Positions 1 to 64,000 of a stretch of DNA of 64,000 nt are shown here, piece after piece. The stretch is from Salinadaptatus halalkaliphilus (lineage in GTDB: Archaea > Halobacteriota > Halobacteria > Halobacteriales > Natrialbaceae). The stretch is from NCBI RefSeq assembly GCF_006543045.1, contig NZ_RBZW01000011.1, positions 1-64,000 of the forward strand, written 5' to 3'. The translations under genes and the position numbers were made by a program. The notes under the pieces are model-generated. The model made no database searches, had not been told where the DNA came from, and saw only the letters and a list, made by a program, of their open reading frames with translations. Numbering within the stretch: position 1 is the stretch's first letter; every line of letters begins with the position of its first letter.

Positions 1-522
1 GACTTCCTCGACCTCGTCGGTGCCGGCTTCCCACTCGATGCCGGCGTAGACGTCTTCGGTGTTCTCCCGGAAGGTGACCATGTCCATCTGGCCGGGCTCT
101 TTGACGGGCGAGGGGACGCCGTCGAGGTGGTAGGTCGGACGCACGTTAGCATAGAGGTCGAGCAGTTTGCGCAGGCCGACGTTGAGCGAGCGGAAGCCGG
201 CGCCGACGGGGGTCGTCAGCGGGCCCTTGATGGCGACGCGGTGTTCTTTGATGGCCTCGACGGTCTCGTCGGGCAGGTTCTCGTCGTACTTCTCGCGGGC
301 GCTTTCGCCGGCGTAGACGCGCATCCAGTTGATCTCGCGGCCGGTGGCCTCGGCGGCGGCCTCGAGGACCTGTTGGGCGGCCGGACCGACGTCGCTGCCG
401 ACGCCGTCGCCGTAGATGATCGGGATAATCGGGTTGTCCGGAACCTCGAGTTCGCCGTCGGTACCCTCTTTCAGCGTGATCTGCTCCCCGTCTTCGGGGA
501 CCTCGATCTTGTCGTAGCTCAT
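1..522 (-). CDS. icd: NADP-type isocitrate dehydrogenase, N-terminal part (cut by window edge)
   Basis: Oxidative decarboxylation of isocitrate to 2-oxoglutarate in the TCA cycle (cytoplasm). The first 174 residues are present and the frame runs off the window edge without a stop. Visible are the family's N-terminal [10 protein letters not shown] segment (residues 32-42), the KGPLTTPVG loop (99-107), and the substrate-binding stretch [20 protein letters not shown] (110-129) with its Ser112, Asn114, Arg118 and Arg128, followed by FRENTED (151-157). These match prokaryotic homodimeric ICDH rather than isopropylmalate dehydrogenase. The start is the ATG at 522. The nearest upstream gene on the same strand ends 250 bp away, so it probably has its own promoter. 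Confidence 0.93.
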
Positions 523-771
523 CTCGTCTATACGGTACTTCGATGGGGGTAAAAGACCTACCATTTCCGTCAGCGAGGCCGTCCGGTTTTCGAACGTCGA
601 CCTTCTCTCCGTGGGATTCCTGGCGGAATCGGCGGCTGGGGCAGGTCAGGCGCATAAAACGACAGCAGCTGTGATCGCGGTCAGTCGACAGGCCTCGTGC
701 TCGCATCGTCGATCGTCGTACGTCAAAATCGACAACTGTTGCGCCGACGTGACGAGACCGTCGGACCCCGC

Positions 772-1101
772 TCACTGGTTTGGACACTCGGTGTCGCTCT
801 CGTCGGTCCGGTCGACCGACTCGAACGACGTACCGGGTCGGGGGTCGGTCCAGTAGTATCCGACGACGGCGAGACCGGCGACGGCGACAGCGGTTCCGGC
901 TCCCCCCAGGAGTACAACACCGACAGTAATTCCGGATAACGTCTCGAATCCGAGCCACGAGCCCGTGAGGAGTGTAATGCCGAGAACGACGAGCGCCGTC
1001 CCGATTTCGACGCGGTCGGAGTCCTCACCACGAGCTATGTGGCCAACCGTAATCGCGAACATCGCCGCACAGAATAGCACGAGCAATGCAATCGGCGACA
1101 T
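772..1101 (-). CDS. small membrane protein, unknown function
   Basis: A 109-residue protein with hydrophobic stretches at about residues 4-20, 33-50 and 56-82, so two or three membrane segments, followed by a hydrophilic acidic tail (about 83-109) with Asp/Glu and a single Cys. Codon use fits the neighbours. It starts at the ATG at 1101 and is divergent from the zinc-finger micro-protein at 1230. I do not recognise the family. It may be a haloarchaea-specific hypothetical; an alternative is that translation starts at an internal Met near residue 14. Confidence 0.6.
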   Translation of the reverse strand: MSPIALLVLFCAAMFAITVGHIARGEDSDRVEIGTALVVLGITLLTGSWLGFETLSGITVGVVLLGGAGTAVAVAGLAVVGYYWTDPRPGTSFESVDRTDESDTECPNQ

Positions 1102-1178
1102 GTCGCCATTGGTTCACGAGCCCCGCTCCTAAGTGTGGGGGTTTCGACGACGGGTTATCGCTACGAACCGTTCTTTTT

Positions 1179-1190
1179 CGACAATTGTCG
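1179..1190. promoter_or_regulatory. perfect 12-bp palindrome CGACAATTGTCG, candidate operator
   Basis: The palindrome CGACAATTGTCG lies just upstream of the TATA-like box of the micro-protein gene at 1230, in the divergent intergenic region. Its position, about 40-50 bases before the start, is where archaeal activators or repressors commonly bind. No cognate regulator can be named from the window. Confidence 0.4.
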
Positions 1191-1197
1191 TATAGGA

Positions 1198-1206
1198 GTT
1201 TTATTA
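1198..1206 (+). promoter_or_regulatory. TATA box of the zinc-finger micro-protein gene
   Basis: The sequence GTTTTATTA is centred about 27 bases before the ATG at 1230. This is the spacing expected when transcription begins at the start codon, so the transcript is probably leaderless. Confidence 0.5.
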
Positions 1207-1229
1207 TTGTCGTGTCCAATTGCTCGACC

Positions 1230-1352
1230 ATGCTTCGACCACCGCAACAGCGCGTCCGGTCCTGTCCACACTGTGGAACGACTGTCTCGAACGTCCACGG
1301 CCTCGAGGTCTGTCTCGAATGCGATGTGCGTCCAACTCGCCGGGATCGGTGA
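1230..1352 (+). CDS. CPxCG-type zinc-finger micro-protein (40 aa)
   Basis: A 40-residue ORF beginning MLRPPQQ with CPHCG at residues 11-15 and CLECD at residues 27-31. Two Cys-x-x-Cys knuckles about 12 residues apart form one predicted zinc site. It belongs to the class of one-domain zinc-finger micro-proteins known to be abundant in haloarchaea and, where tested, involved in regulation or stress and swarming phenotypes. The specific role here is unknown. The start is supported by a TATA-like box at 1198-1206. The gene for methionine aminopeptidase follows 83 bp downstream in the same direction. Confidence 0.7.
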   Translation: MLRPPQQRVRSCPHCGTTVSNVHGLEVCLECDVRPTRRDR

Positions 1353-1435
1353 CCGGCGTCGCTGCTGGTGACGGGATCGGGTGCCAGTCTCCGGAGAGCG
1401 GAACCTCTTTTTGCCGACCGGTACAACCCCGATGC

Positions 1436-2335
1436 ATGACCGATTCCGACGTGGACTTATCGTCCGAGCAGTACGAGAAACACCGCGAGGCGGGCGAGAT
1501 CCTCGCACAGGTACGCGAGGAAACCGCCGCCCGCGTCGAGGTTGGGACGACCCACCTCGAGGTCGCCGAGTACGCCGAAGATCGTATCCGCGAGCTCGGC
1601 GGGAAGCCGGCGTTCCCGGTCAACATTTCGGTCGACGAGGAGGCGGCCCACGCGACGCCGTCGATCGACGACGAGACGACCTTCGGCGAGGAGATGATCA
1701 ACTTAGATATCGGCGTCCACGTCGACGGCTGGCTCGCCGACACCGCGATCACGGTCGACCTCTCGGGGAATCCCGAACTCGCCGAAGCCTCCGAACAGGC
1801 CCTCGAGGCCGCCCTCGAGGTCGTCGAGCCGGGTGTCGAAACGGGCGAGATCGGCGCCGAGATCGAAGACGTTATCGACGGCTACGGCTACAATCCCGTC
1901 GTCAACCTCACCGGCCACGGGCTGGGCCACTGGGAACAGCACACGAGCCCGAACATTCCGAACCGGGCCGTCTCCCAGGGCGCGACGCTCGAGGTCGGTG
2001 ACGTGGTCGCGATCGAACCGTTCGCGACCGACGGTGGCGGTAAGGTTTCGGAGGGCGCTACGGAGGAAATTTTCGCGCTCGATCGCGAGGGCACCGTCCG
2101 CAACCGACAGGCTCGCGACGCTTTATCCCAGATCAACGAGGAGTTCCGGACGCTTCCGTTTGCGACCCGCTGGCTCGACACTGACCGTGCGGAGATGGCG
2201 CTGCGACGGCTCAAACGCAACGACATCGTTCACGGCTACCCCGTCCTGCAGGAAGACGATGGGTTCCTCGTCAGTCAGAAAGAACACACGATCATCGTTA
2301 CCGAAGACGGCTGTGAAGTGACGACGGCCCGGTGA
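1436..2335 (+). CDS. map: type II methionine aminopeptidase
   Basis: Removes the N-terminal methionine from nascent proteins (cytoplasm, two-metal hydrolase). The 299 residues are the usual archaeal type IIa length. The metal ligands are readable: Asp91 (in LDIGVHVDG), Asp102, His161 (TGHGLG), Glu194 (AIEPFA) and Glu283 (KEHT); His72 (AHATP) is the substrate-binding histidine. The type II helical insertion lies at roughly residues 215-265. The ATG at 1436 (MTDSDVDL) is preferred over the overlapping ATG at 1432, which is in another frame. It is convergent with the membrane protein ending at 2368. Confidence 0.95.
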   Translation: MTDSDVDLSSEQYEKHREAGEILAQVREETAARVEVGTTHLEVAEYAEDRIRELGGKPAFPVNISVDEEAAHATPSIDDETTFGEEMINLDIGVHVDGWLADTAITVDLSGNPELAEASEQALEAALEVVEPGVETGEIGAEIEDVIDGYGYNPVVNLTGHGLGHWEQHTSPNIPNRAVSQGATLEVGDVVAIEPFATDGGGKVSEGATEEIFALDREGTVRNRQARDALSQINEEFRTLPFATRWLDTDRAEMALRRLKRNDIVHGYPVLQEDDGFLVSQKEHTIIVTEDGCEVTTAR

Positions 2336-2367
2336 ATCGCACGCTTTTCCCCGATCGGTTTGAAACG

Positions 2368-2949
2368 CTACTCGATGTCCCGAAACAGCCCGTCTCGGAG
2401 GTCCCGACCGAAGTAGTAGCCGAGTACGGTCGCGAGCAGCCCGACGGCGGCCCCGACCAGCAACACCGTCCGCATGGAGCCAGCAACCGCCAGCATCGGC
2501 TCGGTAAGTACCGTCACGACACCGCCCGCCGTGGTGCCTGCGACGATCATCTCGAGATATCGACGCCTCGAGGTCACGAGCCCGACGAGGAAGGCGACGA
2601 CGAGCAGTCCGATCGCGCCGCCGGCAAACGGCAACACAGTTCCGCCAGCGAAGACGGTCGCACCAAGCACCAAGAACAGGGCGAAAAATGCCTTCGGTGA
2701 GAAGTATTCGCCCGCGGAGCGGCTCGGTTTGAGGGCATCGAGTCGCGACGAGCCGCTCGAATCCGTCGCTCTCGTGGCCGTTCCACTGCGCGTTTCGGTA
2801 CCGGGGTCGGTGCCGTCGGCTGGAGGGCTCTCGGTGCCGAGGCCGGACCCGCCGCTCGAGCCCGAGAGTAGCTGCTCGGTCTCCTCTAAGAGGTCGTCGG
2901 TCGAGCGGGAATCCCGACTCTCGGTGAGTTCGTCCGAGCGGTCGCTCAT
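2368..2949 (-). CDS. membrane protein with disordered acidic N-terminus
   Basis: A 193-residue protein starting MSDRSDELTE. Residues 1-85 are hydrophilic and rich in Ser, Gly, Thr, Asp and Glu, probably disordered. Residues about 90-185 form four hydrophobic segments, with an RRR charge cluster near residue 128 between the second and third. Family not recognised; haloarchaeal proteins of this layout are usually annotated as hypothetical or DUF membrane proteins. A longer start at 2976 is possible, but the MSDRSDEL start looks more typical. Confidence 0.65.
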   Translation of the reverse strand: MSDRSDELTESRDSRSTDDLLEETEQLLSGSSGGSGLGTESPPADGTDPGTETRSGTATRATDSSGSSRLDALKPSRSAGEYFSPKAFFALFLVLGATVFAGGTVLPFAGGAIGLLVVAFLVGLVTSRRRYLEMIVAGTTAGGVVTVLTEPMLAVAGSMRTVLLVGAAVGLLATVLGYYFGRDLRDGLFRDIE

Positions 2950-3085
2950 GTCAAAGACGTGTCCCGCAGGCACCATGGCCTTTTCCCTACACTCACGGCG
3001 TCGTGAGCGATGCGGGCCACGGCCTGTTTCGACTGAATGTACAGTTTCAGGGTGTCATTTGGCAGAAATATCGAACCATTGTGAA

Positions 3086-3094
3086 AGAGTATAT
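3086..3094 (+). promoter_or_regulatory. probable TATA box for the Nramp-like transporter
   Basis: GAGTATATG in the 265-bp intergenic region. Transcription would start near 3115, giving a leader of about 100 bases before the ATG at 3214. Confidence 0.35.
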
Positions 3095-3213
3095 GTAGGT
3101 GGTCTCCACTGTTGTCGATAGTATGCGTACGAGAACCATGGGGGATGGCCGGTCGCGACTGTTGGCGTCGACCAACCGACGGACACACCGACACCGAACA
3201 CGGGGGACAGGCG

Positions 3214-4563
3214 ATGGCGAGTGAGCCGGCGGATGGGGTGTCGGACGACCTCGAGTTGACGTATCCGGAGACGGATTGGCGGGGATTCTTTACGAACCAT
3301 TTCGGCCCGTCGATGCTGTGGGCGCTGATCAGTATCGGGGCGAGCCACATCGTCCTCGCGCCGACGCTGGGTGGTCACTTCGGCCTCTACGCAATTTGGA
3401 TCTTCGCGGTGATCTATCTCGCGAAGTATGGCGCCTGGGAGCTTGGAATCAGGTACAATTACGGCATCGGACGCAACCCGGTCGAGGCCTACGGCGACCT
3501 CCCAGGGCCAGGCAACTGGATGCAGTGGTTTACGGTGCTCGTGTTTACCGTGGCGTACTCCGGCATTACGGCCGCAGTCGGGATGAGTACGGCTGCGTTC
3601 GTCGCCGCGCTGACGCCGTTGTCGTTTACTTGGGCGTTCGTGGTCTTCGTCGGCTTGGCGGGGCTGCTCGTCTTTTTCACCCGGTACTCGCTGCTCGAGA
3701 AGATCCTGATCGGCTTTACCGTCGCGCTGGGGGCGTTTATCCTGATCGCGGTCGTCGTCGGACCGCCCTCGACGGAGGTCATCGCGGCGACGACGTTTAC
3801 CTCGCCGGATCTCACCGGGCCGCTGTTCGTCGGGCTGTTCGCGGCGGCGGCCGGCTTTGCGCCGACCGGGTTCAGTACGAGCGTCCTCATCGGCAGTTGG
3901 AGTACGGCCAAAGGCGAAGGGGCGAACGAACTTCGGGCCAACGGACTCGATCCGACCGACGAGCAGTACCGCGAGTACATCGGCCAGTGGATCCAGACCG
4001 GGCGACGCGACTTCAACATCGGGTACGTCTTTAGCTTCGTGTTGCTCGTCGCGATGGTCGTTCTGGCCTCGAACGTCCTCTACCCGGAGCCGCCGGGAGA
4101 CGACAACCTCGCGCTGACGATCGGCTCGATCCTGAGTGGCTCGTTCGGCGAGTGGTCCTACTACGCGATGGTCGTCGGGGCCTTCGCCGCCCTCTACTCG
4201 ACGGTCATCACGCTGCTGGACGGCGCATCACGCGCGACTGGCGATGCGTTACCGCTGGCGCTCGACAAGCCCGATCTCGATAGCGAACTGATTCGGAAGG
4301 TCGTCGTCGTCGGCATCGTCGTCGTGAGCTGTTCGGTCGTCGTCACGCTCGGGACGGTGCCGGTCACGTTCCTCGTCTGGATCTCCGCGATCCTCGCGAT
4401 CACGGAGATCGCGTTCTATCCGGCGAACTGGTATATCGTCCGCGAACACCTGCCCGACCGGTTCCAGCCGTCGACGACGTGGGTGATCTACTACGTGCTC
4501 AGTCTCGCACTCGTGCTGCTCTTTGGCGTCATGGGGGCGGCCTCGGAGTTTGGCTACGTTTGA
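3214..4563 (+). CDS. Nramp-related (APC superfamily) membrane transporter
   Basis: A 449-residue integral membrane protein with about eleven hydrophobic segments. The N-terminal TDWRGFFTNHFGPSMLWALISIGASHIVLAP and the overall layout resemble proteins annotated in haloarchaea as Nramp-family divalent metal transporters. However, the hallmark DPGN motif of TM1 and the MPHN motif of TM6 of canonical Nramp proteins are not visible (TM1 has SIGASH; TM6 has GFAPTGFS), so Mn/Fe transport should not be assumed. The start at 3214 has a purine-rich GGGGGA upstream; earlier in-frame starts exist from 3112. A palindromic element follows 15 bp after the stop. Confidence 0.75.
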   Translation: MASEPADGVSDDLELTYPETDWRGFFTNHFGPSMLWALISIGASHIVLAPTLGGHFGLYAIWIFAVIYLAKYGAWELGIRYNYGIGRNPVEAYGDLPGPGNWMQWFTVLVFTVAYSGITAAVGMSTAAFVAALTPLSFTWAFVVFVGLAGLLVFFTRYSLLEKILIGFTVALGAFILIAVVVGPPSTEVIAATTFTSPDLTGPLFVGLFAAAAGFAPTGFSTSVLIGSWSTAKGEGANELRANGLDPTDEQYREYIGQWIQTGRRDFNIGYVFSFVLLVAMVVLASNVLYPEPPGDDNLALTIGSILSGSFGEWSYYAMVVGAFAALYSTVITLLDGASRATGDALPLALDKPDLDSELIRKVVVVGIVVVSCSVVVTLGTVPVTFLVWISAILAITEIAFYPANWYIVREHLPDRFQPSTTWVIYYVLSLALVLLFGVMGAASEFGYV

Positions 4564-4578
4564 TCGAGGGAGCTCTTC

Positions 4579-4721
4579 TCATACGGATTACTGTACCGAT
4601 CTACCGGCGGTGAGTCGAACTGTGTGAGACGAGTCTCGGTTGCGCAGCGAAGCGAGTCAACCGGCCCAGCCGCCGCCCGGGTCGCGGCTGGGCCGGAACT
4701 GACTGACAGTAACCCGTCTCA
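4579..4721 (+). mobile_element. MITE-like palindromic element, copy 1, interrupted by about 57 bp
   Basis: The ends TACGG...CCGTC are flanked by the 3-bp direct repeat TCA (4579-4581 and 4719-4721). The right half is a typical A-type core (stem CGGCCCAGCCGC/GCGGCTGGGCCG). The left arm is interrupted by 57 bp bounded by a direct repeat ACCGGC (4603-4608 and 4660-4665). The insert has its own small hairpin GAGAC/GTCTC. Confidence 0.7.
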
Positions 4722-4759
4722 ATTCCGTCTGTCTCACCGCCGGTCGGTGACCGTGTTTT

Positions 4760-4984
4760 ATGCCGTCCGGGCTGGTATGGCTGCCAGTGAACGTCGAACT
4801 GGTTGTGTTCGGCGCTGTCTCGATCGCCGCGGGATTCGCGCTCGCGTATCTCTCGAGACACCTCTATCCGCGTCTCGAGCTTGCCGACGACGCGCTCGAC
4901 TCGGTTCGGCTGTTGACCACCCTGATCGTCACGTTGTTGGCGCTTGCCGGACTCGGGCTCGTCGTGATCGGTCTCACCTGGTAG
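4760..4984 (+). CDS. small two-TM membrane protein
   Basis: A 74-residue ORF starting MPSGLVWLPVN with two hydrophobic helices, about residues 11-30 and 48-72, separated by a charged loop (RHLYPRLELADDALDS). Codon use has the G/C-rich third positions of real genes in this window. It lies between a palindromic element and gatD (55 bp upstream of it, same strand). Family not recognised. The start codon is uncertain, as no clear TATA box or ribosome-binding site was seen. Confidence 0.5.
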   Translation: MPSGLVWLPVNVELVVFGAVSIAAGFALAYLSRHLYPRLELADDALDSVRLLTTLIVTLLALAGLGLVVIGLTW

Positions 4985-5039
4985 CGATCGGTGCGGGCGA
5001 AAGGGTGCCTTCAAGTCGCCCGCGGCGGTAGGCCCAGCC

Positions 5040-6290
5040 ATGAATCCAGGCGATCGCGTTCGCGTCGACCGCGCGGATCGAACGCTCGAGGGCGTCTTGC
5101 TCCCCTCGAGTACCGACGAGAACCTCGTCGTGAAACTCGAGGGCGGCTACAACGTCGGCATCGACCGCGGTGAGGCAGACGTCGAGGTACTCGCGGAAGA
5201 CGTCTACGAGATCGACGGCACTGGCTCGAACGGCGACGACGAAACGTCCGAGATCGCGTTCGACGACGATCTGCCGACGATCACGCTCATCTCGACCGGC
5301 GGGACGATCGCCTCGACGGTCGACTACCGGACCGGCGCGGTGACCGCGCAGTTCGACGCCGAGGACGTCCTCCGGGCAGTCCCGGATCTCGCCGGGCGGG
5401 CGAACTACCGGGGTCGCGTCGTCGCGAACATCCTCTCTGAGAACATGGAGCCGCCGATCTGGCAGGAGCTGGCCGCGGTCGTCCACGAGGAGATCGAGGC
5501 CGGTGCCGACGGCGTCGTCGTCATGCATGGCACCGACACGATGCAGTACTCCGCGGCCGCACTCTCCTTTATGCTCGAGACGCCGGTCCCGATCGTCTTT
5601 ACGGGCTCTCAGCGTTCGGCCGACCGACCGTCCTCGGACAACGTGATGAACGCCGTCGCAGCCGTCGAGGCCGCAAAGAGCGATTGCGCGGAGGTGCTGG
5701 TCTGTATGCACGGCTCCGAGAGCGATGACATCTGTGCGCTCCACCGGGGCACTCGCGTCCGGAAGAATCACACCTCCCGCCGCGATGCCTTCGAAACCGT
5801 CGGCGCGGAACCGCTGGGGGCGGTCGACTACGAGAACGAAGCGGTCTCTTTCCGTCGGGACTACCAGGAACGCGGCGAAGCCGACCTGGCGCTCGAGTCC
5901 GATCTCGAGGCCGACGTCGAACTGCTGAAGTTCACGCCAGGGATGGACCCGGCCTTTCTCGACGTCGTCGAGGGCTCGGCCGGCCTTATCGTCGAGGGGA
6001 CCGGTCTCGGCCACGTCCACACCGACCTCATCCCCCGCATCGAGGAACTGATCGACGACGGCACGACCGTCGTCATGACCAGCCAGTGTCTCGAGGGCCG
6101 GGTCTGTGACCGGGTCTACGATACCGGTCGCGACCTGCTCGAGGCCGGCGTCGTCGAGGCCGGCGACACCCTGCCCGGAACGGCGAAAGTGAAGCTGATG
6201 TGGGCGCTCGAAAACAGCGCGGACGTCGAAGAGGCGATGGGAACCTCGCTCGAGGGCGAACTACAGGAACGATCGGTTCCGTGGGAATAA
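5040..6290 (+). CDS. gatD: Glu-tRNA(Gln) amidotransferase subunit D (asparaginase-like)
   Basis: The archaeal GatDE complex converts Glu-tRNA(Gln) to Gln-tRNA(Gln); GatD releases ammonia from an amide donor. It has 416 residues, the usual GatD length. The N-terminal beta-barrel domain (1-75; MNPGDRVRVDRADRTLEG) distinguishes it from plain L-asparaginases. The asparaginase core has STGGTIAS (85-92, catalytic Thr89), HGTDTMQYSA (163-172, Thr165-Asp166) and TGSQRSADRPSSDN (188-201), with a downstream Lys near 213. The start is the ATG at 5040. gatE is not in the window. Confidence 0.95.
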   Translation: MNPGDRVRVDRADRTLEGVLLPSSTDENLVVKLEGGYNVGIDRGEADVEVLAEDVYEIDGTGSNGDDETSEIAFDDDLPTITLISTGGTIASTVDYRTGAVTAQFDAEDVLRAVPDLAGRANYRGRVVANILSENMEPPIWQELAAVVHEEIEAGADGVVVMHGTDTMQYSAAALSFMLETPVPIVFTGSQRSADRPSSDNVMNAVAAVEAAKSDCAEVLVCMHGSESDDICALHRGTRVRKNHTSRRDAFETVGAEPLGAVDYENEAVSFRRDYQERGEADLALESDLEADVELLKFTPGMDPAFLDVVEGSAGLIVEGTGLGHVHTDLIPRIEELIDDGTTVVMTSQCLEGRVCDRVYDTGRDLLEAGVVEAGDTLPGTAKVKLMWALENSADVEEAMGTSLEGELQERSVPWE

Positions 6291-6389
6291 GGACGAGAAC
6301 CCGAACACCGACGTTCTGCGTTGGGCTTCGAAACGGGGAGACGCATCAAACCCAACGAATACGCGCTTCGAAATCGAAACAGACGACAT

Positions 6390-7343
6390 ATGAATATTCG
6401 GCGAGCGACGCACGACGATTACGAGGCCGTCCGGGCGTTTACGAGCGATATCTGGGCCGATCGCGGCGGTGACTACATCCCCGACGTCTACCACGACTGG
6501 CTCGAGGACCCCGACGAAACGGGTAAAAAGACCTTCCTCGCGGAGGTCGACGGCGAGGCGGCGGGCATCGTCCAAGCGGTGATGCTCTCGTCCGACGAAG
6601 CCTGGTTTCACGGGATGCGCGTCGCCTCCCAGTACCGACGCCAGGGCGTGAGTACGCGATTGAACGAGGCGACGTTCGAGTGGGCCCGCGAGCAGGGCGC
6701 GACGGTCGGTCGGGTGATGATCTTTTCCTGGAATACGCCCTCGCTCGGAATGGCACGGGCGAGCGGCTTCGAGCCGATCACGTCGTTTCGATTCGCCCAT
6801 CCCGATCCCGATTCGGACGCCGCAATTCCGGCGTCGCGGACGGTCTCGAGCGATCCGACCGCGGCCTGGCGCTACTGGACCCACAGTGACGCTCGAGCGC
6901 ACCTCCGGGGGCTCGGACTCGCACCCGAGGAATCGTGGTCGATGCGCGAACTCACACCAGCCGATTTCGAACAGTTCGCGGACGAGACGGCCGTCTTCGC
7001 CGTCGGCGGTGACGACAGATGGTCGGGCGTCGCCTACCGAACCCGTACCCTCGAGCGCGAACCTGACGACGACGCGAACTGCAGCGACGGGATCGATGAA
7101 GCGAGTGCCGACACCGAGACGATCGCCGAGTACGGCGTCGGCGCCTGGGACGACCTCGAGTCGGCCCGTGCGCTCTTCGGTGCGATCGCTCGTGATGCAG
7201 CGCGACTCGAGGCAGAGACGATACGCATCGTGATTCCCGAGACAGCCCGGTACGTGACCGACGCCGCGTACGCGGGCGCGAAACTCGCCGACGAACCGGA
7301 TTTCGCACTTGGACTGGACCTGACTGGCGACGTGTGCGTATAG
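6390..7343 (+). CDS. GNAT-family N-acetyltransferase
   Basis: A 317-residue protein whose first about 150 residues form a GNAT acetyl-CoA-binding fold: MNIRRATHDDYEAV start, FLAEVDGEAAGIV strand, then GMRVASQYRRQGVSTRL, the Q-x-x-G-x-S motif A near residues 82-91. The C-terminal half is a second, diverged GNAT-like domain (YGVGAWDDLESARALF and VTDAAYAGAKL). The substrate is unknown. The ATG at 6390 is chosen because the domain begins there. It is convergent with the SAMP1-like gene; a 73-bp palindrome fills the gap. Confidence 0.85.
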   Translation: MNIRRATHDDYEAVRAFTSDIWADRGGDYIPDVYHDWLEDPDETGKKTFLAEVDGEAAGIVQAVMLSSDEAWFHGMRVASQYRRQGVSTRLNEATFEWAREQGATVGRVMIFSWNTPSLGMARASGFEPITSFRFAHPDPDSDAAIPASRTVSSDPTAAWRYWTHSDARAHLRGLGLAPEESWSMRELTPADFEQFADETAVFAVGGDDRWSGVAYRTRTLEREPDDDANCSDGIDEASADTETIAEYGVGAWDDLESARALFGAIARDAARLEAETIRIVIPETARYVTDAAYAGAKLADEPDFALGLDLTGDVCV

Positions 7344-7416
7344 TAGTCAGCGAAATCATTCACACACTGATCGCAGCGCAGTCGTGCGTCGGGTGTGCAG
7401 TGACGTTCACTGACTA
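7344..7416. repeat. palindromic element family C, copy 1
   Basis: An imperfect 73-bp inverted repeat with ends TAGTCAG/CTGACTA. It shares the 15-mer GGTGTGCAGTGACGT and the full layout with a second copy at 50151-50224. It starts directly after the stop of the GNAT gene and its right end overlaps the 3' end of the SAMP1-like gene, providing its final codons. Confidence 0.6.
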
Positions 7417-7703
7417 CAACAGCCGCCACTGACCGGCGGGAACAGCGCCAGTTCGTCGCCCGCCTCGAGTTCGGTCTCGAGCCCCTCTTCCTCGACCAGA
7501 ACGTTCGTCCCGTTGCGGAGGACGTTGATCTGTGAGCGCAACTCGCCGTCGTCGGTTTGAACGCGCTCTGTGAGTTCCGAGCGACCGTCGAGCAGTTCCT
7601 CGAGTGCGTCACCGACGGTATCGCCGGCCGACGCGTCGACCGTGACGTGTTTGTCCCCTGCGCGTTCGGCGAGGTCGGCGAACAGTTTCCACTCCGTGGT
7701 CAT
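7407..7703 (-). CDS. SAMP1/MoaD-type ubiquitin-like modifier with four residues after Gly-Gly
   Basis: A 98-residue beta-grasp protein (MTTEWKLFADLAERAG) matching haloarchaeal SAMP1/MoaD: the N-terminal WKLFADLAE strand, INVLRNG (59-65), and ELALFPPVSGG (84-94). SAMP1 acts in protein sampylation and in molybdopterin synthesis through a C-terminal Gly-Gly activated by the E1-like UbaA. Here Gly93-Gly94 is followed by CCSQ before TGA, so the di-glycine is not terminal. The last two codons and the stop come from an adjacent palindromic repeat. Either a peptidase must trim the tail, or the protein cannot conjugate. The start is the ATG at 7703. Confidence 0.88.
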   Translation of the reverse strand: MTTEWKLFADLAERAGDKHVTVDASAGDTVGDALEELLDGRSELTERVQTDDGELRSQINVLRNGTNVLVEEEGLETELEAGDELALFPPVSGGCCSQ

Positions 7704-7819
7704 ACGTGGCGATATCGGATCCGACGGCAAGTAGCTACCGTTTGGACGGACAGCCGCCGCCACTCGCCGTGCCCGCAACGCCAACGATTGCCGTCGGAAC
7801 GACCGCCGTGAAGGGTCAG

Positions 7820-7830
7820 TAGATATATTT
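7820..7830 (+). promoter_or_regulatory. TATA box of the SpoIIAA/STAS-like gene
   Basis: TAGATATATTT is centred about 28 bases before the ATG at 7854. This supports that start (rather than 7845) and a leaderless transcript. Confidence 0.5.
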
Positions 7831-7853
7831 CCGCTACCACGCCTGTGTCTGGC

Positions 7854-8252
7854 ATGGCACGCGACGTGTACGAAGAGACGAAAACACACACGACCTACTG
7901 GGACGACGAACTCGAGGCAGTCGTCCACAAGTGGAACAACTACGCCAAGGGCGAGCAGTTCCGGGAGGGCGCGGAGGCGATGATCGAGTGTACGAAAGAA
8001 CACGGCGGATCGAAGATACTTATCGACCATCGCGATATGACCGGCGTCAATCGAGACGATCACGAGTACCTCCTCGAGGACTGGATCCCCCGTGCCGTCG
8101 ACGCCGGCGCGGAGTATCACATGGTCGTCCACGAGCAAAGCACTATCGCGGAGATGAATCTAGACGACGTCGTCGACGCCGGTGACGTCGACTACACGAG
8201 CGACATGACGAGCGACATGGATGAAGCGCGCAAGTGGATCGCGAGCAAGTAA
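7854..8252 (+). CDS. SpoIIAA/STAS-like domain protein
   Basis: A 132-residue soluble acidic protein (MARDVYEETKTH). The pattern WNNYAKGEQFREGAEAMIECTKEHGGSKILIDHRDMTGV, with a central strand KILIDHRD then a helix, looks like the SpoIIAA/STAS-like alpha/beta fold seen in many haloarchaeal small proteins of unknown role. No catalytic motif is visible. The ends DVDYTSDMTSDMDEA carry a short repeat TSDM. It is divergent from the SAMP1-like gene and convergent with the TrkA-C-like gene. Confidence 0.75.
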   Translation: MARDVYEETKTHTTYWDDELEAVVHKWNNYAKGEQFREGAEAMIECTKEHGGSKILIDHRDMTGVNRDDHEYLLEDWIPRAVDAGAEYHMVVHEQSTIAEMNLDDVVDAGDVDYTSDMTSDMDEARKWIASK

Positions 8253-8343
8253 CGTCATCGACCATTCGCGCCTCGGGCGATATTCGACCACGCTCCCCTC
8301 GTGACCGCACTATTCCCGTCCCGCGTGTCCGCCGCCGACCGTC

Positions 8344-9576
8344 TCACGATGCAGTTGCGCCTCCCAGCGGGTGTTGATGGGTTTCTAGTTGACGCTCGGT
8401 TACGCGACGCAGCGCATCCGGCCGACCCAGGACGTAGGCGATATCACCGGCCACGAACCGCGTTTCGGCCGCCGGCAGCGCGAAACGCTCGTCCCCACCG
8501 TCACCGGTTCGCTCGAGGGCGAGTACCTGGACCGGCAGCGAGCCGACCGTCGCCTCCGCGAGCGGATCGTCCGACCCGATAGAGACCGTGGTTACCGTCT
8601 CGTTGGCGGCCCGCAACAGCGAGACGAGGTCCCGCTGGTCGTCGGGATCGTCGGGCAGCGTGACGAGCCGGTAGTTCGCGTCGGGGTCGAGACGTCGCGC
8701 GTCGTCGGCCTCGAGTACGACGGTCGCGACGCCGTCGGCGACGCCCCGAAGTTCGCCGGCGGCAACCCGTCTGGCCTCGCCGCTTTCGTCGTCTCGCGTC
8801 CATATCCGAACCGCATCGCCGGGGCTCGCATCGACCGCCGGATCGCTCGCCAGCGCGACGGCGACGGTCCCCGGTGCGAGCGTCGGTCCGATCCCCGCAG
8901 GGCGGCGGCCGACCGCGAGATAGGTGACGGTCCCGTCGGGCTCGAGATCGATGTCGACGTAACTGATCCCGAAGTCGCGCTCGAGGCGGGTGATCAATCG
9001 CTCGCGCAACTGGTCGACGGAGAGTCGCCGCGGGAACAGGAACGTCCGCCCGGCCAGCGCCGCCGCGGTCGAGTCGTCGATGGGGTCGTCGCCATCGATA
9101 GCCTCGAGTTCGGCCGGTAGCTCGACGGTCGTCACTCGGCCCGCCGACCTGACGAGCTGGGTGACGTCGGTGATCGATCGGGAGGTCGTAGCCGACGCGT
9201 CCCGGGCGAGCGAGTCGCCGAGTCGTCGACCGGCGTCCGCAGCGATCGCGCTGCAGGCGAACGCGGCGAGCGTGTAGAGAGCCGTTCCCGGATCAGTCAA
9301 CGGCGTCTCGCCGATAATCGCCTCCTGCAGTGCGGTCTTGGTGTTGAGCCAGATCGCCACCGTCGTGATGCCGGTCAGTACGGCGACGCCGTCGGGAAGT
9401 TCGCCGGCGCTGTACCACCGATACAGAAACGCCACGCCGGCCGCGGTCCCGCCCGCGAGCGCGGCGAAGCCGACGATACGGACCAGGACATCGAGCAGTG
9501 TCTCGACCTCGATCAACTGCGCGATCGAGAGGACGAAACCGTCGAGGGCTGCGACCGACAGGCCGGTGAGAGTCAT
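8344..9576 (-). CDS. membrane protein with TrkA-C/RCK_C-like domains (distal gene of pair)
   Basis: 410 residues. Three or four hydrophobic segments lie within residues 8-115. A long soluble part then has repeated alpha/beta units; LPVQVLALERTGDGGDERFALPAAETRFVAGDIAYVLGRPDALRRV (about 345-395) is typical of the C-terminal ligand-binding domain of TrkA/RCK proteins. It is cotranscribed with its paralogue upstream, with a 4-bp ATGA overlap at 9573-9576. The divergent RCK channel gene suggests a role in potassium or pH homeostasis; this is inference. Confidence 0.8.
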   Translation of the reverse strand: MTLTGLSVAALDGFVLSIAQLIEVETLLDVLVRIVGFAALAGGTAAGVAFLYRWYSAGELPDGVAVLTGITTVAIWLNTKTALQEAIIGETPLTDPGTALYTLAAFACSAIAADAGRRLGDSLARDASATTSRSITDVTQLVRSAGRVTTVELPAELEAIDGDDPIDDSTAAALAGRTFLFPRRLSVDQLRERLITRLERDFGISYVDIDLEPDGTVTYLAVGRRPAGIGPTLAPGTVAVALASDPAVDASPGDAVRIWTRDDESGEARRVAAGELRGVADGVATVVLEADDARRLDPDANYRLVTLPDDPDDQRDLVSLLRAANETVTTVSIGSDDPLAEATVGSLPVQVLALERTGDGGDERFALPAAETRFVAGDIAYVLGRPDALRRVTERQLETHQHPLGGATAS

Positions 9577-10835
9577 CGGGCGACCGCCTCCGCGAACGTC
9601 TCGAGTGCCGGGTCCGGCCCCGCGACGAATATTTCGTCGCCGGCCTCGAGGGACCGATCGATGCCAGGAGCGAACACCCAGCCGTGTCGCTGGGCCGCCG
9701 TCTCAGTTCCCTGCCGTCGTATCGCAAGTATCGTGATGTCGGCTGCTGGCTCGGGTCCGTCGGGGTCGTCGATGTCGATCCCGTCGGCCGAACCGACGGT
9801 GAGCCGTCGGATACTGTACCCCTCGTGGGTGACCACCGCGAGCGCTTCGAACTCGCGGCTCGTCCCGCGAGACTGGACGACGAGACGCGGCGACGTCGTC
9901 TCGAGCAGTGGTTTGACATCTCGGCGCGCGACGGCGACGGTAACCCGGCCTCGGCCCCCGCCGGTCGCGGCGGTCGTGGCCGTCCGAGCTGTCCGATCTG
10001 GATTGCTGCCGCCGTCGGTGACTGCCGACTCGTCGGTTGACGGGTCCTCGAGTTGTGGTTCGGCGGCATGCTCGTCGTCGACTTCGGTCCGGGCACCGAG
10101 GACGGTTGCCGATAGCGATCGGTCGCCGGTCCGAATGGTAAGTTCGTCCCCGGGGGCCAACCCCGTGGGAACGAGCGTCTGGACTGTGACTGCCCGTCGA
10201 CCCGTCCGGACCCGTTTCGAGAGACTCCCGGACGGCGGAGCCGCCTCGATCGTTGCTCGTCCCCGATCGTCGATCGTCACGGCCACGTCCGCCAGACCGT
10301 AATCAGTCCGCAGCCGTTCCTCGAGTCTGGTCTCGAGTTCCGAGAGCGGGAGATCGGCGGGGAGCCGCCAGGAGCCGTTCTCGAGCGTCTCTCGGAGAGA
10401 CGCGGGGAGCGGTGGATACCCCTCTACGTCGCGGACATCGCCGGTGGAACGGACCGTGACCTGGCCGACCGAGCCGACGAGTTCCACGACGTCGGCCGAC
10501 AGCGTTCGCTGTCGAAGCGTGGTTAGCGATAGTCGGTGTGGCAGCTCTGCGCCGAGTTTGTCGCCTCGGTTGTGCGCGTAGAGCGCGAGCATGAGGACGA
10601 CGAGGACGGCGACCAGCAGTCGCGGAGAGTGAGCGATGCTGGGTTCGGCCAGGCCGAGCAGGCCGCCCTGAATGCTGGCGATCGATAGCGCGAGCACTAG
10701 GACGCCGAAGCCGGGCAGCGTGACGCCGGTGAAATATCGCACGAGAAAGCCGAGCGAACCGGCGACGAACGCCGGAACGATGCCGGTGAGCAGCCCGATA
10801 TAGAGACCGAGTAACACTTCGACCGGGAGCGTCAT
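9573..10835 (-). CDS. membrane protein with TrkA-C/RCK_C-like domain (promoter-proximal gene of pair)
   Basis: A 420-residue protein starting MTLPVEVLLG. Hydrophobic segments lie at about 5-32, 40-60 and 70-87. A soluble region contains a Thr/Ala/Gly-rich linker (about 255-295) and a C-terminal TrkA-C-like module ending LEAGDEIFVAGPDPALETFAEA. It is paralogous in layout to the next gene, which overlaps its stop by ATGA. The ATG at 10835 is preferred over the upstream Met at 10859 because a TATA-like TTTATT lies about 25 bases before it. It was probably duplicated from a common ancestor with the 8344 gene. Confidence 0.8.
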   Translation of the reverse strand: MTLPVEVLLGLYIGLLTGIVPAFVAGSLGFLVRYFTGVTLPGFGVLVLALSIASIQGGLLGLAEPSIAHSPRLLVAVLVVLMLALYAHNRGDKLGAELPHRLSLTTLRQRTLSADVVELVGSVGQVTVRSTGDVRDVEGYPPLPASLRETLENGSWRLPADLPLSELETRLEERLRTDYGLADVAVTIDDRGRATIEAAPPSGSLSKRVRTGRRAVTVQTLVPTGLAPGDELTIRTGDRSLSATVLGARTEVDDEHAAEPQLEDPSTDESAVTDGGSNPDRTARTATTAATGGGRGRVTVAVARRDVKPLLETTSPRLVVQSRGTSREFEALAVVTHEGYSIRRLTVGSADGIDIDDPDGPEPAADITILAIRRQGTETAAQRHGWVFAPGIDRSLEAGDEIFVAGPDPALETFAEAVAR

Positions 10836-10851
10836 TGTAGGTTTCAGTCCT

Positions 10852-10861
10852 GGACACAATA
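10852..10861 (-). promoter_or_regulatory. TATA-like box of the TrkA-C pair
   Basis: On the minus strand TTGTTTATTG is centred about 22-25 bases before the ATG at 10835, in the 95-bp divergent region shared with the potassium-channel gene. Confidence 0.4.
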
Positions 10862-10897
10862 AACAAGTACCGACACGGCCGTCGACAATCGAACGGC

Positions 10898-10907
10898 GGT
10901 CTTAACT
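10898..10907 (+). promoter_or_regulatory. TATA-like box of the RCK channel gene
   Basis: GGTCTTAACT is centred about 27 bases before the ATG at 10931, as expected for a leaderless haloarchaeal transcript. Confidence 0.4.
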
Positions 10908-10930
10908 GAGACCACCACTCACAGGTGTGT

Positions 10931-12118
10931 ATGGTCGGAGACGGGTCGCTTCGCGAGCGATTGCCGGCGAACTGGCGACGGCGAATCACGACGCGGGCGA
11001 CCGTCGCCCTCGTCCTCGTCGTGGCGCTGCTCTCGGTCGTGACGGCGATCGTCAACATGACCTCGGATGTCGTCTGGGGGCCACTCGAGCCATACATCCC
11101 GGCCGTCGTCCAGAACACGGTGAGTTTCACCGGTGCGCTCACCGGCTTTACGATGGTCGCGAGCGCCCTCGCACTTCGACGCGGACTTCGCGTCGGCTGG
11201 TGGGCGACGTTAATTTTATTGCCGTTTACCGCAGTGCAGGCCGTGTTGCAGTTGAATCCGTACTCGGTGCCGCTGATCGTCCTCTCACTGGTGTCGATTC
11301 CGGCGCTATTGCTCACGCGAACGCGGTTTACCAAGCCGCTCTCGCTCACCACGACCCAGATCGCCGCCGGCGCAGCGCTGGTCGGTGTCCAGGCCTACGG
11401 CACGATCGGCGGCTACGTCCTCCGGGACGAGTTCGAGGCGATCGACACCATGCTGGACGCCTTCTACTTCACGTTGATCACCTCGAGTACGGTCGGCTAC
11501 GGTGACGTGACGCCGGACACCGACTCGGTCGAGGCGATGTTGTTTACGATGTCCGTGCTCGTCCTGGGCGTAGCGAGTTTCGGTATCGCGGTCGGAGCGC
11601 TCCTCGGCCCAGCGATCCAATCTCGAATCACGAAGACACTCGGAAAGATGACCGATTCAGAACTCGAACTCTTGAGCGATCACGTCGTCGTACTCGGTTA
11701 CGGCGAACTGACGGAACCGATCGTCGACGAACTCTCTGCCACCGACCGGGAGTTCGTCGTCGTAGCGAGAAACCGTGATGCCACTGACGACCTCTCGGAT
11801 CGGGACATTCCCGTCGTCACCGGGAATCCGAGCGACGAAACCCCACTCAGGCGGGCGAAAGTCGGTCGTGCGGAGGCGATTCTGGTCGCCACGAACGAAG
11901 ACGCTGAGGACGCTCTCTCGATTCTTACCGCCCGCCAACTCGCACCAGAGACGCGAGTCGTCGCCGCCGCGACCGACCGAGAAAATACGACGAAACTCGA
12001 GCACGCGGGTGCCGATACGGTCATCAGTCCCTCGCTACTCGGGGGAAGTCTCCTCGTTCGCTCGGCGCTTGGCGGCGACGACTCGGAGCTGATCGATCGT
12101 ATCCTCGGGGGAGAGTGA
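10931..12118 (+). CDS. potassium channel with RCK (TrkA-N) domain
   Basis: 395 residues. Four hydrophobic helices (about 24-44, 66-82, 88-106, 113-130) precede a pore module with helices near 142-163 and 203-226 and the selectivity filter TVGYGD at 187-192, in a bacterial/archaeal K+ channel context (LITSSTVGYGDVTPDT). A cytoplasmic RCK/TrkA-N Rossmann domain follows (VVVLGYGELTEPIVDEL, about 252-268). The GxGxxG pattern is modified to GYGELT. This is a six-helix ligand-gated K+ channel of the inner membrane. It is divergent from two TrkA-C-domain membrane proteins, which could be partners. Confidence 0.92.
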   Translation: MVGDGSLRERLPANWRRRITTRATVALVLVVALLSVVTAIVNMTSDVVWGPLEPYIPAVVQNTVSFTGALTGFTMVASALALRRGLRVGWWATLILLPFTAVQAVLQLNPYSVPLIVLSLVSIPALLLTRTRFTKPLSLTTTQIAAGAALVGVQAYGTIGGYVLRDEFEAIDTMLDAFYFTLITSSTVGYGDVTPDTDSVEAMLFTMSVLVLGVASFGIAVGALLGPAIQSRITKTLGKMTDSELELLSDHVVVLGYGELTEPIVDELSATDREFVVVARNRDATDDLSDRDIPVVTGNPSDETPLRRAKVGRAEAILVATNEDAEDALSILTARQLAPETRVVAAATDRENTTKLEHAGADTVISPSLLGGSLLVRSALGGDDSELIDRILGGE

Positions 12119-12167
12119 TCACAGCAAAACGGCCGTCGCTCGGGCGAGGTCCGTACTGGCTCGACGA

Positions 12168-12848
12168 CTATGTCGACGTGGACGAATCGGGCGCGCCCTC
12201 GAGAATCGCCACGCCGCTCGAGGCCCCGATCCGTTCGGCGCCGGCTTCGAGCATGGTCATCGCGTCGTCGTAGCTGCCGACGCCGCCGCTGGCTTTGACG
12301 GGGAGGTACTCGCTCATCAGTTCGACATCTGGAACCGTCGCGCCGCCGTTCGCACGTTGTGTCTCCGAAACGACGCCGTCGGCAAAGCCGGTCGAGGTCT
12401 TGACCATCGCGGCGTCGGCCGCGGCGGCGGCATCGCACGCGCGATGTTTTTCCTCGTCGGTCAACAGCGCGGTTTCGATGATCACCTTCACGGGGATCGG
12501 GACGGCCGCGACAACCTCGGCGAGCTCGGCGCGGACGGTGTCGTCCTCGCCCGCTTTCAGCCGGCCGACGTTGATCACGATGTCGAGTTCGTCCGCGCCG
12601 GCCTTCCAGGCCAGGACGCCCTCGCGGCGCTTGACATCGTGGTCGTTCTGGCCGTGGGGAAAGCCGATCACGGTCGCGAGGGTCACGTCCGGTGCGTACT
12701 CGGTCGCCTCCTCGAGCGCATAGGGTGGAATACAGGCGTTCATCCCGTATTCGGCGGCGTCGTCGAGGACGGCACGGACATCGTCGGGCGACGTTTCGGG
12801 ACCGAGGACGGTGTGGTCGATCAACGGGGCGAGCTCGTGGCGATCCAT
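12168..12848 (-). CDS. deoC: deoxyribose-phosphate aldolase
   Basis: Cleaves 2-deoxyribose-5-phosphate to glyceraldehyde-3-phosphate and acetaldehyde (deoxynucleoside catabolism, cytoplasm). 226 residues, normal for the family. The Schiff-base lysine is Lys150 in MVKTSTGF; the supporting Asp89 ([10 protein letters not shown]) and Lys185 (PVKASGGV) are present, with the C-terminal phosphate loop [14 protein letters not shown]. The start MDRHEL at 12848 is preferred over 12863. It is divergent from ribose-1,5-bisphosphate isomerase with 71 bp between them, which fits a nucleoside-salvage neighbourhood. Confidence 0.95.
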
Positions 12849-12919
12849 GGCGAACGAACTCACTCGACGGGCAAAAACCCGCCCGATTCCTTTTGTCGGA
12901 TCGCGTGTAACACGTTGAC

Positions 12920-13900
12920 ATGGGAGAGTACGAGTCCGCGGTCGTTCCGGCGGTCGACTCGACCGCTGCGGACATCGCCGACATGCGAACGCGTGGTGCG
13001 GCTACTATCGCCGACGCTGCAGCCCAAGCCCTCGAGACGCAGGCTCGAGCGTCCGAGGCGACGACACCCGAGGCCTTCCGCAGCGAACTCCGTGCAGCCG
13101 CCAGGACGTTGTACGAGACGCGACCGACCGCGGTGAGTCTGCCCAACGCGCTCCGGTACGTCCTTCGGGGGATGGAGGGTGAGACGGTCCCGGAGTTGCG
13201 GGCCGCGACGATCGCTCGCGCAGAGGCGTTCCAGCGCGACCTCGCCCAGGCCCAGTCGACGCTCGGTGAGATCGGCGCGAACCGGCTTCGCGACGGCGAC
13301 GTGGTGATGACTCACTGTCACTCGACGGACGCGCTGGCCTGTCTCGAGGCCGCCCTCGAGGACGGCAAGGCGATCGAAGCCATCGTCAAGGAGACCAGAC
13401 CACGGAAACAGGGTCATATCACTGCTCGCCGGCTTCGCGAATTGGGCGTCCCCGTGACCCTGATCGTCGACAACGCAGCCAGACGGTATCTCGACGACGC
13501 GGATCACGTACTGGTCGGTGCCGATAGCATCGCCGCCGACGGCAGCGTCGTCAACAAAATCGGGACGAGCGGACTGGCGGTCAACGCCCGCGAGCGCGGC
13601 GTGCCGGTGATGGTCGCGGCCCAGACGATCAAGCTCCATCCGGATACGATGACCGGCCACACCGTCGAAATCGAGATGCGTGCGGCGGAGGAAGTGTTGT
13701 CCGACGCCGAGCGCAGCGACGTGACAGGCGGGAAGCCGGACGACCAGAACCTCCGCGTGGCGAACCCGGCCTTCGACGTTACCCCGCCACGTCACGTCGA
13801 CGCTATCGTCACCGAACGCGGACAGTTTCCGCCCGAAAGTATCGTCACGCTCATGCGAGAACTGTTCGGTGAGACCACGGGCGAACCGTGGGAACCGTAA
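12920..13900 (+). CDS. ribose-1,5-bisphosphate isomerase (eIF2B-related)
   Basis: Converts ribose-1,5-bisphosphate to ribulose-1,5-bisphosphate in archaeal nucleoside degradation. 326 residues. Cys133 (MTHCHSTD) and Asp202 (LVGADSI) occupy exactly the positions of the catalytic pair described for the Thermococcus kodakarensis enzyme, separating it from the regulatory eIF2B subunits. Gly-rich NKIGTSGLA (212-220) is the family's phosphate-binding segment. It lies in a cluster with deoC, a PfkB kinase and a nucleoside phosphorylase, consistent with the non-carboxylating pentose bisphosphate pathway of haloarchaea. Confidence 0.9.
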
Positions 13901-14007
13901 CGGACGGCAGGCGCTCGAGATGGGAGTCGATTCGCTCGCGGTCGCCAACGACGAGACAGTCACGACCGACCGGAAAGTGTTAGTTGCTGGTCTGTCCCAC
14001 TGGAGGC

Positions 14008-14829
14008 ATGGTGCTTCCAGAGGGGTTCGTGTTGCCGCCGTGGTATCTCCTCGGGCCGACGCTCGTGGTGCTTGGCGGGGTCGTTGCGTTCCTGTGGTCG
14101 CTCGATCCGCCGGTCACCGATCGGACCGTGCTCGCGTTCACGCCGTGGATGATGCTCGGCGCGACGCTGCACGTCCTCTATCGGTTTGAGGCCTATCCAG
14201 CGTCGGTCGAGACGCTGTTTGCGACGCCGAGTGTCTATCTCGTCGCGGCGATCGCGACGGGGATCGCCTGGATTCTCGGCATCGTCCTCCACGCTGCGGG
14301 GATCCAACCGACGATCGAACGGGTCTTCGGCGGGTTGGGAGTGGTCTGTGTCGGTGCCGTTACCGGTTCCGTCCTCCTTGCGAGCGTCCAACAAGGGACG
14401 TTCGAGCCGTTCTGGCCCGTCATCGCGCTCGTTATCACGGTGGTCGTTACCGCGCTGGCCTGGCTCGCGCTCGGGCTCTGGTTTACCGACGTCGCGACGG
14501 TGACGGGACTTACTGGCGCGATTGTCGTCTTCGGCCACACGCTCGACGGCGTGACGACCGCTATCGGCTACGACGTGCTCGGGGCCGCCGAAGAGGTCCC
14601 GCTCTCGAGACTCGTGTTAGAAACCGGCGAAGCCCTTCCGACGTACGAGTACGTGGGCGCCGGCTGGCTGTTCGTGCTGGTAAAGGTCGTCCTTCCGCTG
14701 GTCGTACTCGGACTCTTTCGAGAATTCGTCGAGGAGGCACCGCGACAAGCCCGGTTGCTGCTCGCGTTCATCGCTGCGGTCGGTCTCGGTCCCGGCATCC
14801 ACAACACGTTGCTGTTCATGGTCGGCTAG
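14008..14829 (+). CDS. DUF63 family membrane protein
   Basis: A 273-residue protein with about seven to eight hydrophobic helices spread over its length. MVLPEGFVLPPWYLLGPTLVVLGG at the N-terminus, TPWMMLGATLHVLYRF (about 47-62), FGHTLDGVTTAIGYDVLG and GPGIHNTLLFMVG at the C-terminus match the archaeal DUF63 family, whose function is unknown. The ATG at 14008 follows a ribosome-binding-like GGAGG at short spacing. It sits between the R15P isomerase and PfkB genes (35-bp gap to PfkB) and may be transcribed with them. Confidence 0.85.
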   Translation: MVLPEGFVLPPWYLLGPTLVVLGGVVAFLWSLDPPVTDRTVLAFTPWMMLGATLHVLYRFEAYPASVETLFATPSVYLVAAIATGIAWILGIVLHAAGIQPTIERVFGGLGVVCVGAVTGSVLLASVQQGTFEPFWPVIALVITVVVTALAWLALGLWFTDVATVTGLTGAIVVFGHTLDGVTTAIGYDVLGAAEEVPLSRLVLETGEALPTYEYVGAGWLFVLVKVVLPLVVLGLFREFVEEAPRQARLLLAFIAAVGLGPGIHNTLLFMVG

Positions 14830-14864
14830 ATTTTTCTCGCCGGCGTCCGTTGGTTCAACTCCGC

Positions 14865-15746
14865 ATGTCTACGGTCCTCACTGCTGGTCACGTCAACTGG
14901 GACGTGACGCTTCGGGTCGACCAACTCCCCGAGGCCGACGGCGAGGCGTCGATCCGTTCACAACACCGCTCGGGCGGCGGCAGTGCCGCCAACGTCGCCG
15001 CTGCACTCACGGGTCTGGGCGTCGACGCCGGACTGATCGGCAGCGTCGGCGACGACGACACCGGCGACCTCGCCCGCCGCGAGCTCGAGTCCGCCGGCGT
15101 CTCGCTCGAGGGACTGCGCGTCGTCAAGGACGCCGACACGGCGGTCAAGTACCTGCTCGTCGACGACGACGGCGAGGTCGCCGTGCTCGGCAACGACGGC
15201 GTCAACGAAGCCGTCGGACCGGACGATATCAAGCCAGCGCGCGTTCGTGGTGCCGACTACGTCCATCTGACGAGCCAGCGGCCGGATACCGCCGCGAGGA
15301 TCGCAACGATCGCCGACGATGCCGGCAACACCGTGAGCTTCGATCCCGGCCGGCGCCTCGCGCGTCGCGACTACGAGGCGACGCTCGCGGCGAGCGATAT
15401 CGTCTTCGCGAACGACCGGGAGGTTGCGGCCCTGCTCGAGGACGAGTATCTCGGCTCCGATTTCAGTGATCGAACGCTCGTCATCAAACACGGCGGCGAC
15501 GGTGCGAAAGTCCATACGCCGGCGGCATCGTACGATCATCCCGGATTCGACATCGATCCAGTGGATACGGCCGGTGCCGGCGACGCGTTCGCCGCCGGCT
15601 TTCTCGCGACGCTCGTCGACGGGGGCGGCGTCGAGCGTGCACTCGAGTACGCAAACGCCTGTGGCGCGCTCACTGCCAGTGAAGACGGCGCCCGAAGTGC
15701 GCCGACGGTCGAAGCGGTTAGATCGTTTCTACGCAGCCGGTACTGA
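14865..15746 (+). CDS. PfkB-family sugar kinase, candidate ribose-1-phosphate kinase
   Basis: 293 residues of the ribokinase/PfkB fold. GGGSAANVA (37-45) is signature 1 and DTAGAGDAFAAGFL (234-247) is signature 2, with catalytic base Asp240 and the anion hole GAGD. Haloarchaea use an ATP-dependent PfkB-family ribose-1-phosphate kinase ahead of R15P isomerase. The cluster with R15P isomerase and a nucleoside phosphorylase makes that the best guess, but ribokinase, ketohexokinase-like or nucleoside kinase activity cannot be excluded. The start is the ATG at 14865. Confidence 0.85.
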   Translation: MSTVLTAGHVNWDVTLRVDQLPEADGEASIRSQHRSGGGSAANVAAALTGLGVDAGLIGSVGDDDTGDLARRELESAGVSLEGLRVVKDADTAVKYLLVDDDGEVAVLGNDGVNEAVGPDDIKPARVRGADYVHLTSQRPDTAARIATIADDAGNTVSFDPGRRLARRDYEATLAASDIVFANDREVAALLEDEYLGSDFSDRTLVIKHGGDGAKVHTPAASYDHPGFDIDPVDTAGAGDAFAAGFLATLVDGGGVERALEYANACGALTASEDGARSAPTVEAVRSFLRSRY

Positions 15747-16075
15747 CGATGGCAAACGAGGTGTCTGCCGGTCGTGAAGCGGCCTCGTCGTGTGTCTCCT
15801 GTGCTGATACTGTCGGACAGAACGACGTGACGCCGATCGGTCTGCTAGCGTTGTCACCGTCGGCGACGACCCCGAATGCACGATCGGCGTCGTCTCGACT
15901 GCTGTCCGACAGTATGAGACACGATAGCGTGTCACATAATACCACGACGAATTGTGGCCGCATATACGCAATGACGAACGGTTTCGGGTTCTCATCAGGT
16001 GGCGTCTGACGGTAACTATATGAGCCGGGCCGTTGGTCACTCGAGTGGAGTGTCACGGCAACGTGACGGAGAGAC
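15747..16075. other. intergenic region (329 bp) holding a MITE-like element and a promoter
   Basis: No convincing gene. It contains the inverted-repeat element 15805-15917, a hairpin at about 15916-15938 (GACACG/CGTGTC), and a TATA-like AACTATATG around 16013-16021 for the HalOD1 gene. An 86-codon open frame starting at 15749 runs through the palindromic element and lacks coding character. Confidence 0.5.
15805..15917. mobile_element. inverted-repeat (MITE-like) element D
   Basis: A 107-bp segment with perfect terminal inverted repeats TACTGTCGGACAG/CTGTCCGACAGTA, extended inwards by GACGCCGATCG/CGATCGGCGTC. It is flanked by the direct repeat TGA at both ends (15805-15807, 15915-15917). It has no coding capacity of its own. 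Confidence 0.6.
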
Positions 16076-16378
16076 ATGACGGATCGAAGGATATGCGAGT
16101 CTCACGGGCGTGCATTCGGCCGCCACGTCCGCTACGACCGACGTGAGGGGGAATCGCCGAGTATTGCCGTTGCAACAGCGCTGGCGCAGTATTTCGACGA
16201 AGATGTGACGAAGGCGAATACTCGACTGTACGAGTACGTCGATCCGGAGGCGCTCGATGCGCTCTTTGCGAAGACGTACAGCGGAGCCGAACGCTCGGTG
16301 CGGTCTGTCGAGTTCACGGTCGACGAAACGACAGTCCTCGTTCGGTCGGACCGGATCGAAGTGAGCCCGACTGCCTGA
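16076..16378 (+). CDS. HalOD1 (halobacterial output domain 1) protein
   Basis: A 100-residue stand-alone HalOD1 domain: ESPSIAVATALAQYFDEDVTKANTRLYEYVDPEALDALFA (about 26-65) followed by RSVEFTVDETTVLVRSDRIEVSP (about 75-97). The domain is known from haloarchaeal signalling proteins, where it is thought to be an output module; single-domain forms are common. No DNA-binding motif is visible. The start ATG at 16076 has GGAGAG upstream. A promoter at about 16013 would give a short leader. Confidence 0.8.
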   Translation: MTDRRICESHGRAFGRHVRYDRREGESPSIAVATALAQYFDEDVTKANTRLYEYVDPEALDALFAKTYSGAERSVRSVEFTVDETTVLVRSDRIEVSPTA

Positions 16379-16528
16379 TACGGACTGGTGTCGGTCGGTA
16401 CCGGTATTTGCTCGACCTGCTCGAGCGATCACCGAGAAAACGCGACCCGATCCGTATGCGCTTTCGGTATCGATGGAGACGGTCGAGTTCTCGAATGCTT
16501 TTTCTCGCCGCCCGCGGAAACAGCGGGC

Positions 16529-17305
16529 ATGAGTACGCAACCACACTTACTCGTCGAGGAAGGCGACCTAACCGACATTGCACTCGTGCCGGGCGATCCG
16601 GGCCGGGTCGACCGTATCGCCGACCACTGTGACGAGGCCAAAACCGTCGCCGAAAATCGTGAGTACAAACTCGTCAACGCGACCTACGAGGGTCGCGAGC
16701 TGACGATCTGTTCGACCGGGATCGGCTGTCCGTCGGCGGCTATCGCCGTCGAAGAACTCGCAAACGTCGGCGTCGAGACGTTCCTGCGCGTCGGGACGAC
16801 GGGCGCCCTGCAGTCGGATATCGAGATCGGCGACATGGTCGTCGCGACCGGTGCCGCCAAAAACGAAGGGACCACCAAGCGATACGAGGATGTCGAGTAC
16901 CCCGCCGTTCCCGACTACGACGCCGTCTCGGCGCTCGTCGACGCCGCCGAAGCCAACGACGAGTGCGCGGCCGCCACGGGCGCGGATGAAACGAACGGCG
17001 GAGCCGCGAGCCGCGTCCACGTCGGACCGATCGCCTCCGACGATGCCTTCTACGCCGAGACCGACGAACACGTCGCCGACTGGGAGGACGCCGGCCTGCT
17101 CTGTGTCGAGATGGAGGCCGCCGCGCTCTTTACGCTCGCGCGGCGCAAGGGCCTTCGCGCCGGTGCGATCTGTACCGTCGACGGCAACCTCGTGGAAGGC
17201 ACCCAGAAAGGAACCGACACCGAAGACGACGAACTTCCCGAAAAGGCGAAAAACAACGTCGGCCGCGCCATCGACATCACCCTCGAGGCCGCGACCCGAC
17301 TATGA
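16529..17305 (+). CDS. nucleoside phosphorylase (uridine/guanosine phosphorylase family)
   Basis: Phosphorolysis of a nucleoside to base plus ribose-1-phosphate (cytoplasm). 258 residues, PNP/UDP family: VPGDPGR (20-26, phosphate site), CSTGIGCPSAAIAVEEL (61-77), FLRVGTTG (85-92) and CVEMEAAALFTLARRKGL (about 199-216, ribose-binding EMEA). The insertion around 150-170 is Ala/Asp-rich. The product would feed the PfkB kinase and R15P isomerase upstream. In haloarchaea members of this family act as guanosine or uridine phosphorylases; the base is not decided here. ATG at 16529; its stop overlaps the next gene by ATGA. Confidence 0.92.
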   Translation: MSTQPHLLVEEGDLTDIALVPGDPGRVDRIADHCDEAKTVAENREYKLVNATYEGRELTICSTGIGCPSAAIAVEELANVGVETFLRVGTTGALQSDIEIGDMVVATGAAKNEGTTKRYEDVEYPAVPDYDAVSALVDAAEANDECAAATGADETNGGAASRVHVGPIASDDAFYAETDEHVADWEDAGLLCVEMEAAALFTLARRKGLRAGAICTVDGNLVEGTQKGTDTEDDELPEKAKNNVGRAIDITLEAATRL

Positions 17306-17751
17306 CGCTGTACTACGAAGACCTCGAGCCGGGTTCGACGTACGAGTGTGGCTCGGTCACGCTGACCAAAGACGAGATCATCGAGTTCGCCCAGCAGTTC
17401 GATCCCCAACCGTTTCACACGGACGAGGAGGCGGCCAAAGAGTCGATGTTCGGCGAACTCGTCGCCAGCGGCCTTCACACGCTCTGTCTGTCCGTTCGGT
17501 TGTTCGTCACCGAGTTCATCCAGGGCGGCCACGACCTCGCGAACATGGGCGGACTCGGCATGGACGACCTCCAGTGGCACGAGCCGGTCCGACCCGGGGA
17601 TACGCTCACGCTCGAGATCGAAATCCTCGACAAGCGCCGCTCCGAGAGCCGCGATGATCGCGGTTACGTCGAGTTCGAACGGCGAATGGTCGACGAGGAC
17701 GGCGTGACGGTGCTCTCGCTTCGCTCGCACAACATCGTCGAACGCCAGTAA
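17302..17751 (+). CDS. MaoC-like hot-dog dehydratase
   Basis: A 149-residue hot-dog protein. FAQQFDPQPFHTDEEAA (29-45) carries the hydratase dyad Asp34/His39 of (R)-specific enoyl-CoA hydratases. GELVASGLHTLCLSVRLF (about 51-68) is the substrate-channel helix region. It would hydrate an enoyl-CoA, but the pathway is not apparent. It overlaps the nucleoside phosphorylase stop by ATGA (17302-17305), so the two are translationally linked although functionally unrelated at first sight. It is convergent with the next gene. Confidence 0.88.
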   Translation: MTLYYEDLEPGSTYECGSVTLTKDEIIEFAQQFDPQPFHTDEEAAKESMFGELVASGLHTLCLSVRLFVTEFIQGGHDLANMGGLGMDDLQWHEPVRPGDTLTLEIEILDKRRSESRDDRGYVEFERRMVDEDGVTVLSLRSHNIVERQ

Positions 17752-17840
17752 CCTACCCTGCCTACTCCCTCGTTTTCGCTTTCCTTGAGAGAGAGCTTCG
17801 CGCCTGCAATCAGCTACATCGCCCTCGAGGACGTTTCGAT

Positions 17841-18659
17841 TCAGCGATCGTTTCCGTCGCCCTTGAGCGTCGTCGCGACCGCCGTCGTTCGCGCGGTCAG
17901 GGCTTCGGTCGTCGCCGAGGCCGTCTGCAACGTTTCGTTGATCGCCTCGTACAGCGCCTCGAAGTCGACGTCGCCGTTGGCGGACCCACGACGCCAGTCG
18001 CTGACGTCGCGTCGCTCGAGACCACACGTCTTGCACTGTCGGTCGGCAGCCTCGAGCGGATCGAAGCAGCCGTGACAGCGCTCGAGGCCGGCGACGATGG
18101 TTTCGCCGAGAGCGACGATCCCTCGCAGTTCGGACTGGAGTTTCGTCGCCGTGCCGGTAAACTCGCCGACCGCGTCGTTGATCGCCGGCTCGAGTGCGTC
18201 CTCGCTGATAGCATGCAGCGAGTCCAGTTCGGTGTCGACGGACTCGATCGCGAGCAAGACCTCTCGTCGTGCTTGGCGGTACTCCGCGGCCTGGGCGTCG
18301 ATCGACGCCCCGTCGGCAGCGGCCGCCTCGAGTTCGCTGGGCAGTCCAGTCGTCAGCGAGGCGAACGCAGCCACCGCCGAGACTGTGACGCCCTCGCGTT
18401 CGGTCGTCGTGCGCACGAGCGAGAAGCAGTCGTCCGCCTCGAGCGCCGGGATCACGTCCGTCTCGGTCCGAAGCGAGTTCCAACAACCGGCACAGACGGT
18501 GACGAGCGCGCTCTCGTCGATCGGTTCCGCGAGCGCGTCGTCGTCGACCCGATAGCACCGTAGCTCGGTCGTATCGTCGTCTGTGCCACACCGCCGACAG
18601 GTATGGCCGTCTCGCTCGAGGACGGTGGGTCGCTGTTGATAGCGCTGGCCTGCAGTCAC
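17841..18659 (-). CDS. HNH-endonuclease-like zinc-binding protein
   Basis: A 272-residue protein with a GTG start. The N-terminus RPTVLERDGHTCRRCGTDD (10-28) followed by CAGCWNSLRTE (56-66) looks like a diverged HNH domain with two Cys-x-x-Cys pairs (21/24, 56/59). The usual catalytic His-Asn pair is not clearly visible, so nuclease activity is uncertain. A helical middle (about 100-195) is followed by a second zinc knuckle pair CHGC...CKTC (about 205-225). It could be a DNA-binding or structural zinc protein. It is divergent from the AI-2E family gene. Confidence 0.7.
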   Translation of the reverse strand: MTAGQRYQQRPTVLERDGHTCRRCGTDDDTTELRCYRVDDDALAEPIDESALVTVCAGCWNSLRTETDVIPALEADDCFSLVRTTTEREGVTVSAVAAFASLTTGLPSELEAAAADGASIDAQAAEYRQARREVLLAIESVDTELDSLHAISEDALEPAINDAVGEFTGTATKLQSELRGIVALGETIVAGLERCHGCFDPLEAADRQCKTCGLERRDVSDWRRGSANGDVDFEALYEAINETLQTASATTEALTARTTAVATTLKGDGNDR

Positions 18660-18793
18660 GAGCGAGCGAAGACAGCGAACCGCTAAAAGAATACTGGTCG
18701 CTCGAGTGTCGATGGTCGATTCCTCGCGGGCCGGATCGAACCGTCGATAGTCATCGGTTCCTGGCAGTCGGGTCGCCTTTTATCTGCCCGTTC

Positions 18794-19810
18794 GTGGATG
18801 GCTCGTGTGTGAATCGAAGCAAGGGATTTCTCTTCGCGCTCGCTGCGCTCTTTGCGTACTTTTCCTGGCAGCTCGTGACGCCGTTTCTCCAGTACATCCT
18901 CGCGGCGATTCTTCTCGCGTTCGTCCTCTATCCGCTGCAACGCCGGTTCGAGGGACGATTGTCGGCCGGTGCCGCCGCCTTCTCGTTGCTCGTGCTCGCA
19001 GTTGTCGGCTTCATCGTGCCGTTTGCTCTCGTCGCTATCGTCGTCGCCGACGACGCGGCGACCATTCTCGGTGATATCGACCCACAGGATCTCGAGATCG
19101 CCGCCCTCGAGGAGTGGCTCGCCGACGAGGTCGGCATCGATGTCGATATCACGGATGCGATCGCGGATTCCGCCCAGCAGATCGGTTCGATGCTGTTAGA
19201 GCAGACGACGGCGTGGTTTAGCGTCCTTACGCACACGCTGATCGGACTCGGACTCCTGTTGTTCGTGCTCTACTACTTGCTCAAAGAGGGTGACCAGTTG
19301 CTTTCGTGGTTGCGCGAGCGGACGCCGCTTCCCGACGAGGTTCAGGACGACCTCTACGAGGAGCTCAACGAGGTCATGTGGGCGGTGCTGGCCGGTCACG
19401 TGTTGATCGCGATCGCCCAGGGCGTGATCGCAGGAGTCGGACTCTTCGCGACGGGAATCCCGAACGCCGCGTTCTGGACGTTCGTGATGGTCATCCTCGC
19501 ACTCGTCCCGCTGATCGGGGCCTTTCTGGTGTGGGGGCCGGCGGTCGTCTACCTCTTCATCACGGGCGAACCACTGCTTGCGCTCGCACTTGGGATCTAC
19601 AGCGCGATTATCGTCGGCGTCTCCGACGACTACCTGCGGCCGATCGTTGTCGATCGCTACGCCGAGTTGAGCCCCGCGATCATCATCCTCGGCGTGCTCG
19701 GCGGGATCTACGCCTTCGGCGTCATGGGGCTGTTCTTCGGCCCCGTCTTGCTCGGTGCCTTGCTGGCGACCGTTGACGTCCTCGACGAACACTACGAGGA
19801 CCTCGAGTGA
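18794..19810 (+). CDS. AI-2E/PerM family transporter
   Basis: 338 residues with about eight hydrophobic helices: paired N-terminal helices (15-50), a third near 65-90, an amphipathic region 95-140, and a C-terminal block from 148 ending PLIGAFLVWGPAVVYLFITG and GVLGGIYAFGVMGLFFGPVLL, the conserved C-terminal motif of the AI-2E exporter/PerM family. The substrate in archaea is unknown; some members are Na+/H+ antiporters. A GTG at 18809 (VNRSKGF) is an equally plausible start. A palindromic element lies 48 bp beyond the stop. Confidence 0.88.
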   Translation: MDGSCVNRSKGFLFALAALFAYFSWQLVTPFLQYILAAILLAFVLYPLQRRFEGRLSAGAAAFSLLVLAVVGFIVPFALVAIVVADDAATILGDIDPQDLEIAALEEWLADEVGIDVDITDAIADSAQQIGSMLLEQTTAWFSVLTHTLIGLGLLLFVLYYLLKEGDQLLSWLRERTPLPDEVQDDLYEELNEVMWAVLAGHVLIAIAQGVIAGVGLFATGIPNAAFWTFVMVILALVPLIGAFLVWGPAVVYLFITGEPLLALALGIYSAIIVGVSDDYLRPIVVDRYAELSPAIIILGVLGGIYAFGVMGLFFGPVLLGALLATVDVLDEHYEDLE

Positions 19811-19858
19811 TCACGCAAACACCACCCAGCGACGTATCCGAAGACGCCACGGTCCGTC

Positions 19859-19943
19859 TCATACGGATTGCTGTAACGATTTACCGGCGAAACCGCAGAC
19901 GGGTCGCGGTTTCGCCGGTAACGACTTACAGTAAACCGTATCA
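19859..19943 (+). mobile_element. MITE-like palindromic element, copy 2 (B type)
   Basis: A 79-bp core with ends TACGGATTGCTGT/ACAGTAAACCGTA and a central stem ACCGGCGAAACCGC/GCGGTTTCGCCGGT around an AGACGGGTC loop. It is flanked by a TCA duplication (19859-19861, 19941-19943). The right copy is the ligA stop codon. It differs from the copy at 63370 by a single base. Confidence 0.75.
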
Positions 19944-22073
19944 CTCGAGGTCGATCCCGCGATCCGCGAGCAGCTCCCGAAACTCGGCTTCCTCGAGCGT
20001 CGGCACGTCGTTTTCGTCGGCGTCGTCGCGTTTCGTCCGGCCCGGATTCGAGCCGACGACGAGGTAGTCGGTGTTGCCCGAGACGCTTCCCGTCGCGTTC
20101 GCACCGTGGGCCTCGACGGTCTCCTGGGCCTCCCCGCGGGTCGTGTCCTCGAGCGAGCCGGTAAAGACGAACGTGAGTCCCTCGAGTTCGTCGCCGGCGT
20201 CGGTGTCTACCGCTTGGGGTGAGACGTGTTCGAGCACGTCGTCGACCGCGGCGGCGTTGGCTTCGCTCGCGAAAAACTCGTGGACGTGGGCGGCGACCGT
20301 TTCGCCGACGTCGTCGACATCCTCGAGGCGTTCGGGATCGGTCGTCGCAACCGCACGCAACGCCTCGAAACTGCCGAACTCCCGGGCGACCTCGCGCGCA
20401 GTTGCCGGGCCGACGTGGGGAATTCCGAGCGCCGACAGAAAGTCGGCTAATGGCGGCTCGCGACTCGCCTCGAGTTCGGCGAGCAGATTCTCGGCGCTGG
20501 TCTCGCCCCAGCCCTCGAGGTCGGTCAGTGTCTCGCGCTCGAGGTCGTAGAGGTCGGCGATCGACTCGACCAGTTCGGCCTCGACCAGTTGTCGGACGCT
20601 CTGCTCGCCCAGCCCCTCGAGGTCGAGACCATCGTCGCTGGCGTAGTACTCGATCGACCGACGGAGCTGGGCGTCACAGGCCAGCCCGCCGGTACAGAAC
20701 GCCATCGGCCCGTCGCGCTCGATCGCGCTGTCACAGACGGGGCAGTTGTCGGGGAGTTCGTAGTGGCTGTCGGGCTCGTTCTCCGAGTCTTTCTCCACGA
20801 CCGCCTCGACGTAGGGGATCACGTCGCCCGCCCGCTGGACGCGAACCGTATCGCCGACATCGACGTTCTTCTCGGCCATCTCCTCGGGGTTGTGGAGGCT
20901 CGCTCGCGAGACCGTGACGCCGCCGACATCGACCGGCTCGAGCAAGGCGACGGGAGTTACCCGACCCGTCCGACCGATCTGGACGGCGATGTCGGCGATC
21001 GGCGTCACCTCCGCTCGCGGCGGGAACTTGTAAGCGAATGCGTAGCGGTCGTGTCGCGCCGTTCGCCCAAGCTCCTCGCGAGCCTCGCGGTCGTCGACCT
21101 TGACGACGGTGCCGTCGATCTCGTAGTCCAGGTCGTCGCGGGCCTCGAGCATGCGGTCCCGGTAGTCGATGGCGGCGTCGATTGCGGTTACCGGCGAGTT
21201 TTTCTCATCCGCCGCGATCTCGACGTGATCGGTCACCCGCAGTCCCCACTCGGGGAACCGCTCGAGTTCCGCGTGGTGGCTGTCCTCGAGGTCGCTAGCC
21301 TCGAGTACGTCGAAGTAGAAGACCTCGAGGGGCCGGTCGGCGACGATCGACGGATCGAGTTGCCGGATCGTCCCCGCGGTGGCGTTGCGGGGGTTTGCGA
21401 AGGGCTCTTCCCCGCGCTCGATGCGCTCGCGGTTGTGCGACTGAAAGGCGTCTTTGGGCATGTAAACCTCTCCCCGCACCGCGAGGAAGTCCGGGTAGTC
21501 GCCGTGGAGTTGCTGCGGAACGGAACCGATCGTCCGGGCGTTGCGAGTCACGTCGTCGCCCTCGCGACCGTCACCCCGAGTCACGGCGCGCTCGAGGCGG
21601 CCGTCCTCGTAGACGAACTCCATCGAGACGCCGTCGAATTTTGGCTCACAGACGTAGCTGACATCGTCGTACCCGCTCTCGCGCAGTTCCCGACGGACGC
21701 GCTCGTCGAACTCGCGGACATCCGTCTCCTCGCCGCTCTGGTCGATCGAGAGCATCGGCGCGACGTGTTCGACCGTTTCGAACCCCTCTATGGGCTCGCC
21801 ACCGACGCTCCTGGTCGGGCTGTCCGGGTGAGAGAGATCGAAGGTGTCCTCGAGGGCGACCAGTCGCGAGAACAGCGCGTCGTACGTGCGGTCGGCGATT
21901 ATCGGATCGCTCTCGACGTAGTAGCGGCGATCGTGGTGGCGAATCGCCTCGCGAAGCTGTGCGACCTGTTCGCGTGCCTTGCCTTCGGCAAGCGACTCGA
22001 GTGGATCGAACTCGGTCGGCGGATCGCGGAGATACGGGTTGTCCTCCCCGGCCTGCTGGTCACTGCGAACCAT
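19941..22073 (-). CDS. ligA: NAD-dependent DNA ligase
   Basis: Seals nicks in replication and repair using NAD+. 710 residues starting MVRSDQQAGE. It has the domain Ia HHDRRYYVESDPIIADRTYDALF, adenylation motif EPKFDG (143-148, Lys145), the OB fold with VDVGDTVRVQRAGDVIPYV, a four-cysteine zinc finger (CPVC...CTGGLAC, about 455-480), HhH repeats, and a C-terminal BRCT domain (LEGLTFVFTGSLEDT onwards). NAD ligases are bacterial; haloarchaea are the known archaeal exception and carry it next to an ATP ligase. Its TGA stop coincides with the target duplication of a palindromic element. A start at 22097 is possible. Confidence 0.96.
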   Translation of the reverse strand: MVRSDQQAGEDNPYLRDPPTEFDPLESLAEGKAREQVAQLREAIRHHDRRYYVESDPIIADRTYDALFSRLVALEDTFDLSHPDSPTRSVGGEPIEGFETVEHVAPMLSIDQSGEETDVREFDERVRRELRESGYDDVSYVCEPKFDGVSMEFVYEDGRLERAVTRGDGREGDDVTRNARTIGSVPQQLHGDYPDFLAVRGEVYMPKDAFQSHNRERIERGEEPFANPRNATAGTIRQLDPSIVADRPLEVFYFDVLEASDLEDSHHAELERFPEWGLRVTDHVEIAADEKNSPVTAIDAAIDYRDRMLEARDDLDYEIDGTVVKVDDREAREELGRTARHDRYAFAYKFPPRAEVTPIADIAVQIGRTGRVTPVALLEPVDVGGVTVSRASLHNPEEMAEKNVDVGDTVRVQRAGDVIPYVEAVVEKDSENEPDSHYELPDNCPVCDSAIERDGPMAFCTGGLACDAQLRRSIEYYASDDGLDLEGLGEQSVRQLVEAELVESIADLYDLERETLTDLEGWGETSAENLLAELEASREPPLADFLSALGIPHVGPATAREVAREFGSFEALRAVATTDPERLEDVDDVGETVAAHVHEFFASEANAAAVDDVLEHVSPQAVDTDAGDELEGLTFVFTGSLEDTTRGEAQETVEAHGANATGSVSGNTDYLVVGSNPGRTKRDDADENDVPTLEEAEFRELLADRGIDLE

Positions 22074-22169
22074 TGCTTGAGCGAGGGTTGGTCGCACTCC
22101 TTCTAAAGACCGCTGACTCGAGACGACACTCGCGGCCCACCGACTCGAGTAGCCATCCCGATCGATGAC

Positions 22170-23393
22170 CTACGACTGCTTGCGAAGTCGCTCGATGCGC
22201 TTTTCGGTCGGCGGGTGAGTACCAAAGAGCGTCCGCTCGACGAAACGCCGCGTCCGATCGAAAAAGCGGTGTTCCTCCCACGGCGGCGGGACGATCGCGA
22301 AGGCCGTGCCGGCGCCGTGATCGCGCAGATCGGTCGATGGACGCCGCTCGAGGTCTCGATCGAGCGTCTCGAGGGCGCTGGCGAGGGCGGCCCGATCGCC
22401 GGTGATCGCGACGGCACCCTGGTCGGCGACGTACTCGCGGTAGCGACTGACGACGGCGACGGACCACCGCACCGCGACGATGACCACACCGCCCGGGACG
22501 GCGACGACAGGATGCTCGTAGCGTTCGATCTGTTTCCAGGCGTAGGCTGCGGGCACCGACAGTGCCGTCACCACGGCCAGGTCCCGGTTCGTTACGTGAG
22601 CGAGTTCGTGGGCCAGCACGGCATCGAGTTCGCGCTCCTCGAGACCATCGACGAGTCCCCGGGAGACGACCAGCGTCGAATTCGCGGCCCGGTAGCCGAC
22701 GGTCGCGGCGGTCGGCGTCGGCGACGCACCGAGTCGAACGGTCGGCGAGGGCACGTCCGCCTGACGCGCGAGCCGATCGACCCGAGCCTGAACGGCCCCA
22801 CGTCGCTGCTCGAGCTCCTCGGGTGGGGACTCGAGCACACGGACGGACGCCTCGAGTTCAGACAGCGCCGCGGTGTCGTCGGTCCACTCGGCGTGGACGA
22901 CCCACGCGAGGTGGGCCAGCGTGCCGGCGAGGCCGACGACGGCCGCCGCTGCGAGCGGATCGACCGTCTCTCGCCACGCCGTCGCCTCGGTGACGCCGAA
23001 CGCGACGAACGTGCCCACGAGCGCGGCGACGAGCCAGCTACACACCGTCGGCCACCCGGTGATCGGCCTCGAGTACAACAGTCCGTTCCCGATCGTTTCG
23101 ACGACGTTAGCGACCCCGTCGTGTGCGACCCGATCCGAAACCGAACCCCGGGGATAGAACCGCCGTATCGGCGCCGTCCCGACGAGCCAGCCGACGTAGA
23201 GGCCAGTACAGAGCAACGCGAGGACGAACGCGTAGGCGAGCCACTCCTCGAGAGCCATCAGGAAGATGAGCGCCATAAACGCCAGCACGACGAATTCGAA
23301 CGCGAGGACGACCAGCTGTCCGAACCCGGCGAAGATAGTCGCGACGGTCATCCGAACCCAGAGCCCGAGCTGTACTCGCGTCGGCCAGTTCAT
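22170..23393 (-). CDS. M48-family membrane metalloprotease (HtpX-like)
   Basis: A 407-residue protein. Hydrophobic helices occur at about 17-48, 50-72, 116-135 and 148-166. The catalytic zinc motif HELAH is at 262-266, preceded by SRGLVDGLEERELDAVLA. A third ligand Glu lies in SRYREYVADQGAV (about 310-322). This is the order of HtpX/Ste24 proteases, which degrade misfolded membrane proteins. The N-terminal membrane part is longer than in typical HtpX. It is upstream of ligA on the same strand with 96 bp between them. Confidence 0.9.
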   Translation of the reverse strand: MNWPTRVQLGLWVRMTVATIFAGFGQLVVLAFEFVVLAFMALIFLMALEEWLAYAFVLALLCTGLYVGWLVGTAPIRRFYPRGSVSDRVAHDGVANVVETIGNGLLYSRPITGWPTVCSWLVAALVGTFVAFGVTEATAWRETVDPLAAAAVVGLAGTLAHLAWVVHAEWTDDTAALSELEASVRVLESPPEELEQRRGAVQARVDRLARQADVPSPTVRLGASPTPTAATVGYRAANSTLVVSRGLVDGLEERELDAVLAHELAHVTNRDLAVVTALSVPAAYAWKQIERYEHPVVAVPGGVVIVAVRWSVAVVSRYREYVADQGAVAITGDRAALASALETLDRDLERRPSTDLRDHGAGTAFAIVPPPWEEHRFFDRTRRFVERTLFGTHPPTEKRIERLRKQS

Positions 23394-23573
23394 CAGCTGG
23401 CCACCTCGAGCGTGGCGATTCGGCCCCGAATTCGCTGGGCCCGGTCGACTGTTCGAGGGGGCACCGTTACGTATCCGTATTGAGACGGTCGGGAAGAAGA
23501 TTCCGGACGCAGGTTCGAGCGTTCGGACCGGCGAAACACCTGGAGACGACCGTCGTACTGGCGAAATTGTCGA

Positions 23574-24845
23574 TCAGTACTCGTCCCCGATCCGCTCGAT
23601 CGCACCGGCGAGGACGTCGACACCGTGGCCGATGCTCGCCTCGTCGACATCGAACGTCGAGGTGTGGTGGCCGCCGGGGTGGTCCGTCCCGACGCCGACG
23701 TAGCAGGCCTGTCCCCCATTCTCCTGTACCGCCTGCATCAGGTAGGTGGCGTCTTCGCTGCCGCCGAGGTCGTCGCGCTCGAGGATGCGTTCCACGCCGT
23801 CGGTTTCACCGGCGACGTTGGCGACGATGTCGGCGAGTTTCGGGTCGCTCGTTGCACTCGGCGCTCGCGCGCCCGGCTCGAGGTCGATCTCACAGTCGTA
23901 CATTTCGGCGGCGTTCCGAAACACGCGCTCGGCTTTTTCGTACATGTACTCCATCAGTTCGGTCGTCTCGCCGCGCACTTCGGCGACGACGCGGGCGTGC
24001 TCGGGGACGATGTTCGACGCGCTCCCGCCCTCGACGATGCCTGCGTTGACCCGCGTCGCGCCGTCGTCGTGGCGCGGAATAGCGTAGAGGTTCTGGACGG
24101 CCGTCGCCATCGCCTGGACGGCGTTTCGCCCCGCCTCGGGATGGGCGCCCGCGTGGGACGGTTCGCCGATAAACGTTGCCTCGAGGTGTGAAACGGCCAG
24201 AAAGCCGTCGATACCGGCGACGATCTCCCCGGTGGGATGGTCGAGCCCGACGTGGACCGCGAGCAGCTGGTCGACGTCCTCGATGTGTTCGCTCTCTGCC
24301 ATCGGCTTCCCGCCACCGATGTTCTCCTCGGCCGGCTGGAAGAACACCTTCAGCGTGCCCGTGAAGTCGCTCTCGGCGATGGCCTCGAGGACGCCGATGC
24401 CGATCGTGGTGTGGGCGTCGTGGCCGCAGGCGTGCATCGCGCCCTCGTGTTCGGAGCGAAAGCCCGCGCTCGCGGGGTGGTGGGTCTGATCGTCGGCCTC
24501 CGCCTGCGGGAGCCCGTCGATATCGACCCGGAGACCGACGGTCGGGCCCTCGCCTTGCCCGAGGACGGCGACGGCGCCCGTATAGCCGCCCTCGAGTCGT
24601 TCGAGGACGCCCTCGTCGGCGTCGGTTTCGCGGGCTTGCTGGTACCAGCCCTCGAGGTCGCGTTCGTCGGGAACCGCCAGCCGGTGCTCGCCGGCGATGG
24701 CGTCGGGACCGACGTGGAGTTCGTCGAGGTCGAGTCGGGACTCGAGTTCGTCGACGATGCGTGCAGTGGTATAGAATTCTCGCCAGGCGGGTTCGGGTCG
24801 GCGATGGAAGTCACGACGGAGCGCGATCAGGTCGGACGAGGTCAT
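23574..24845 (-). CDS. M20-family amidohydrolase (AbgB/IAA-amino-acid hydrolase-like)
   Basis: A 423-residue metallo-amidohydrolase. Zinc-site motifs visible: HACGHDAH (138-145), FFQPAEE (168-174), HVGLDHPTGEI (about 196), and the C-terminal GGSEDATYLM and GTDHPGGHH (about 390-400). The dimerisation lid domain spans about 205-330. Substrates for this group are N-acyl amino acids or p-aminobenzoyl-glutamate-like compounds; the exact one cannot be read. The 180-bp gap to the M48 gene holds no clear feature. Confidence 0.88.
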   Translation of the reverse strand: MTSSDLIALRRDFHRRPEPAWREFYTTARIVDELESRLDLDELHVGPDAIAGEHRLAVPDERDLEGWYQQARETDADEGVLERLEGGYTGAVAVLGQGEGPTVGLRVDIDGLPQAEADDQTHHPASAGFRSEHEGAMHACGHDAHTTIGIGVLEAIAESDFTGTLKVFFQPAEENIGGGKPMAESEHIEDVDQLLAVHVGLDHPTGEIVAGIDGFLAVSHLEATFIGEPSHAGAHPEAGRNAVQAMATAVQNLYAIPRHDDGATRVNAGIVEGGSASNIVPEHARVVAEVRGETTELMEYMYEKAERVFRNAAEMYDCEIDLEPGARAPSATSDPKLADIVANVAGETDGVERILERDDLGGSEDATYLMQAVQENGGQACYVGVGTDHPGGHHTSTFDVDEASIGHGVDVLAGAIERIGDEY

Positions 24846-24892
24846 ATATCGCGTATCGTCGCGACGAGTGAAAAGTCGTTACCCTCGAGCGG

Positions 24893-25228
24893 TCAGTTGC
24901 TCCGTCCCGTCCCCTGCAACTGCTCGACCTCGGCTTCGATGTGGACCGAATCCGGGAAGTTCTGCGAGGCGATGTTGCGCGCGAGGTTGTCGTGGCCGTG
25001 AATCTCGAGTTCGCGGGTGAAGACGGTGTACTCCCAGGACGAAAAGCGCCGTTCGTCGTCGGCGTGGAGCCGGCAGTGCTGTGGAACCGAATGCTTCTCC
25101 GGCGGATGGGAGTGGGGACCTTTCAGCGCTGCCCCCTTTCGTTCGGCGGTCGTTTTGATGTCGTCGACGATGCCATCGAGGGCGGCACGATCGCCGCTCT
25201 GGAGCGTAAGGCGGGTAACGAAGGTCAT
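24893..25228 (-). CDS. uS10-like (ribosomal protein S10 family) protein
   Basis: A 111-residue protein MTFVTRLTLQSGDRAALDGIVDDIKTTAERKGAALKGPHSHPPEKHSV. The alternating strand-helix-strand pattern and the KGPHSHPPEK loop (about 36-45) correspond to the S10 fold and its KGP-x-P-x-P loop. Haloarchaea carry such an S10-like paralogue in addition to true RpsJ, which is normally in a ribosomal or EF-1alpha operon. Role unknown; possibly ribosome- or tRNA-associated. It is divergent from the Nudix gene. Confidence 0.75.
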   Translation of the reverse strand: MTFVTRLTLQSGDRAALDGIVDDIKTTAERKGAALKGPHSHPPEKHSVPQHCRLHADDERRFSSWEYTVFTRELEIHGHDNLARNIASQNFPDSVHIEAEVEQLQGTGRSN

Positions 25229-25349
25229 CAGTTGCTGGTCACAACGTCACCGACCGGCGCGTAAAAACCTGCTGAGATTGGTCGGCAACTTCGCACGCGC
25301 CGAGAAACGTGTCGTCTTCGCGAGTGGCGTCGACGACGCTCGAGTGATT

Positions 25350-25441
25350 TCACACCGGATTGGGACGGACCGTTGGAAGTCAGTGTCGACGAACTCACAG
25401 ACAGATCGTGGTTTCGCCGGGAGATCGGTACACCAGACCAA
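25350..25441. repeat. possible decayed copy of the B-type palindromic element
   Basis: CAGACAGATCGTGGTTTCGC (about 25399-25418) aligns with the B-type core CAGACGGGTCGCGGTTTCGC, and ACCGGATTG at the left resembles ACGGATTG. The ends and the target duplication are lost. It lies in the divergent gap between the uS10-like and Nudix genes. Confidence 0.35.
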
Positions 25442-25504
25442 GATCAGTGTACGTGTGACGAACAGTCCGATATTCTCTTAACGTCGTATCTATTAGTTCG
25501 TGTA

Positions 25505-25948
25505 ATGGCAGTCGAAGCTACGAGCGCAGGCGCAATCCTCTTCCGCGATACGCGGGGCCGGCGCGAGTATCTTCTACTCAAGAGCCGCCCAGGCGACTGG
25601 GAGTTTCCCAAGGGCGGTGTCGAAGGAGATGAAGAGCTACAACAGACGGCGATCCGCGAAGTAACGGAAGAGGCAGGTATCGAGGAGTTCCGGCTACTCG
25701 ACGGCTTTCGCGAGGACTACAACTACGTCTTCGAGGCGAACGGCAACACCATCCATAAGACCGTTCACCTCTTTGTCGCGAAGTCCTTCGAGGCGAGTGC
25801 GGAACTCTCACACGAACATCGCGACCTCCAGTGGCGCGACTACGAGCAGGCGATCAACACCGTCACGCAGGACGGGCCGCGAGAAATCTTAGAACAGGCC
25901 CACGAGTTCTTGGACGAGCGCGAGGAGGAGAAAGCGGACGACGCGTAA
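25505..25948 (+). CDS. Nudix hydrolase (Ap4A hydrolase-like)
   Basis: A 147-residue protein with a complete Nudix box GGVEGDEELQQTAIREVTEEAGI (37-59): Gly37, Glu43, Arg51-Glu52 and Glu55-Glu56. WEFPKGG before it is typical of diadenosine polyphosphate hydrolases and mRNA-decapping-like Nudix enzymes. The likely substrate is a dinucleoside polyphosphate, by family resemblance only. The ATG at 25505 is preceded by a TATA-like TCTTAACG about 27 bases upstream, so probably leaderless. Confidence 0.88.
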   Translation: MAVEATSAGAILFRDTRGRREYLLLKSRPGDWEFPKGGVEGDEELQQTAIREVTEEAGIEEFRLLDGFREDYNYVFEANGNTIHKTVHLFVAKSFEASAELSHEHRDLQWRDYEQAINTVTQDGPREILEQAHEFLDEREEEKADDA

Positions 25949-26055
25949 CGGCTCCTCGAGGCCGGCAGTCGGTCCTCGCTACGAAACCGCGTCGCATCCT
26001 GGGAGGACACGGTCGGGCTACCGGGCGCTACGGCCTGGCGATAGTCGCTCCCACG

Positions 26056-27075
26056 TCATTTCAGCGAACCGGCCACCTTCTTGTAGGCCGATTTCGCCAC
26101 GGTCATCTCGAGGCCCGACGACTCGACCACGTAGTACGGTCGCAGTTCGCCGTTGAACTTCCCTTTGTACTCACAGAGTCGTTCGGTGTTGGCACCGACG
26201 AGGTCGTAGCCGGTCACCGACTCGAGGGCCGGATCGGTGACGATATCCTCGAGGATGACCCGGTGGAGGACGGTGTTGACGCTGACGTGGTCGTAGGAGG
26301 CGGTGACGCCGCCCTGCCAGTAGTAGGCCAGATCGTTCGAAAAGAGCGCGAGGATGCCGCTTTTGTACTCGCCGTCGGGAGTTCGGGCGACGTAGACGCG
26401 CCAGCGGTCCTCGGAGAGCGAGGCGAGCAGATCGCGCAGGAACGGTCGGGTCAGCGGCGCCGTATCGTCGTACTCCGCGTACTGCTCGACGACGTCGTCG
26501 TAGATTCGCATGGCTGCATCGATCCCTTCGGTTTCGACCTCGAGGTCGAGCTCCTCGTACCGGCGCATTTCGTTTCGTAGACTCTTCGAAAAGCCCGTCA
26601 TGGCGTCCTCGATGTCGGTGCAACCCTCGAGATCGACGACGTAGGTGAACTCCGGTTCGACCGCGAAATCGTTCCAGCCGTAGGGCCGAGGGTCGTCGTA
26701 GCCGACGGGACAGGTCATCCGAAAGAGCGTCGATCGCTCCCCGACCTCGAGGTCGTCGACGACGCCGCCGGCCAGTTCGGCGTTGATCCGCTCCCACTTT
26801 CGACGTTTCGGACTGTTGGGGTCGATGAGCGGGCCCAGACGAGGGACGCCGAGCGAGACGGGCGGCGAGAAGACAGTTCGCCCGACCGCCTTCTCGTCGA
26901 TGAACACCGGCAGTAGGCCGACCGCCTGCTGGCCCTTGTACGCCCCGTAGAGACGTATTTCGGCGTCGGTGTGAGCGTCGAGTACGGCAAGCGCGTCGGG
27001 ATCGTGAAAGATCTCGAACCCGCTGTTGGGGAGGGCGTTCCGCCAGGCCTCGAGATCGATTCGTTCGATATCCAT
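26056..27075 (-). CDS. FemAB/GNAT-like acyl or aminoacyl transferase
   Basis: A 339-residue protein with the double-GNAT layout of FemAB-like proteins (acetyltransferase group 6): N-terminal half FEIFHDPDALAVLDAHTDAEIRLYGAYKGQQAVGLLPVF, middle FSKSLRNEMRRYEELDLEVE (about 173-192), and C-terminal RWRVYVARTPDGEYKSGILALFSNDLAYYWQGGVTASYDHVSVNTVLHRVILED. In bacteria relatives add amino acids to cell-wall or exopolysaccharide precursors; archaea lack murein. With the neighbouring glycosyltransferases, a role in surface-glycan modification is plausible. Confidence 0.8.
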   Translation of the reverse strand: MDIERIDLEAWRNALPNSGFEIFHDPDALAVLDAHTDAEIRLYGAYKGQQAVGLLPVFIDEKAVGRTVFSPPVSLGVPRLGPLIDPNSPKRRKWERINAELAGGVVDDLEVGERSTLFRMTCPVGYDDPRPYGWNDFAVEPEFTYVVDLEGCTDIEDAMTGFSKSLRNEMRRYEELDLEVETEGIDAAMRIYDDVVEQYAEYDDTAPLTRPFLRDLLASLSEDRWRVYVARTPDGEYKSGILALFSNDLAYYWQGGVTASYDHVSVNTVLHRVILEDIVTDPALESVTGYDLVGANTERLCEYKGKFNGELRPYYVVESSGLEMTVAKSAYKKVAGSLK

Positions 27076-27179
27076 GTGCGTGTCCGATCGGTGACCGATC
27101 GTTTTGTTATCACGGTAGTACCAGCCTCGTCGCGTACTCGTGGCGTCGTAAACGAGTTCCTAGACGCGGTAGGGGGAGC

Positions 27180-27799
27180 GTGGAGCCCTCGAATTCGGAC
27201 GATGGAGCCGTCGACGGCTGGCTTCGGATTTTTTGGCAGAAGAACCGTTATGGCACACACCTCGAGCGCCGGCTTCGGGGCTATCCAGACCACGGGTCCC
27301 TCGAGACGGCCGCGACGACGATCCTGCGCGTCGCCGAGCGACGCGGCTCTTCAGTGCTCGCCTGTGACGCGAACGTCGTTCCGCTGTACTTCGAACTGCT
27401 CGAGGACGAGCGGGCCGCCCGGATCGTCGACTCGTTGGCGTCCCTCGAGACGGCTCGCGGGCTTCGAATGCGTGCACGGCCGTTCACGTATCGGGTGGTG
27501 CGCACGGAGTTCTTGCTCTACCGGGATATCACTACCACGTCTGGCCCTGGAACAGCTTCGCGTACGCGAACGGACCCTGCCGGTACGGCTACGCGGATCG
27601 GGCGCGCCGAGAAGTCGCACGGATCGAACGCTCCCTCGAGCGCTACGGCACCTTCCTCGAGGTATTATCGCTCGACGGTGGTCCCTACGTCAAACGCGGT
27701 TACGCGAGCGCCGCGGACTTCACCGCCGCGGCCGCGCTGTGGCTCGAGTTCCGGCACGCGAGCGATCGCCCGGATCGGCGCTCCGGCGCGGAGTCATGA
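27180..27799 (+). pseudogene. frameshifted gene of unknown family
   Basis: The frame from 27180 (GTG) encodes WLRIFWQKNRYGTHLE...FTYRVVRTEFLLYR up to about 27524. The same coding character then continues only in another frame (GYHYHVWPWNSFAYANGPCRY...LSLDGGPYVKRGYAS) to the TGA at 27797-27799. One missing G in the run at 27523-27525 restores a single product of about 206 residues. It is either a recent frameshift mutation or a sequencing error. The end overlaps the glycosyltransferase end by a few bases. Family not recognised; it sits between surface-glycan genes. Confidence 0.6.
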
Positions 27800-29101
27800 C
27801 CGCTCCTCGAAGGTCGCCAGAATGTCCGCCCAGTCGGTCGCTGCCCGCTCGAGCGAGCAACTGTCGCGAACGTCGGTCGCGTTCGCGCCGAGGCGCTGCC
27901 GTTCGTCGACGCTCTCGAGCGCTCGTGCCATCGCCGCGGCGATCGTCGCCGGCTCGCGATCCGGAACGACGATCCCGTTTTCGCCGTCGGTGACGACGTC
28001 TGCAATCGAACCGACCCGCGGAACGATGGGCGCGAGCCCGGTCGCCATGGCCTCGAGCATGACCAGCGGCAGCGCGTCCCGCTTCGACGTGAGCACGAAC
28101 GCATCGGAACGCCGGTAGTAGGTCAGGGGATCGTCGACCCAGCCCGGGAGATCGACGCGGTCCTCGAGTCCGTAGGCACGACAGTCGCGAGCGACGGCCG
28201 ACCGCAGCGGGCCCTCGCCGACCATCGCTGCGCGAACGTCGTAGCCCGAGCGCTCGAGGGCTGCGAGCGCGGCGACGAACCGCCTCGGGTCCTTCTCGGC
28301 GCTGAACCGGCCCACCCAGACGAAGTCGTACTCGGTGTCGGGGAGCTCTGGTTGGGCGGTCGGTCGGTCGTCGTCACCCCGATCGTCGACGGGCGGTTTA
28401 CCGGCGGCCTCGAGCGGTCGATAGGTCTCGATGTCGATCGGGTTCGTCAGCCGTGCGATCCGGTCGGGGTCGACGCCGGCTCGAGCCAGTCGCTTGGCGT
28501 GATCGCTCCCCGGAACGGAGACGACATCGAAGCGCCGGAACAGCCACCGGGGGAGCGGGCCGTACCACCGGCGGGCGTGGTGATCGAGATCGATTCCGAT
28601 GATCCCGAGGTGAGCGGGGTAACCGTAGACGGCCCTGCAGACGAGCGCGTAGATCCCGTAGGGAACGAGCGAGATCGAGACGACCGCGTCGTACTCGTTT
28701 CGATACCCCTCGTAGAGAGCGACAAAGAGCAGGGCCACGACGCGGAGAATCCGGGGTCCAACATCGGGCACGAAAACGTGGCGCGCGCCGTCGATGTCGG
28801 TCGTCGGATCCAGACAGACGAGCGTCGTCTCGCCGGCGACGGCTGCGAGGGGCCCGTAGTGGCGGTCGTTCTTGTGTGCGAGCCCGGTGATGACGAGGAC
28901 GCGTTCGTCCGTGGTCGCCGATCTGGCGGTCTCGTCGCTGGACTCACGAGCGTCGTCTTCGGCCGTCGGATCGTGTCCGTGTCTCCCGCTCGAGGAGTCG
29001 GTCTCCTGGCTGCCCATTGGGCTCGAGCCAACCGATGGCGCTGTTTCCCGTCGAGAGTCGTCGGCCTCATCCGTCTCGGGCTCGGTCGCTGGCTGGCTCA
29101 T
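27794..29101 (-). CDS. GT4-type glycosyltransferase
   Basis: A 435-residue protein. The first about 65 residues are a Ser/Asp/Glu-rich disordered leader. The GT-B N-domain begins at RVLVITGLAHKNDRHYG. The C-domain has DFVWVGRFSAEKDPRRFVAALAAL (about 270-293), VGEGPLRSAV, and SDAFVLTSKRDALPLVMLEAMATGLAPIVPRVGS, the nucleotide-sugar binding E-x7-E region of GT4. It likely transfers sugars onto a surface glycan or lipid. Its start overlaps the stop of the upstream toroid-protein gene by ATGA, so the two are an operon. Confidence 0.9.
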   Translation of the reverse strand: MSQPATEPETDEADDSRRETAPSVGSSPMGSQETDSSSGRHGHDPTAEDDARESSDETARSATTDERVLVITGLAHKNDRHYGPLAAVAGETTLVCLDPTTDIDGARHVFVPDVGPRILRVVALLFVALYEGYRNEYDAVVSISLVPYGIYALVCRAVYGYPAHLGIIGIDLDHHARRWYGPLPRWLFRRFDVVSVPGSDHAKRLARAGVDPDRIARLTNPIDIETYRPLEAAGKPPVDDRGDDDRPTAQPELPDTEYDFVWVGRFSAEKDPRRFVAALAALERSGYDVRAAMVGEGPLRSAVARDCRAYGLEDRVDLPGWVDDPLTYYRRSDAFVLTSKRDALPLVMLEAMATGLAPIVPRVGSIADVVTDGENGIVVPDREPATIAAAMARALESVDERQRLGANATDVRDSCSLERAATDWADILATFEERS

Positions 29102-30441
29102 CGGTTCCTGGCGCTCGGGGGCCGGTGGGAATCGCCATCGACGGCCGCGGTACCCTGCTGGGCGTTACCGTCGTCTCGCCGAGCACTCGCCAGCAAGAGT
29201 TCCGAGAGCGCGTAGCTCATCCAGCCCTGGCACCACCGCATCAGCGTGACATGCTTCGTGTGGTGGCGGAACTTTCGATAGTAAAACTGTCCCTCCTCGA
29301 CCTGGAGGTTCGCGAGCACCCACCGGAGGATCCGCTCGGCGAACTCGAGGTCGCCCTCGCGAGTGAACACGAGCATTCCCTGCGTGCTGGCGTGGATGTC
29401 CCGCGGGTAGGCATTGGCTTCGTCGAAGTTCGGCGCGCCGTCGAGTTCGAACAGCTCCTCGCGGTAGAACCGAAGGGCCGACTCCAGAGTGTCGGCGTAC
29501 CGGTCGGCGTCGACGGTGTCGCGATAGCGCTGGAAGGCCTCGATGACGAACCCGTTGTGATGGCTGTCCATCGAGAGATGCGACGCCGAGGCGGGCAGCC
29601 GATAGGGCCAGCCGCCGCGGTCGGTCTGGTTCGTGGCGATGTGATCGAGGATCTTCGTCGCACGCTCGCGATAGTCCTCGTCGCCGAAGTAGTCGTAGAG
29701 GTCGACCAGCATACCCGCTCCGAGCGCGGCCGAATTGATCGTATAGGAGTCCTCGGGGTGGTTCATGTGGTAGTCGATCTTCGCGCCGTCCTCGACCTCG
29801 CGGTAGTGTAGATCCTCGACGAGGAAGTCGGCCGCCGTGCGGGCGAGGTCGGCGTGGGCGGTTGCACGGTCGGCATCTACCCGATCCGACCCCGTCGCGA
29901 GTCGGGCACGCTGAAGGAGCGCGTGAACGGCGTAGGCCGTCGAAACGATGTCGGGATCGCTCGGTACCCCTTTGGTATGGAGGTGCTGAATCGGATGGCG
30001 GTGCCCGCCACAGAAGCCGCTGTAGTCGGTGATCCGTTCTTCGACGAGCCAGTCGGTGAGCCGGTCGGCTTCCCCGACCGGATCGAAAGCGTTCGCAACC
30101 GGCGCGTCCGTACGCGCCAGTTCGTGATAGTTCAGATTCGCCATCGCAAACAGCGCCGTACCCTTGTAGTTGCGCCGCTGTTCGACGCGAAAGAGCGGCC
30201 TGACGTCGACCGGCGCTCGCTTGACTGTCTCCTGGACGGCCAGGTTGAGAAATCGATTCTCGAACGGCAGCGCCTGCAGGAGCTGGCTGCTCAGTCCGTC
30301 GCCGTAATCCGGGCCGACGTACTCCCGACGGCGGGCGTACGCAAGCGTCGAATCCAGTACCTGTCCGTATCGCTCGAGCGCCCGACTGTTTACGGTCGTC
30401 TCGGTTCCCCCAGTGCGGTCGGGAACGCTGTGGGTCTGCAT
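29098..30441 (-). CDS. alpha/alpha-toroid protein (glycosyl-hydrolase-like fold), function unknown
   Basis: A 447-residue, mostly helical protein. Repeated helical pairs with GGHRHPIQHLHTKGVPSDPDIVSTAYAVHALL, YTINSAALGAGMLVDLYDYFG and DRGGWPYRLPASASHLSMDSHHNGFVIEAFQRY suggest an (alpha/alpha)6 barrel as in polysaccharide lyases, GH88/105 or terpene cyclases. Haloarchaeal relatives are often mislabelled antibiotic ABC transporter permease, which does not fit because there are no membrane helices. Overlap (ATGA) with the GT4 gene and divergence from DUF354 point to glycan metabolism. Confidence 0.75.
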   Translation of the reverse strand: MQTHSVPDRTGGTETTVNSRALERYGQVLDSTLAYARRREYVGPDYGDGLSSQLLQALPFENRFLNLAVQETVKRAPVDVRPLFRVEQRRNYKGTALFAMANLNYHELARTDAPVANAFDPVGEADRLTDWLVEERITDYSGFCGGHRHPIQHLHTKGVPSDPDIVSTAYAVHALLQRARLATGSDRVDADRATAHADLARTAADFLVEDLHYREVEDGAKIDYHMNHPEDSYTINSAALGAGMLVDLYDYFGDEDYRERATKILDHIATNQTDRGGWPYRLPASASHLSMDSHHNGFVIEAFQRYRDTVDADRYADTLESALRFYREELFELDGAPNFDEANAYPRDIHASTQGMLVFTREGDLEFAERILRWVLANLQVEEGQFYYRKFRHHTKHVTLMRWCQGWMSYALSELLLASARRDDGNAQQGTAAVDGDSHRPPSARNR

Positions 30442-30604
30442 CGACGGCAGCCTCGAGTCCGACGGCCATTATTATCCGTTCGCTACCCGGACGCCGGTGG
30501 TGGAAGGTCGCCGGTACGCGCGCCGGTTCCGGTCGCTGTGGCGGGTATGGGGCTGATAACAAATTCCGCCGGGAGCGCACTGGCAACGAGAGGTGTCTGT
30601 CAGC

Positions 30605-31723
30605 ATGCACTATCTGTTCTTTACGAACACGCCGGCCCACGTCCACCTGTACAAACACGCCGTCAGACGGCTTCGTGAGCAGGGCCACGAGGTGCTCGTC
30701 CTCGCACGGGACTACACCTGTACCGTCGACTTGCTCGAGTGGTACGACCTCCCCTTCGCGGTCTATGGCGCCTGTGACACCTCGAAAGGCTCGCTGTTGA
30801 GCCGGCTGCCGGCCCACTACGTCAACGCGATCCGACGGGCTCGTCGGTTCGACCCGGACCTGATCTTCGGAATGGGCGGCTACGCGGCTCACACCGGTGC
30901 GGTAACCCGAACCCCGACGGTCCTGCTGATTGACTCCGAGCCAGCGTCGTTCGATCACTCGATTTCGACGCCGTTCGCGCGGACGATCCTCACCCCGAAC
31001 ACGTTCCGAAAGGACCTCGGCGAGGACCACTACGTCTTTCCGGGACTCAAAGAGTGCGCCTACCTCCATCCGTCGGTCTACGAGCCGAATCCATCGGTCC
31101 GTGACCGCCTCGGCGTCGGCCCCGACGAGTCGTATGCCATCCTCCGGCTCAACGCCTTCGGCTCCCAGCACGATGTCGGCAAGCAGGGACTGACGGGCGA
31201 CGATCGCCGTGAAATCGTCGCCCGTCTCGCCGAGGACGCGACCGTCCTCGTCTCCGACGAAGGCCAGGACGCCGACCTCGAGGGGCTGGCGGCTCGTTCG
31301 TTCGATCTCCATCCTGCACTGCTACACGACGCGCTGGCGGAAGCCTCGCTGCTGGTCGCCGACACCCAGACGATGGTCACCGAGGCCGCCCTGCTTGGCA
31401 CGCCGGCGATCCGCTCGAACTCCTTCGTCGGCGAGGACGACATGGGAAACTTCGTCGAACTCGAGCGCCAGGGCCTGATCCACAACGTGACCACGACCGA
31501 GAAGATCCTCGAGCGGGCGGGCTCGTTGCTCGGCGACGACGGCGTCGAGGGCACCTGGCAACGGCGCCGCCGGGAGTTTTTGGCTGATACCGTGAACCTG
31601 ACGGATGTCGTCGTCGAGGTCGCACTCGCCAACGGCTACGTCGACGACCTCGAGTCGGTCCGACAGTTCGACCGATCCTCGCGGCCGGACGCCGCCGACT
31701 CCATCGGTATCGGCGGCGATTGA
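30605..31723 (+). CDS. DUF354 family GT-B-like protein
   Basis: A 372-residue protein beginning MHYLFFTNTPAHVHLYKHAVRRLREQGHEVLVLARDY, typical of archaeal DUF354, which shares the GT-B fold of UDP-GlcNAc 2-epimerases and glycosyltransferases. Further conserved parts: FGMGGYAAHTGAVTRTPTVLLIDSEPASF and ADTQTMVTEAALLGTPAIRSNSFVGEDDMGNFVELE (about 258-293), where the C-domain sugar-nucleotide site would be. It probably makes or transfers an activated sugar for surface glycans. Its TGA stop is the left duplication of a palindrome relic. Confidence 0.85.
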   Translation: MHYLFFTNTPAHVHLYKHAVRRLREQGHEVLVLARDYTCTVDLLEWYDLPFAVYGACDTSKGSLLSRLPAHYVNAIRRARRFDPDLIFGMGGYAAHTGAVTRTPTVLLIDSEPASFDHSISTPFARTILTPNTFRKDLGEDHYVFPGLKECAYLHPSVYEPNPSVRDRLGVGPDESYAILRLNAFGSQHDVGKQGLTGDDRREIVARLAEDATVLVSDEGQDADLEGLAARSFDLHPALLHDALAEASLLVADTQTMVTEAALLGTPAIRSNSFVGEDDMGNFVELERQGLIHNVTTTEKILERAGSLLGDDGVEGTWQRRRREFLADTVNLTDVVVEVALANGYVDDLESVRQFDRSSRPDAADSIGIGGD

Positions 31724-31741
31724 TACACGAGATCCGTATGA
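31721..31741. mobile_element. deletion relic of the palindromic element
   Basis: TGA-TAC ... CCGTA-TGA with only a few bases between the two ends: both termini and both TGA duplications are present but the core is missing. The left TGA is the stop codon of the DUF354 gene. Confidence 0.4.
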
Positions 31742-31853
31742 GATGGTGTGTTGTAGCTACAGCGAGTTCTCGAGATCGACCGGCGTCGTCAGGGACTCGG
31801 TCGCGGGTTCGGTAGATCGTTCGCGCAAAAATCGGTGAGAGCCGAGGCGTTTC

Positions 31854-31873
31854 GAATATATATATATATATTC
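31854..31873. promoter_or_regulatory. 20-bp TA palindrome upstream of glnA
   Basis: GAATATATATATATATATTC is its own reverse complement. In a genome this G/C-rich such a run is rare. It could be a duplex-unwinding site, a regulator site or a promoter for an unseen transcript. Confidence 0.4.
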
Positions 31874-32104
31874 CACCGAACCAGTCCGATACCGTGGTCG
31901 CTCTACTCGAACAATGGGCGAATTCGACACGAGCGATGTGATTTCCGACCAATGTAAACTCGTCGTCGGTGAACGTTCTGTACGTTCTCTAGCTCGGGCC
32001 GGAAGATTTCGAACGGAGTCAAACCTATCCGCCGATGTGAACCAGATTATATCTAGAATGTCCAATTCTGAGTTGATCTGCGTATATTCGCCCACAACAG
32101 TAGA

Positions 32105-32113
32105 GCTTTAATA
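32105..32113 (+). promoter_or_regulatory. TATA box of glnA
   Basis: GCTTTAATA is centred about 33 bases before the ATG at 32143. Transcription would begin a few bases before the start codon, giving a very short leader. Confidence 0.45.
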
Positions 32114-32142
32114 GTAGAATCCATTGTCCTACTCGATAGAAG

Positions 32143-33498
32143 ATGACAGGTGGAAACCTGACTACCGCAGAAGAGGAGGTACTGAACGAGATCGAAGAAG
32201 AAGATGTCGACTTCCTTCGATTACAGTTTACCGACATTCTTGGTACGGTCAAAAACGTCGCCGTCCCGGCCCGACAGGCCGAGAAAGCCTTCACCGATGG
32301 CATCTACTTCGACGGCTCCTCGATCGAAGGCTTCGTTCGCATTCAGGAGTCGGACATGCGTCTCGTGCCCGACCCCGACACGTTCGCCATCCTCCCCTGG
32401 AGACAGGGCGAGGAAAGCGCGGCCGCCCGGATGATCTGTGACGTCTACGACACCTCGACGGACGAACCCTTCGAGGGCGACCCACGTCGCGTGCTCAAGA
32501 ATGCCCTCGAGCGCGCCGAAGAGATGGGCTACGAGGTCAACTTCGCGCCCGAACCCGAGTTCTTCATGTTCGAGGAAGACGAGGACGGCCGCGCGACGAC
32601 CGACACCGCCGACCACGGCGGCTACTTCGACCTCGCGCCGAAAGACCTCGCCAGCGACGTGCGCCGCGACATCATCTACGGGCTCGAGGACATGGGCTTC
32701 GAGATTGAAGCCAGCCACCACGAGGTCGCCCGCGGCCAGTACGAGATCAACTTCGAGTACGACGACGCGCTGTCGACGGCAGACAACGTCGCGACCTTCC
32801 GCACCGTCGTCCGGGCCATCGCCGCCCAACACGATCTTCACGCAACCTTCATGCCCAAGCCCATCCCGAAGATCAACGGCTCGGGGATGCACACCCACAT
32901 GTCCCTGATGACCGAGGACGGCGAGAACGCCTTCCACGACGAGAGCGACGAGTTCAACCTGAGCGACACCGCACACTCCTATCTCGCTGGCGTTCTCGAG
33001 CACGCGCCCGCGATCACGGCCATCGCGAACCCGACGGTAAACAGCTACAAGCGCCTGGTCCCAGGCTACGAGGCACCCGTCTACGTCGCCTGGTCCGACC
33101 GCAACCGCTCGGCGCTCGTGCGCAAACCGGCCGCACGTATCCCTGCCGCCTCGCGCATCGAACTGCGCTCGCCCGATCCCTCGTGTAACCCGTACCTCGC
33201 GTTCGCCGTCATGATTCAGGCAGGTCTTGACGGCATCGAGCAGGACCTCGAGTGTCCGGACCCGGTTCGGGAGAACATCTACGAGTTCGACGAAGCAAAG
33301 CGCGAAGAGTACGGCATCGAGACGCTGCCGTCGAACCTCGGCGAAGCCGTCGACGCCTTAGAGGAAGACGAAGTCATCTACGATGCCCTCGGCGAACACG
33401 TCGCACCGAAGTTCGTCGAAGCCAAGAGCCAGGAGTTCGAGGAGTACCTCGTCGACGTCTCCGACTGGGAGCTCGATCGCTACCTCGAGACGTTCTGA
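32143..33498 (+). CDS. glnA: glutamine synthetase type I
   Basis: ATP-dependent ligation of ammonia to glutamate; the main ammonia-assimilation step. 451 residues. FDGSSIEGF (56-64), [11 protein letters not shown] (metal-binding Glu residues, about 138-148), [11 protein letters not shown] (about 244-254), [40 protein letters not shown] (about 325-365) are the conserved blocks. The adenylylation-site Tyr segment of GSI-beta is absent, so it is a GSI-alpha-type enzyme, probably controlled by feedback or PII-like proteins rather than adenylylation. It is monocistronic, with the palindromic element about 100 bp downstream. Confidence 0.97.
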
Positions 33499-33601
33499 TC
33501 GACAGTAGACGAGGCGCTACTCTCGAGCGGCTCGTTGCCTCCTCACTGAGGGATTATCGTCGGGGTTCATAGATTTCTCGACCGGGGATCGAAACACAGT
33601 A

Positions 33602-33687
33602 TCATACGGCTTACTGTCCCGATGTACCAGCCCAGCTGCCGCCCGGGTCGCGGGTGGGCCGGAACTGACGGACAGGAAACCGTATCA
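33602..33687 (+). mobile_element. MITE-like palindromic element, copy 3 (A type, degenerate stem)
   Basis: An 80-bp core TACGGCTTACTGT ... ACAGGAAACCGTA flanked by TCA on both sides (33602-33604, 33685-33687). The central stem has mismatches compared with the other A copies. It lies between the convergent glnA and HTH genes. Confidence 0.7.
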
Positions 33688-33757
33688 ATCTCTGCGAGGC
33701 GACACATCCGGTTGGCTACGATAATCCCTAACTGTTGTGTGCGAACGCGGCGAGGCC

Positions 33758-33991
33758 CTAGTTCCTAACGACGTACTCGTCGCCCGATTTTTCGACGAGA
33801 CCCTCGCTTCTCAGGGACTGCAGGATGCTCAGAATGTCGATTTTCTTCGTGGCCAGCGACTGCTCCAGGTCGTCGACGGTTGCGCCGTCGGTCGCGTCGA
33901 GAAACAGATAGACGAGTTTCGCCTGTGCCGACTCGAGCGTATCTGGAATCGGGTCGGTCGATGGCGCCGTCCGTGGCTTCTGTGAATTCAT
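33758..33991 (-). CDS. small winged-helix (MarR/TrmB-like) DNA-binding protein
   Basis: 77 residues MNSQKPRTAPSTDPIPDTLESAQAKLVYLFLDATDGATVDDLEQSLATKKIDILSILQSLRSEGLVEKSGDEYVVRN. The last about 55 residues read as a winged helix: helix 1 (AQAKLVYLFLDA), turn-helix (TVDDLEQSLATKKIDILSILQSLRSEGLVE), then the wing (KSGDEYVVR). A probable transcriptional regulator. The ATG at 33991 is preferred to a GTG at 33997. It is divergent from the gene at 34160, a possible target. Confidence 0.75.
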   Translation of the reverse strand: MNSQKPRTAPSTDPIPDTLESAQAKLVYLFLDATDGATVDDLEQSLATKKIDILSILQSLRSEGLVEKSGDEYVVRN

Positions 33992-34036
33992 TGTCACTCG
34001 GTGCGTCCACGTTCTCGTATAAAAGAATCGCTGCGA

Positions 34037-34051
34037 ATGAGATTATATCTC
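34037..34051 (+). promoter_or_regulatory. TATA box inside a short inverted repeat
   Basis: GAGATTATATCTC (34039-34051) combines a TATA-like ATTATATC with a GAGAT/ATCTC inverted repeat, in the divergent region between the winged-helix gene and the 34160 gene. It could be both promoter and operator. Confidence 0.35.
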
Positions 34052-34159
34052 CCGGAGATGCCTAATATGTGTATCAGTGACACCGTCGCTCGAGACAGTC
34101 GGGGGCTACTGGGCGGCGACGGATGGCTTTACAATCGTCCCCGCTCGAGCGTCGAGCGG

Positions 34160-34504
34160 ATGACCGATATCGGCAGCGAGCCGCCCACACCACCGGACGA
34201 ACTCGACGAGGACCTCCGTGAAGCACTCGAGATACTTGCCGACCGAGAGCCGGCGACCCTCGAGGCGGTGGCGACGTACGCGACCGAGCTGGCGAGGTGG
34301 GCCGAGTCGACGGATCGGGCGCGGTCACAGCCTGTGACCGAACGCGACAGCCTCGAGGATGGAGAGACTGCTTCCTCGTCGGTCCCCGACGACGTTCCGG
34401 AAGGGGCGACCGTCTCGAAGACGGCTATCGCGGGCACGACCTACCGATACTATCAGTGGCGCGAGGGCGACGAGATCAAATCGAAGACGGTCGAGCTCGA
34501 GTGA
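34160..34504 (+). CDS. haloarchaeal conserved protein, unknown function
   Basis: 114 residues. An acidic helical N-terminal part (PPDELDEDLREALEILADREPATLEAVATYATELARWAE) is followed by a Ser/Asp-rich linker and a C-terminal strand segment GATVSKTAIAGTTYRYYQWREGDEIKSKTVELE, which resembles short DUF6788-like tails binding nucleic acid. No catalytic motif is visible. ATG at 34160 chosen; earlier in-frame starts exist. It is divergent from the winged-helix gene and convergent with the SDR gene. Confidence 0.7.
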   Translation: MTDIGSEPPTPPDELDEDLREALEILADREPATLEAVATYATELARWAESTDRARSQPVTERDSLEDGETASSSVPDDVPEGATVSKTAIAGTTYRYYQWREGDEIKSKTVELE

Positions 34505-34547
34505 CCGAGACCAGGTCCCACGCACCGTTTCGACGGGCGCTCGGATA

Positions 34548-35258
34548 TCAGGCGTCGCCGTAAACCGGCACGGCAGCGCCGCTGGTGACGGCCGTCGCGT
34601 CGCTACAGAGCACGGCCATGACATCGGCGATAGCCGCCGGATCGACCCACTCGTCGTGGTCGGCGTCGGGCATCATCTCCCGGTTCATCGGCGTATCGAT
34701 CACGCTTGGTAGCACGCAGTTGGCCCGCACAGTGTCTCGGTTTTCCGCGGCGAGCGTCTCGGTCAGGATGCGGATCCCCGCCTTCGTGATCCGGTAGGGG
34801 CCGTCACCCTCACCACCCTCGAGGCCGGAGCGCGCGCTGACGCTAACGATCGCTCCCTCGCTGTCCTGCAGGTGAGGGAGGGCGTGTTTCGAGGCCAGAA
34901 ACGCCGTTTGCAGGTTGATATCGAGGAGTTGCTGGAACGTCTCGAGGTCGGTCTCCTCGATCGGCGAGCCTCCCTTCCAGGTGCCCGCGATGTTGAGCAA
35001 GTGGTCGATCCGACCGTGGTCGTCGACGATATCGTCGACGAGCGTCGAGACCGCGGCTTCGTCGGTCAGATCCGCCTGGTAGAAGGCCCCATCCGAACTC
35101 GAGTCCTCGAGAAGACTCCCATCGGGCTCGACGACGTCGACGGCACAGACGGTCGCGCCAGCGCGTCGAAAACGCTCGACGGCAGCACTTCCGAGCGCTC
35201 CGCTCGCGCCGGTGACGATAGCGACGGTTCCCTCGAAATCGATGTCGACGGTAGACAT
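34548..35258 (-). CDS. short-chain dehydrogenase/reductase
   Basis: A 236-residue classical SDR: cofactor loop TGASGALG (16-23), NIAG (89-92), catalytic Ser141, Tyr155 and Lys159 (YRITK). It ends with TSGAAVPVYGDA. Asp41 after strand 2 (CAVDVV) favours NAD(H) over NADP(H). Substrate unknown; relatives include 3-oxoacyl reductases and sugar dehydrogenases. The ATG at 35258 (MSTVDIDFEG) is preferred over the Met at 35288. It is downstream of a response-regulator gene on the same strand (67 bp). Confidence 0.88.
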   Translation of the reverse strand: MSTVDIDFEGTVAIVTGASGALGSAAVERFRRAGATVCAVDVVEPDGSLLEDSSSDGAFYQADLTDEAAVSTLVDDIVDDHGRIDHLLNIAGTWKGGSPIEETDLETFQQLLDINLQTAFLASKHALPHLQDSEGAIVSVSARSGLEGGEGDGPYRITKAGIRILTETLAAENRDTVRANCVLPSVIDTPMNREMMPDADHDEWVDPAAIADVMAVLCSDATAVTSGAAVPVYGDA

Positions 35259-35325
35259 AGGTGTTCGTGCACCGGCCGGACAAATCAATGGATGGGGCGC
35301 GACGGTCCACGGGGAGGCGACTGTG

Positions 35326-35775
35326 TTACGCCGGCAAGGACGGCAACGCCACGTACTCGAACCAGAACTTCGCGACCGATTCGACCATCGCGGCGTACTC
35401 GTCGGGATCGGTCGGCTTGGTCAGGTAGGCGTTGGCGGCCAGTTCGTAGCTCTCGAAGACGTCCTCGCAGGCGGTCGAACTCGTCAAGACGAGCACCGGG
35501 AGTCGGGCGAGGATGGGATCGTCCTGAATGGCCTCGAGGAAACCGAACCCGTTCATTCCCGGGAGATTGAGATCGAGTAAGACGAGATCAGGAACCGTCG
35601 CTGGGTCGTCGTGGCGACGGCGTGACAACACCTCGAGCGCTTCGATACCGTCGGTCGCGACACAAAGCTCGATGTCGAGCTCGACCCCCTCGAAAGCGAG
35701 CTGTGTGAGACGAACGTCACCCGGATTGTCTTCGATGAGGAGGATTTCGACAGGTTGGTTGGGGCGGCGGCTCAT
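35326..35775 (-). CDS. single-domain response regulator (CheY/Rcp1-like)
   Basis: 149 residues consisting of a receiver domain: acidic pair Glu15-Asp16, phospho-acceptor Asp68 (LLDLNLPG), Thr98 (VLTSS) and Lys120 (TKPTD). The spacing with DNPGDVRLTQLAF is typical of the Rcp1 group, which partners phytochrome- or PAS-type kinases. No output domain is present. No kinase gene is nearby. Confidence 0.9.
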   Translation of the reverse strand: MSRRPNQPVEILLIEDNPGDVRLTQLAFEGVELDIELCVATDGIEALEVLSRRRHDDPATVPDLVLLDLNLPGMNGFGFLEAIQDDPILARLPVLVLTSSTACEDVFESYELAANAYLTKPTDPDEYAAMVESVAKFWFEYVALPSLPA

Positions 35776-35983
35776 CAGTTGCAGGAGCTACCATCTCGTC
35801 GTGGTGGGTGGTCTGTCATTCGGCTCTCTGGGCGAGTGTTGCTATGGTACCCGGTTAAACGTATTTGCTAAAGGCTTTGGGAGTTCATGGTCGCCCGCCA
35901 GCCGACAGCCACGCGGTCGTGCGATTCGAGGGCACGGTCGACCGGCCGAGAGTATAACATCGTTCGCCACGACGTCTAGACGA

Positions 35984-36649
35984 ATGCGTCTTATCGCCCA
36001 CCGGGGATTCGCATCGACTGCACCGGAGAACACGATCGCCGCCATCCAGACGGCGGCGGAAGTCGCGGACGCCGTCGAATTCGACGTTCGCCGCTGTGGC
36101 TCGGGCGAACTCGTCGTCGTCCACGACGAGACGATCGATCGCATCACCGGCGGCGTCGGCACCGTCGCCGACAGCCCGCTCGCGGAGCTCAAGACCCACA
36201 GCGTCCTCGAGTCGGGCGAGCAGATCCCGACGCTCGAGGAGATGCTCGCGGCCGTACCGACGGACACCGAAATCAACCTCGAGATGAAAGCGCGCGGGAT
36301 CGCCGACGACGTTCTCATGGCCCTCGAGGGCGTGGAAAATCGCGTCGTCACCACGTCCTTTCTCGAGGACGAACTCCGGGACGTTCGCGCGCTCGACCCG
36401 GCCCAGCCGACGGGGCTGCTGGTCCGTCGCGATCTCGAAACCCCGGTGACGACGGCGATCGAACTGGACTGTGACGTCATCGGCGCGAACTACGCTCGCT
36501 GTCTGGGGACGCGGCTCGTCCCGCGAGCGAAAGCGCTCGGGCTCGAGGTTCACGCGTGGTCGATCGAACGGCCGCTGGCTGCGAGGCTACTCGGCTGGCG
36601 CGGCGTCGATTGTGTCTCGGCCGATCGGCCTATCGAGCTGCCATCCTGA
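35984..36649 (+). CDS. glycerophosphodiester phosphodiesterase
   Basis: 221 residues of the GDPD TIM barrel. His6-Arg7 (AHRGFAST), Glu33 and Asp35 (VEFDVR) and His48 (VVHDETIDR) are the general acid/base and metal ligands; NLEMKA (about 94-99) follows. It hydrolyses glycerophosphodiesters to glycerol-phosphate; in archaea substrates may be deacylated or ether-lipid head groups. It has the short form of the family, without a signal peptide, so cytoplasmic. ATG at 35984 chosen, since HRG should lie near the N-terminus. Confidence 0.92.
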   Translation: MRLIAHRGFASTAPENTIAAIQTAAEVADAVEFDVRRCGSGELVVVHDETIDRITGGVGTVADSPLAELKTHSVLESGEQIPTLEEMLAAVPTDTEINLEMKARGIADDVLMALEGVENRVVTTSFLEDELRDVRALDPAQPTGLLVRRDLETPVTTAIELDCDVIGANYARCLGTRLVPRAKALGLEVHAWSIERPLAARLLGWRGVDCVSADRPIELPS

Positions 36650-36851
36650 CTGCGATCGATATCTCTGGCGCATCGAGTGTGGATATGCAGTGACCGAGAT
36701 TCAGTAAGCGCGAAAAAGTGCCAATTGGATTTTATGATTTTCAATAAAGGCTAGTAGTAGCAGATACTGATGCCTCACAACTAATTTTTAATCGGTCAGA
36801 TCTCTTAGCCGACCGGAACGATCATGCGATCACGCCGGCTCCTGGGACACG

Positions 36852-37976
36852 ATGAAACGGCTCGTGTTGCTCGGGGTCGTCGTGACGATGCTTTTCGTCG
36901 GTGGGTGTGTCGATGGGACGGGACAGGACGAGGGCGCCGTCTCGAGCGACGGGACTGACGAACTTGTCGACCCGGACGCGGCGGGCGAACCGGCGAATTC
37001 CGAGACCGAGGACGAGCCAACAGCCACAGACGGCGGTGACGAATCGACTGCTCCGCCTGCCGACTCGGAAACCGGCGTCGACGGCGAACTCGAGATTCAT
37101 CACATCGACGTCGGCCAGGCGGATGCGACGTTGCTGATCGAGCCCTCGGGTGAGACGATGCTCGTCGACTCGGGCGACTGGCGAGACGGTGGGGACGGCG
37201 TGATCGCGTACCTCGAGGCACAGGATGTCGATCGTATCGACCACCTCGTCGCGACGCATGCACACGCGGACCACATCGGTGGTCACGATACGATAATCGA
37301 ACACTACGAAACCAACCGCGAGGGGGTCGACACCGCGTACGACTCCGGCGTCGCCCACACGAGCCAGACGTACGATCGATATCTCGACGCCGTCGAAGCC
37401 CACGACATCGACTTGCTCGTCGTCGAGGACGGCGATAGCTTCGCGTTCGGCGAGGCCGCCGTCGACATCTACAACCCACCAGCCGAAGAATCGGGAACGG
37501 ATCTCCACTACAACAGCGTCGCACTCGCCTTCGAGTTCGGCGAATTCACGTATCTCACGACGGGCGATGCGGAGGCCGACGCCGAACACCGCATGATCGA
37601 CGAACACGACGACCTCGAGGCAAAGGCCTATCAGGCCGGCCACCACGGCTCTTCGACCTCGTCGACCGAGTCGTTCCTCGAGCACGTCTCACCCGCTGCT
37701 GTCGTCGTCTCGAGCGATCACGACTCCCAGTACGGCCATCCACACGACGAGGTCCTCGAGCGCTTTACCGATCGAGGCGTCGAGACCTACTGGACCGGCG
37801 TCCACGGCGATGTCGTCGTGCGGACCGACGGCCAGGAGTACGGTATCGAGACCGAACGCGAGTTCTCGACCGACCCGATGGCTCTCCTCGAGGCGAAACC
37901 GGCGGTCGAGAACGACACACAAGAATCGATCAGTCCGTCGATCGACCATACGGAGAGAACCGCTTTAAGGACATGA
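36852..37976 (+). CDS. exported metallo-beta-lactamase-fold lipoprotein (ComEC-C/Rec2-like)
   Basis: A 374-residue protein. A hydrophobic signal with lipobox LFVGGC (Cys19) is followed by an acidic linker (20-78) and an MBL domain: IHHIDVGQADATLL (82-95), THAHADHIGG (135-144; His136, His138, Asp140, His141), TGDAEADAEHRM, AGHHGSSTS, and SSDHDSQYGHPH. This matches the soluble MBL domain of competence protein ComEC, proposed to act as a nuclease outside the cell. It would be lipid-anchored on the outer face. It overlaps DUF3006 by ATGA. Confidence 0.9.
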   Translation: MKRLVLLGVVVTMLFVGGCVDGTGQDEGAVSSDGTDELVDPDAAGEPANSETEDEPTATDGGDESTAPPADSETGVDGELEIHHIDVGQADATLLIEPSGETMLVDSGDWRDGGDGVIAYLEAQDVDRIDHLVATHAHADHIGGHDTIIEHYETNREGVDTAYDSGVAHTSQTYDRYLDAVEAHDIDLLVVEDGDSFAFGEAAVDIYNPPAEESGTDLHYNSVALAFEFGEFTYLTTGDAEADAEHRMIDEHDDLEAKAYQAGHHGSSTSSTESFLEHVSPAAVVVSSDHDSQYGHPHDEVLERFTDRGVETYWTGVHGDVVVRTDGQEYGIETEREFSTDPMALLEAKPAVENDTQESISPSIDHTERTALRT

Positions 37977-38272
37977 CTGCGACGTACACTGCCACGGTCG
38001 ATCGCATCGTCGACGGCGAGACTGCGGTGGTCTTGCTCGAGAACGACGGCGACGCCGACGACGAATCTGCCGGCGATCCAGTCGACCAGTTCGACGTAGA
38101 CGTAGGCGAATTGCCGGACGAGGCCCGCCACGAGGGGGCAATCCTCGAGGTCGTCGTCGACGAGGAGGAAATTCGCGATGCGACGTATCGACCGGAACTG
38201 ACGCGGTCACGTCGAGCGGACGCCCAGGATCGCCTGGACCGACTGTCGGAACGGCTGTCCGACCAGGACTAG
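37973..38272 (+). CDS. DUF3006 protein
   Basis: 99 residues: MTATYTATVDRIVDGETAVVLLEND...QFDVDVGELPDEARHEGAILEVVVDEEEI then a charged helical tail (DRLDRLSERLSDQD). A short beta-barrel-like DUF3006 protein. Members are commonly paired with extracellular ComEC-like MBL proteins, as here (ATGA overlap at 37973-37976), suggesting joint function. Role unknown. Convergent with the MFS gene, 7 bp apart. Confidence 0.88.
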   Translation: MTATYTATVDRIVDGETAVVLLENDGDADDESAGDPVDQFDVDVGELPDEARHEGAILEVVVDEEEIRDATYRPELTRSRRADAQDRLDRLSERLSDQD

Positions 38273-38279
38273 TTGCGGG

Positions 38280-39545
38280 TCAATCGACGAGCGACAGCGT
38301 GAGGAACAGCAGGGCCAGCACGACGCTTACACCGGCGATCGCCGGGAACGCAGCGACGACGCCCCACTCCGTCGCGAGTACCCCAAACACCGCCGGACCG
38401 CTCGCACTGCCAAGCGCCGACCCCGTCTGGATGACGCCGAACAGGCTCCCGCTCGAGGCTTTCTCGGCCTGCTTCGAGACCATCGCGTTCTTGACGGGGT
38501 AGCTCGCGTACATCATCGCGCCGATGATGGCGAACCAGACGGTAAGTACGACCGTCACGGCAAGCAGGGAGAGCCCATCGGTGACGGCCGTCGCCGCAAG
38601 CGTTCCGGCGACCAGGAACGCGGTGGCGATCGAGGCCCCGATACCGAGGGTGACCCGATCGAATCGGTCCGCGAGATCCCCTGCGTACAGCGACGCGAGA
38701 CTGCCCCCGACCAGCAGTGCGAAGAAGGTGATGTTGCCGACCGACACGGACGAACCGGTCTCGGCGGTGACGTAGGACGTCGTGTAGGTTTGGATCGCCC
38801 GGTGTTGCATCGACAGGACGAGCGTCACGAAAAAGAGCACGACGATACTCGGCGTGAGACGAAGATCGACCGGACTGCCGATCGACCGAACCCGTGCTCG
38901 AAGCGACGGTTGGTCGTTCCCACCATCGGCTCGAGGCGACGGATCGTCCGCAGCCGTCTCCGCCTCGGCGGTCACGTACAGGTACGTGACGACCAGCGTC
39001 GCAATGGCGCCGATAGCAACGCCGGCGACGAGCGCGAGCCGCCAGCCGGCGACGACGGCGACGCCGCCGACGACGACCGGTGCCGTCATCGTCCCGAGTG
39101 CGCCGCCGAAGCCGAAGATCCCCATCGCTTTCCCCTCGGTCTCGTCGGTCTCGGCATCGCTGACCAGCGCCATCCCGGTGGGGTGGAACGTACTCCCGCT
39201 GATGCCGGCGATCGTTTGCGCGAGGAGCAACGTTTCGTAGCTGGTCGCGACGCTTGCAACCAGAATGCCGACGGCCATTCCGAACAGCCCGCCGAGGAGA
39301 AGCCGATCCTTGCCGACGACGTCGGCGAGAACGCCGGCAGGCAGCTGGAAGAGCACGTACATGACGAAAAAGACCGTCACTAACAGTCCGGCCTGCCCGT
39401 AGGTAATCCCGAGATCGGCGACCAACAACGGGATGATCGGCGGAATAACGATCGAGAAGAACTCGTTGACGCCGTGACCGAGGGTGGTCGAGCCAACTAT
39501 TCGCGGGCGAGAGACGGCCTGCAATCGACTGAAGAGACCGGACAC
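38280..39545 (-). CDS. major facilitator superfamily transporter
   Basis: 421 residues with twelve predicted membrane helices. Loop 2-3 has DVVGKDRLLLGGLFG and the second half has GDLADRFDRVTLGIG, the two MFS signature loops. A hydrophilic central loop (about residues 190-215, EAETAADDPSPRADGGND) separates the halves. The ligand is unknown; PTGMALVSDAE and ISGSTFHPTG resemble fosmidomycin-resistance/NarK-like groups. Monocistronic by spacing. Confidence 0.9.
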   Translation of the reverse strand: MSGLFSRLQAVSRPRIVGSTTLGHGVNEFFSIVIPPIIPLLVADLGITYGQAGLLVTVFFVMYVLFQLPAGVLADVVGKDRLLLGGLFGMAVGILVASVATSYETLLLAQTIAGISGSTFHPTGMALVSDAETDETEGKAMGIFGFGGALGTMTAPVVVGGVAVVAGWRLALVAGVAIGAIATLVVTYLYVTAEAETAADDPSPRADGGNDQPSLRARVRSIGSPVDLRLTPSIVVLFFVTLVLSMQHRAIQTYTTSYVTAETGSSVSVGNITFFALLVGGSLASLYAGDLADRFDRVTLGIGASIATAFLVAGTLAATAVTDGLSLLAVTVVLTVWFAIIGAMMYASYPVKNAMVSKQAEKASSGSLFGVIQTGSALGSASGPAVFGVLATEWGVVAAFPAIAGVSVVLALLFLTLSLVD

Positions 39546-39608
39546 GTCACGTAGCGGTCGGGCCGAGAGCGATAAAAATGTGTGGATGGCAGGGAACCTC
39601 GCCCCAAA

Positions 39609-40007
39609 TCAGTCGACGGTACTGCCGACAGTCGTCACCGTCACCGTCCGCGTCCGTGGCCCATCACACTCGAGCAACAGCACCGACTGCCAGCGGCCAA
39701 GCGCCGGACTGCCGTCGGTGACCGGAATCGTCACGTCTGGCCCGAGCAACGTCGCTCGCAAGTGTGAATCGGCGTTTCCATCGAGTTGATCGTGTTTGTG
39801 GCCCCCGTCAGGGACGACATCCGCGAGGAACGCCTCGAGATCCTCGCGCAGCCGCGGCTCGTTCTCCTGGACGACCAGACCCGCGGTCGTATGTTCGACG
39901 AAGGCCGTACACGTCCCCGACTCGAGGTCGTCGGGAACGGCTGCGGCGATACGATCGGTCACGTCGATGGTCGTGAGACGGTCGTCAGTTTCGACGGTGA
40001 ACGTCAT
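39609..40007 (-). CDS. YjbQ family (UPF0047) protein
   Basis: 132 residues: FVEHTTAGLVVQENEP (36-51), GGHKHDQLDGNADSHLRATLLG (about 68-89) and GSPALGRWQSVLLLECDGPR (about 99-118) are the three conserved blocks of UPF0047/YjbQ, a small beta-rich protein with weak thiamine-phosphate-synthase-like activity in some members. His residues in the second block bind metal or substrate in known structures. Downstream of the HEAT protein gene by about 20 bp if transcribed together. Confidence 0.92.
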   Translation of the reverse strand: MTFTVETDDRLTTIDVTDRIAAAVPDDLESGTCTAFVEHTTAGLVVQENEPRLREDLEAFLADVVPDGGHKHDQLDGNADSHLRATLLGPDVTIPVTDGSPALGRWQSVLLLECDGPRTRTVTVTTVGSTVD

Positions 40008-40028
40008 ACCGGTCGCTACGAGCGCGAG

Positions 40029-40712
40029 TCAGGAGAGTCGTTCGACCGCCCGCGACGCGTGTTCCCGAACCGTCGAATCCGGATCGTCGGCCGCCAGCGT
40101 CTCGAGTCGGTCTCGTGCATCTGTGACGTTCCCGTGACCGAGAGCCAGACAGGCACGCGATCGAACGACCGCGTGATCGTCCGCGAGCAGTTCGATCAAC
40201 CGTTCGTCGGCGCCCTCGAGCGTGGCGTCCGTACTGGTCGCGATCCGAACGAACAGTGCCCCGATGCCGGCGCGGACGTCCGGATCGTCACACGCGAACC
40301 CGCTGGCGAGTTCTGCGACGTGCCCGGTGAGAGCTGCTGGTCGCACCGTCGCGATAGACTCGAGACAACGGACGAGTATCGGCGTCGCTGCGTGGGCGGG
40401 CTTGTCCGCGACGAACGCGACGATCGAGTCCGTCGACGGCGCGACGTCGGTCGGCGAGTACGCCGCCAGTTCGGCCAGGCAGGTTGCGACCTCCTCGTGG
40501 CAGTCGGTCGACGGCTCTCCGAGCAACGTCCGTAGCTTCGGAACGGTCGCCAAACAGGCGTCGGGCTGGTCGTTGACGTGTGCGGCGATCGTTCGTACGG
40601 CTTGCTGTCGCTCAGCTGGCGTTCCACTCTCGAGATTCGCAAGCAGTGTCGGAACGTCGAACGAGCGAGACGTGCGACACTCTTCGATAGCGCTCCCCAC
40701 ATCCCCATCCAT
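40029..40712 (-). CDS. HEAT-repeat protein
   Basis: 227 residues of paired helices, including AERQQAVRTIAAHV, CHEEVATCLAELAAYS and HAVVRSRACLALGHGN...DPDSTVREHASRAVERL, an alpha-solenoid of five to six HEAT units like those in haloarchaeal phycobilisome-lyase-type or adaptor proteins. No catalytic part. It probably mediates protein contacts. The start MDGDVGSAIEE at 40712 is preferred over 40742. Same strand as and just before the YjbQ gene (21 bp). Confidence 0.78.
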   Translation of the reverse strand: MDGDVGSAIEECRTSRSFDVPTLLANLESGTPAERQQAVRTIAAHVNDQPDACLATVPKLRTLLGEPSTDCHEEVATCLAELAAYSPTDVAPSTDSIVAFVADKPAHAATPILVRCLESIATVRPAALTGHVAELASGFACDDPDVRAGIGALFVRIATSTDATLEGADERLIELLADDHAVVRSRACLALGHGNVTDARDRLETLAADDPDSTVREHASRAVERLS

Positions 40713-40859
40713 GGTGTTCGTCCCATCGGAGAACGATAGCAAAAACGTTCCGACAGTTAATGACGTTCACTCCTGGAAGAAATATAGTCACACGGGCGTG
40801 AACGAGCCTCGATTGCCTGAGCGAGTCTTGCTCTGCCAGGGAACAGCTCGCACTCCCGC

Positions 40860-42890
40860 TCACGCGAGCCACTCGTCAGGTTTCGTGTCGTAGTCGACGT
40901 CGTCCGCCGCCAGATGGTCGACCTCGTCCCAGGGAATGTCTTCGACGGTAATCTCCTCGCCATCGTAGCGGATCAGTTTGCCGCGCTCTTCGGGTTCGGG
41001 CTCGCGATTGCGTCGCTTCGCGACTTCCACATCGTGTTCGTTGACCTCACTGACGATCGTCAGCAGGTTCACGGGTCGTCCCCACAACTCGAAGAGGCGC
41101 TCGAGAGTCGCCTTGGCCTGCGCGATGTCGAGCATGACGCCGTTGTACTGGTGGCCACACAGGAGTTCGTTGGCGTTGTTGTAGTTGCCGTCGTAGACGG
41201 CGATGGTCGGCTTCCCGAAGTTGGTGAACTGGAGAAGTAACTTCTTTTTGACGTCTTCGGCGGCGTCACTGGCGACGTGGAATTGCCCCGTCGCCGTCGA
41301 ATGTTCGTACGTGAAGTAGTTGTTCGTCGTGATGAACTCCTCGGTGAGGTACTCGTCTAAGAACGTCACGTCGTTGTGACTCTCCCGGACATCGTAGAGC
41401 CGGTCCCAGCCCGCGGTAAACTCGACATCTTCGAGCGCCGCCTCGATTGAGTCGTACCGGGCGTCGTCGAAGAGGTAGCGCCCGATCTGTTCGACATCGT
41501 TCTGGCTGACTCGAGACAGAAACCCTCGGTGCTGGCGCTTGACCAACGAGTAGTGTCTGCGTGCCAGCCCCTCGTAGGTCAACACCTTCCAAGGGTAGCG
41601 ATCGACGTCGATCTCGCCATCGCGAGCGGCCTCGAGCGCCTCGCGGTCGACGTACGCTTCGGGCACCGCCTCGAGGGCGTCGAGCGAGTCGCTGGTGATC
41701 GTCTGGATCGCGTCGGGCGCCTCGAGTTCGGCGAGGACATCGTCGAAGTCGACGACCTCGGTGAGATTTCGCCAGGAGATTCCCTCGACGCGAAGCAGGT
41801 TCTCGAGGACTTCCCGGCGGTTCGTCGTGTTCTCGACGTACTCCCACAGCTCCATGCCGAGGCTGTAGGGGTTGAGCCCGCCCGAGGCGAGCACCTTTGC
41901 CATGTGATCGGCGTAGTTCATGAACTCGTCGTCGCCGGCGAAGCCCTCGTCGGTCATCATCGTCGACTCCCAGTAGGCGGCCCATCCCTCGTTCATCACC
42001 TTCGTCATCTTCTGGGCGGCGAAGTAGTAGGCCTCCGCGCGCATCATGTCGAGGATATCGCGTTGCCACGGCTCCATTTCGACGGCGCGGCCGGCCTCCT
42101 CGTCGTAGCGCTTGCCGTGCTCGCGGACGAACGCCAGGATATCCTTCTGGGGTTCCTCGGGGAAATTCACCTGGCTCTCGCCGTTCTCGAGCGTTTCCAG
42201 CCACTCGTCGTCGAACACTTCGCCTTTGATCTCGTCGGAAAGCTCGAGTTCGTCGAGTTTTTCCGCGAGGTCGTCGTCGATCGCCTCGGCCGGCGGCCCG
42301 TCGACCTCGAGGCGGCGCTCGAACACCTGATGTTGGTCGATATTGTCTTCCAGACTGAGACAGTGGTCGATCCACTTCTCGACCTCGGCACGGTCGATCT
42401 CGGGATCGGACATGTACTCGTCGATTGCCCGCGCGTGGCGCTCTAACATCGCCGCGGCGTTGACCTGGCCGTCGTCGGCCCGGCCGCCGGTAAAGAGGCC
42501 GAACCAGTCGTTGTTCGCGAAGAAGTCCGAGTGGGCCTCGACGTGGGTGATGACGGCCTTCTGGTCGGCCATCGTGTTCGACTCCTGGAGGAACGCGTGG
42601 GCCGGGTTATCGTTGTTGACGATCTCGAAGGCCTTCCCGCCGCCGTACTGCCCTTGCTTCTGTTGTTTGTCGTACTGCATCCCCCACCGCCAGTGAGGGT
42701 ATCGCGACTGGAAGCCCCCGTAGGCGATGAGCTCGTTCATCTCGTCGTAGTCGATGATCCAGTAGTTCACCGGATACGGCTCGAGGCCGAGTTTCTCGGC
42801 CAGGTTTCTGGCTTCGGTGACCGGTTCCTCGAGGTCGGTCGCGATCGCCTGTTTGCGGAAGCGATCCGCGTTGGAGTTGCGTTTACTCAT
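40860..42890 (-). CDS. SpoVR family protein
   Basis: 676 residues, long for the family (about 500 in bacteria) but usual for haloarchaea. [63 protein letters not shown] (about 44-106) is the SpoVR signature. An acidic central insertion (about 165-270) precedes [25 protein letters not shown]. Function is uncertain: required for spore cortex in Bacillus, but broadly found with PrkA and YeaH/DUF444. Last gene of the four-gene operon; its start overlaps the DUF444 stop by 8 bases. Confidence 0.95.
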
Positions 42891-44211
42891 CGGTCTCTCC
42901 CTCCGTCGAGAGGATCTCGTAGATCGCGTCGGTCACGTCGTCTTTGTCGTTGACGTAGGCCACCGCGACATCCTCGGCGTCGGTGCCGAAGTGGCGCTCG
43001 AGTTCCTCGGCGTGGGTGGCGTTGATCGCGTTGCCGCTCGGCTGGGTCTCGACGTAGGCGTGGAGGTTCGCGGGAATCTCCTCCATTAGCGGGATGACGC
43101 GCTCTTCGGTGTCGTTGCTCGAGTTTTCGGAGTCGCCCGCGGCGAAGACGTAGCGGTTCCAGTCGGTCCAGGGGTACTCCTCTAACAGCTCGGCGGCGAG
43201 TTCGTAGGCGCTCGAGATCTTCGTCCCGCCGCCGCTGCGAATGCCGAAGAAGTCGTCGCGCTCGACCGCCCAGGCGTCGGCGTCGTGGGCGATGTAGACG
43301 AACTCGGCGTTGTCGTACTTGCCCTGGAGATACCAGTCCAGCGGGGTGAACGTCCGCTCGACGAGTTCGCGTTTCTTCTCGCGCATCGAGCCCGAGACAT
43401 CCCGGATGTTGACGACGACGACGTTCTTCTCTTTCTCCTCGATGATCTCGGGGTGACGGTAGCGTTCGTCCTCGCGGCGGAAGGGGACCTGTTTGATCCC
43501 CTCCCGGCGGATCTGCTGCTGGATGTTCTCCCGTTCGACGTTCGCCTCGAGTTGGTCGATCGAGTTCCACGTCCCGCGCTCGTCGGCGGGAATCTCGCCG
43601 TAGGCCTCTTCGATCCAGGCCATCGAGACGGGGAGGTTCTCGCCGCGAGCCCACTCGAAGACGTCTCGTGGCTCGAGTCCCTCGACTTTGCAGACCTCGC
43701 GGACGAACTCCTCGTCGAAGTCCATCGCGAGCTTGCGTTTCAGCCCTTCCTTGAACATCCGCTCGAAGTCGAGCGTACTGTCGGGGCCCGTGCGAGTGAG
43801 GTCCGTAAACGGCCCTTCCTTCTCCTCGACGACCTTCTTCCCCTTAGGGTCGAGCTCGAGGCCGAGTTCCTCGTCGAGTTCTTCGGCGAACTCCTCGGGA
43901 TCCATCTCGTAGTACTCGTGCTCGCCGCCCTCCTCGCCGGGCTCACCCTCCTCGCCGTCGTCGTCGCCCGGCTGTGGCTGGGGCTGACCGACCGGCTGGC
44001 CGACATCGGGCGTGTCGCCGTCACCCTGGCCGACGCCACCTTTGTCGCGCTGGTCGTACTCGAACTCCGGCAGCGAGACGATCTTGACCGGAATCTTGAT
44101 TTCGCCCGGCCGACTCTGCCCGAGATCGCCGTACTGGATGAACTCGGCCAGATCCTCGCGGCGCTGTTCGCCCACCTCGCGGAATCGCTCGAGATCGTCT
44201 CTTAGTCCCAT
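42883..44211 (-). CDS. YeaH/YhbH family protein (DUF444, vWA-like)
   Basis: 442 residues. The N-terminus (1-60) has GDGDTPDVG, followed by an acidic Gly/Glu-rich linker (62-100). The C-terminal half is a von Willebrand A-type domain with MIDAS-like DVSGSM (271-276) and the later [17 protein letters not shown] and [14 protein letters not shown]. It is encoded between the PrkA kinases and SpoVR, the conserved arrangement, and is thought to be a partner or substrate of the kinase. 22 bp from the upstream prkA stop. Confidence 0.95.
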
Positions 44212-44233
44212 GATCGCACCTTGCGGTTAGTTG

Positions 44234-46519
44234 TCAATCCCATCTGTAGCTCACCTGTCCCATGACGTGCCTGCTGGTCAGTTCGGCGGATGCCTTGGAG
44301 TAGTCGAATTCGTCGACCATCGTCTCGATCGTGTTCGCCTTGACGCGATCGGTCTCGGTCCCGCTCGGTGGGTCGTCCCACTGGCGAGGATCGAAGTCCT
44401 CGAAGGTGCGTTCGACGTCGTCCCAGTCGTGGCTCTCGAGGACGGATTTGATCACCGGAATCGCCGTCAGATCGACGTTCTCGGCGGCGAAGTCCTCGTC
44501 GCGGTGCTCCCAGGCGTGGCGATTCAGCGACGTGATGACCTTCTCGCGACGGAAGTTACGAACGCGTTCCCGGGGAAGGTTCCCCTCGTAGTCGTCCTCG
44601 CCGAACCGCCCGAGGTGTTCGACCTCGAAGAGCTTCATCTTCAGCGGGTCGGGCTCGACGCGTTCGCCTCGGTCGTTGTACAGCGGCTCGTCGGTTTCCC
44701 AGGCGTAGACGTGTTCGACGTACTCGGCGACGGTCTCCTCGTCGACGCGCTTGTCGTGCATGATCGCCTCGATGACATCGGCCTCCTGTCGGTCGTAAAT
44801 GTAGTTTTTCACCGGCACCACGCGGTTCTCGAACTCCGAGCGCTCGCCCGAGGAAAAGACCGGAGCGTCGACCAGTCCCTCGACCATCGCGTTCAAGACA
44901 TCTCGCGGCATCACGACATCGCCCACTGGCAGGTCCTGGTGGTGACGGTCACGATCGGTCTGGAGTAACTCCGCGAGGGTATCACGAGTGTAGGTCACCG
45001 GGATCCCGTGATCGCCGTCGGCGCCGTCGTCGTCGAAGTCGAACTCGTCTTTCTCCCGGCGGCTGTCGCCCTCCTGGAGGTAGCCCTGATCGTAGATCTG
45101 GGCTTTATCGACCAGATCGAGTCCGTTCGGCAGGTCACTCTCGTCCAACCGCGTGACGACGGCATAGAGGGCGGCCGCTTCGATCGCGTGGGGTGCAAAC
45201 TCCTCGGTGTGTGTCTCGCCGTCCTGTCCTTTGATCGTTACCGATACCGGCTCCCTGATGCGTTGCTCGAGTTCGTCGTAACTCGTCGCCTCCCACACGT
45301 TCGTCTCGTTGGTGAGTTCGCGCCGGATGAGTTCACACTCGAGGCTCAGATTCGTCAGGTAGCCAAAGCGGTGCTTGTCCAGACGGCGCTTGAGCGCCTT
45401 CAGCGGATCCATCCCGTTTCGGTCGGCGTGTTGGTTGAGTTGGGCCTCGAGGTCGGGGTTGGAAATGATCAGCAACTGGGTGTCGACATCCATCCCGATG
45501 CCCTTGTCCAGTTTCACCGATTGTTCGTCCGGGACGTTGAGCAGTTTCTGGAGCAGGTCGGCGTGCTGGGCGGCGTCCTCGACGATGGTCAGGACGCCGT
45601 TGCCCTGCGAGAGGACGCCATCGTAGGAAAAGGCCTGCGGGTTCTTGCGTCCGCGGGAATCCAGTTCCTGGAGCATGCCGTGCATCCACGAGCCGACGAG
45701 CCGTTCCTTGGGCTGGCCGTCGTCCTCGCTATGGAGGACGCCGACGCCCTGGCCGACGTCGACGACGTAGTTTTTCACCCGGAGGTGATCGTCGTCCGTG
45801 ATCGCCGAGAACAGGTTGTCGACCCCGCGGCGACGATACCGCTCCTCGAGGAAGTCGTACGCCTCTCGGGAGAACGGATCGAGATCGGTGTCGACCCGCG
45901 TCGGAACGTGATCGTCGAGCCCGTCGTTCAGGTCGGCGAGCAACTGCTGGCGAATCTCGTCGGGGAACGCCGACAGCGGGTGGGCCTGGACCGGGCTCTC
46001 GTACCAGTGCTGGTCGTCCGAAGCGGTCGGATCACCGCCGTAGCTCAGCCCACGTTCCTCCGCGCTTGCGGTCGTTACGTTCCACTCGAGGGTGTACCGG
46101 CGCCCCTCGGGCGTCTTCGAATACTCGCGCAACCCGTTGACCAGACAGCGTTTGAGTTCGGACTTACCGGTCGCGGTTGGGCCCTCGAACCAGATGATCT
46201 TCTCGTCTTTGGCTCGGCCCGCGGCGATCGACCGGAGATCGTCGACGAACTGGTTGAGGACGGCCGTATTCCCGAGGATCGCGTGCTCGCCGTCGTTGTG
46301 CGGATCGTCGAAGAAGCGATAGCGCTCCGTCTCTTCGCCTTCCTCGACGACGGTGCGCGTGCCGGCCGACTCGATCGCCTCGAGCAGATACTTCGAGGCG
46401 TGGGAGGCGATCGTCGGGTTCTCGAAGAGTCGGTCGACGTACGCCGCGAGGCTCATCGGCTCCTCGTAGGTCTCTTCTAACGCGCGGTCGGCCTCGGTGA
46501 CGTAGTCGTTGCCCGTCAT
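44234..46519 (-). CDS. PrkA-type serine protein kinase (second paralogue)
   Basis: 761 residues starting MTGNDYVTEADRALEETYEEPMSLAAYVDRLF. An AAA-like N-terminal module with Walker A GPTATGKS (113-120) and a C-terminal PrkA kinase-like part. Between them is NGVLTIVEDAAQHADLLQKLLNVPDEQSVKLDKGIGMDVDTQLLIISNPDLEAQLN, the Walker B/sensor region of PrkA. The usual bacterial PrkA is about 640 aa; archaeal paralogues are longer. It is separated from the upstream paralogue by one base. The pair may form a heteromeric kinase controlling stress or carbon-starvation responses, by analogy only. Confidence 0.92.
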   Translation of the reverse strand: MTGNDYVTEADRALEETYEEPMSLAAYVDRLFENPTIASHASKYLLEAIESAGTRTVVEEGEETERYRFFDDPHNDGEHAILGNTAVLNQFVDDLRSIAAGRAKDEKIIWFEGPTATGKSELKRCLVNGLREYSKTPEGRRYTLEWNVTTASAEERGLSYGGDPTASDDQHWYESPVQAHPLSAFPDEIRQQLLADLNDGLDDHVPTRVDTDLDPFSREAYDFLEERYRRRGVDNLFSAITDDDHLRVKNYVVDVGQGVGVLHSEDDGQPKERLVGSWMHGMLQELDSRGRKNPQAFSYDGVLSQGNGVLTIVEDAAQHADLLQKLLNVPDEQSVKLDKGIGMDVDTQLLIISNPDLEAQLNQHADRNGMDPLKALKRRLDKHRFGYLTNLSLECELIRRELTNETNVWEATSYDELEQRIREPVSVTIKGQDGETHTEEFAPHAIEAAALYAVVTRLDESDLPNGLDLVDKAQIYDQGYLQEGDSRREKDEFDFDDDGADGDHGIPVTYTRDTLAELLQTDRDRHHQDLPVGDVVMPRDVLNAMVEGLVDAPVFSSGERSEFENRVVPVKNYIYDRQEADVIEAIMHDKRVDEETVAEYVEHVYAWETDEPLYNDRGERVEPDPLKMKLFEVEHLGRFGEDDYEGNLPRERVRNFRREKVITSLNRHAWEHRDEDFAAENVDLTAIPVIKSVLESHDWDDVERTFEDFDPRQWDDPPSGTETDRVKANTIETMVDEFDYSKASAELTSRHVMGQVSYRWD

Positions 46520-46520
46520 G

Positions 46521-48593
46521 TTAGTCTTCGATCTCTGCTTTGGCGACCTCAGCGCCGGCAAACTCGAGTACTTCCTTCGCGCCGTCCTCGGAGTAGCCCT
46601 GTTCCATCAGCGCGTCGATCCAGGCGGAGCGTTCGTCGTCGTCGAACTCGTTGGCCGACACCAGCGCCGAGAAGTTGATGTTGTGTTTCTTGTCCTCCCA
46701 GAGCTTGCGCTCGAGTGCGCGGCGCAGGCGCTCGTTGTCCTGCGGGTTGAACGCCTCGCCCTCGCGAGCCCGCCGAGACACCCAGTTGCTTACCTCCTGA
46801 CGGAAGTCCTCCTTGCGATCCTCGGGAATGTCGAGTTTCTCTTCGACCGAGCGCAAGAACGTCTCGTCGGGTTCCTGTTCGCGGCCCGTGAGTTCGTCCT
46901 CGATGGTGTCGTCGTCGATGTAGGCCATCACGTGATCCATGTACTTCTCGCCCTGGCGCTGGATCTCGTCTAGGTCGTAGGCCAGTGCGTGGCGGACGTC
47001 CTCGATCGCGCGTTCCCGGTACTCCTCACGGACCGTCTCGAGGTAGCGGTAGTACTTCTCGAAGTTGTCCTCGGGGATCGAGCCGTGGTGTTCCAGGTTC
47101 TCTTCGAAGAAGTTGAACACCGTCAGCGGCGAGAGGAAGCCGCGCTGGCGGTGTTTCGAGTCCATGATGGCTTCGGCGATCTCGTCGCCGATGAACCGGG
47201 GCGAGATGCCGACCATCCCTTCGCCAATCTCGGCCTTCTCAGCGGCCTCTTCACGAAGCTTCTTGGTGTCGATGTCGTCGCTCTCGTCGATCTCGCCGTT
47301 GTAGGCTTTGGCCTTCGAGAGGAGATCGACGGTTTCGGTGTCGGGCTCCTCGACCCGGGTGAGTACGCCGAAGAGACCGGCCATCTCGAGGGTGTGGGGC
47401 TCGACGTTGATGTCGGGGACATCGGCGTTTTGCAGCATCTTCTCGTAAATGCTAGCCTCGTCCTCGTAGGACAGCACGTACGGGAAGTCGATCCGCTTGG
47501 TGCGGTCGTTGAACGCCTCCATCTTCTCGTCGCCTTTCTTGTCCTTGTATTCGGGCATGTTCGTCCGCCCGACGATCACCTGGTCGATGTCGATGCGGGG
47601 GTTGTTCTTGGGCTTGATCGTCTGCTCCTGGGTCGCGTGCAGGAAGTCGTAGAGGAACTCCCGCTGGAGTTTCAGGAGCTCTTCACCGCTGAAGATGCCT
47701 CGGTTCGCGTTACAAAACGCCCCCGAGTAGTCGAACGCGCGCGGATCGCTCTCGCCGTAGATGGCGATTTTCGAGTAGTTGACATCGCCCGTCAACTCGG
47801 TCTCGTCCTGGTTCTTCTTGTCCTTGGGCTCGAACGTCTCGAGGCCCTGCCGTTTGTTCTCGTCGGCGACGAACCGGACGATCTCGACGTGGTTCTCGAG
47901 GACCTGCTGGAGATCGTCGTCGTAGTACGCCAGCAGCTTGTCCATGTAGAACTCGCTTTCCGGATCGAGCGACTGCTCGTTTTGGATCGTGTAGGGCGCG
48001 TCGAGGCGTTCGTTCAGGTCGTCGATCACGCGCTGGCGCTGCTCCAGGGGGATGAGGACGAGCGGATCCTGGTTCATCGGCGATCGAACGACGTCGTCGG
48101 CCGGATCCTGATCCTGAACGACGTCACAGAGGTTCGTCCACTTGAACGTGTACATCCGTCCCTCGTCACGGAGGGTGTAGTCCTCGAAGTACTGGCGAAC
48201 CTGCTTGTCGAGGTGTGATTTGCCCGATCCGACCGGCCCGAGCAGGAGTTTGATCCGTCGTTCGGGCCCGAGTCGCCTCGCACCGGATTTCACCTTGTTG
48301 ACGAACTCGTGGATCGACTGGTGGATCACCTTGCCGTAGAAGGTGTTCTCGCCGTCGTTGAGCGGATCTTCGCTGGCCAGATGATACTCGACGACACCTT
48401 CGGCCTCGTCGTAACTGGTGCCGTAGAAATCGAACATGTCCGCGACCCGCTGGTGGGCGTTGCGGGCCACCGCCGGCTCCTCGTAGACCGTCTCGAGATA
48501 CCAGTCGAACGATCTGGTATCCCGCAGGTCGGCGGGAATCGATTCCTTGTACTCTGTACTGAGTTCCTCGAGCGTTTCGATGTCACCGGTCAT
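46521..48593 (-). CDS. prkA: PrkA-type serine protein kinase (first paralogue)
   Basis: 690 residues. Walker A GPVGSGKS (119-126), NRGIFSGEELLKLQREFLYDFLHATQEQTIKPKNNPRIDIDQVIVGRTNMPEY (AAA sensor region, about 298-350), and the C-terminal VSNWVSRRAREGEAFNPQDNERLRRALERKLWEDKK, close in order to bacterial PrkA. The ATG at 48593 is chosen because MTGDIETLEEL aligns with the family; a longer start at 48665 is in a low-complexity stretch. It is the first gene of the operon, with a long AT-richer upstream region. Confidence 0.93.
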   Translation of the reverse strand: MTGDIETLEELSTEYKESIPADLRDTRSFDWYLETVYEEPAVARNAHQRVADMFDFYGTSYDEAEGVVEYHLASEDPLNDGENTFYGKVIHQSIHEFVNKVKSGARRLGPERRIKLLLGPVGSGKSHLDKQVRQYFEDYTLRDEGRMYTFKWTNLCDVVQDQDPADDVVRSPMNQDPLVLIPLEQRQRVIDDLNERLDAPYTIQNEQSLDPESEFYMDKLLAYYDDDLQQVLENHVEIVRFVADENKRQGLETFEPKDKKNQDETELTGDVNYSKIAIYGESDPRAFDYSGAFCNANRGIFSGEELLKLQREFLYDFLHATQEQTIKPKNNPRIDIDQVIVGRTNMPEYKDKKGDEKMEAFNDRTKRIDFPYVLSYEDEASIYEKMLQNADVPDINVEPHTLEMAGLFGVLTRVEEPDTETVDLLSKAKAYNGEIDESDDIDTKKLREEAAEKAEIGEGMVGISPRFIGDEIAEAIMDSKHRQRGFLSPLTVFNFFEENLEHHGSIPEDNFEKYYRYLETVREEYRERAIEDVRHALAYDLDEIQRQGEKYMDHVMAYIDDDTIEDELTGREQEPDETFLRSVEEKLDIPEDRKEDFRQEVSNWVSRRAREGEAFNPQDNERLRRALERKLWEDKKHNINFSALVSANEFDDDERSAWIDALMEQGYSEDGAKEVLEFAGAEVAKAEIED

Positions 48594-49000
48594 GGTATCG
48601 TTGGTCGTCGTTAGTCCCCCGGTCGTCGGTCGTCCTGCCGATCGGTCGTCCGCGTGTCGGACCACGGGCGGCGTCGGTCGGTCGTGCCACAGCGTGCCAC
48701 CACTCTTCAGCGTGCGCCGGGGACGGGCGCAGAGTGGATCGGTGTGATGGATGGATACCGATAGTATTTAATGAGTGAGTAATCCAGCCACTTAAGCCTA
48801 TCCTCAAAAGATATTTACCAGGATCTATTTTCAGGCAATATCGTCCAAAATAGTATGCTGGTACCAGCCACCACACCCGACGGTCGACAAACGTCGGCAT
48901 AAGTTTCCGGCCTGCATAACCGCGTCGTGCTCGGGCGCGCATCGCTCGCGGCTGTGGCTGCTGGGCTGTGGCTGCTAGTCCGTCCGCGGGCAACGGTTAT
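48594..49000. other. divergent regulatory region upstream of the prkA operon (about 400 bp)
   Basis: No gene is supported. 48770-48870 is AT-richer, with TATTTAATG at about 48768-48776 (minus-strand TATA-like CATTAAATA) and AAAAGATATTTACC near 48806. The prkA leader would be about 150 bases if that promoter is used. The right part leads into a palindromic element and the promoter of the 49111 gene. Confidence 0.4.
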
Positions 49001-49005
49001 TTATA
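48997..49005 (+). promoter_or_regulatory. TATA-like box at the left end of palindromic copy 4
   Basis: TTATTTATA is formed at the junction of flanking DNA and the element's TTA duplication. Transcription would start near 49028 inside the element and run to the ATG at 49111. Confidence 0.35.
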
Positions 49006-49086
49006 CGGATTCCTGTACCGATGTCCCGGCCCAGCCGCCGCCCGGGTCGCGGCTGGGCCGGAACTGACGGACAGGAAACCGTATTA
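49001..49086 (+). mobile_element. MITE-like palindromic element, copy 4 (A type)
   Basis: An 80-bp core TACGGATTCCTGT...ACAGGAAACCGTA with stem CGGCCCAGCCGC/GCGGCTGGGCCG and loop CGCCCGGGTC. It is flanked by TTA on both sides (49001-49003, 49084-49086). It ends 24 bp before the ATG of the next gene. Confidence 0.75.
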
Positions 49087-49110
49087 GGGGTCCCGACGCT
49101 ATGGCTCGGT

Positions 49111-49536
49111 ATGGTCGATCCGAGCGAGTTACCGGCAGGATGGGAACTGTGGAACGAGGGTGACGACGGCCGACTCGTCCTCGCGTACCGTCCCGACATC
49201 TTCGACGCGGGGGCGTTTCCAGCGCCCTGTCTCCCCACGTTGTACGTCACCCACGGCAAGCGGACCCGACGACCCGGGCGCAACCCGACCGATACGACCG
49301 CCACCAGCGACTGGTTCGTCACCCTCTATGCCGAACCCGAGGTCCCCCTCGAGACGGGTCGTCAGTTTTCTACGCGAGCGGACGCGCTCGCGGACGCGAT
49401 GACACTCGCCGACCGATTCGGCGCCGGGGAGATCGACTATCGTGGTGCCTACCAAGTTCCTCGAGAGCCGTATCTCGAGCAGTTAGACGAACTCACTGGC
49501 CGGGACGAACTCGATACCGAGACGCGTGAGGCTTAA
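49111..49536 (+). CDS. haloarchaeal conserved protein, probably DUF5820
   Basis: 141 residues: MVDPSELPAGWELWNEGDDGRLVLAYRPDIFDAGAFPAPCLPTLYVTHGKR. The compact mixed alpha/beta sequence and the AFPAPCLPTLYVTHG block match what is usually annotated as DUF5820 in haloarchaea; I am not certain of the number. Function unknown. The start at 49111 is taken; an ATG at 49101 is out of frame. A palindromic element occupies its leader. The UPF0179 gene follows 25 bp later. Confidence 0.75.
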   Translation: MVDPSELPAGWELWNEGDDGRLVLAYRPDIFDAGAFPAPCLPTLYVTHGKRTRRPGRNPTDTTATSDWFVTLYAEPEVPLETGRQFSTRADALADAMTLADRFGAGEIDYRGAYQVPREPYLEQLDELTGRDELDTETREA

Positions 49537-49561
49537 CCGCCGGTAGCTGCTACACCGCAGC

Positions 49562-50008
49562 ATGTCGACCGTGACGCTCATCGGGTCCCGACTGGCCGAG
49601 CCCGGGACCGAATTCGTCTACCAGGGAGAAGCCGACGGCTGTGCCGGCTGTCCCTATCGAAGCCAGTGTCTCAACCTCGAGCCCGACACGAAATACCGGG
49701 TGACCGGAGTCCGTGAAAACGCCCAGACACTCGAGTGTGCAATGCACGACGAAGGCGTCCGTGCCGTCGAAGTCGAACCCGTCCCCGTCCGTGCAAACAT
49801 TACATCGAAGGGTGCTTTCGCCGGGAGCAAAACGAGTCTGCCGGGCAGCTGTCCCTACGTCGAGTGTCCGAGCCACAAGTACTGCGAACCCGAAGGGGTC
49901 TCCCTCGAGGAAGAGTATCGCATTCGAAACATCGTCGGCGAACCACCACACGATATCTGTCATCTCGATCGCTCGCTGGAGTTGGTCGAACTCGACGTCG
50001 AGGACTGA
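49562..50008 (+). CDS. UPF0179 family cysteine-rich protein
   Basis: 148 residues with CAGCPYRSQC (27-36), Cys60, and CPYVECPSHKYC (97-108), which is the cysteine spacing of UPF0179 and suggests one or two metal sites (Zn or Fe-S). MSTVTLIGSRLAEPGTEFVYQG at the start is also conserved. Function unknown, archaea-specific. 25 bp after the DUF5820-like gene on the same strand, so probably cotranscribed. Confidence 0.9.
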   Translation: MSTVTLIGSRLAEPGTEFVYQGEADGCAGCPYRSQCLNLEPDTKYRVTGVRENAQTLECAMHDEGVRAVEVEPVPVRANITSKGAFAGSKTSLPGSCPYVECPSHKYCEPEGVSLEEEYRIRNIVGEPPHDICHLDRSLELVELDVED

Positions 50009-50430
50009 TCTCCAGCGCTCGCATCGACACGCTCGCCACGTCCCCACTGTCCTCACATCGGCACTCTCGCTGCAACGTCGCTCACAACACCAGCAGTCCC
50101 GACGGTGATGTCGGTAACGCCGTGGCGACAGCCACACACTCGACCTATAGGACCAACCGCAACGATGTACACACTGGTCGTACAGCTTTCGTGCGATCAG
50201 GTGTGCAGTGACGTGCAGTGGCTACGATAGGTTCGAACGCGAGGAGCGCGACCGTTTCAGTGCGATCAATGGCGCCTTGCCGCCGCCGTAGTCCACTCGA
50301 GGCGTCGAACGCGAGGCGCCACCAGAGTCGGTCGCGCTCGAGCGACGCCGATCGCCAGCCGTCGGTTGCCCTCGTTGTCTGGCGCGCATAACAAAGCATG
50401 ACTGTCGCGTCTAGCTGGTTCGCAGAACCT
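50009..50430. other. intergenic region with a palindromic element (about 420 bp)
   Basis: Contains family C copy 2 (50151-50224). A TATA-like GCATAACAAAG near 50386 precedes the exported protein gene. Other open frames here are short or lack third-position bias. Confidence 0.45.
50151..50224. repeat. palindromic element family C, copy 2
   Basis: A 74-bp imperfect inverted repeat. It shares the 15-mer GGTGTGCAGTGACGT (50200-50214) and about 70% of positions with copy 1 at 7344-7416. An outer CCTAT/ATAGG pair (50144, 50227) may extend it. Confidence 0.55.
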
Positions 50431-51339
50431 ATGAGAGACAACTCGCCGACGGATCTACAGTGGGGAACAGCGGGCGTAACCGAACCGAAATCGGTACTCG
50501 TAGCGCTTCTCGTGGTGCTGGTCGCCGTCGGGCTGACGGTCGGAGCGACGGGCGCATTGGCATCCTCCTCGGGCGACGACGGCTACGCACCGGCAGACGA
50601 GGCGTACGAACAGTTGATCCTCACGGCCGACTGTGACGAGAAGGAGGGCAGCCTCCTCGAGATCGAGAACCCGAACGACGAGGCGGCGTCGGTAGCGATC
50701 GCCTGGGCGAGCGACGATCCGTCGCTGTCGGTCCAGAGCGACGGCCAGATCTCGACGCAAGTCCAGACCTCGAGTCAGGCGACGGCCTCGGGCACCGAGA
50801 CGGTCCAGACGCTCACGGCGACGGTTCCCGGTGACGAGACGGTCGCCATCATCGGCTTGCAAGACGGTACTTACGACCTCTCGGCAGCGATCGACGAAAC
50901 CGAGATCGGCATCGTTTACGACGAGGACGACGACGCCTTCGACCGAACCGACGCAGGCCACGTCGAACTCACCCTCGAGTGTGACGCGACCGAGGAGTCG
51001 GCACCGATCTTCCTGACCGTCGTCGACGACCACGATGAGACGACCGACGGTGACGTGGCAGCCACCGACGACAAACACGCGGACAAGACGGACACCGATC
51101 CACTCGAGACGGACGAGAAAGCGGACGAAACGGTCGACCACGACGCCAAGAAAGAGAAACACGAAGACACTGACGGGAAGCACGACGACGACAAGGAGGA
51201 CACCGACAAGGACGACGACGGCAAGAAAGACGGAGAAACCCAAGACGATACGAAGGACGACGGTAAGGACGAACACGACGACAAGAACGACGGAAAGAAG
51301 CACGACGAAAGCTACGAGAACGACCACAAGAAGCACTAG
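50431..51339 (+). CDS. exported or anchored protein with acidic/lysine/histidine-rich tail
   Basis: 302 residues. A hydrophobic segment at about 19-45 (SVLVALLVVLVAVGLTVGATGALA) acts as signal or anchor. Residues 46-190 form a beta-rich domain with CDEKEGSLLEIENPNDEAASV and CDATEESAPIFLTVVDD (two cysteines). The last about 110 residues are almost only Asp, Lys, Glu, His, Thr and Gly, with DDDKEDTDKDDDGKK-type repeats. Family not recognised. It could bind cations or hold water outside the cell. An upstream ATG at 50398 is an alternative start. Confidence 0.75.
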   Translation: MRDNSPTDLQWGTAGVTEPKSVLVALLVVLVAVGLTVGATGALASSSGDDGYAPADEAYEQLILTADCDEKEGSLLEIENPNDEAASVAIAWASDDPSLSVQSDGQISTQVQTSSQATASGTETVQTLTATVPGDETVAIIGLQDGTYDLSAAIDETEIGIVYDEDDDAFDRTDAGHVELTLECDATEESAPIFLTVVDDHDETTDGDVAATDDKHADKTDTDPLETDEKADETVDHDAKKEKHEDTDGKHDDDKEDTDKDDDGKKDGETQDDTKDDGKDEHDDKNDGKKHDESYENDHKKH

Positions 51340-51385
51340 CCCCCCGACTCGAGTCCTCGAGCGGCCTCGTCGCCCGAGGACCGAT

Positions 51386-51470
51386 TCATACGGACCGTTG
51401 TAGTTCTTTACCGGTGATCGCCGACCCCGTCCGGGTGATCACCGGTAAAACGCTACAACAATCCGTACCA
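51386..51470. mobile_element. MITE-like palindromic element, copy 5 (divergent B type)
   Basis: A 79-bp core TACGGACCGTTGT...ACAACAATCCGTA with stem ACCGGTGATC/GATCACCGGT. The stem sequence differs from the other copies but still pairs. Flanks TCA (51386-51388) and CCA (51468-51470), one mismatch. Confidence 0.65.
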
Positions 51471-51480
51471 GTGTTCCGGG

Positions 51481-51510
51481 CGGGACAGTAGAAGGCGGGA
51501 CAGTAGAAAG
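51481..51510 (+). repeat. two 15-bp tandem repeats upstream of the glycosyltransferase
   Basis: CGGGACAGTAGAAGG is followed at once by CGGGACAGTAGAAAG (period 15), about 15-45 bp before the TATA-like box of the next gene. It may be a paired binding site. Confidence 0.4.
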
Positions 51511-51520
51511 CGGAAAGAAG

Positions 51521-51532
51521 TGACTTTTTATC
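51521..51532 (+). promoter_or_regulatory. TATA box of the glycosyltransferase gene
   Basis: TGACTTTTTATC is centred about 27 bases before the ATG at 51556, consistent with a leaderless transcript. Confidence 0.45.
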
Positions 51533-51555
51533 CCGCGGCTTCATCTCGAGAGCAT

Positions 51556-52617
51556 ATGCGAATCGCCTTCGTCTCGTTCGAAACGGTCCATCACGAGGAC
51601 TCCGAGACGAACCGGCGACTGCAGACGATCCTCGAGTTGTTCCGCGACCAGGGTCACGACATCGAGGTCTTCTGTGCCCAATTCTGGGAGGGCGAGCGCT
51701 CGAAGATTCAGCGCAACGGAATTACGTACCACGGCGTTTCCGTCGGTCTCGACGCTCGCGCGTCGTTTCTGGTTCGTCTGCCGTTCGTCCTCGCAGCCAC
51801 AAAACCGGACGTGATCCACGTCGGTGCAGTGTGGCCGAAACAGGTGTTTGCGGCGTCTTGGGGTGGGACACTCGCTCGCGCGCCGACCGTCCTCGAGTGG
51901 TACGGCGACGGGGGGATCGACGAGGGCCGGTGGCCGCGTCGGGCGGCGAAGTGGGCCGATCGAATCGTCGTCCCCTCCGAACTCGTCGCGACCTGGGTCC
52001 GCGAACGCGGTGCGGAGATCGACAGTATCGATGTCGTCCCGAACCCGATCGACTGTGAGCGCGTTCGAACCGTCGAGCCCGCCGATCCGGTCGAGGTCGT
52101 CTACGCGCGTCGTCTCGACGCCGACGCCAACCTCGAGAGTCTGTTTCTGGCGCTCGCCGAACTGCGGACCCGCGAGTGGCAGGCCACAGTCGTGGGTGAC
52201 GGCCCGGAGCGGGCAACCTACGAACGCCTCGCGAGCGATCTCCGGATCGACGATCGGCTCACCTTCGCCGGGGACTGCTCGCTCGAGGGGCGTCTCGAAA
52301 TCTATCGCGGGGCGCACGTCTTCGCCCAGACCGCTGAACACTGCGTCTTTCCGACGGAGATGCTGTGGGCGCTCGCGGCCGGCTGTGTCGGCATCGTCGA
52401 ATATCACGCCGACTCGAGCGCCCACGAACTCGTCGAAGGCTGGGACCGAGGCTTTCGGACCACCAGCGAAGCGGAACTTGCGGATGCAATCGTCAACGCT
52501 GGCGACTTAGAACACCGCGAGTTCGACGACCGATTCGAACCCTACGACGAGACGGTCGTTCGGGATCGGTATCTAACGATGTATCGAACGCTGCAGGATT
52601 CGGGCGGCTTGCTGTGA
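51556..52617 (+). CDS. GT4-type glycosyltransferase
   Basis: 353 residues: MRIAFVSFETVHHEDSETNRRLQTILELFRDQGHDIEVFC start, DRIVVPSELVATWVRERG (about 135-152), EVVYARRLDADANLESLFLALAEL (about 180-203) opening the C-domain, and AHVFAQTAEHCVFPTEMLWALAAGCVGIVEYHADSSAHELVEG (about 254-296), the family's nucleotide-sugar region. It probably transfers a sugar to a lipid or glycan; acceptor unknown. Start supported by the TATA box 27 bases before. Not near the other glycan genes. Confidence 0.88.
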   Translation: MRIAFVSFETVHHEDSETNRRLQTILELFRDQGHDIEVFCAQFWEGERSKIQRNGITYHGVSVGLDARASFLVRLPFVLAATKPDVIHVGAVWPKQVFAASWGGTLARAPTVLEWYGDGGIDEGRWPRRAAKWADRIVVPSELVATWVRERGAEIDSIDVVPNPIDCERVRTVEPADPVEVVYARRLDADANLESLFLALAELRTREWQATVVGDGPERATYERLASDLRIDDRLTFAGDCSLEGRLEIYRGAHVFAQTAEHCVFPTEMLWALAAGCVGIVEYHADSSAHELVEGWDRGFRTTSEAELADAIVNAGDLEHREFDDRFEPYDETVVRDRYLTMYRTLQDSGGLL

Positions 52618-52634
52618 CGTTTCAGCGACGGTAC

Positions 52635-52643
52635 ACTTATATA
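52635..52643 (+). promoter_or_regulatory. TATA box of the HIT gene
   Basis: ACTTATATA is centred about 27 bases before the ATG at 52667, a clear leaderless promoter. Confidence 0.55.
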
Positions 52644-52666
52644 CGGGCTCGCACGAGGCATCGAGT

Positions 52667-53077
52667 ATGAGCGAGACGTGTACATTTTGTCAGATCGCCG
52701 CCGACGAGAGGGACGCATACGTCCTCTACGAGGACGAACAAACGGTCGCGTTTCTCGACGAGAGCCCGGCCGCCGAGGGACACACGCTCGTCGTTCCACG
52801 CGTTCACGAAGAGCGAGTGCTGACGGGCGACGACGAGACCGCCCGTGCCATCTTCGAGACGACTCGAACCGTCTCGGACGCCCTCGAGCGAGCGCTCGAG
52901 CCGGATGGGTTCAGCGTCTTTCACACCGCCGGCCCGCTCGTCGGAAGCGTCGAACACGCCCACGTCCACCTCGTCCCACGGTTCGAGGACGACGATGTCG
53001 CGCTCGCGCTGTCGCGACGCGGGCTCGATCACGACGTGGCTACAACCCTCGCTGATCGCGTTCGAGACGCACTATAG
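52667..53077 (+). CDS. HIT-family hydrolase
   Basis: 136 residues. CTFCQI (5-10) gives a zinc-type CxxC. The histidine triad is His97-x-His99-x-His101 (EHAHVHLVPR), preceded by FHTAGPLVGS where most HIT proteins have NxGxxAGQ; the usual Asn and Gln are replaced. It likely hydrolyses purine nucleoside phosphoramidates or adenylates. The ATG at 52667 has a TATA box 27 bases before. Its TAG stop is part of a hairpin shared with the convergent trpB stop. Confidence 0.92.
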   Translation: MSETCTFCQIAADERDAYVLYEDEQTVAFLDESPAAEGHTLVVPRVHEERVLTGDDETARAIFETTRTVSDALERALEPDGFSVFHTAGPLVGSVEHAHVHLVPRFEDDDVALALSRRGLDHDVATTLADRVRDAL

Positions 53078-53098
53078 CGTCGCTGTGCGATGCTATAG
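53072..53098. terminator. hairpin spanning both stop codons of HIT and trpB
   Basis: CTATAGC (53072-53078) pairs with GCTATAG (53092-53098) around a 13-base loop. Both convergent genes end in CTA-TAG, so the stem contains the last Leu codon and the stop of each. No U-run is present. A possible transcript-end signal for both directions. Confidence 0.45.
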
Positions 53099-54244
53099 CT
53101 CGAATTTCGAGGCGGCCGTCTCCATATCCTTGTCACCACGGCCGGAGAGATTTACCAGAATCGTCTCGTGTTCGCCGTCTTCGGCGAGTTGGATCGCCCG
53201 CGCGATGGCGTGACTGGACTCGAGGGCCGGAATGATGCCTTCCGTCTCGCTCAGTTCGCGGAAGGCCGCCAGCGCTTCCTCGTCGGTGACGCCCTGGTAC
53301 TCACAGCGACCGACAGCCCGGAACATGGCGTGCTCGGGGCCGACGCCGGGGTAGTCCAGTCCCGCAGAGACGGAGTGGACATCGACGTCGTTGTCGATGA
53401 CGCGCGTTTTCATGCCGTGGATAACGTCGTCCGTCCCGTTTGCCAGCGGCGCGGCGTGTTTGCTCGAGTCGGCGCCGTCGCCGCCGCCTTCGGCACCGTA
53501 GAACGCCACGTCATCCTCCCGGAAGGCGTGAAAGAGCCCGATAGCGTTCGATCCGCCACCGACGCAGGCGACCGCGGCATCCGGGAGCTCCCCGGTTCGC
53601 TCCCGGATCTGCTCGCGGGCTTCCTCGCCGATGACCGACTGGAAGTCACGGACCATCCGCGGGAACGGATCCGGGCCGACGACGCTGCCGACGAGGTAGT
53701 GTGTATCGTCGACGTTCTTTGCGAAGTCCTCTAAGGCGGCGTCGACGGCGTCGGCTAGCCCCTCACCGCCGCGGGTGACTTCGTTGACCTCGGCGCCCAT
53801 CAGGCGCATCCGGAAGACGTTCATCTCCTGGCGCTCGACATCCTTCTTTCCCATGTAGATCTCCGTCTCGAGGTCGAGTAGGGCCCCGACCATCGCGGTC
53901 GCGGTGCCGTGTTGACCCGCCCCGGTCTCGGCGATGAGCCGATCGCGGCCGGCGCGTTTGGCCAGTAGCGCCTGTCCGAGCGCGTTGTTGATCTTGTGGG
54001 CCCCGCCATGCAGCAGGTCCTCGCGTTTGAGGTAGATCTCGGCGTCGTAGCGCTCGCTCAGATTGGACGCGTGGTACAGCGGCGTCGGTCGACCGGCGAA
54101 CGCCTCGAGCAGCCCTCGAAGGTCGGTCTGGAACTCGTCGTCGGTTGCGATATCGTCGTAGGCGCCTGCAAGTTGCTCGAGTGGCTCGAGCAGCGGTTCC
54201 GGAACGTGTCTCCCGCCATAGCCGTCGAACGTGCCGTTGGACAT
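53093..54244 (-). CDS. trpB: tryptophan synthase beta chain
   Basis: Condenses indole with L-serine using PLP (cytoplasm). 383 residues: KREDLLHGGAHKINNALG (73-90) with PLP Lys84, AETGAGQHGTATAM (105-118) with Glu106, the phosphate loop GGGSNAIG, SAGLDYPGVGPEHA and PALESSHA. TrpB1-like in order. It is not next to trpA or trpC, so it may be an extra copy (TrpB2-like use with free indole) or a gene whose operon was split. Start MSNGTFDGYG at 54244, chosen over 54334. Its TAG is in the hairpin 53072-53098. Confidence 0.9.
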   Translation of the reverse strand: MSNGTFDGYGGRHVPEPLLEPLEQLAGAYDDIATDDEFQTDLRGLLEAFAGRPTPLYHASNLSERYDAEIYLKREDLLHGGAHKINNALGQALLAKRAGRDRLIAETGAGQHGTATAMVGALLDLETEIYMGKKDVERQEMNVFRMRLMGAEVNEVTRGGEGLADAVDAALEDFAKNVDDTHYLVGSVVGPDPFPRMVRDFQSVIGEEAREQIRERTGELPDAAVACVGGGSNAIGLFHAFREDDVAFYGAEGGGDGADSSKHAAPLANGTDDVIHGMKTRVIDNDVDVHSVSAGLDYPGVGPEHAMFRAVGRCEYQGVTDEEALAAFRELSETEGIIPALESSHAIARAIQLAEDGEHETILVNLSGRGDKDMETAASKFEL

Positions 54245-54308
54245 ATCTCGAAGGGTCGAAGACGGCGCATAAAATTGTTCGGAGTCGGGCTGTCTCCCGA
54301 CGGTCCGC

Positions 54309-55145
54309 TCAGCGGTTCGGAGCGACTGGTTCACCGGCGTTGGCGTCGGATTCGGACTCGGTGTCGGCGTACTCGACGGCGGTGTGGCCCTTCACGAACT
54401 CCTGTGTGCGCTCGTGTTGGGGGTTCTCGAAGAACGACTGGGTATCGTTGGTCTCGACGAGTTCCCCCAGATAGAGAAAGACCACGGTGTCGGCGAGTCG
54501 TTTTGCCTGATCCATGCTATGGGTAACCATGACGATCGTGTACTCCGCCTTGAGCTCTTCGAGGGTCGCCTCGACCTGCTCGGCCGAGATGGGATCGAGT
54601 GCGGAGGTGACCTCGTCACATAGCAGGACCTCGGGCTCGACGGCCAGCGAGCGAGCGAGACAGAGTCGCTGAATCTGGCCGGTCGAAAGCTCCGCACCGG
54701 GCGTCTCGAGTCGGTCCTCGACCTCGTCCCAGAGATTGACCTTGCGGAGGTAGTGTTCGACCTGGTCGTCGAGTTCGGCCTTCGAATCGTACTCGCCGTG
54801 GATCTTCAGCCCGTAGGCGACGTTCTCGTAGATCGACAGCGGCAGCGCCGTCGGCGTCTGTGGAACGTAGCCGATCCGTTTCCGGAGTTCGGGCGTCGGT
54901 TCGTCGGTGTTGTAGATCGACTGATCGCCGAGGACGACATTGCCGGCAATGTCGACGTTTGGCTGGATCTCGTGCAGTCGGTTCAGCGACTTCAACAGGG
55001 TCGATTTCCCACAGCCGGAGGGACCGATGATGGCGGTCAACTGATTTTCCGGAAACTCGAGGGAGACGCCTTTGAGCGCCTCGACTTCGCGGTTGCCGGT
55101 GTACGTTACGGCGAGTTCGTCGGTGGTGAGTACAGCGTCTGTCAT
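54309..55145 (-). CDS. pstB: phosphate ABC transporter ATP-binding protein
   Basis: 278 residues. Walker A GPSGCGKST (41-49), Q-loop in GYVPQTPTA (about 92-100), ABC signature LSTGQ (153-157) and Walker B LLCDEVTSALDP (174-185). It couples ATP hydrolysis to phosphate uptake. Its start overlaps the pstA stop by ATGA. It is the last gene of pstSCAB. No phoU follows; the next gene, 64 bp downstream, is trpB on the same strand. Confidence 0.94.
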   Translation of the reverse strand: MTDAVLTTDELAVTYTGNREVEALKGVSLEFPENQLTAIIGPSGCGKSTLLKSLNRLHEIQPNVDIAGNVVLGDQSIYNTDEPTPELRKRIGYVPQTPTALPLSIYENVAYGLKIHGEYDSKAELDDQVEHYLRKVNLWDEVEDRLETPGAELSTGQIQRLCLARSLAVEPEVLLCDEVTSALDPISAEQVEATLEELKAEYTIVMVTHSMDQAKRLADTVVFLYLGELVETNDTQSFFENPQHERTQEFVKGHTAVEYADTESESDANAGEPVAPNR

Positions 55146-56002
55146 GAGTGGCGTCCTCCTGGGGTGTATCTGGCGTAGCGGCCGGCGAGGATCTTCGAGG
55201 CCAGGATCAGCCCGAGCACGACGACGATGAGGACGAACGCCGCCGCGTAGGCGTGGGATCGGACTTCGGCGTTGAACGACATCGCCTGATCAAAGATCAG
55301 CACCGGCAGGGTCGTCGAGGGTTCGAACAGCCCGCCTGGCATGTTCGTCGAGCGGCCGGCGGTAAAGAGTACCGTTGCGGCGTCACCGATCCCGCGGGCA
55401 AAGCCCATGATGACTCCCGCGATGACGCCCGGTAGCGCCGCGCGAACGGTCATGATCGCGGTCTCGAAGCGGGTCGCACCGAGGCCGTAGGTCGCCTCCC
55501 TGACCGTGTCGGGCGCCGATCGCAGCGCCTCGTCGGTGTAGCGTGTCATGATCGGATACTGGAAGATCGCGATGGCGACGATCCCGAAGAACAGGCTCGT
55601 CTGGGCCCCAACTGCGATGATGACCGTCAGGACGAACACCCCGTAGACGATCGGCGGGGTCCCCCAGAGCACGTTGAGGAACATGTTCACGACATCGGAA
55701 AACCGTTCGCTCGAGTAGTCGCTCTGGAGGTAGATCGCCGTCGAGACGGCGAGCGTCATCGAGACGAGCGTCGCGGGACCGACGATGAAGACGCTCCCCA
55801 ACACGGCGTGCAGGAAGCCGCCGTCACCCTCTAACATGTATCGCGATCCGGGCGGCGTAAACGCGATCGCCGGATCTGTCAGGAAGACGACGCCGCCTCT
55901 GACGATCGTCACCGCGACGACGAGGATCATCACCGCGACGACGAGCGCGGCGGATCCTTTGGCGAGCGCGCTGAAGAGTCGTTGTTTGGCGTAGCGGTCC
56001 AT
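55142..56002 (-). CDS. pstA: phosphate ABC transporter permease PstA
   Basis: 286 residues starting MDRYAKQRLFSALAKG, six predicted helices. The EAA-like cytoplasmic loop RSAPDTVREATYGLGATRFETAIMTVRAALPGVIAGVIMGFARGIGDAATVLF is typical of PstA. It forms the membrane channel with PstC. The start overlaps the pstC stop by one base (TGATG); a start at 56014 is also possible. Overlaps pstB by ATGA. Confidence 0.93.
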   Translation of the reverse strand: MDRYAKQRLFSALAKGSAALVVAVMILVVAVTIVRGGVVFLTDPAIAFTPPGSRYMLEGDGGFLHAVLGSVFIVGPATLVSMTLAVSTAIYLQSDYSSERFSDVVNMFLNVLWGTPPIVYGVFVLTVIIAVGAQTSLFFGIVAIAIFQYPIMTRYTDEALRSAPDTVREATYGLGATRFETAIMTVRAALPGVIAGVIMGFARGIGDAATVLFTAGRSTNMPGGLFEPSTTLPVLIFDQAMSFNAEVRSHAYAAAFVLIVVVLGLILASKILAGRYARYTPGGRHS

Positions 56003-56943
56003 CAGTACTGCCACCTCCGTTGGAGTCGACTGCGGACGAGCATCGCGCCGAAGTTGAACAGCCAGACGACGACGACCAGCATCAGGCCGACGAAGATCAG
56101 CGCCGACTGGGTCAGCGGCAAGCTCATCAGTTCGCCGAAGTCGTTGACGATCAGCGTCGGCAACGTCTGGCCCGTCGCGAACGGCGAGTCAGGCAGTTGG
56201 GTCTGGCCGCCGATAAGCATCGCCGGGACGATCGTTGCACCGAAGACCCGACCGAAGCCCAGCAAGATCGCCGAGAAGATCCCCGGGCCGGCCGCTCGCA
56301 GGAGCACGATCCTGATCGTCTCCCACTTCGTCGCGCCGACGCCGAGTGAGCTCTCCCGGAGTTCGTCGGGCAAGGCCTCGAGCGACTCTACTGACAACGA
56401 GATCATAAACGGCGTGACGACGATCGCCATCACCAGACTGACGGTAAAGATCCCGAGCCCGGTCGCACTCGAGCCGACCGCGGGCGCCAGATAGTCGCCG
56501 ACGAATGGGACGACGACGATCAGCGCGACGAGTCCGAAGATGACGCTCGGAATCGCTGCGAGCACGTCGATAAACGAGCCGATGAGGGTCTTTGCCCGTC
56601 CCTCGGCGTACTCGGCGATGTAGATCGCGGCGAAGATTGCGATCGGCGTTCCCATCGCCATCGAGAGGACGGTGACGTAGATCGTGCCGACGATCGCCGG
56701 CATGAACCCGAACTCGTTCTGGGCCGGATCCCAGTTCGAGGAGGTCAGCATCTGGACGATGGAGTACTCCGACAGCAACGGTGCGGACTGATAGAGCAGT
56801 GTCAGGACGATCAGGACGAAGAGTGCGATCGCGAAGTAGCCGGCGCCGCCGAGCCAGTAACTACTCAGACGTTCGATACGAAGCCGACGACCGATCCGGG
56901 ATCGCTTTGTGTTCGATTCCGTCGATTCTATCGATTCGCTCAT
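56002..56943 (-). CDS. pstC: phosphate ABC transporter permease PstC
   Basis: 313 residues. A cytoplasmic N-terminus precedes six helices, with the PstC ALPDELRESSLGVGATKWETIRIVLLRAAGPGIFSAILLGFGRVFGATIVPAML loop (about 208-260) as the ATPase contact. It is 8 bp from the pstS stop. Confidence 0.93.
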   Translation of the reverse strand: MSESIESTESNTKRSRIGRRLRIERLSSYWLGGAGYFAIALFVLIVLTLLYQSAPLLSEYSIVQMLTSSNWDPAQNEFGFMPAIVGTIYVTVLSMAMGTPIAIFAAIYIAEYAEGRAKTLIGSFIDVLAAIPSVIFGLVALIVVVPFVGDYLAPAVGSSATGLGIFTVSLVMAIVVTPFMISLSVESLEALPDELRESSLGVGATKWETIRIVLLRAAGPGIFSAILLGFGRVFGATIVPAMLIGGQTQLPDSPFATGQTLPTLIVNDFGELMSLPLTQSALIFVGLMLVVVVWLFNFGAMLVRSRLQRRWQY

Positions 56944-56951
56944 CTGTCAGC

Positions 56952-57926
56952 TCAGGGGCCCTCCTCCAGGTTGTCCTGGGCTTCCTCGAGTCGATCGCCG
57001 TCGAGCGGGACGTAGCCGTTGTCGCGGACGTACTGCTGGCCGTCGGTGAGCACCCACTCGACGAATCCCTGTGCATCCGCCTCGAAGTCGCCGTTCGAAG
57101 CGAGGAACATCTCTCGAGCAGGCGGCGCGGGGTAGATCCCCGCCTCGACGGCCTCGAGGAACTCCGCTCGCGTCTCGTAGAAGTCCTCGTCCTCGGAGAG
57201 CCCGTCGCCATCGATGTCGAGTGGTACCGGACGAATGTTCCCCTCGAGTTCGCCGCTCGAGAGATCGTAGACGTAGTTGATGTTGTTCAGCGAGATGGCA
57301 TTTTCGTTGCTGCCGACGGCTTCTGCGACCGGCTGGTCGCCGTTGTGGTTGCCGTCCGAGAGATTTTCGAGTTCGGTTTCGGTGTAGGCGTCGCCCTCGC
57401 CGGCGAGGAAGTCGCCCCACTGCTTGTACGCCGCGGAGGCGTCCGATCGGCCGTAGACGGTGATCTCCTCGTCGACATCGGCGTCGACGACCTCGCCCCA
57501 GTTCGTGATCTCTTTCGTGAAGATCGCTTCCATCTCCTCGCGGCTCAGGCCAGTTTCCTGCAGCTCCTCGAGGACGGGGTTGTCGACGTTGACCGTCGCG
57601 ACCACGGTGTCGATGAGCATCGGGACGGCGAACAGGCCCTGCTCGATCTCTTCGTCTTCGGGTTCCCGGCCCATCATCGCGATGTCGACCTGGTCGTTGA
57701 GCACGTCAGAGACGCCGACGCCGGTCCCCCCGCCGGAGATGTCGAACGACACGTCGGCGTCGTCTTCGTACATGTCCGCCCAGACCTCGACCATCGGCAG
57801 CGGACCGACCCCACCGGAGATGCGAACGGTCTCACCGCCATTACTCGACATACAGCCCGCAAGCGAAGCCACAGCACCTGCTCCCGCAACTCCCAAGACA
57901 GAACGACGCGAATAGTTCCGTTCCAT
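56952..57926 (-). CDS. pstS: phosphate-binding lipoprotein PstS
   Basis: 324 residues. Twin-arginine signal SRRSVLGVAGAGAVASLAGC with Arg7-Arg8 and lipobox Cys25, so exported folded by Tat and lipid-anchored, as usual in haloarchaea. The mature part has VRISGGVGPLPMVEVWADMYEDD, DISGGGTGVGVSDVLNDQVDIAMMGREP and VYGRSDASAAYKQWGDFLAG, the phosphate-binding Ser/Gly-rich loops of the PstS family. First gene of the pst operon; no obvious phosphate-responsive operator could be identified upstream. Confidence 0.93.
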   Translation of the reverse strand: MERNYSRRSVLGVAGAGAVASLAGCMSSNGGETVRISGGVGPLPMVEVWADMYEDDADVSFDISGGGTGVGVSDVLNDQVDIAMMGREPEDEEIEQGLFAVPMLIDTVVATVNVDNPVLEELQETGLSREEMEAIFTKEITNWGEVVDADVDEEITVYGRSDASAAYKQWGDFLAGEGDAYTETELENLSDGNHNGDQPVAEAVGSNENAISLNNINYVYDLSSGELEGNIRPVPLDIDGDGLSEDEDFYETRAEFLEAVEAGIYPAPPAREMFLASNGDFEADAQGFVEWVLTDGQQYVRDNGYVPLDGDRLEEAQDNLEEGP

Positions 57927-58283
57927 TATCGAACATCCCTAGACGCTAGACCCTTGTAACGGCTCGTTAGCCTGCAAGTCTCCGTGTTTCAACCTGGATC
58001 CGGCAAAACTCTCGTCATCGCGTGTGATAAGCACAATCAATGGACACGGGCGCTTCCCGAACTCGAGGATATCGCCAAAATATCCACTCTTGGCACCTGT
58101 ATCGGCCGCTCTATCGATACGTTCTCGAGTCGGCCAACCGATGTCGAAGCGCTCGTCACGGTTGTCGAGCCGTCTGTGGCCGGCAAACCCGCCGTTTGGC
58201 CGATGAACAGTCGCGTCAACCCCGTACCAGCAATTGTTGCGCCTACCTGCGTTGTACATATCAGTCTCGAGAACGACGGCCGA
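57927..58283. other. intergenic region upstream of pstS (about 357 bp)
   Basis: Contains the pstS promoter (minus strand) and the 3' end side of the YeiH-like gene. No clear TATA box was found close to pstS; GTCTAGCGTCTAGGG near 57938 is a small direct repeat GTCTAG/GTCTAG. Open frames here (for example 57939-58259 minus) are not convincing. Confidence 0.4.
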
Positions 58284-59267
58284 TCAGAAGAGTGCTGTGA
58301 GCACAGCAAGCGACAGTATGCTCGCCAACAGCAACGACAGCAAGACGACGACAGCGGGTGTGATGCCGGTGTTCCGTAATTCCGCTAGCTTGATCTCGGT
58401 TCCGAGCCCGACGAATGCCAGCACGAACAGCCAGTTGTAGGCGTTCTCGATACCAGCCTGCTGGGCCGGGGAGAGCACGCCGAGACTACCGATCCCAACG
58501 AGCACGAGAAAACCGAGGATAAATTTGGGAAACTCGTCCCACAGCGTTCGAACCGACAGTCGACCACCAGTGGCGCCGCGAGCGTAATAACTCGCGTAGA
58601 CGAGCACGACGACGCCGATCAGCGCATTTCGCGCGAGTTTCGTCATCGTCGCCCACTGGCCGGCGCCCTCCGAGTGAGCGAATCCGACCGCGACGACCGG
58701 CCCCGTCGAGAACATGCTCACGCCGGCCCAGACACCGAAGACCAGCGCCGAGAGGTCGAGCACGTCACCGACGATCGGATAGACGACGATCGTTATCGCA
58801 TCGAACAGGAGCACCGTCGCCGCCGCGTACGCGATGTGGTCTTCCCGTGCGCGGATCGCCCCGGCGACCGCAACGACCGCCGAGACGCCACAGATGCCGG
58901 CTCCAGCCGCCAACAACGAACCGAGTCTCTCGCCCAGATCGAAGACCGTACGCGAGAGCAACTCGACGACCAGGATGGTCGCGCCGGCGACCGCGACGAC
59001 GACTACCAGCACAAGTCCCCCGACCTCGAGTATCGTCTCGAGGGTCAACGACGCGCCCATGAGGACGATGCCGGCGCCGAGCCAGAGCTTGTGGGTTGCG
59101 ATACCGGGCTCGAGTCGGTCGGGGACGCCGAGCCCGTTGGTCAGTACGAACCCGAGTGCGATGGCGACGAGCAGGTGGTTCAATCCGACACCGACCGCCG
59201 TCGCTCGTGCGAGAACGGCGCCAAGACAGAGAACGACGAGCCCTGGCAACAGCCGCGTGAGGCCCAT
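58284..59267 (-). CDS. YeiH/UPF0324 family putative sulfate exporter
   Basis: 327 residues with about ten hydrophobic helices. ALGFVLTNGLGVPDRLEPGIATHKLWLGAGIVLMGASL (about 36-73), LLAAGAGICGVSAVVAVAGAIRAREDHIAYA (about 115-145) and PVVAVGFAHSEGAGQWATMTKLARNALIG are the conserved blocks of UPF0324. The substrate is described as sulfate or sulfonate-like only by family naming. It is directly preceded, 3 bp away, by a 46-residue one-helix ORF. Confidence 0.92.
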   Translation of the reverse strand: MGLTRLLPGLVVLCLGAVLARATAVGVGLNHLLVAIALGFVLTNGLGVPDRLEPGIATHKLWLGAGIVLMGASLTLETILEVGGLVLVVVVAVAGATILVVELLSRTVFDLGERLGSLLAAGAGICGVSAVVAVAGAIRAREDHIAYAAATVLLFDAITIVVYPIVGDVLDLSALVFGVWAGVSMFSTGPVVAVGFAHSEGAGQWATMTKLARNALIGVVVLVYASYYARGATGGRLSVRTLWDEFPKFILGFLVLVGIGSLGVLSPAQQAGIENAYNWLFVLAFVGLGTEIKLAELRNTGITPAVVVLLSLLLASILSLAVLTALF

Positions 59268-59270
59268 TCG

Positions 59271-59411
59271 TCACCAGGGAATCCGTATTTCGAAGGCGAC
59301 GATCAGCGCGACGATCACTGCCCCGACCACGACACTTTGCCAGTCGCGTTCGAGTGCGTGCCACTGGGCCAACACGGCTCCGACACGAGTGTGCCATCGA
59401 TCGATCGGCAT
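59271..59411 (-). CDS. 46-residue single-helix membrane protein in the YeiH operon
   Basis: The minus-strand ATG at 59411 starts MPIDRWHTRVGAVLAQWHAL, ending ...VALIVAFEIRIPW at TGA 59271-59273. A hydrophilic N-terminal 22 residues precede one hydrophobic helix (about 25-42). Third positions are G/C-rich, and it ends 3 bp before the YeiH-like start, so both are very likely one transcript. It may be a small subunit or assembly factor. Family not recognised. Confidence 0.6.
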   Translation of the reverse strand: MPIDRWHTRVGAVLAQWHALERDWQSVVVGAVIVALIVAFEIRIPW

Positions 59412-59586
59412 GTGTCCTGACTCGGGAACGGCGTTCCTAATGCCTGTCGATCCCGTCGCCGATAGCGGAATATATTACTTCTATCTGCGACGGAAAAGCC
59501 GTGATGAAGACATATATTGCCGGGTATATCGATTGGTGAGTGCCCACGCGTGGCTCGAGATCGAGTGGGAAGCCACCCGGCGACCG

Positions 59587-61272
59587 CTAGCGATCGACGC
59601 TCCCGAGAACGATGTCGAGACTCCCAAGCGAGGCGATCAGGTCGGGAACGTATTCGTCTTCGGCCATCTCGGGTAACGCCGCAAGGTTGTGGAAACACGG
59701 GCTGCGTATCTTGAACCGGGCGGGCGAGTTCGAGCCGTCAGAGCGGACGTAGATCCCTAACTCGCCTTTCGCCGACTCGACCGCGCGGTAGGTCTCGACG
59801 TCTGCGTCGGGTTTGAGCGTTCGGGGCACGTTGCTCTGGACGGTTCGTTCGTCTTCGGGCCACTCCTCGAGCAGGTCGAGACACTGCTGGACGATCTTGG
59901 CAGACTCCTCGACCTCTTGCATTCGGACGAGGACGCGCGCGTGATTGTCGCAGGTATCCTCAGTGACGACATCCCACTCGAGTTCCTCGTAGTAGCCGTA
60001 GGGGTCGTCACGCCGGAGATCGTAGTCGACACCCGAGCCGCGTGCGACCGGCCCGGTACAGCCGTAGGATTTGGCGACCTCGGGCTCGAGAACGCCGGTA
60101 TCGACTGTTCGCAGGCGGAAAATCTCGTTGGTGACGACGAGGTCGTGGTACTCGTCGAGTTTTGCGGGGAGCTCGTCGAGGAAGTCCCGGCACTGTTCGA
60201 TGAACGCCTCGCGGGGTTCGGGCAGATCCCAGCAGACGCCACCCAGCCGGAAGTAGTAGAACATCATCCGCTGGCCGGTCAGTTCCTCGAGAATGTCCTG
60301 GACGACCTCGCGGTCGCGGAACGTGTACTGGAAGATCGCCGTGAACTCGCCGTAGACATCGAGTGCGAACGTCCCGAGCGCGAGAAAGTGGCCGAGCATG
60401 CGTCCGAGTTCGGTCACCATCGTTCGCAGCACCTGGGCGTACTCGGGGACTTCGAGGCCGGCGATATCCTCGATCGCGCGGGCGACGGCCCACTCGTTGG
60501 GCAGGTTCGCCGTGTAATCCCATCGGTTCGAGTAGGGAATGATCTGGTGGCGATACGTGCCGTTCTGGCACATCTGCTCCTCACACCGGTGGAGATAGCC
60601 GACGTCGGGTTCGACGTCGACGACCGTTTCGCCGTCCAGTATCGCCTTCAGGTGGAGTACGCCGTGGGTCGCCGGGTGGTGGGGACCGATGTTGAGTAAC
60701 ATCGTGTCCGATTCCGGATCGTGTTGATCCTCCTGGAGCGGGTTCGCGTGTTCGGCGTACCGGACAACCTGTGGTTTCGTCTGGTCGTACTCGAGGGAAA
60801 GCGGATGTCCCTGCCAGGACTCGGGTAGCAGAATCCGGCGCAGGTCGGGATGGTCGTCGTACTCGATACCGACGAGGTCGAAGGCCTCTCGTTCGTGCCA
60901 GTCGGCGGTTCGAAACACCGGTTCGGCGCTCTGGCAAACCGGTTCGTCCCGCGGCATCTGGACGACGAGCGAGACTTCGTGGGTTCGACGGTCGTACTTC
61001 GTCAGGTGGAGGATCGACTCGTACCGATCGTCGTACTCCTGGGACGTGAGACACGAGAGATGGTCGAACCCCGCCTCCGCACGGAGCAGTTCGAGCACTG
61101 CTTGGACATCGTCGGGACGGATGACGAACGCCGGCGCGTTCTCGTGGTCGTCTCTACGGAGCGTATACTCGTCGAGTAACTCTGCGAGTGTGCCCTCGTC
61201 GACGCCGTCATCCCGCCGATGGTCGTACTCGGGGTCGATGCTCGGTCGCGTTCGTTGGGGTGTTTCGCTCAT
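59587..61272 (-). CDS. fused NADH-quinone oxidoreductase subunits C and D
   Basis: 561 residues. A NuoC-like part (about 30-165; HLTKYDRRTHEVSLVVQMPRDEP and DWHEREAFDLVGIEYDDHPDLRRILLPESW) is joined to NuoD (about 190-561; LNIGPHHPATHGVLHLKAILDGE, GYLHRCEEQMC, GTFALDVYGEFTAIFQYTFRDRE, SLDIVLGSVDR). NuoD carries the quinone-site His-rich GPHHPATHG. It normally lies in the nuo operon; here no other nuo gene is near, so this is probably an extra copy, possibly serving a hydrogenase- or membrane-oxidoreductase-like complex. An alternative is that it is the only copy and the operon is split. Confidence 0.93.
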   Translation of the reverse strand: MSETPQRTRPSIDPEYDHRRDDGVDEGTLAELLDEYTLRRDDHENAPAFVIRPDDVQAVLELLRAEAGFDHLSCLTSQEYDDRYESILHLTKYDRRTHEVSLVVQMPRDEPVCQSAEPVFRTADWHEREAFDLVGIEYDDHPDLRRILLPESWQGHPLSLEYDQTKPQVVRYAEHANPLQEDQHDPESDTMLLNIGPHHPATHGVLHLKAILDGETVVDVEPDVGYLHRCEEQMCQNGTYRHQIIPYSNRWDYTANLPNEWAVARAIEDIAGLEVPEYAQVLRTMVTELGRMLGHFLALGTFALDVYGEFTAIFQYTFRDREVVQDILEELTGQRMMFYYFRLGGVCWDLPEPREAFIEQCRDFLDELPAKLDEYHDLVVTNEIFRLRTVDTGVLEPEVAKSYGCTGPVARGSGVDYDLRRDDPYGYYEELEWDVVTEDTCDNHARVLVRMQEVEESAKIVQQCLDLLEEWPEDERTVQSNVPRTLKPDADVETYRAVESAKGELGIYVRSDGSNSPARFKIRSPCFHNLAALPEMAEDEYVPDLIASLGSLDIVLGSVDR

Positions 61273-61451
61273 AGATTCTGATGGACGGGTCGCCAGTGGT
61301 TACGGCGGCGATATATGCTAATACACCACACAGGCGTTCGAGGAAGCTACAGCCGTGACGAAAATGAGGATTTTCCCGGCCAACGGTGAGACTCTCGAGG
61401 AACGGAACGAATCGAGGCGACGACCGCATCGAACACACGACAAAATACGAC

Positions 61452-61537
61452 TGATACGGATTACTGTCCCGATGTCCCGGCCCAGCCGCCGCCCGGGTCG
61501 CGGCTGGGCCGGAACTGACGGACAGGAAACCGTATCA
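61452..61537 (+). mobile_element. MITE-like palindromic element, copy 6 (A type)
   Basis: An 80-bp core nearly identical to copy 4, with stem CGGCCCAGCCGC/GCGGCTGGGCCG. Flanks TGA (61452-61454) and TCA (61535-61537). The right flank is the stop codon TGA (minus strand) of the HTH-GNAT gene. Confidence 0.75.
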
Positions 61538-62266
61538 CAGATCGACGGCCATCATCACTTCGTCGACGTAGTGGCCGTTTAGCTTGTAGTGATCCTCGCG
61601 AATCGCTTCGGTCGCCCAGTCGTGTTCCTCGAGGAAGGCGATCGCTTCCTCGTTGGTCGAGGGAACGCTCTGGTAAACCCGCTCGTAGCCGTTGACACCG
61701 GCCCACTCGAGGCCGCGAGCGAGCAGGTGCGAACCGATGCCGTGTCCGCGATACTCCTCGAGGACGCCGACGGTCAGTTCGGCGGTGTGGCTCAGTTTCT
61801 CGAGTTCGGGCGCGTAGAGATGGACCCAGCCGACCACCTCGTCCTCGACGGTCGCGACGAAGAACATCCGCGACTCGAGTTCGTTGTGCCGAAGAAGAGT
61901 GTCCTGGTGGTCGATCTCGTCGGCGACGCTCTCGGCTTCGATGTAGGTCTTTTCGCTTGCGACCTGGCGGATCGCGCCGACGATGCCCGTAAGGTCTTCC
62001 TGTCTGGCTGGCCGGATGTGAAACTCGAGGGATTCGGAGACGTACTCCTCTTCGGCGCCGGCGTCGATCGTTACTCGCAGCGTCCCCTCGCGCTCCTCGA
62101 GCTGACCGTCCCGTTTCAGAATCGCGACGTGATGTCTGAACCCGCTCGGATTGATTCCCAGGTGGTCTTGGGCGTCGTCCGGCTCGACCGCGCCGTGGCG
62201 CTCGACGTACTCGTAGATCGCCTGCCGATCCTCGTGACCGAACTCGAGCGTATCGGTGGACTCCAT
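61535..62266 (-). CDS. HTH domain fused to GNAT N-acetyltransferase
   Basis: 243 residues. A winged-helix-like N-terminal part (11-65; EDRQAIYEYVERHGAVEPDDAQDHLGINPSGFRHHVAILKRDGQLEEREGTLRVT) is followed by a GNAT domain from about residue 80 (FHIRPARQEDLTGIVGAI) with motif A ELTVGVLEEYRGHGIGSHLLARGLEWAG (Q/R-x-x-G-x-G/A, about 168-190). It could be a transcription factor that acetylates proteins or a sensor. Its stop codon is in the duplication of palindromic copy 6. Confidence 0.88.
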   Translation of the reverse strand: MESTDTLEFGHEDRQAIYEYVERHGAVEPDDAQDHLGINPSGFRHHVAILKRDGQLEEREGTLRVTIDAGAEEEYVSESLEFHIRPARQEDLTGIVGAIRQVASEKTYIEAESVADEIDHQDTLLRHNELESRMFFVATVEDEVVGWVHLYAPELEKLSHTAELTVGVLEEYRGHGIGSHLLARGLEWAGVNGYERVYQSVPSTNEEAIAFLEEHDWATEAIREDHYKLNGHYVDEVMMAVDL

Positions 62267-62624
62267 GGGACGACATACCATCCCACACTACTTAAGCGTT
62301 CGCTGAGATGTATGCTCGTCGCCACCGGCGGTCTCGAACAGCGCGACTCACCGACTGTCGACGCCGGCGACGGCCGTTCGCATCGGTTCACAGTCCGCTC
62401 GCCTTTGTTCGGCAGTCTGACCGACCCCTCTTCATAGCACGATACGTGAATCCGGCACGTCTCCCGTATCGGTCCGCTCGAGTCGGATGCGTTCGCAGAG
62501 ATCGGCCGCGGACTGATACGGTTTACTGTAAGTCATTTCCGGCGCAACCGCGACCCGGACGGCGGTTGCGCCGGTAAATCGTTACAGCAATCCGTATGAC
62601 CGACTGCGAAACGCCGAATCGGGT
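62267..62624. other. intergenic region with a palindromic element (about 358 bp)
   Basis: Divergent gap between the HTH-GNAT gene and the HExxH membrane protein gene. It carries copy 7 (62514-62599) close to the latter's start, and no convincing gene. Confidence 0.45.
62514..62599 (-). mobile_element. MITE-like palindromic element, copy 7 (B type, reverse)
   Basis: An 80-bp core in inverse orientation. Stem CCGGCGCAACCGC/GCGGTTGCGCCGG around GACCCGGACG. Flanks TGA on both sides (62514-62516, 62597-62599). It ends 25 bp before the ATG at 62625. Confidence 0.75.
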
Positions 62625-63035
62625 ATGATCGGGATGGACGTGGTGGTTGCTGGTTGCGGGCTCGTGCTGGCCGTCGCGGTGGGATTGGTGGCACACGAGT
62701 GGTCACACGCCGTCGTACTTCGACTCGCCGGGATCGAGTATACGATCTCGTTCGCACCAGGACACGCCGGTGGGGTCGGCGGACTGCTCGCGAGCTATCC
62801 GTGGGCCGTCGTTCGACCGTATCCGACCGGCGAAGAGTCGCCGTGGGTGTTACGTGTGGGGGCGCTTGCACCCTTCGTTCTCGCGGTGCCGGTCTGGTGG
62901 GGGATCGGCGTCGGCGTCGTCACGACGGACGCCCCGCTGACGATGGCGATTGCGATAGGGTGGCTGGCCTGTTCGATTCCGAGTCCACAGGACTTTTCGG
63001 TCGCCTTCTATGCAGATCGACAGCTCACAGAATAG
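62625..63035 (+). CDS. membrane protein with HEWSH zinc motif (site-2/DUF3267-like)
   Basis: 136 residues. MDVVVAGCGLVLAVAVGLVAHEWSHAVVLRLAGIEYTI has the HExxH motif inside a hydrophobic helix (residues 24-28 from the 62625 start), typical of intramembrane or DUF3267-type metalloproteins. Further hydrophobic helices lie at about 78-96 and 103-120. No third metal-ligand Asp motif of site-2 proteases (NxxPxxxLDG) is evident. It could be a structural zinc membrane protein. A start at 62634 is also possible. Confidence 0.78.
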   Translation: MIGMDVVVAGCGLVLAVAVGLVAHEWSHAVVLRLAGIEYTISFAPGHAGGVGGLLASYPWAVVRPYPTGEESPWVLRVGALAPFVLAVPVWWGIGVGVVTTDAPLTMAIAIGWLACSIPSPQDFSVAFYADRQLTE

Positions 63036-63548
63036 ACAAGCGGATCGAGGCCATAGCAGGCCTCGAGAGCGGTCGGACAATGGCGGAGCGGTCACACAGC
63101 CACGAGTAACCGCAGACGCCTGTTGAGCACGAGTGATCCACCGGCACTCTTCGTAATTGTTCCAGCGTCGATACGTCGTCGAGTCGGTGTCACGACGACA
63201 GTTGATAGTCGGTACGTTCAATAATAAAAGTAACTGTGTCCGCAAATAGATCTATATTGACCATATACGGCTACATTTGGTCACCAATATGCGTTGATAA
63301 TGCATTATAATTAAATCCATAAACGCCTGCCAGTCAATTTCGTGACAGTCGTCAGTTTGAGGGTGCTACTGATACGGATTGCTGTAACGATTTACCGGCG
63401 AAACCGCAGACGGGTCGCGGTTTCGGCGGTAACGACTTACAGTAAACCGTATGAGAGAGCAGTGGCGGACCGGTCGAACCAGCGACTGCGTAGCCGCCGT
63501 CGGGAGCGGAGAGTAACCCTTTTGCGGGACCCCCACACACGTCAGGGT
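63036..63548. other. intergenic region (about 510 bp) with AT-rich part and palindromic copy 8
   Basis: 63215-63330 is very AT-rich, with repeated TATA-like boxes (for example TTATAATTAAAT near 63305) and no coding bias. Copy 8 (63370-63454) follows. The promoter of the 63549 gene is probably between them. Confidence 0.5.
63370..63454 (+). mobile_element. MITE-like palindromic element, copy 8 (B type)
   Basis: A 79-bp core differing by one base (in the right stem) from copy 2 at 19859. Flanks TGA at both ends (63370-63372, 63452-63454). Confidence 0.75.
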
Positions 63549-63872
63549 ATGAGCGACTGGCCACACGATCCCGACGGGGAGGAAGGCAGTGAAGGGATGC
63601 GTAAGTACGATATGCGGATCATCGCCGACAAAGTCGACGAGGAGGAGGACTTTCCGATGGATGTCGACGAGTTCGTTGGTGAACACGGCGACGACCCAAT
63701 TCGGGTCAACCACCAGAAAGTCGTTGCCATGAGCGACATCTTTGAGTACGTCGACTCCGAGGAGTTCGAGACGATTCTGGACATGCACAAGGCCGTCGGC
63801 GCCGCGATGCGAGCGGGCGAGTTCTGGGACTACCACCCCAAAGGCGCAAACCCGGAAAAGAAACACGCCTGA
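63549..63872 (+). CDS. haloarchaeal conserved protein, probably DUF5785
   Basis: 107 acidic residues: MSDWPHDPDGEEGSEGMRKYDMRIIADKVDEEEDFPMDVDEFVGEHGDDPIRVNHQKVVAMSDIFEYVDSEEFETILDMHKAVGAAMRAGEFWDYHP. I take it for the family usually named DUF5785, but am not certain. It is helical and soluble, without catalytic motifs. ATG at 63549, about 95 bp downstream of palindromic copy 8. The last 128 bases of the window (63873-64000) show no gene. Confidence 0.8.
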   Translation: MSDWPHDPDGEEGSEGMRKYDMRIIADKVDEEEDFPMDVDEFVGEHGDDPIRVNHQKVVAMSDIFEYVDSEEFETILDMHKAVGAAMRAGEFWDYHPKGANPEKKHA

Positions 63873-64000
63873 GCTCGACTCTGTCGTTTCCCACTGTTTT
63901 TGCTGTGTGCGGATGAACAGCTAGCGGCAATACGAGGGTCCGACCGAGTCGCCAGCGTCCCGACGTGGACGGCCATCACGAATCTGGATTACGTATCACT

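Follow-up and report, generated by a model that had tools for sequence, protein, structure and literature searches.

SAMPs serve as models of how ubiquitin arose, and SAMP1 requires a free C-terminal glycine. Eukaryotic ubiquitin precursors are matured by deubiquitinases; SAMP1 of Haloferax is encoded already ending in Gly-Gly, and it is for this reason that the JAMM protease is known there for deconjugation. HvJAMM1 of Haloferax volcanii cuts a linear SAMP1-MoaE fusion precisely after the C-terminal Gly of SAMP1 (VSGG) and is required in vivo for this fusion to work (PMC4443979). The SAMP1 gene described here, located in the window (the whole stretch of 64,000 nucleotides analysed) on contig C7 of a 4.5 Mb haloarchaeal genome, encodes a member of the same family with the same PPVSGG end, and JAMM, UbaA and MoaE are likewise encoded by this genome; the H. 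volcanii protein, however, ends at Gly-Gly, and the cleavage there is that of an engineered SAMP1-MoaE fusion, not of a natural tail (PMC4443979). The SAMPs of Caldiarchaeum subterraneum are, as here, natural archaeal precursors with residues past Gly-Gly, and are cut by CsJAMM, but they belong to a different lineage, and the portion of the report considered here describes no mobile-element origin for their tails (PMC6043591). Among the family genomes compared, the host genome is alone in its genus; its named relatives are Natrialbaceae and include Natronorubrum, Natrinema and Natronococcus.

Encoded C-terminus of the SAMP1 gene

The gene is located on the minus strand at 7407..7703, with its frame open from the ATG at 7703 to the stop TGA at 7409-7407, and encodes a SAMP1/MoaD-type ubiquitin-like protein of 98 amino acids, MTTEWKLF...ALFPPVSGGCCSQ*. 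Homology extends over the whole domain of the ThiS family (PF02597, 51.9 bits in the profile search), and the best solved relatives are the Haloferax SAMP1 structures 2l83, 3po0 and 4hro (E about 2e-22, query residues 3-95), by which we identify the gene as a SAMP1 orthologue. At its 3′ end, the two codons GGC GGC for Gly-Gly (7427-7422), which form the C-terminus in most relatives, are followed by TGT TGT AGT CAG TGA (7421-7407), that is, by a Cys-Cys-Ser-Gln tail and the stop, all within a mobile element. The sequence-only reading, which had the protein ending PPVSGG-CCSQ, is thus confirmed by translation, and the frameshift that it had named as a possible source of this end is not needed, the conserved frame being intact up to Gly-Gly and the tail being close to what the element end is expected to encode. 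A sequencing or assembly error at 7410-7425 would be a simple alternative in so far as a single-base change from TGT to TGA would place the stop directly after Gly-Gly; we regard it as very improbable, in view of the agreement of these bases with a repeat-family end at all but two positions, the presence of the same TGTTGT after Gly-Gly in the independently sequenced genome G091, a Natronococcus-type MAG, and the occurrence of tails in many relatives.

Identification of a palindromic element at the SAMP1 stop

The palindromic, MITE-like element was located at 7339..7421 (without strand assignment, the putatively duplicated TA at each end included) on the basis of its inverted arms, its fold, its nhmmer score (50.8 bits) and its copies throughout the family. 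It is a degenerate palindrome with the potential to form a long hairpin (RNA fold z -3.9), in which the TA on the SAMP1 side has decayed to TG. The element family gave 26 matches in the host genome and is present in 87 of 125 family genomes as dispersed copies of about 85 bp with terminal inverted repeats CTATAGTA and TACTATAG and without a transposase ORF, the features by which a MITE is recognised. A second and better preserved copy is found in the window at 50146-50229 (84 bits). The copy at SAMP1 is probably old, since it has decayed to at best 88% identity with any other copy found. Short non-coding mobile repeats are likewise known in haloarchaea from the MITEs and small mobile repeats of Haloquadratum (PMC3119063).

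Alignment of the copies gave the ends C/TATAGTAGTCAGTGAAA...TACTATA/G, the slashes marking the element boundaries. Where the C before the boundary is the last base of a GGC glycine codon, as in the SAMP1 frame, the consensus C/TATAGTAGTCAGTGA translates as Tyr-Ser-Ser-Gln-stop. As the end of the SAMP1 gene is this element end with two substitutions, the whole tail and the stop come from the element, and CCSQ is, as read from the sequence, its built-in YSSQ tail with two replacements. The palindrome had been proposed to contain the stop and the two sense codons before it; it does, but it contains all four tail codons as well, the element body extending over 7339-7421. Several other reading frames end YSSQ* or YSSH* at other copies of the element, from which we conclude, on sequence grounds, that a Tyr-Ser-Ser-Gln/His tail followed by a stop is built into the element end, and that many proteins may have been given a C-terminal tail in this way. 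Frames of this type, ending YSSH* or YSSQ* inside element ends, were noted at loci L186, L174, L177 and L185. On the other side of the element, the convergent gene for a GNAT acetyltransferase (6390..7343, plus strand) receives its stop TAG (7341-7343; GTA TAG) from the other element end, which adds about three residues (VCV) as compared with most relatives.

Target site of the element

In the aligned copies, the flanks of the element are mostly C and G (C...G), with repeated TA. One pair of filled and empty sites was available: the filled site in genome G061 reads GTTGTACC-TA[element]TA-GCGGTTCG and the empty site in G060 reads GTTGTACC-CA-GAGGTTCG, so that C-TA[..]TA-G faces C-CA-G, which fits a 2-bp duplication at C-NN-G. 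At a second site examined for the same purpose, the element copy was present in both genomes and no empty site was found; comparison of L093 with L036, both Natronococcus-type, was rejected as too diverged. The C...G flanks and the repeated TA, with which the one empty/filled pair agrees, suggest insertion at C-TA-G with duplication of TA, as in IS630/Tc1-type elements. Duplication of the target TA by IS630/Tc1/mariner elements is treated in PMC2170065, the CTAG preference of IS630 being cited in its reference list. These elements and their MITEs resemble the present one in the short inverted-repeat structure without a transposase gene and, as the flanks suggest, in the duplicated target TA and the CTAG-like site, a target habit from which the IS630-type assignment is drawn.

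At SAMP1, the target was probably an amber stop directly after the Gly-Gly (GGC TAG), cut in two by the element, and the identity of the original stop would follow from this target habit. The idea that GGC-TAG is a common context of the SAMP1 stop proved wrong, as CTAG is found there today in only one of 70 Natrialbaceae relatives, in keeping with the scarcity of CTAG in the window; the base after the far TA of the SAMP1 copy is C, not G. Over the whole window, CTAG is strongly depleted (24 occurrences against 215 expected from base composition and 64 from a Markov model). The proposal that an insertion displaced the original stop is supported by the YSSQ* consensus of the element end and by element remnants also at the Gly-Gly-Cys-Cys tail of G091, and we consider the insertion origin of the tail, as reconstructed from these sequences, to be well supported.

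Survey of SAMP1 C-termini in haloarchaea

Among 70 Natrialbaceae genomes read at the gene, SAMP1 ends exactly at Gly-Gly in 62, followed directly by TGA (23 genomes), TAG (22) or TAA (17). Comparison with close relatives, proposed as a check of the masking, thus shows that it is real. Tails are carried by the remaining 8 of the 70: CCSQ in the host genome, CCNPN in G091, SFASRAVGFR in G040, SVERR in G096 and G097, SF in G027, A in G084 and GRR in G122; in G068, a family member outside this set, SAMP1 ends in AR. For the whole class, we searched for SAMP1 ends whose next codon has a pyrimidine at the second position, such a codon never being a stop. Matches were obtained in 48 of 382 Halobacteria genomes. 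All 49 matches were inspected, and 43 proved to be genuine SAMP1 genes, from several families, whose tails are 1-10 residues long; such tails are thus present in at least 43 of the 382 genomes, a lower bound that covers tails starting with a codon of this type.

The masked Gly-Gly is therefore not the exception that it had been taken for; tails are common across Halobacteria, and SAMP1 evidently tolerates a few residues past its Gly-Gly. No match to the palindromic element was found at the other tailed loci where checked, and the element is thus one of several routes by which SAMP1 lost its stop. Four-residue tails of the type SVGR, AVGR or SGGR are shared by the SAMP1 orthologues at loci L285-L296 and L272-L283, mostly of genus g33; this x-x-G-R pattern, found in many species of one genus, is possibly a conserved propeptide there. 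CCSQ-like tails in relatives lacking the repeat had been named as evidence against an insertion origin: repeat-free relatives do have tails, but these differ from CCSQ, and the Cys-Cys type was seen only together with the element. A class-wide search for the pattern FPPV-GG-Cys-Cys detected only the host genome among 391 (G091 being outside that draw).

A second Cys-Cys tail

In G091, the SAMP1 gene ends GGC GGC TGT TGT AAT CCC AAC TGA, and downstream of it lie decayed versions of both element arms, separated by an unrelated insert (L083 2276-2335 and 2381-2433). The arms score 9.8 and 17.3 bits; as the left-arm score alone is weak, it is by their position and order that the arms are taken as a putative element remnant. 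In SAMP1 and GatD trees, G091 is placed within its genus beside tail-less genomes, and sharing of the Cys-Cys tails through sister lineages was rejected (SAMP1+GatD trees, AU p 2e-5 for protein and 6e-6 for DNA); the DNA identity of SAMP1 between G091 and the host genome is no higher than that to other relatives. As the trees reject the grouping of the two genomes, two insertions at the same SAMP1 codon are the simplest reading of these sequences, the event having probably occurred twice, while a transfer confined to the 3′ end of SAMP1 between the two lineages may also account for them. In both tails, Cys stands in place of the Tyr and of the first Ser of the element tail, an agreement between two cases that may be due to selection, to coincidence or to transfer of the gene end only. 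Under selection, Cys-Cys would have arisen twice from Tyr-Ser element tails owing to a useful Cys after Gly-Gly, which might for example ease release, either as a JAMM substrate resembling CysO-cysteine or by thiol-assisted cleavage, and the element would twice have written a functional propeptide; we hold this to be doubtful. Separately, element copies were observed near SAMP1, including upstream of it, in two Natronococcus-type genomes (L093 1878-1956 and 2538-2621; L036 1336-1456), and a MoaD/ThiS-like protein of the host genome (L004, contig C41, 311726-311836) ends PFMFCC, with terminal Cys-Cys and without Gly-Gly.

Predicted maturation of tailed SAMP1

The host genome contains a UbaA-like gene, a MoaE gene and, on contig C28, a small protease with the HxHx10D motif (PF14464, 78 bits) that matches the solved JAMM1 structure 5ld9 and is, by these similarities, a JAMM/MPN+ enzyme. 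A single 779-codon frame with ThiF/E1 and JAMM domains was also found on contig C58 (L136/L139, about 5000-6200); it resembles the UbaA-JAMM protein Nmag_0356 reportedly present in Natrialba magadii. Taken together, we consider it probable that a functional SAMP1 is made as a precursor, of which the element-written tail at the stop is removed by JAMM to give mature SAMP1. The short palindromic element with an apparently IS630-like target habit would have inserted at the SAMP1 stop (GGC TA/G), its end bringing Tyr-Ser-Ser-Gln-stop, now Cys-Cys-Ser-Gln-stop; the four-residue tail would block adenylation by UbaA until the HvJAMM1-like JAMM/MPN+ protease cuts after Gly-Gly, and mature SAMP1 would then enter sampylation and molybdopterin synthesis. 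The tail is probably a dispensable propeptide; its removal by JAMM is the best-supported mechanism because HvJAMM1 and CsJAMM cut SAMP fusions or precursors, and proteolytic maturation is on this comparison plausible. A JAMM homologue alone is no proof of action on the CCSQ tail, and the contig C28 enzyme is regarded as the candidate protease.

Trimming by a general peptidase instead of a Gly-Gly-specific JAMM might be read from the wide variation of the tails (CCSQ, SVERR, SF, A, GRR, SVGR), as if their sequence were irrelevant, but a JAMM acting on SAMPs joined to many different targets would have to accept varied residues after Gly-Gly as well, and the cut of HvJAMM1 after Gly-Gly is precise (PMC4443979), which leaves this alternative improbable. 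The main rival to maturation by JAMM is a takeover by a second modifier with exposed Gly-Gly: the tail would never be removed, SAMP1 would be inactive in both conjugation and sulfur transfer, and the paralogue ending PPVAGG (contig C9) would serve in its place. Two further ThiS/MoaD-type modifiers with exposed Gly-Gly are indeed present, the VAGG protein and a third ending VYGG (contig C71), and SAMP1 activity may for this reason be dispensable. Many relatives, however, have a second SAMP1-like match next to a SAMP1 without tail, and tailed SAMP1 genes are widespread in the class. Loss of SAMP1 function is also made less likely by the preservation of its frame and Gly-Gly beside a decayed element copy; we therefore regard the takeover as unlikely. 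Pairwise comparisons of SAMP1 gave dN/dS of about 0.1-0.3, in favour of a functional protein, though much of this signal predates the insertion.

In the literature searched, we found no description of a mobile-element origin of a SAMP1 tail or of the frequency of such tails in haloarchaea, which is not proof of absence; new here are thus this origin, apparently twice, and this frequency. The locus illustrates how a propeptide can be added by a mobile element through a hit at a stop codon. With natural tails present in one tenth or more of the haloarchaeal genomes covered, JAMM may also be a maturation enzyme, a role that would parallel that of deubiquitinases on eukaryotic ubiquitin precursors, and for which the tailed SAMP1s would offer many natural substrates.
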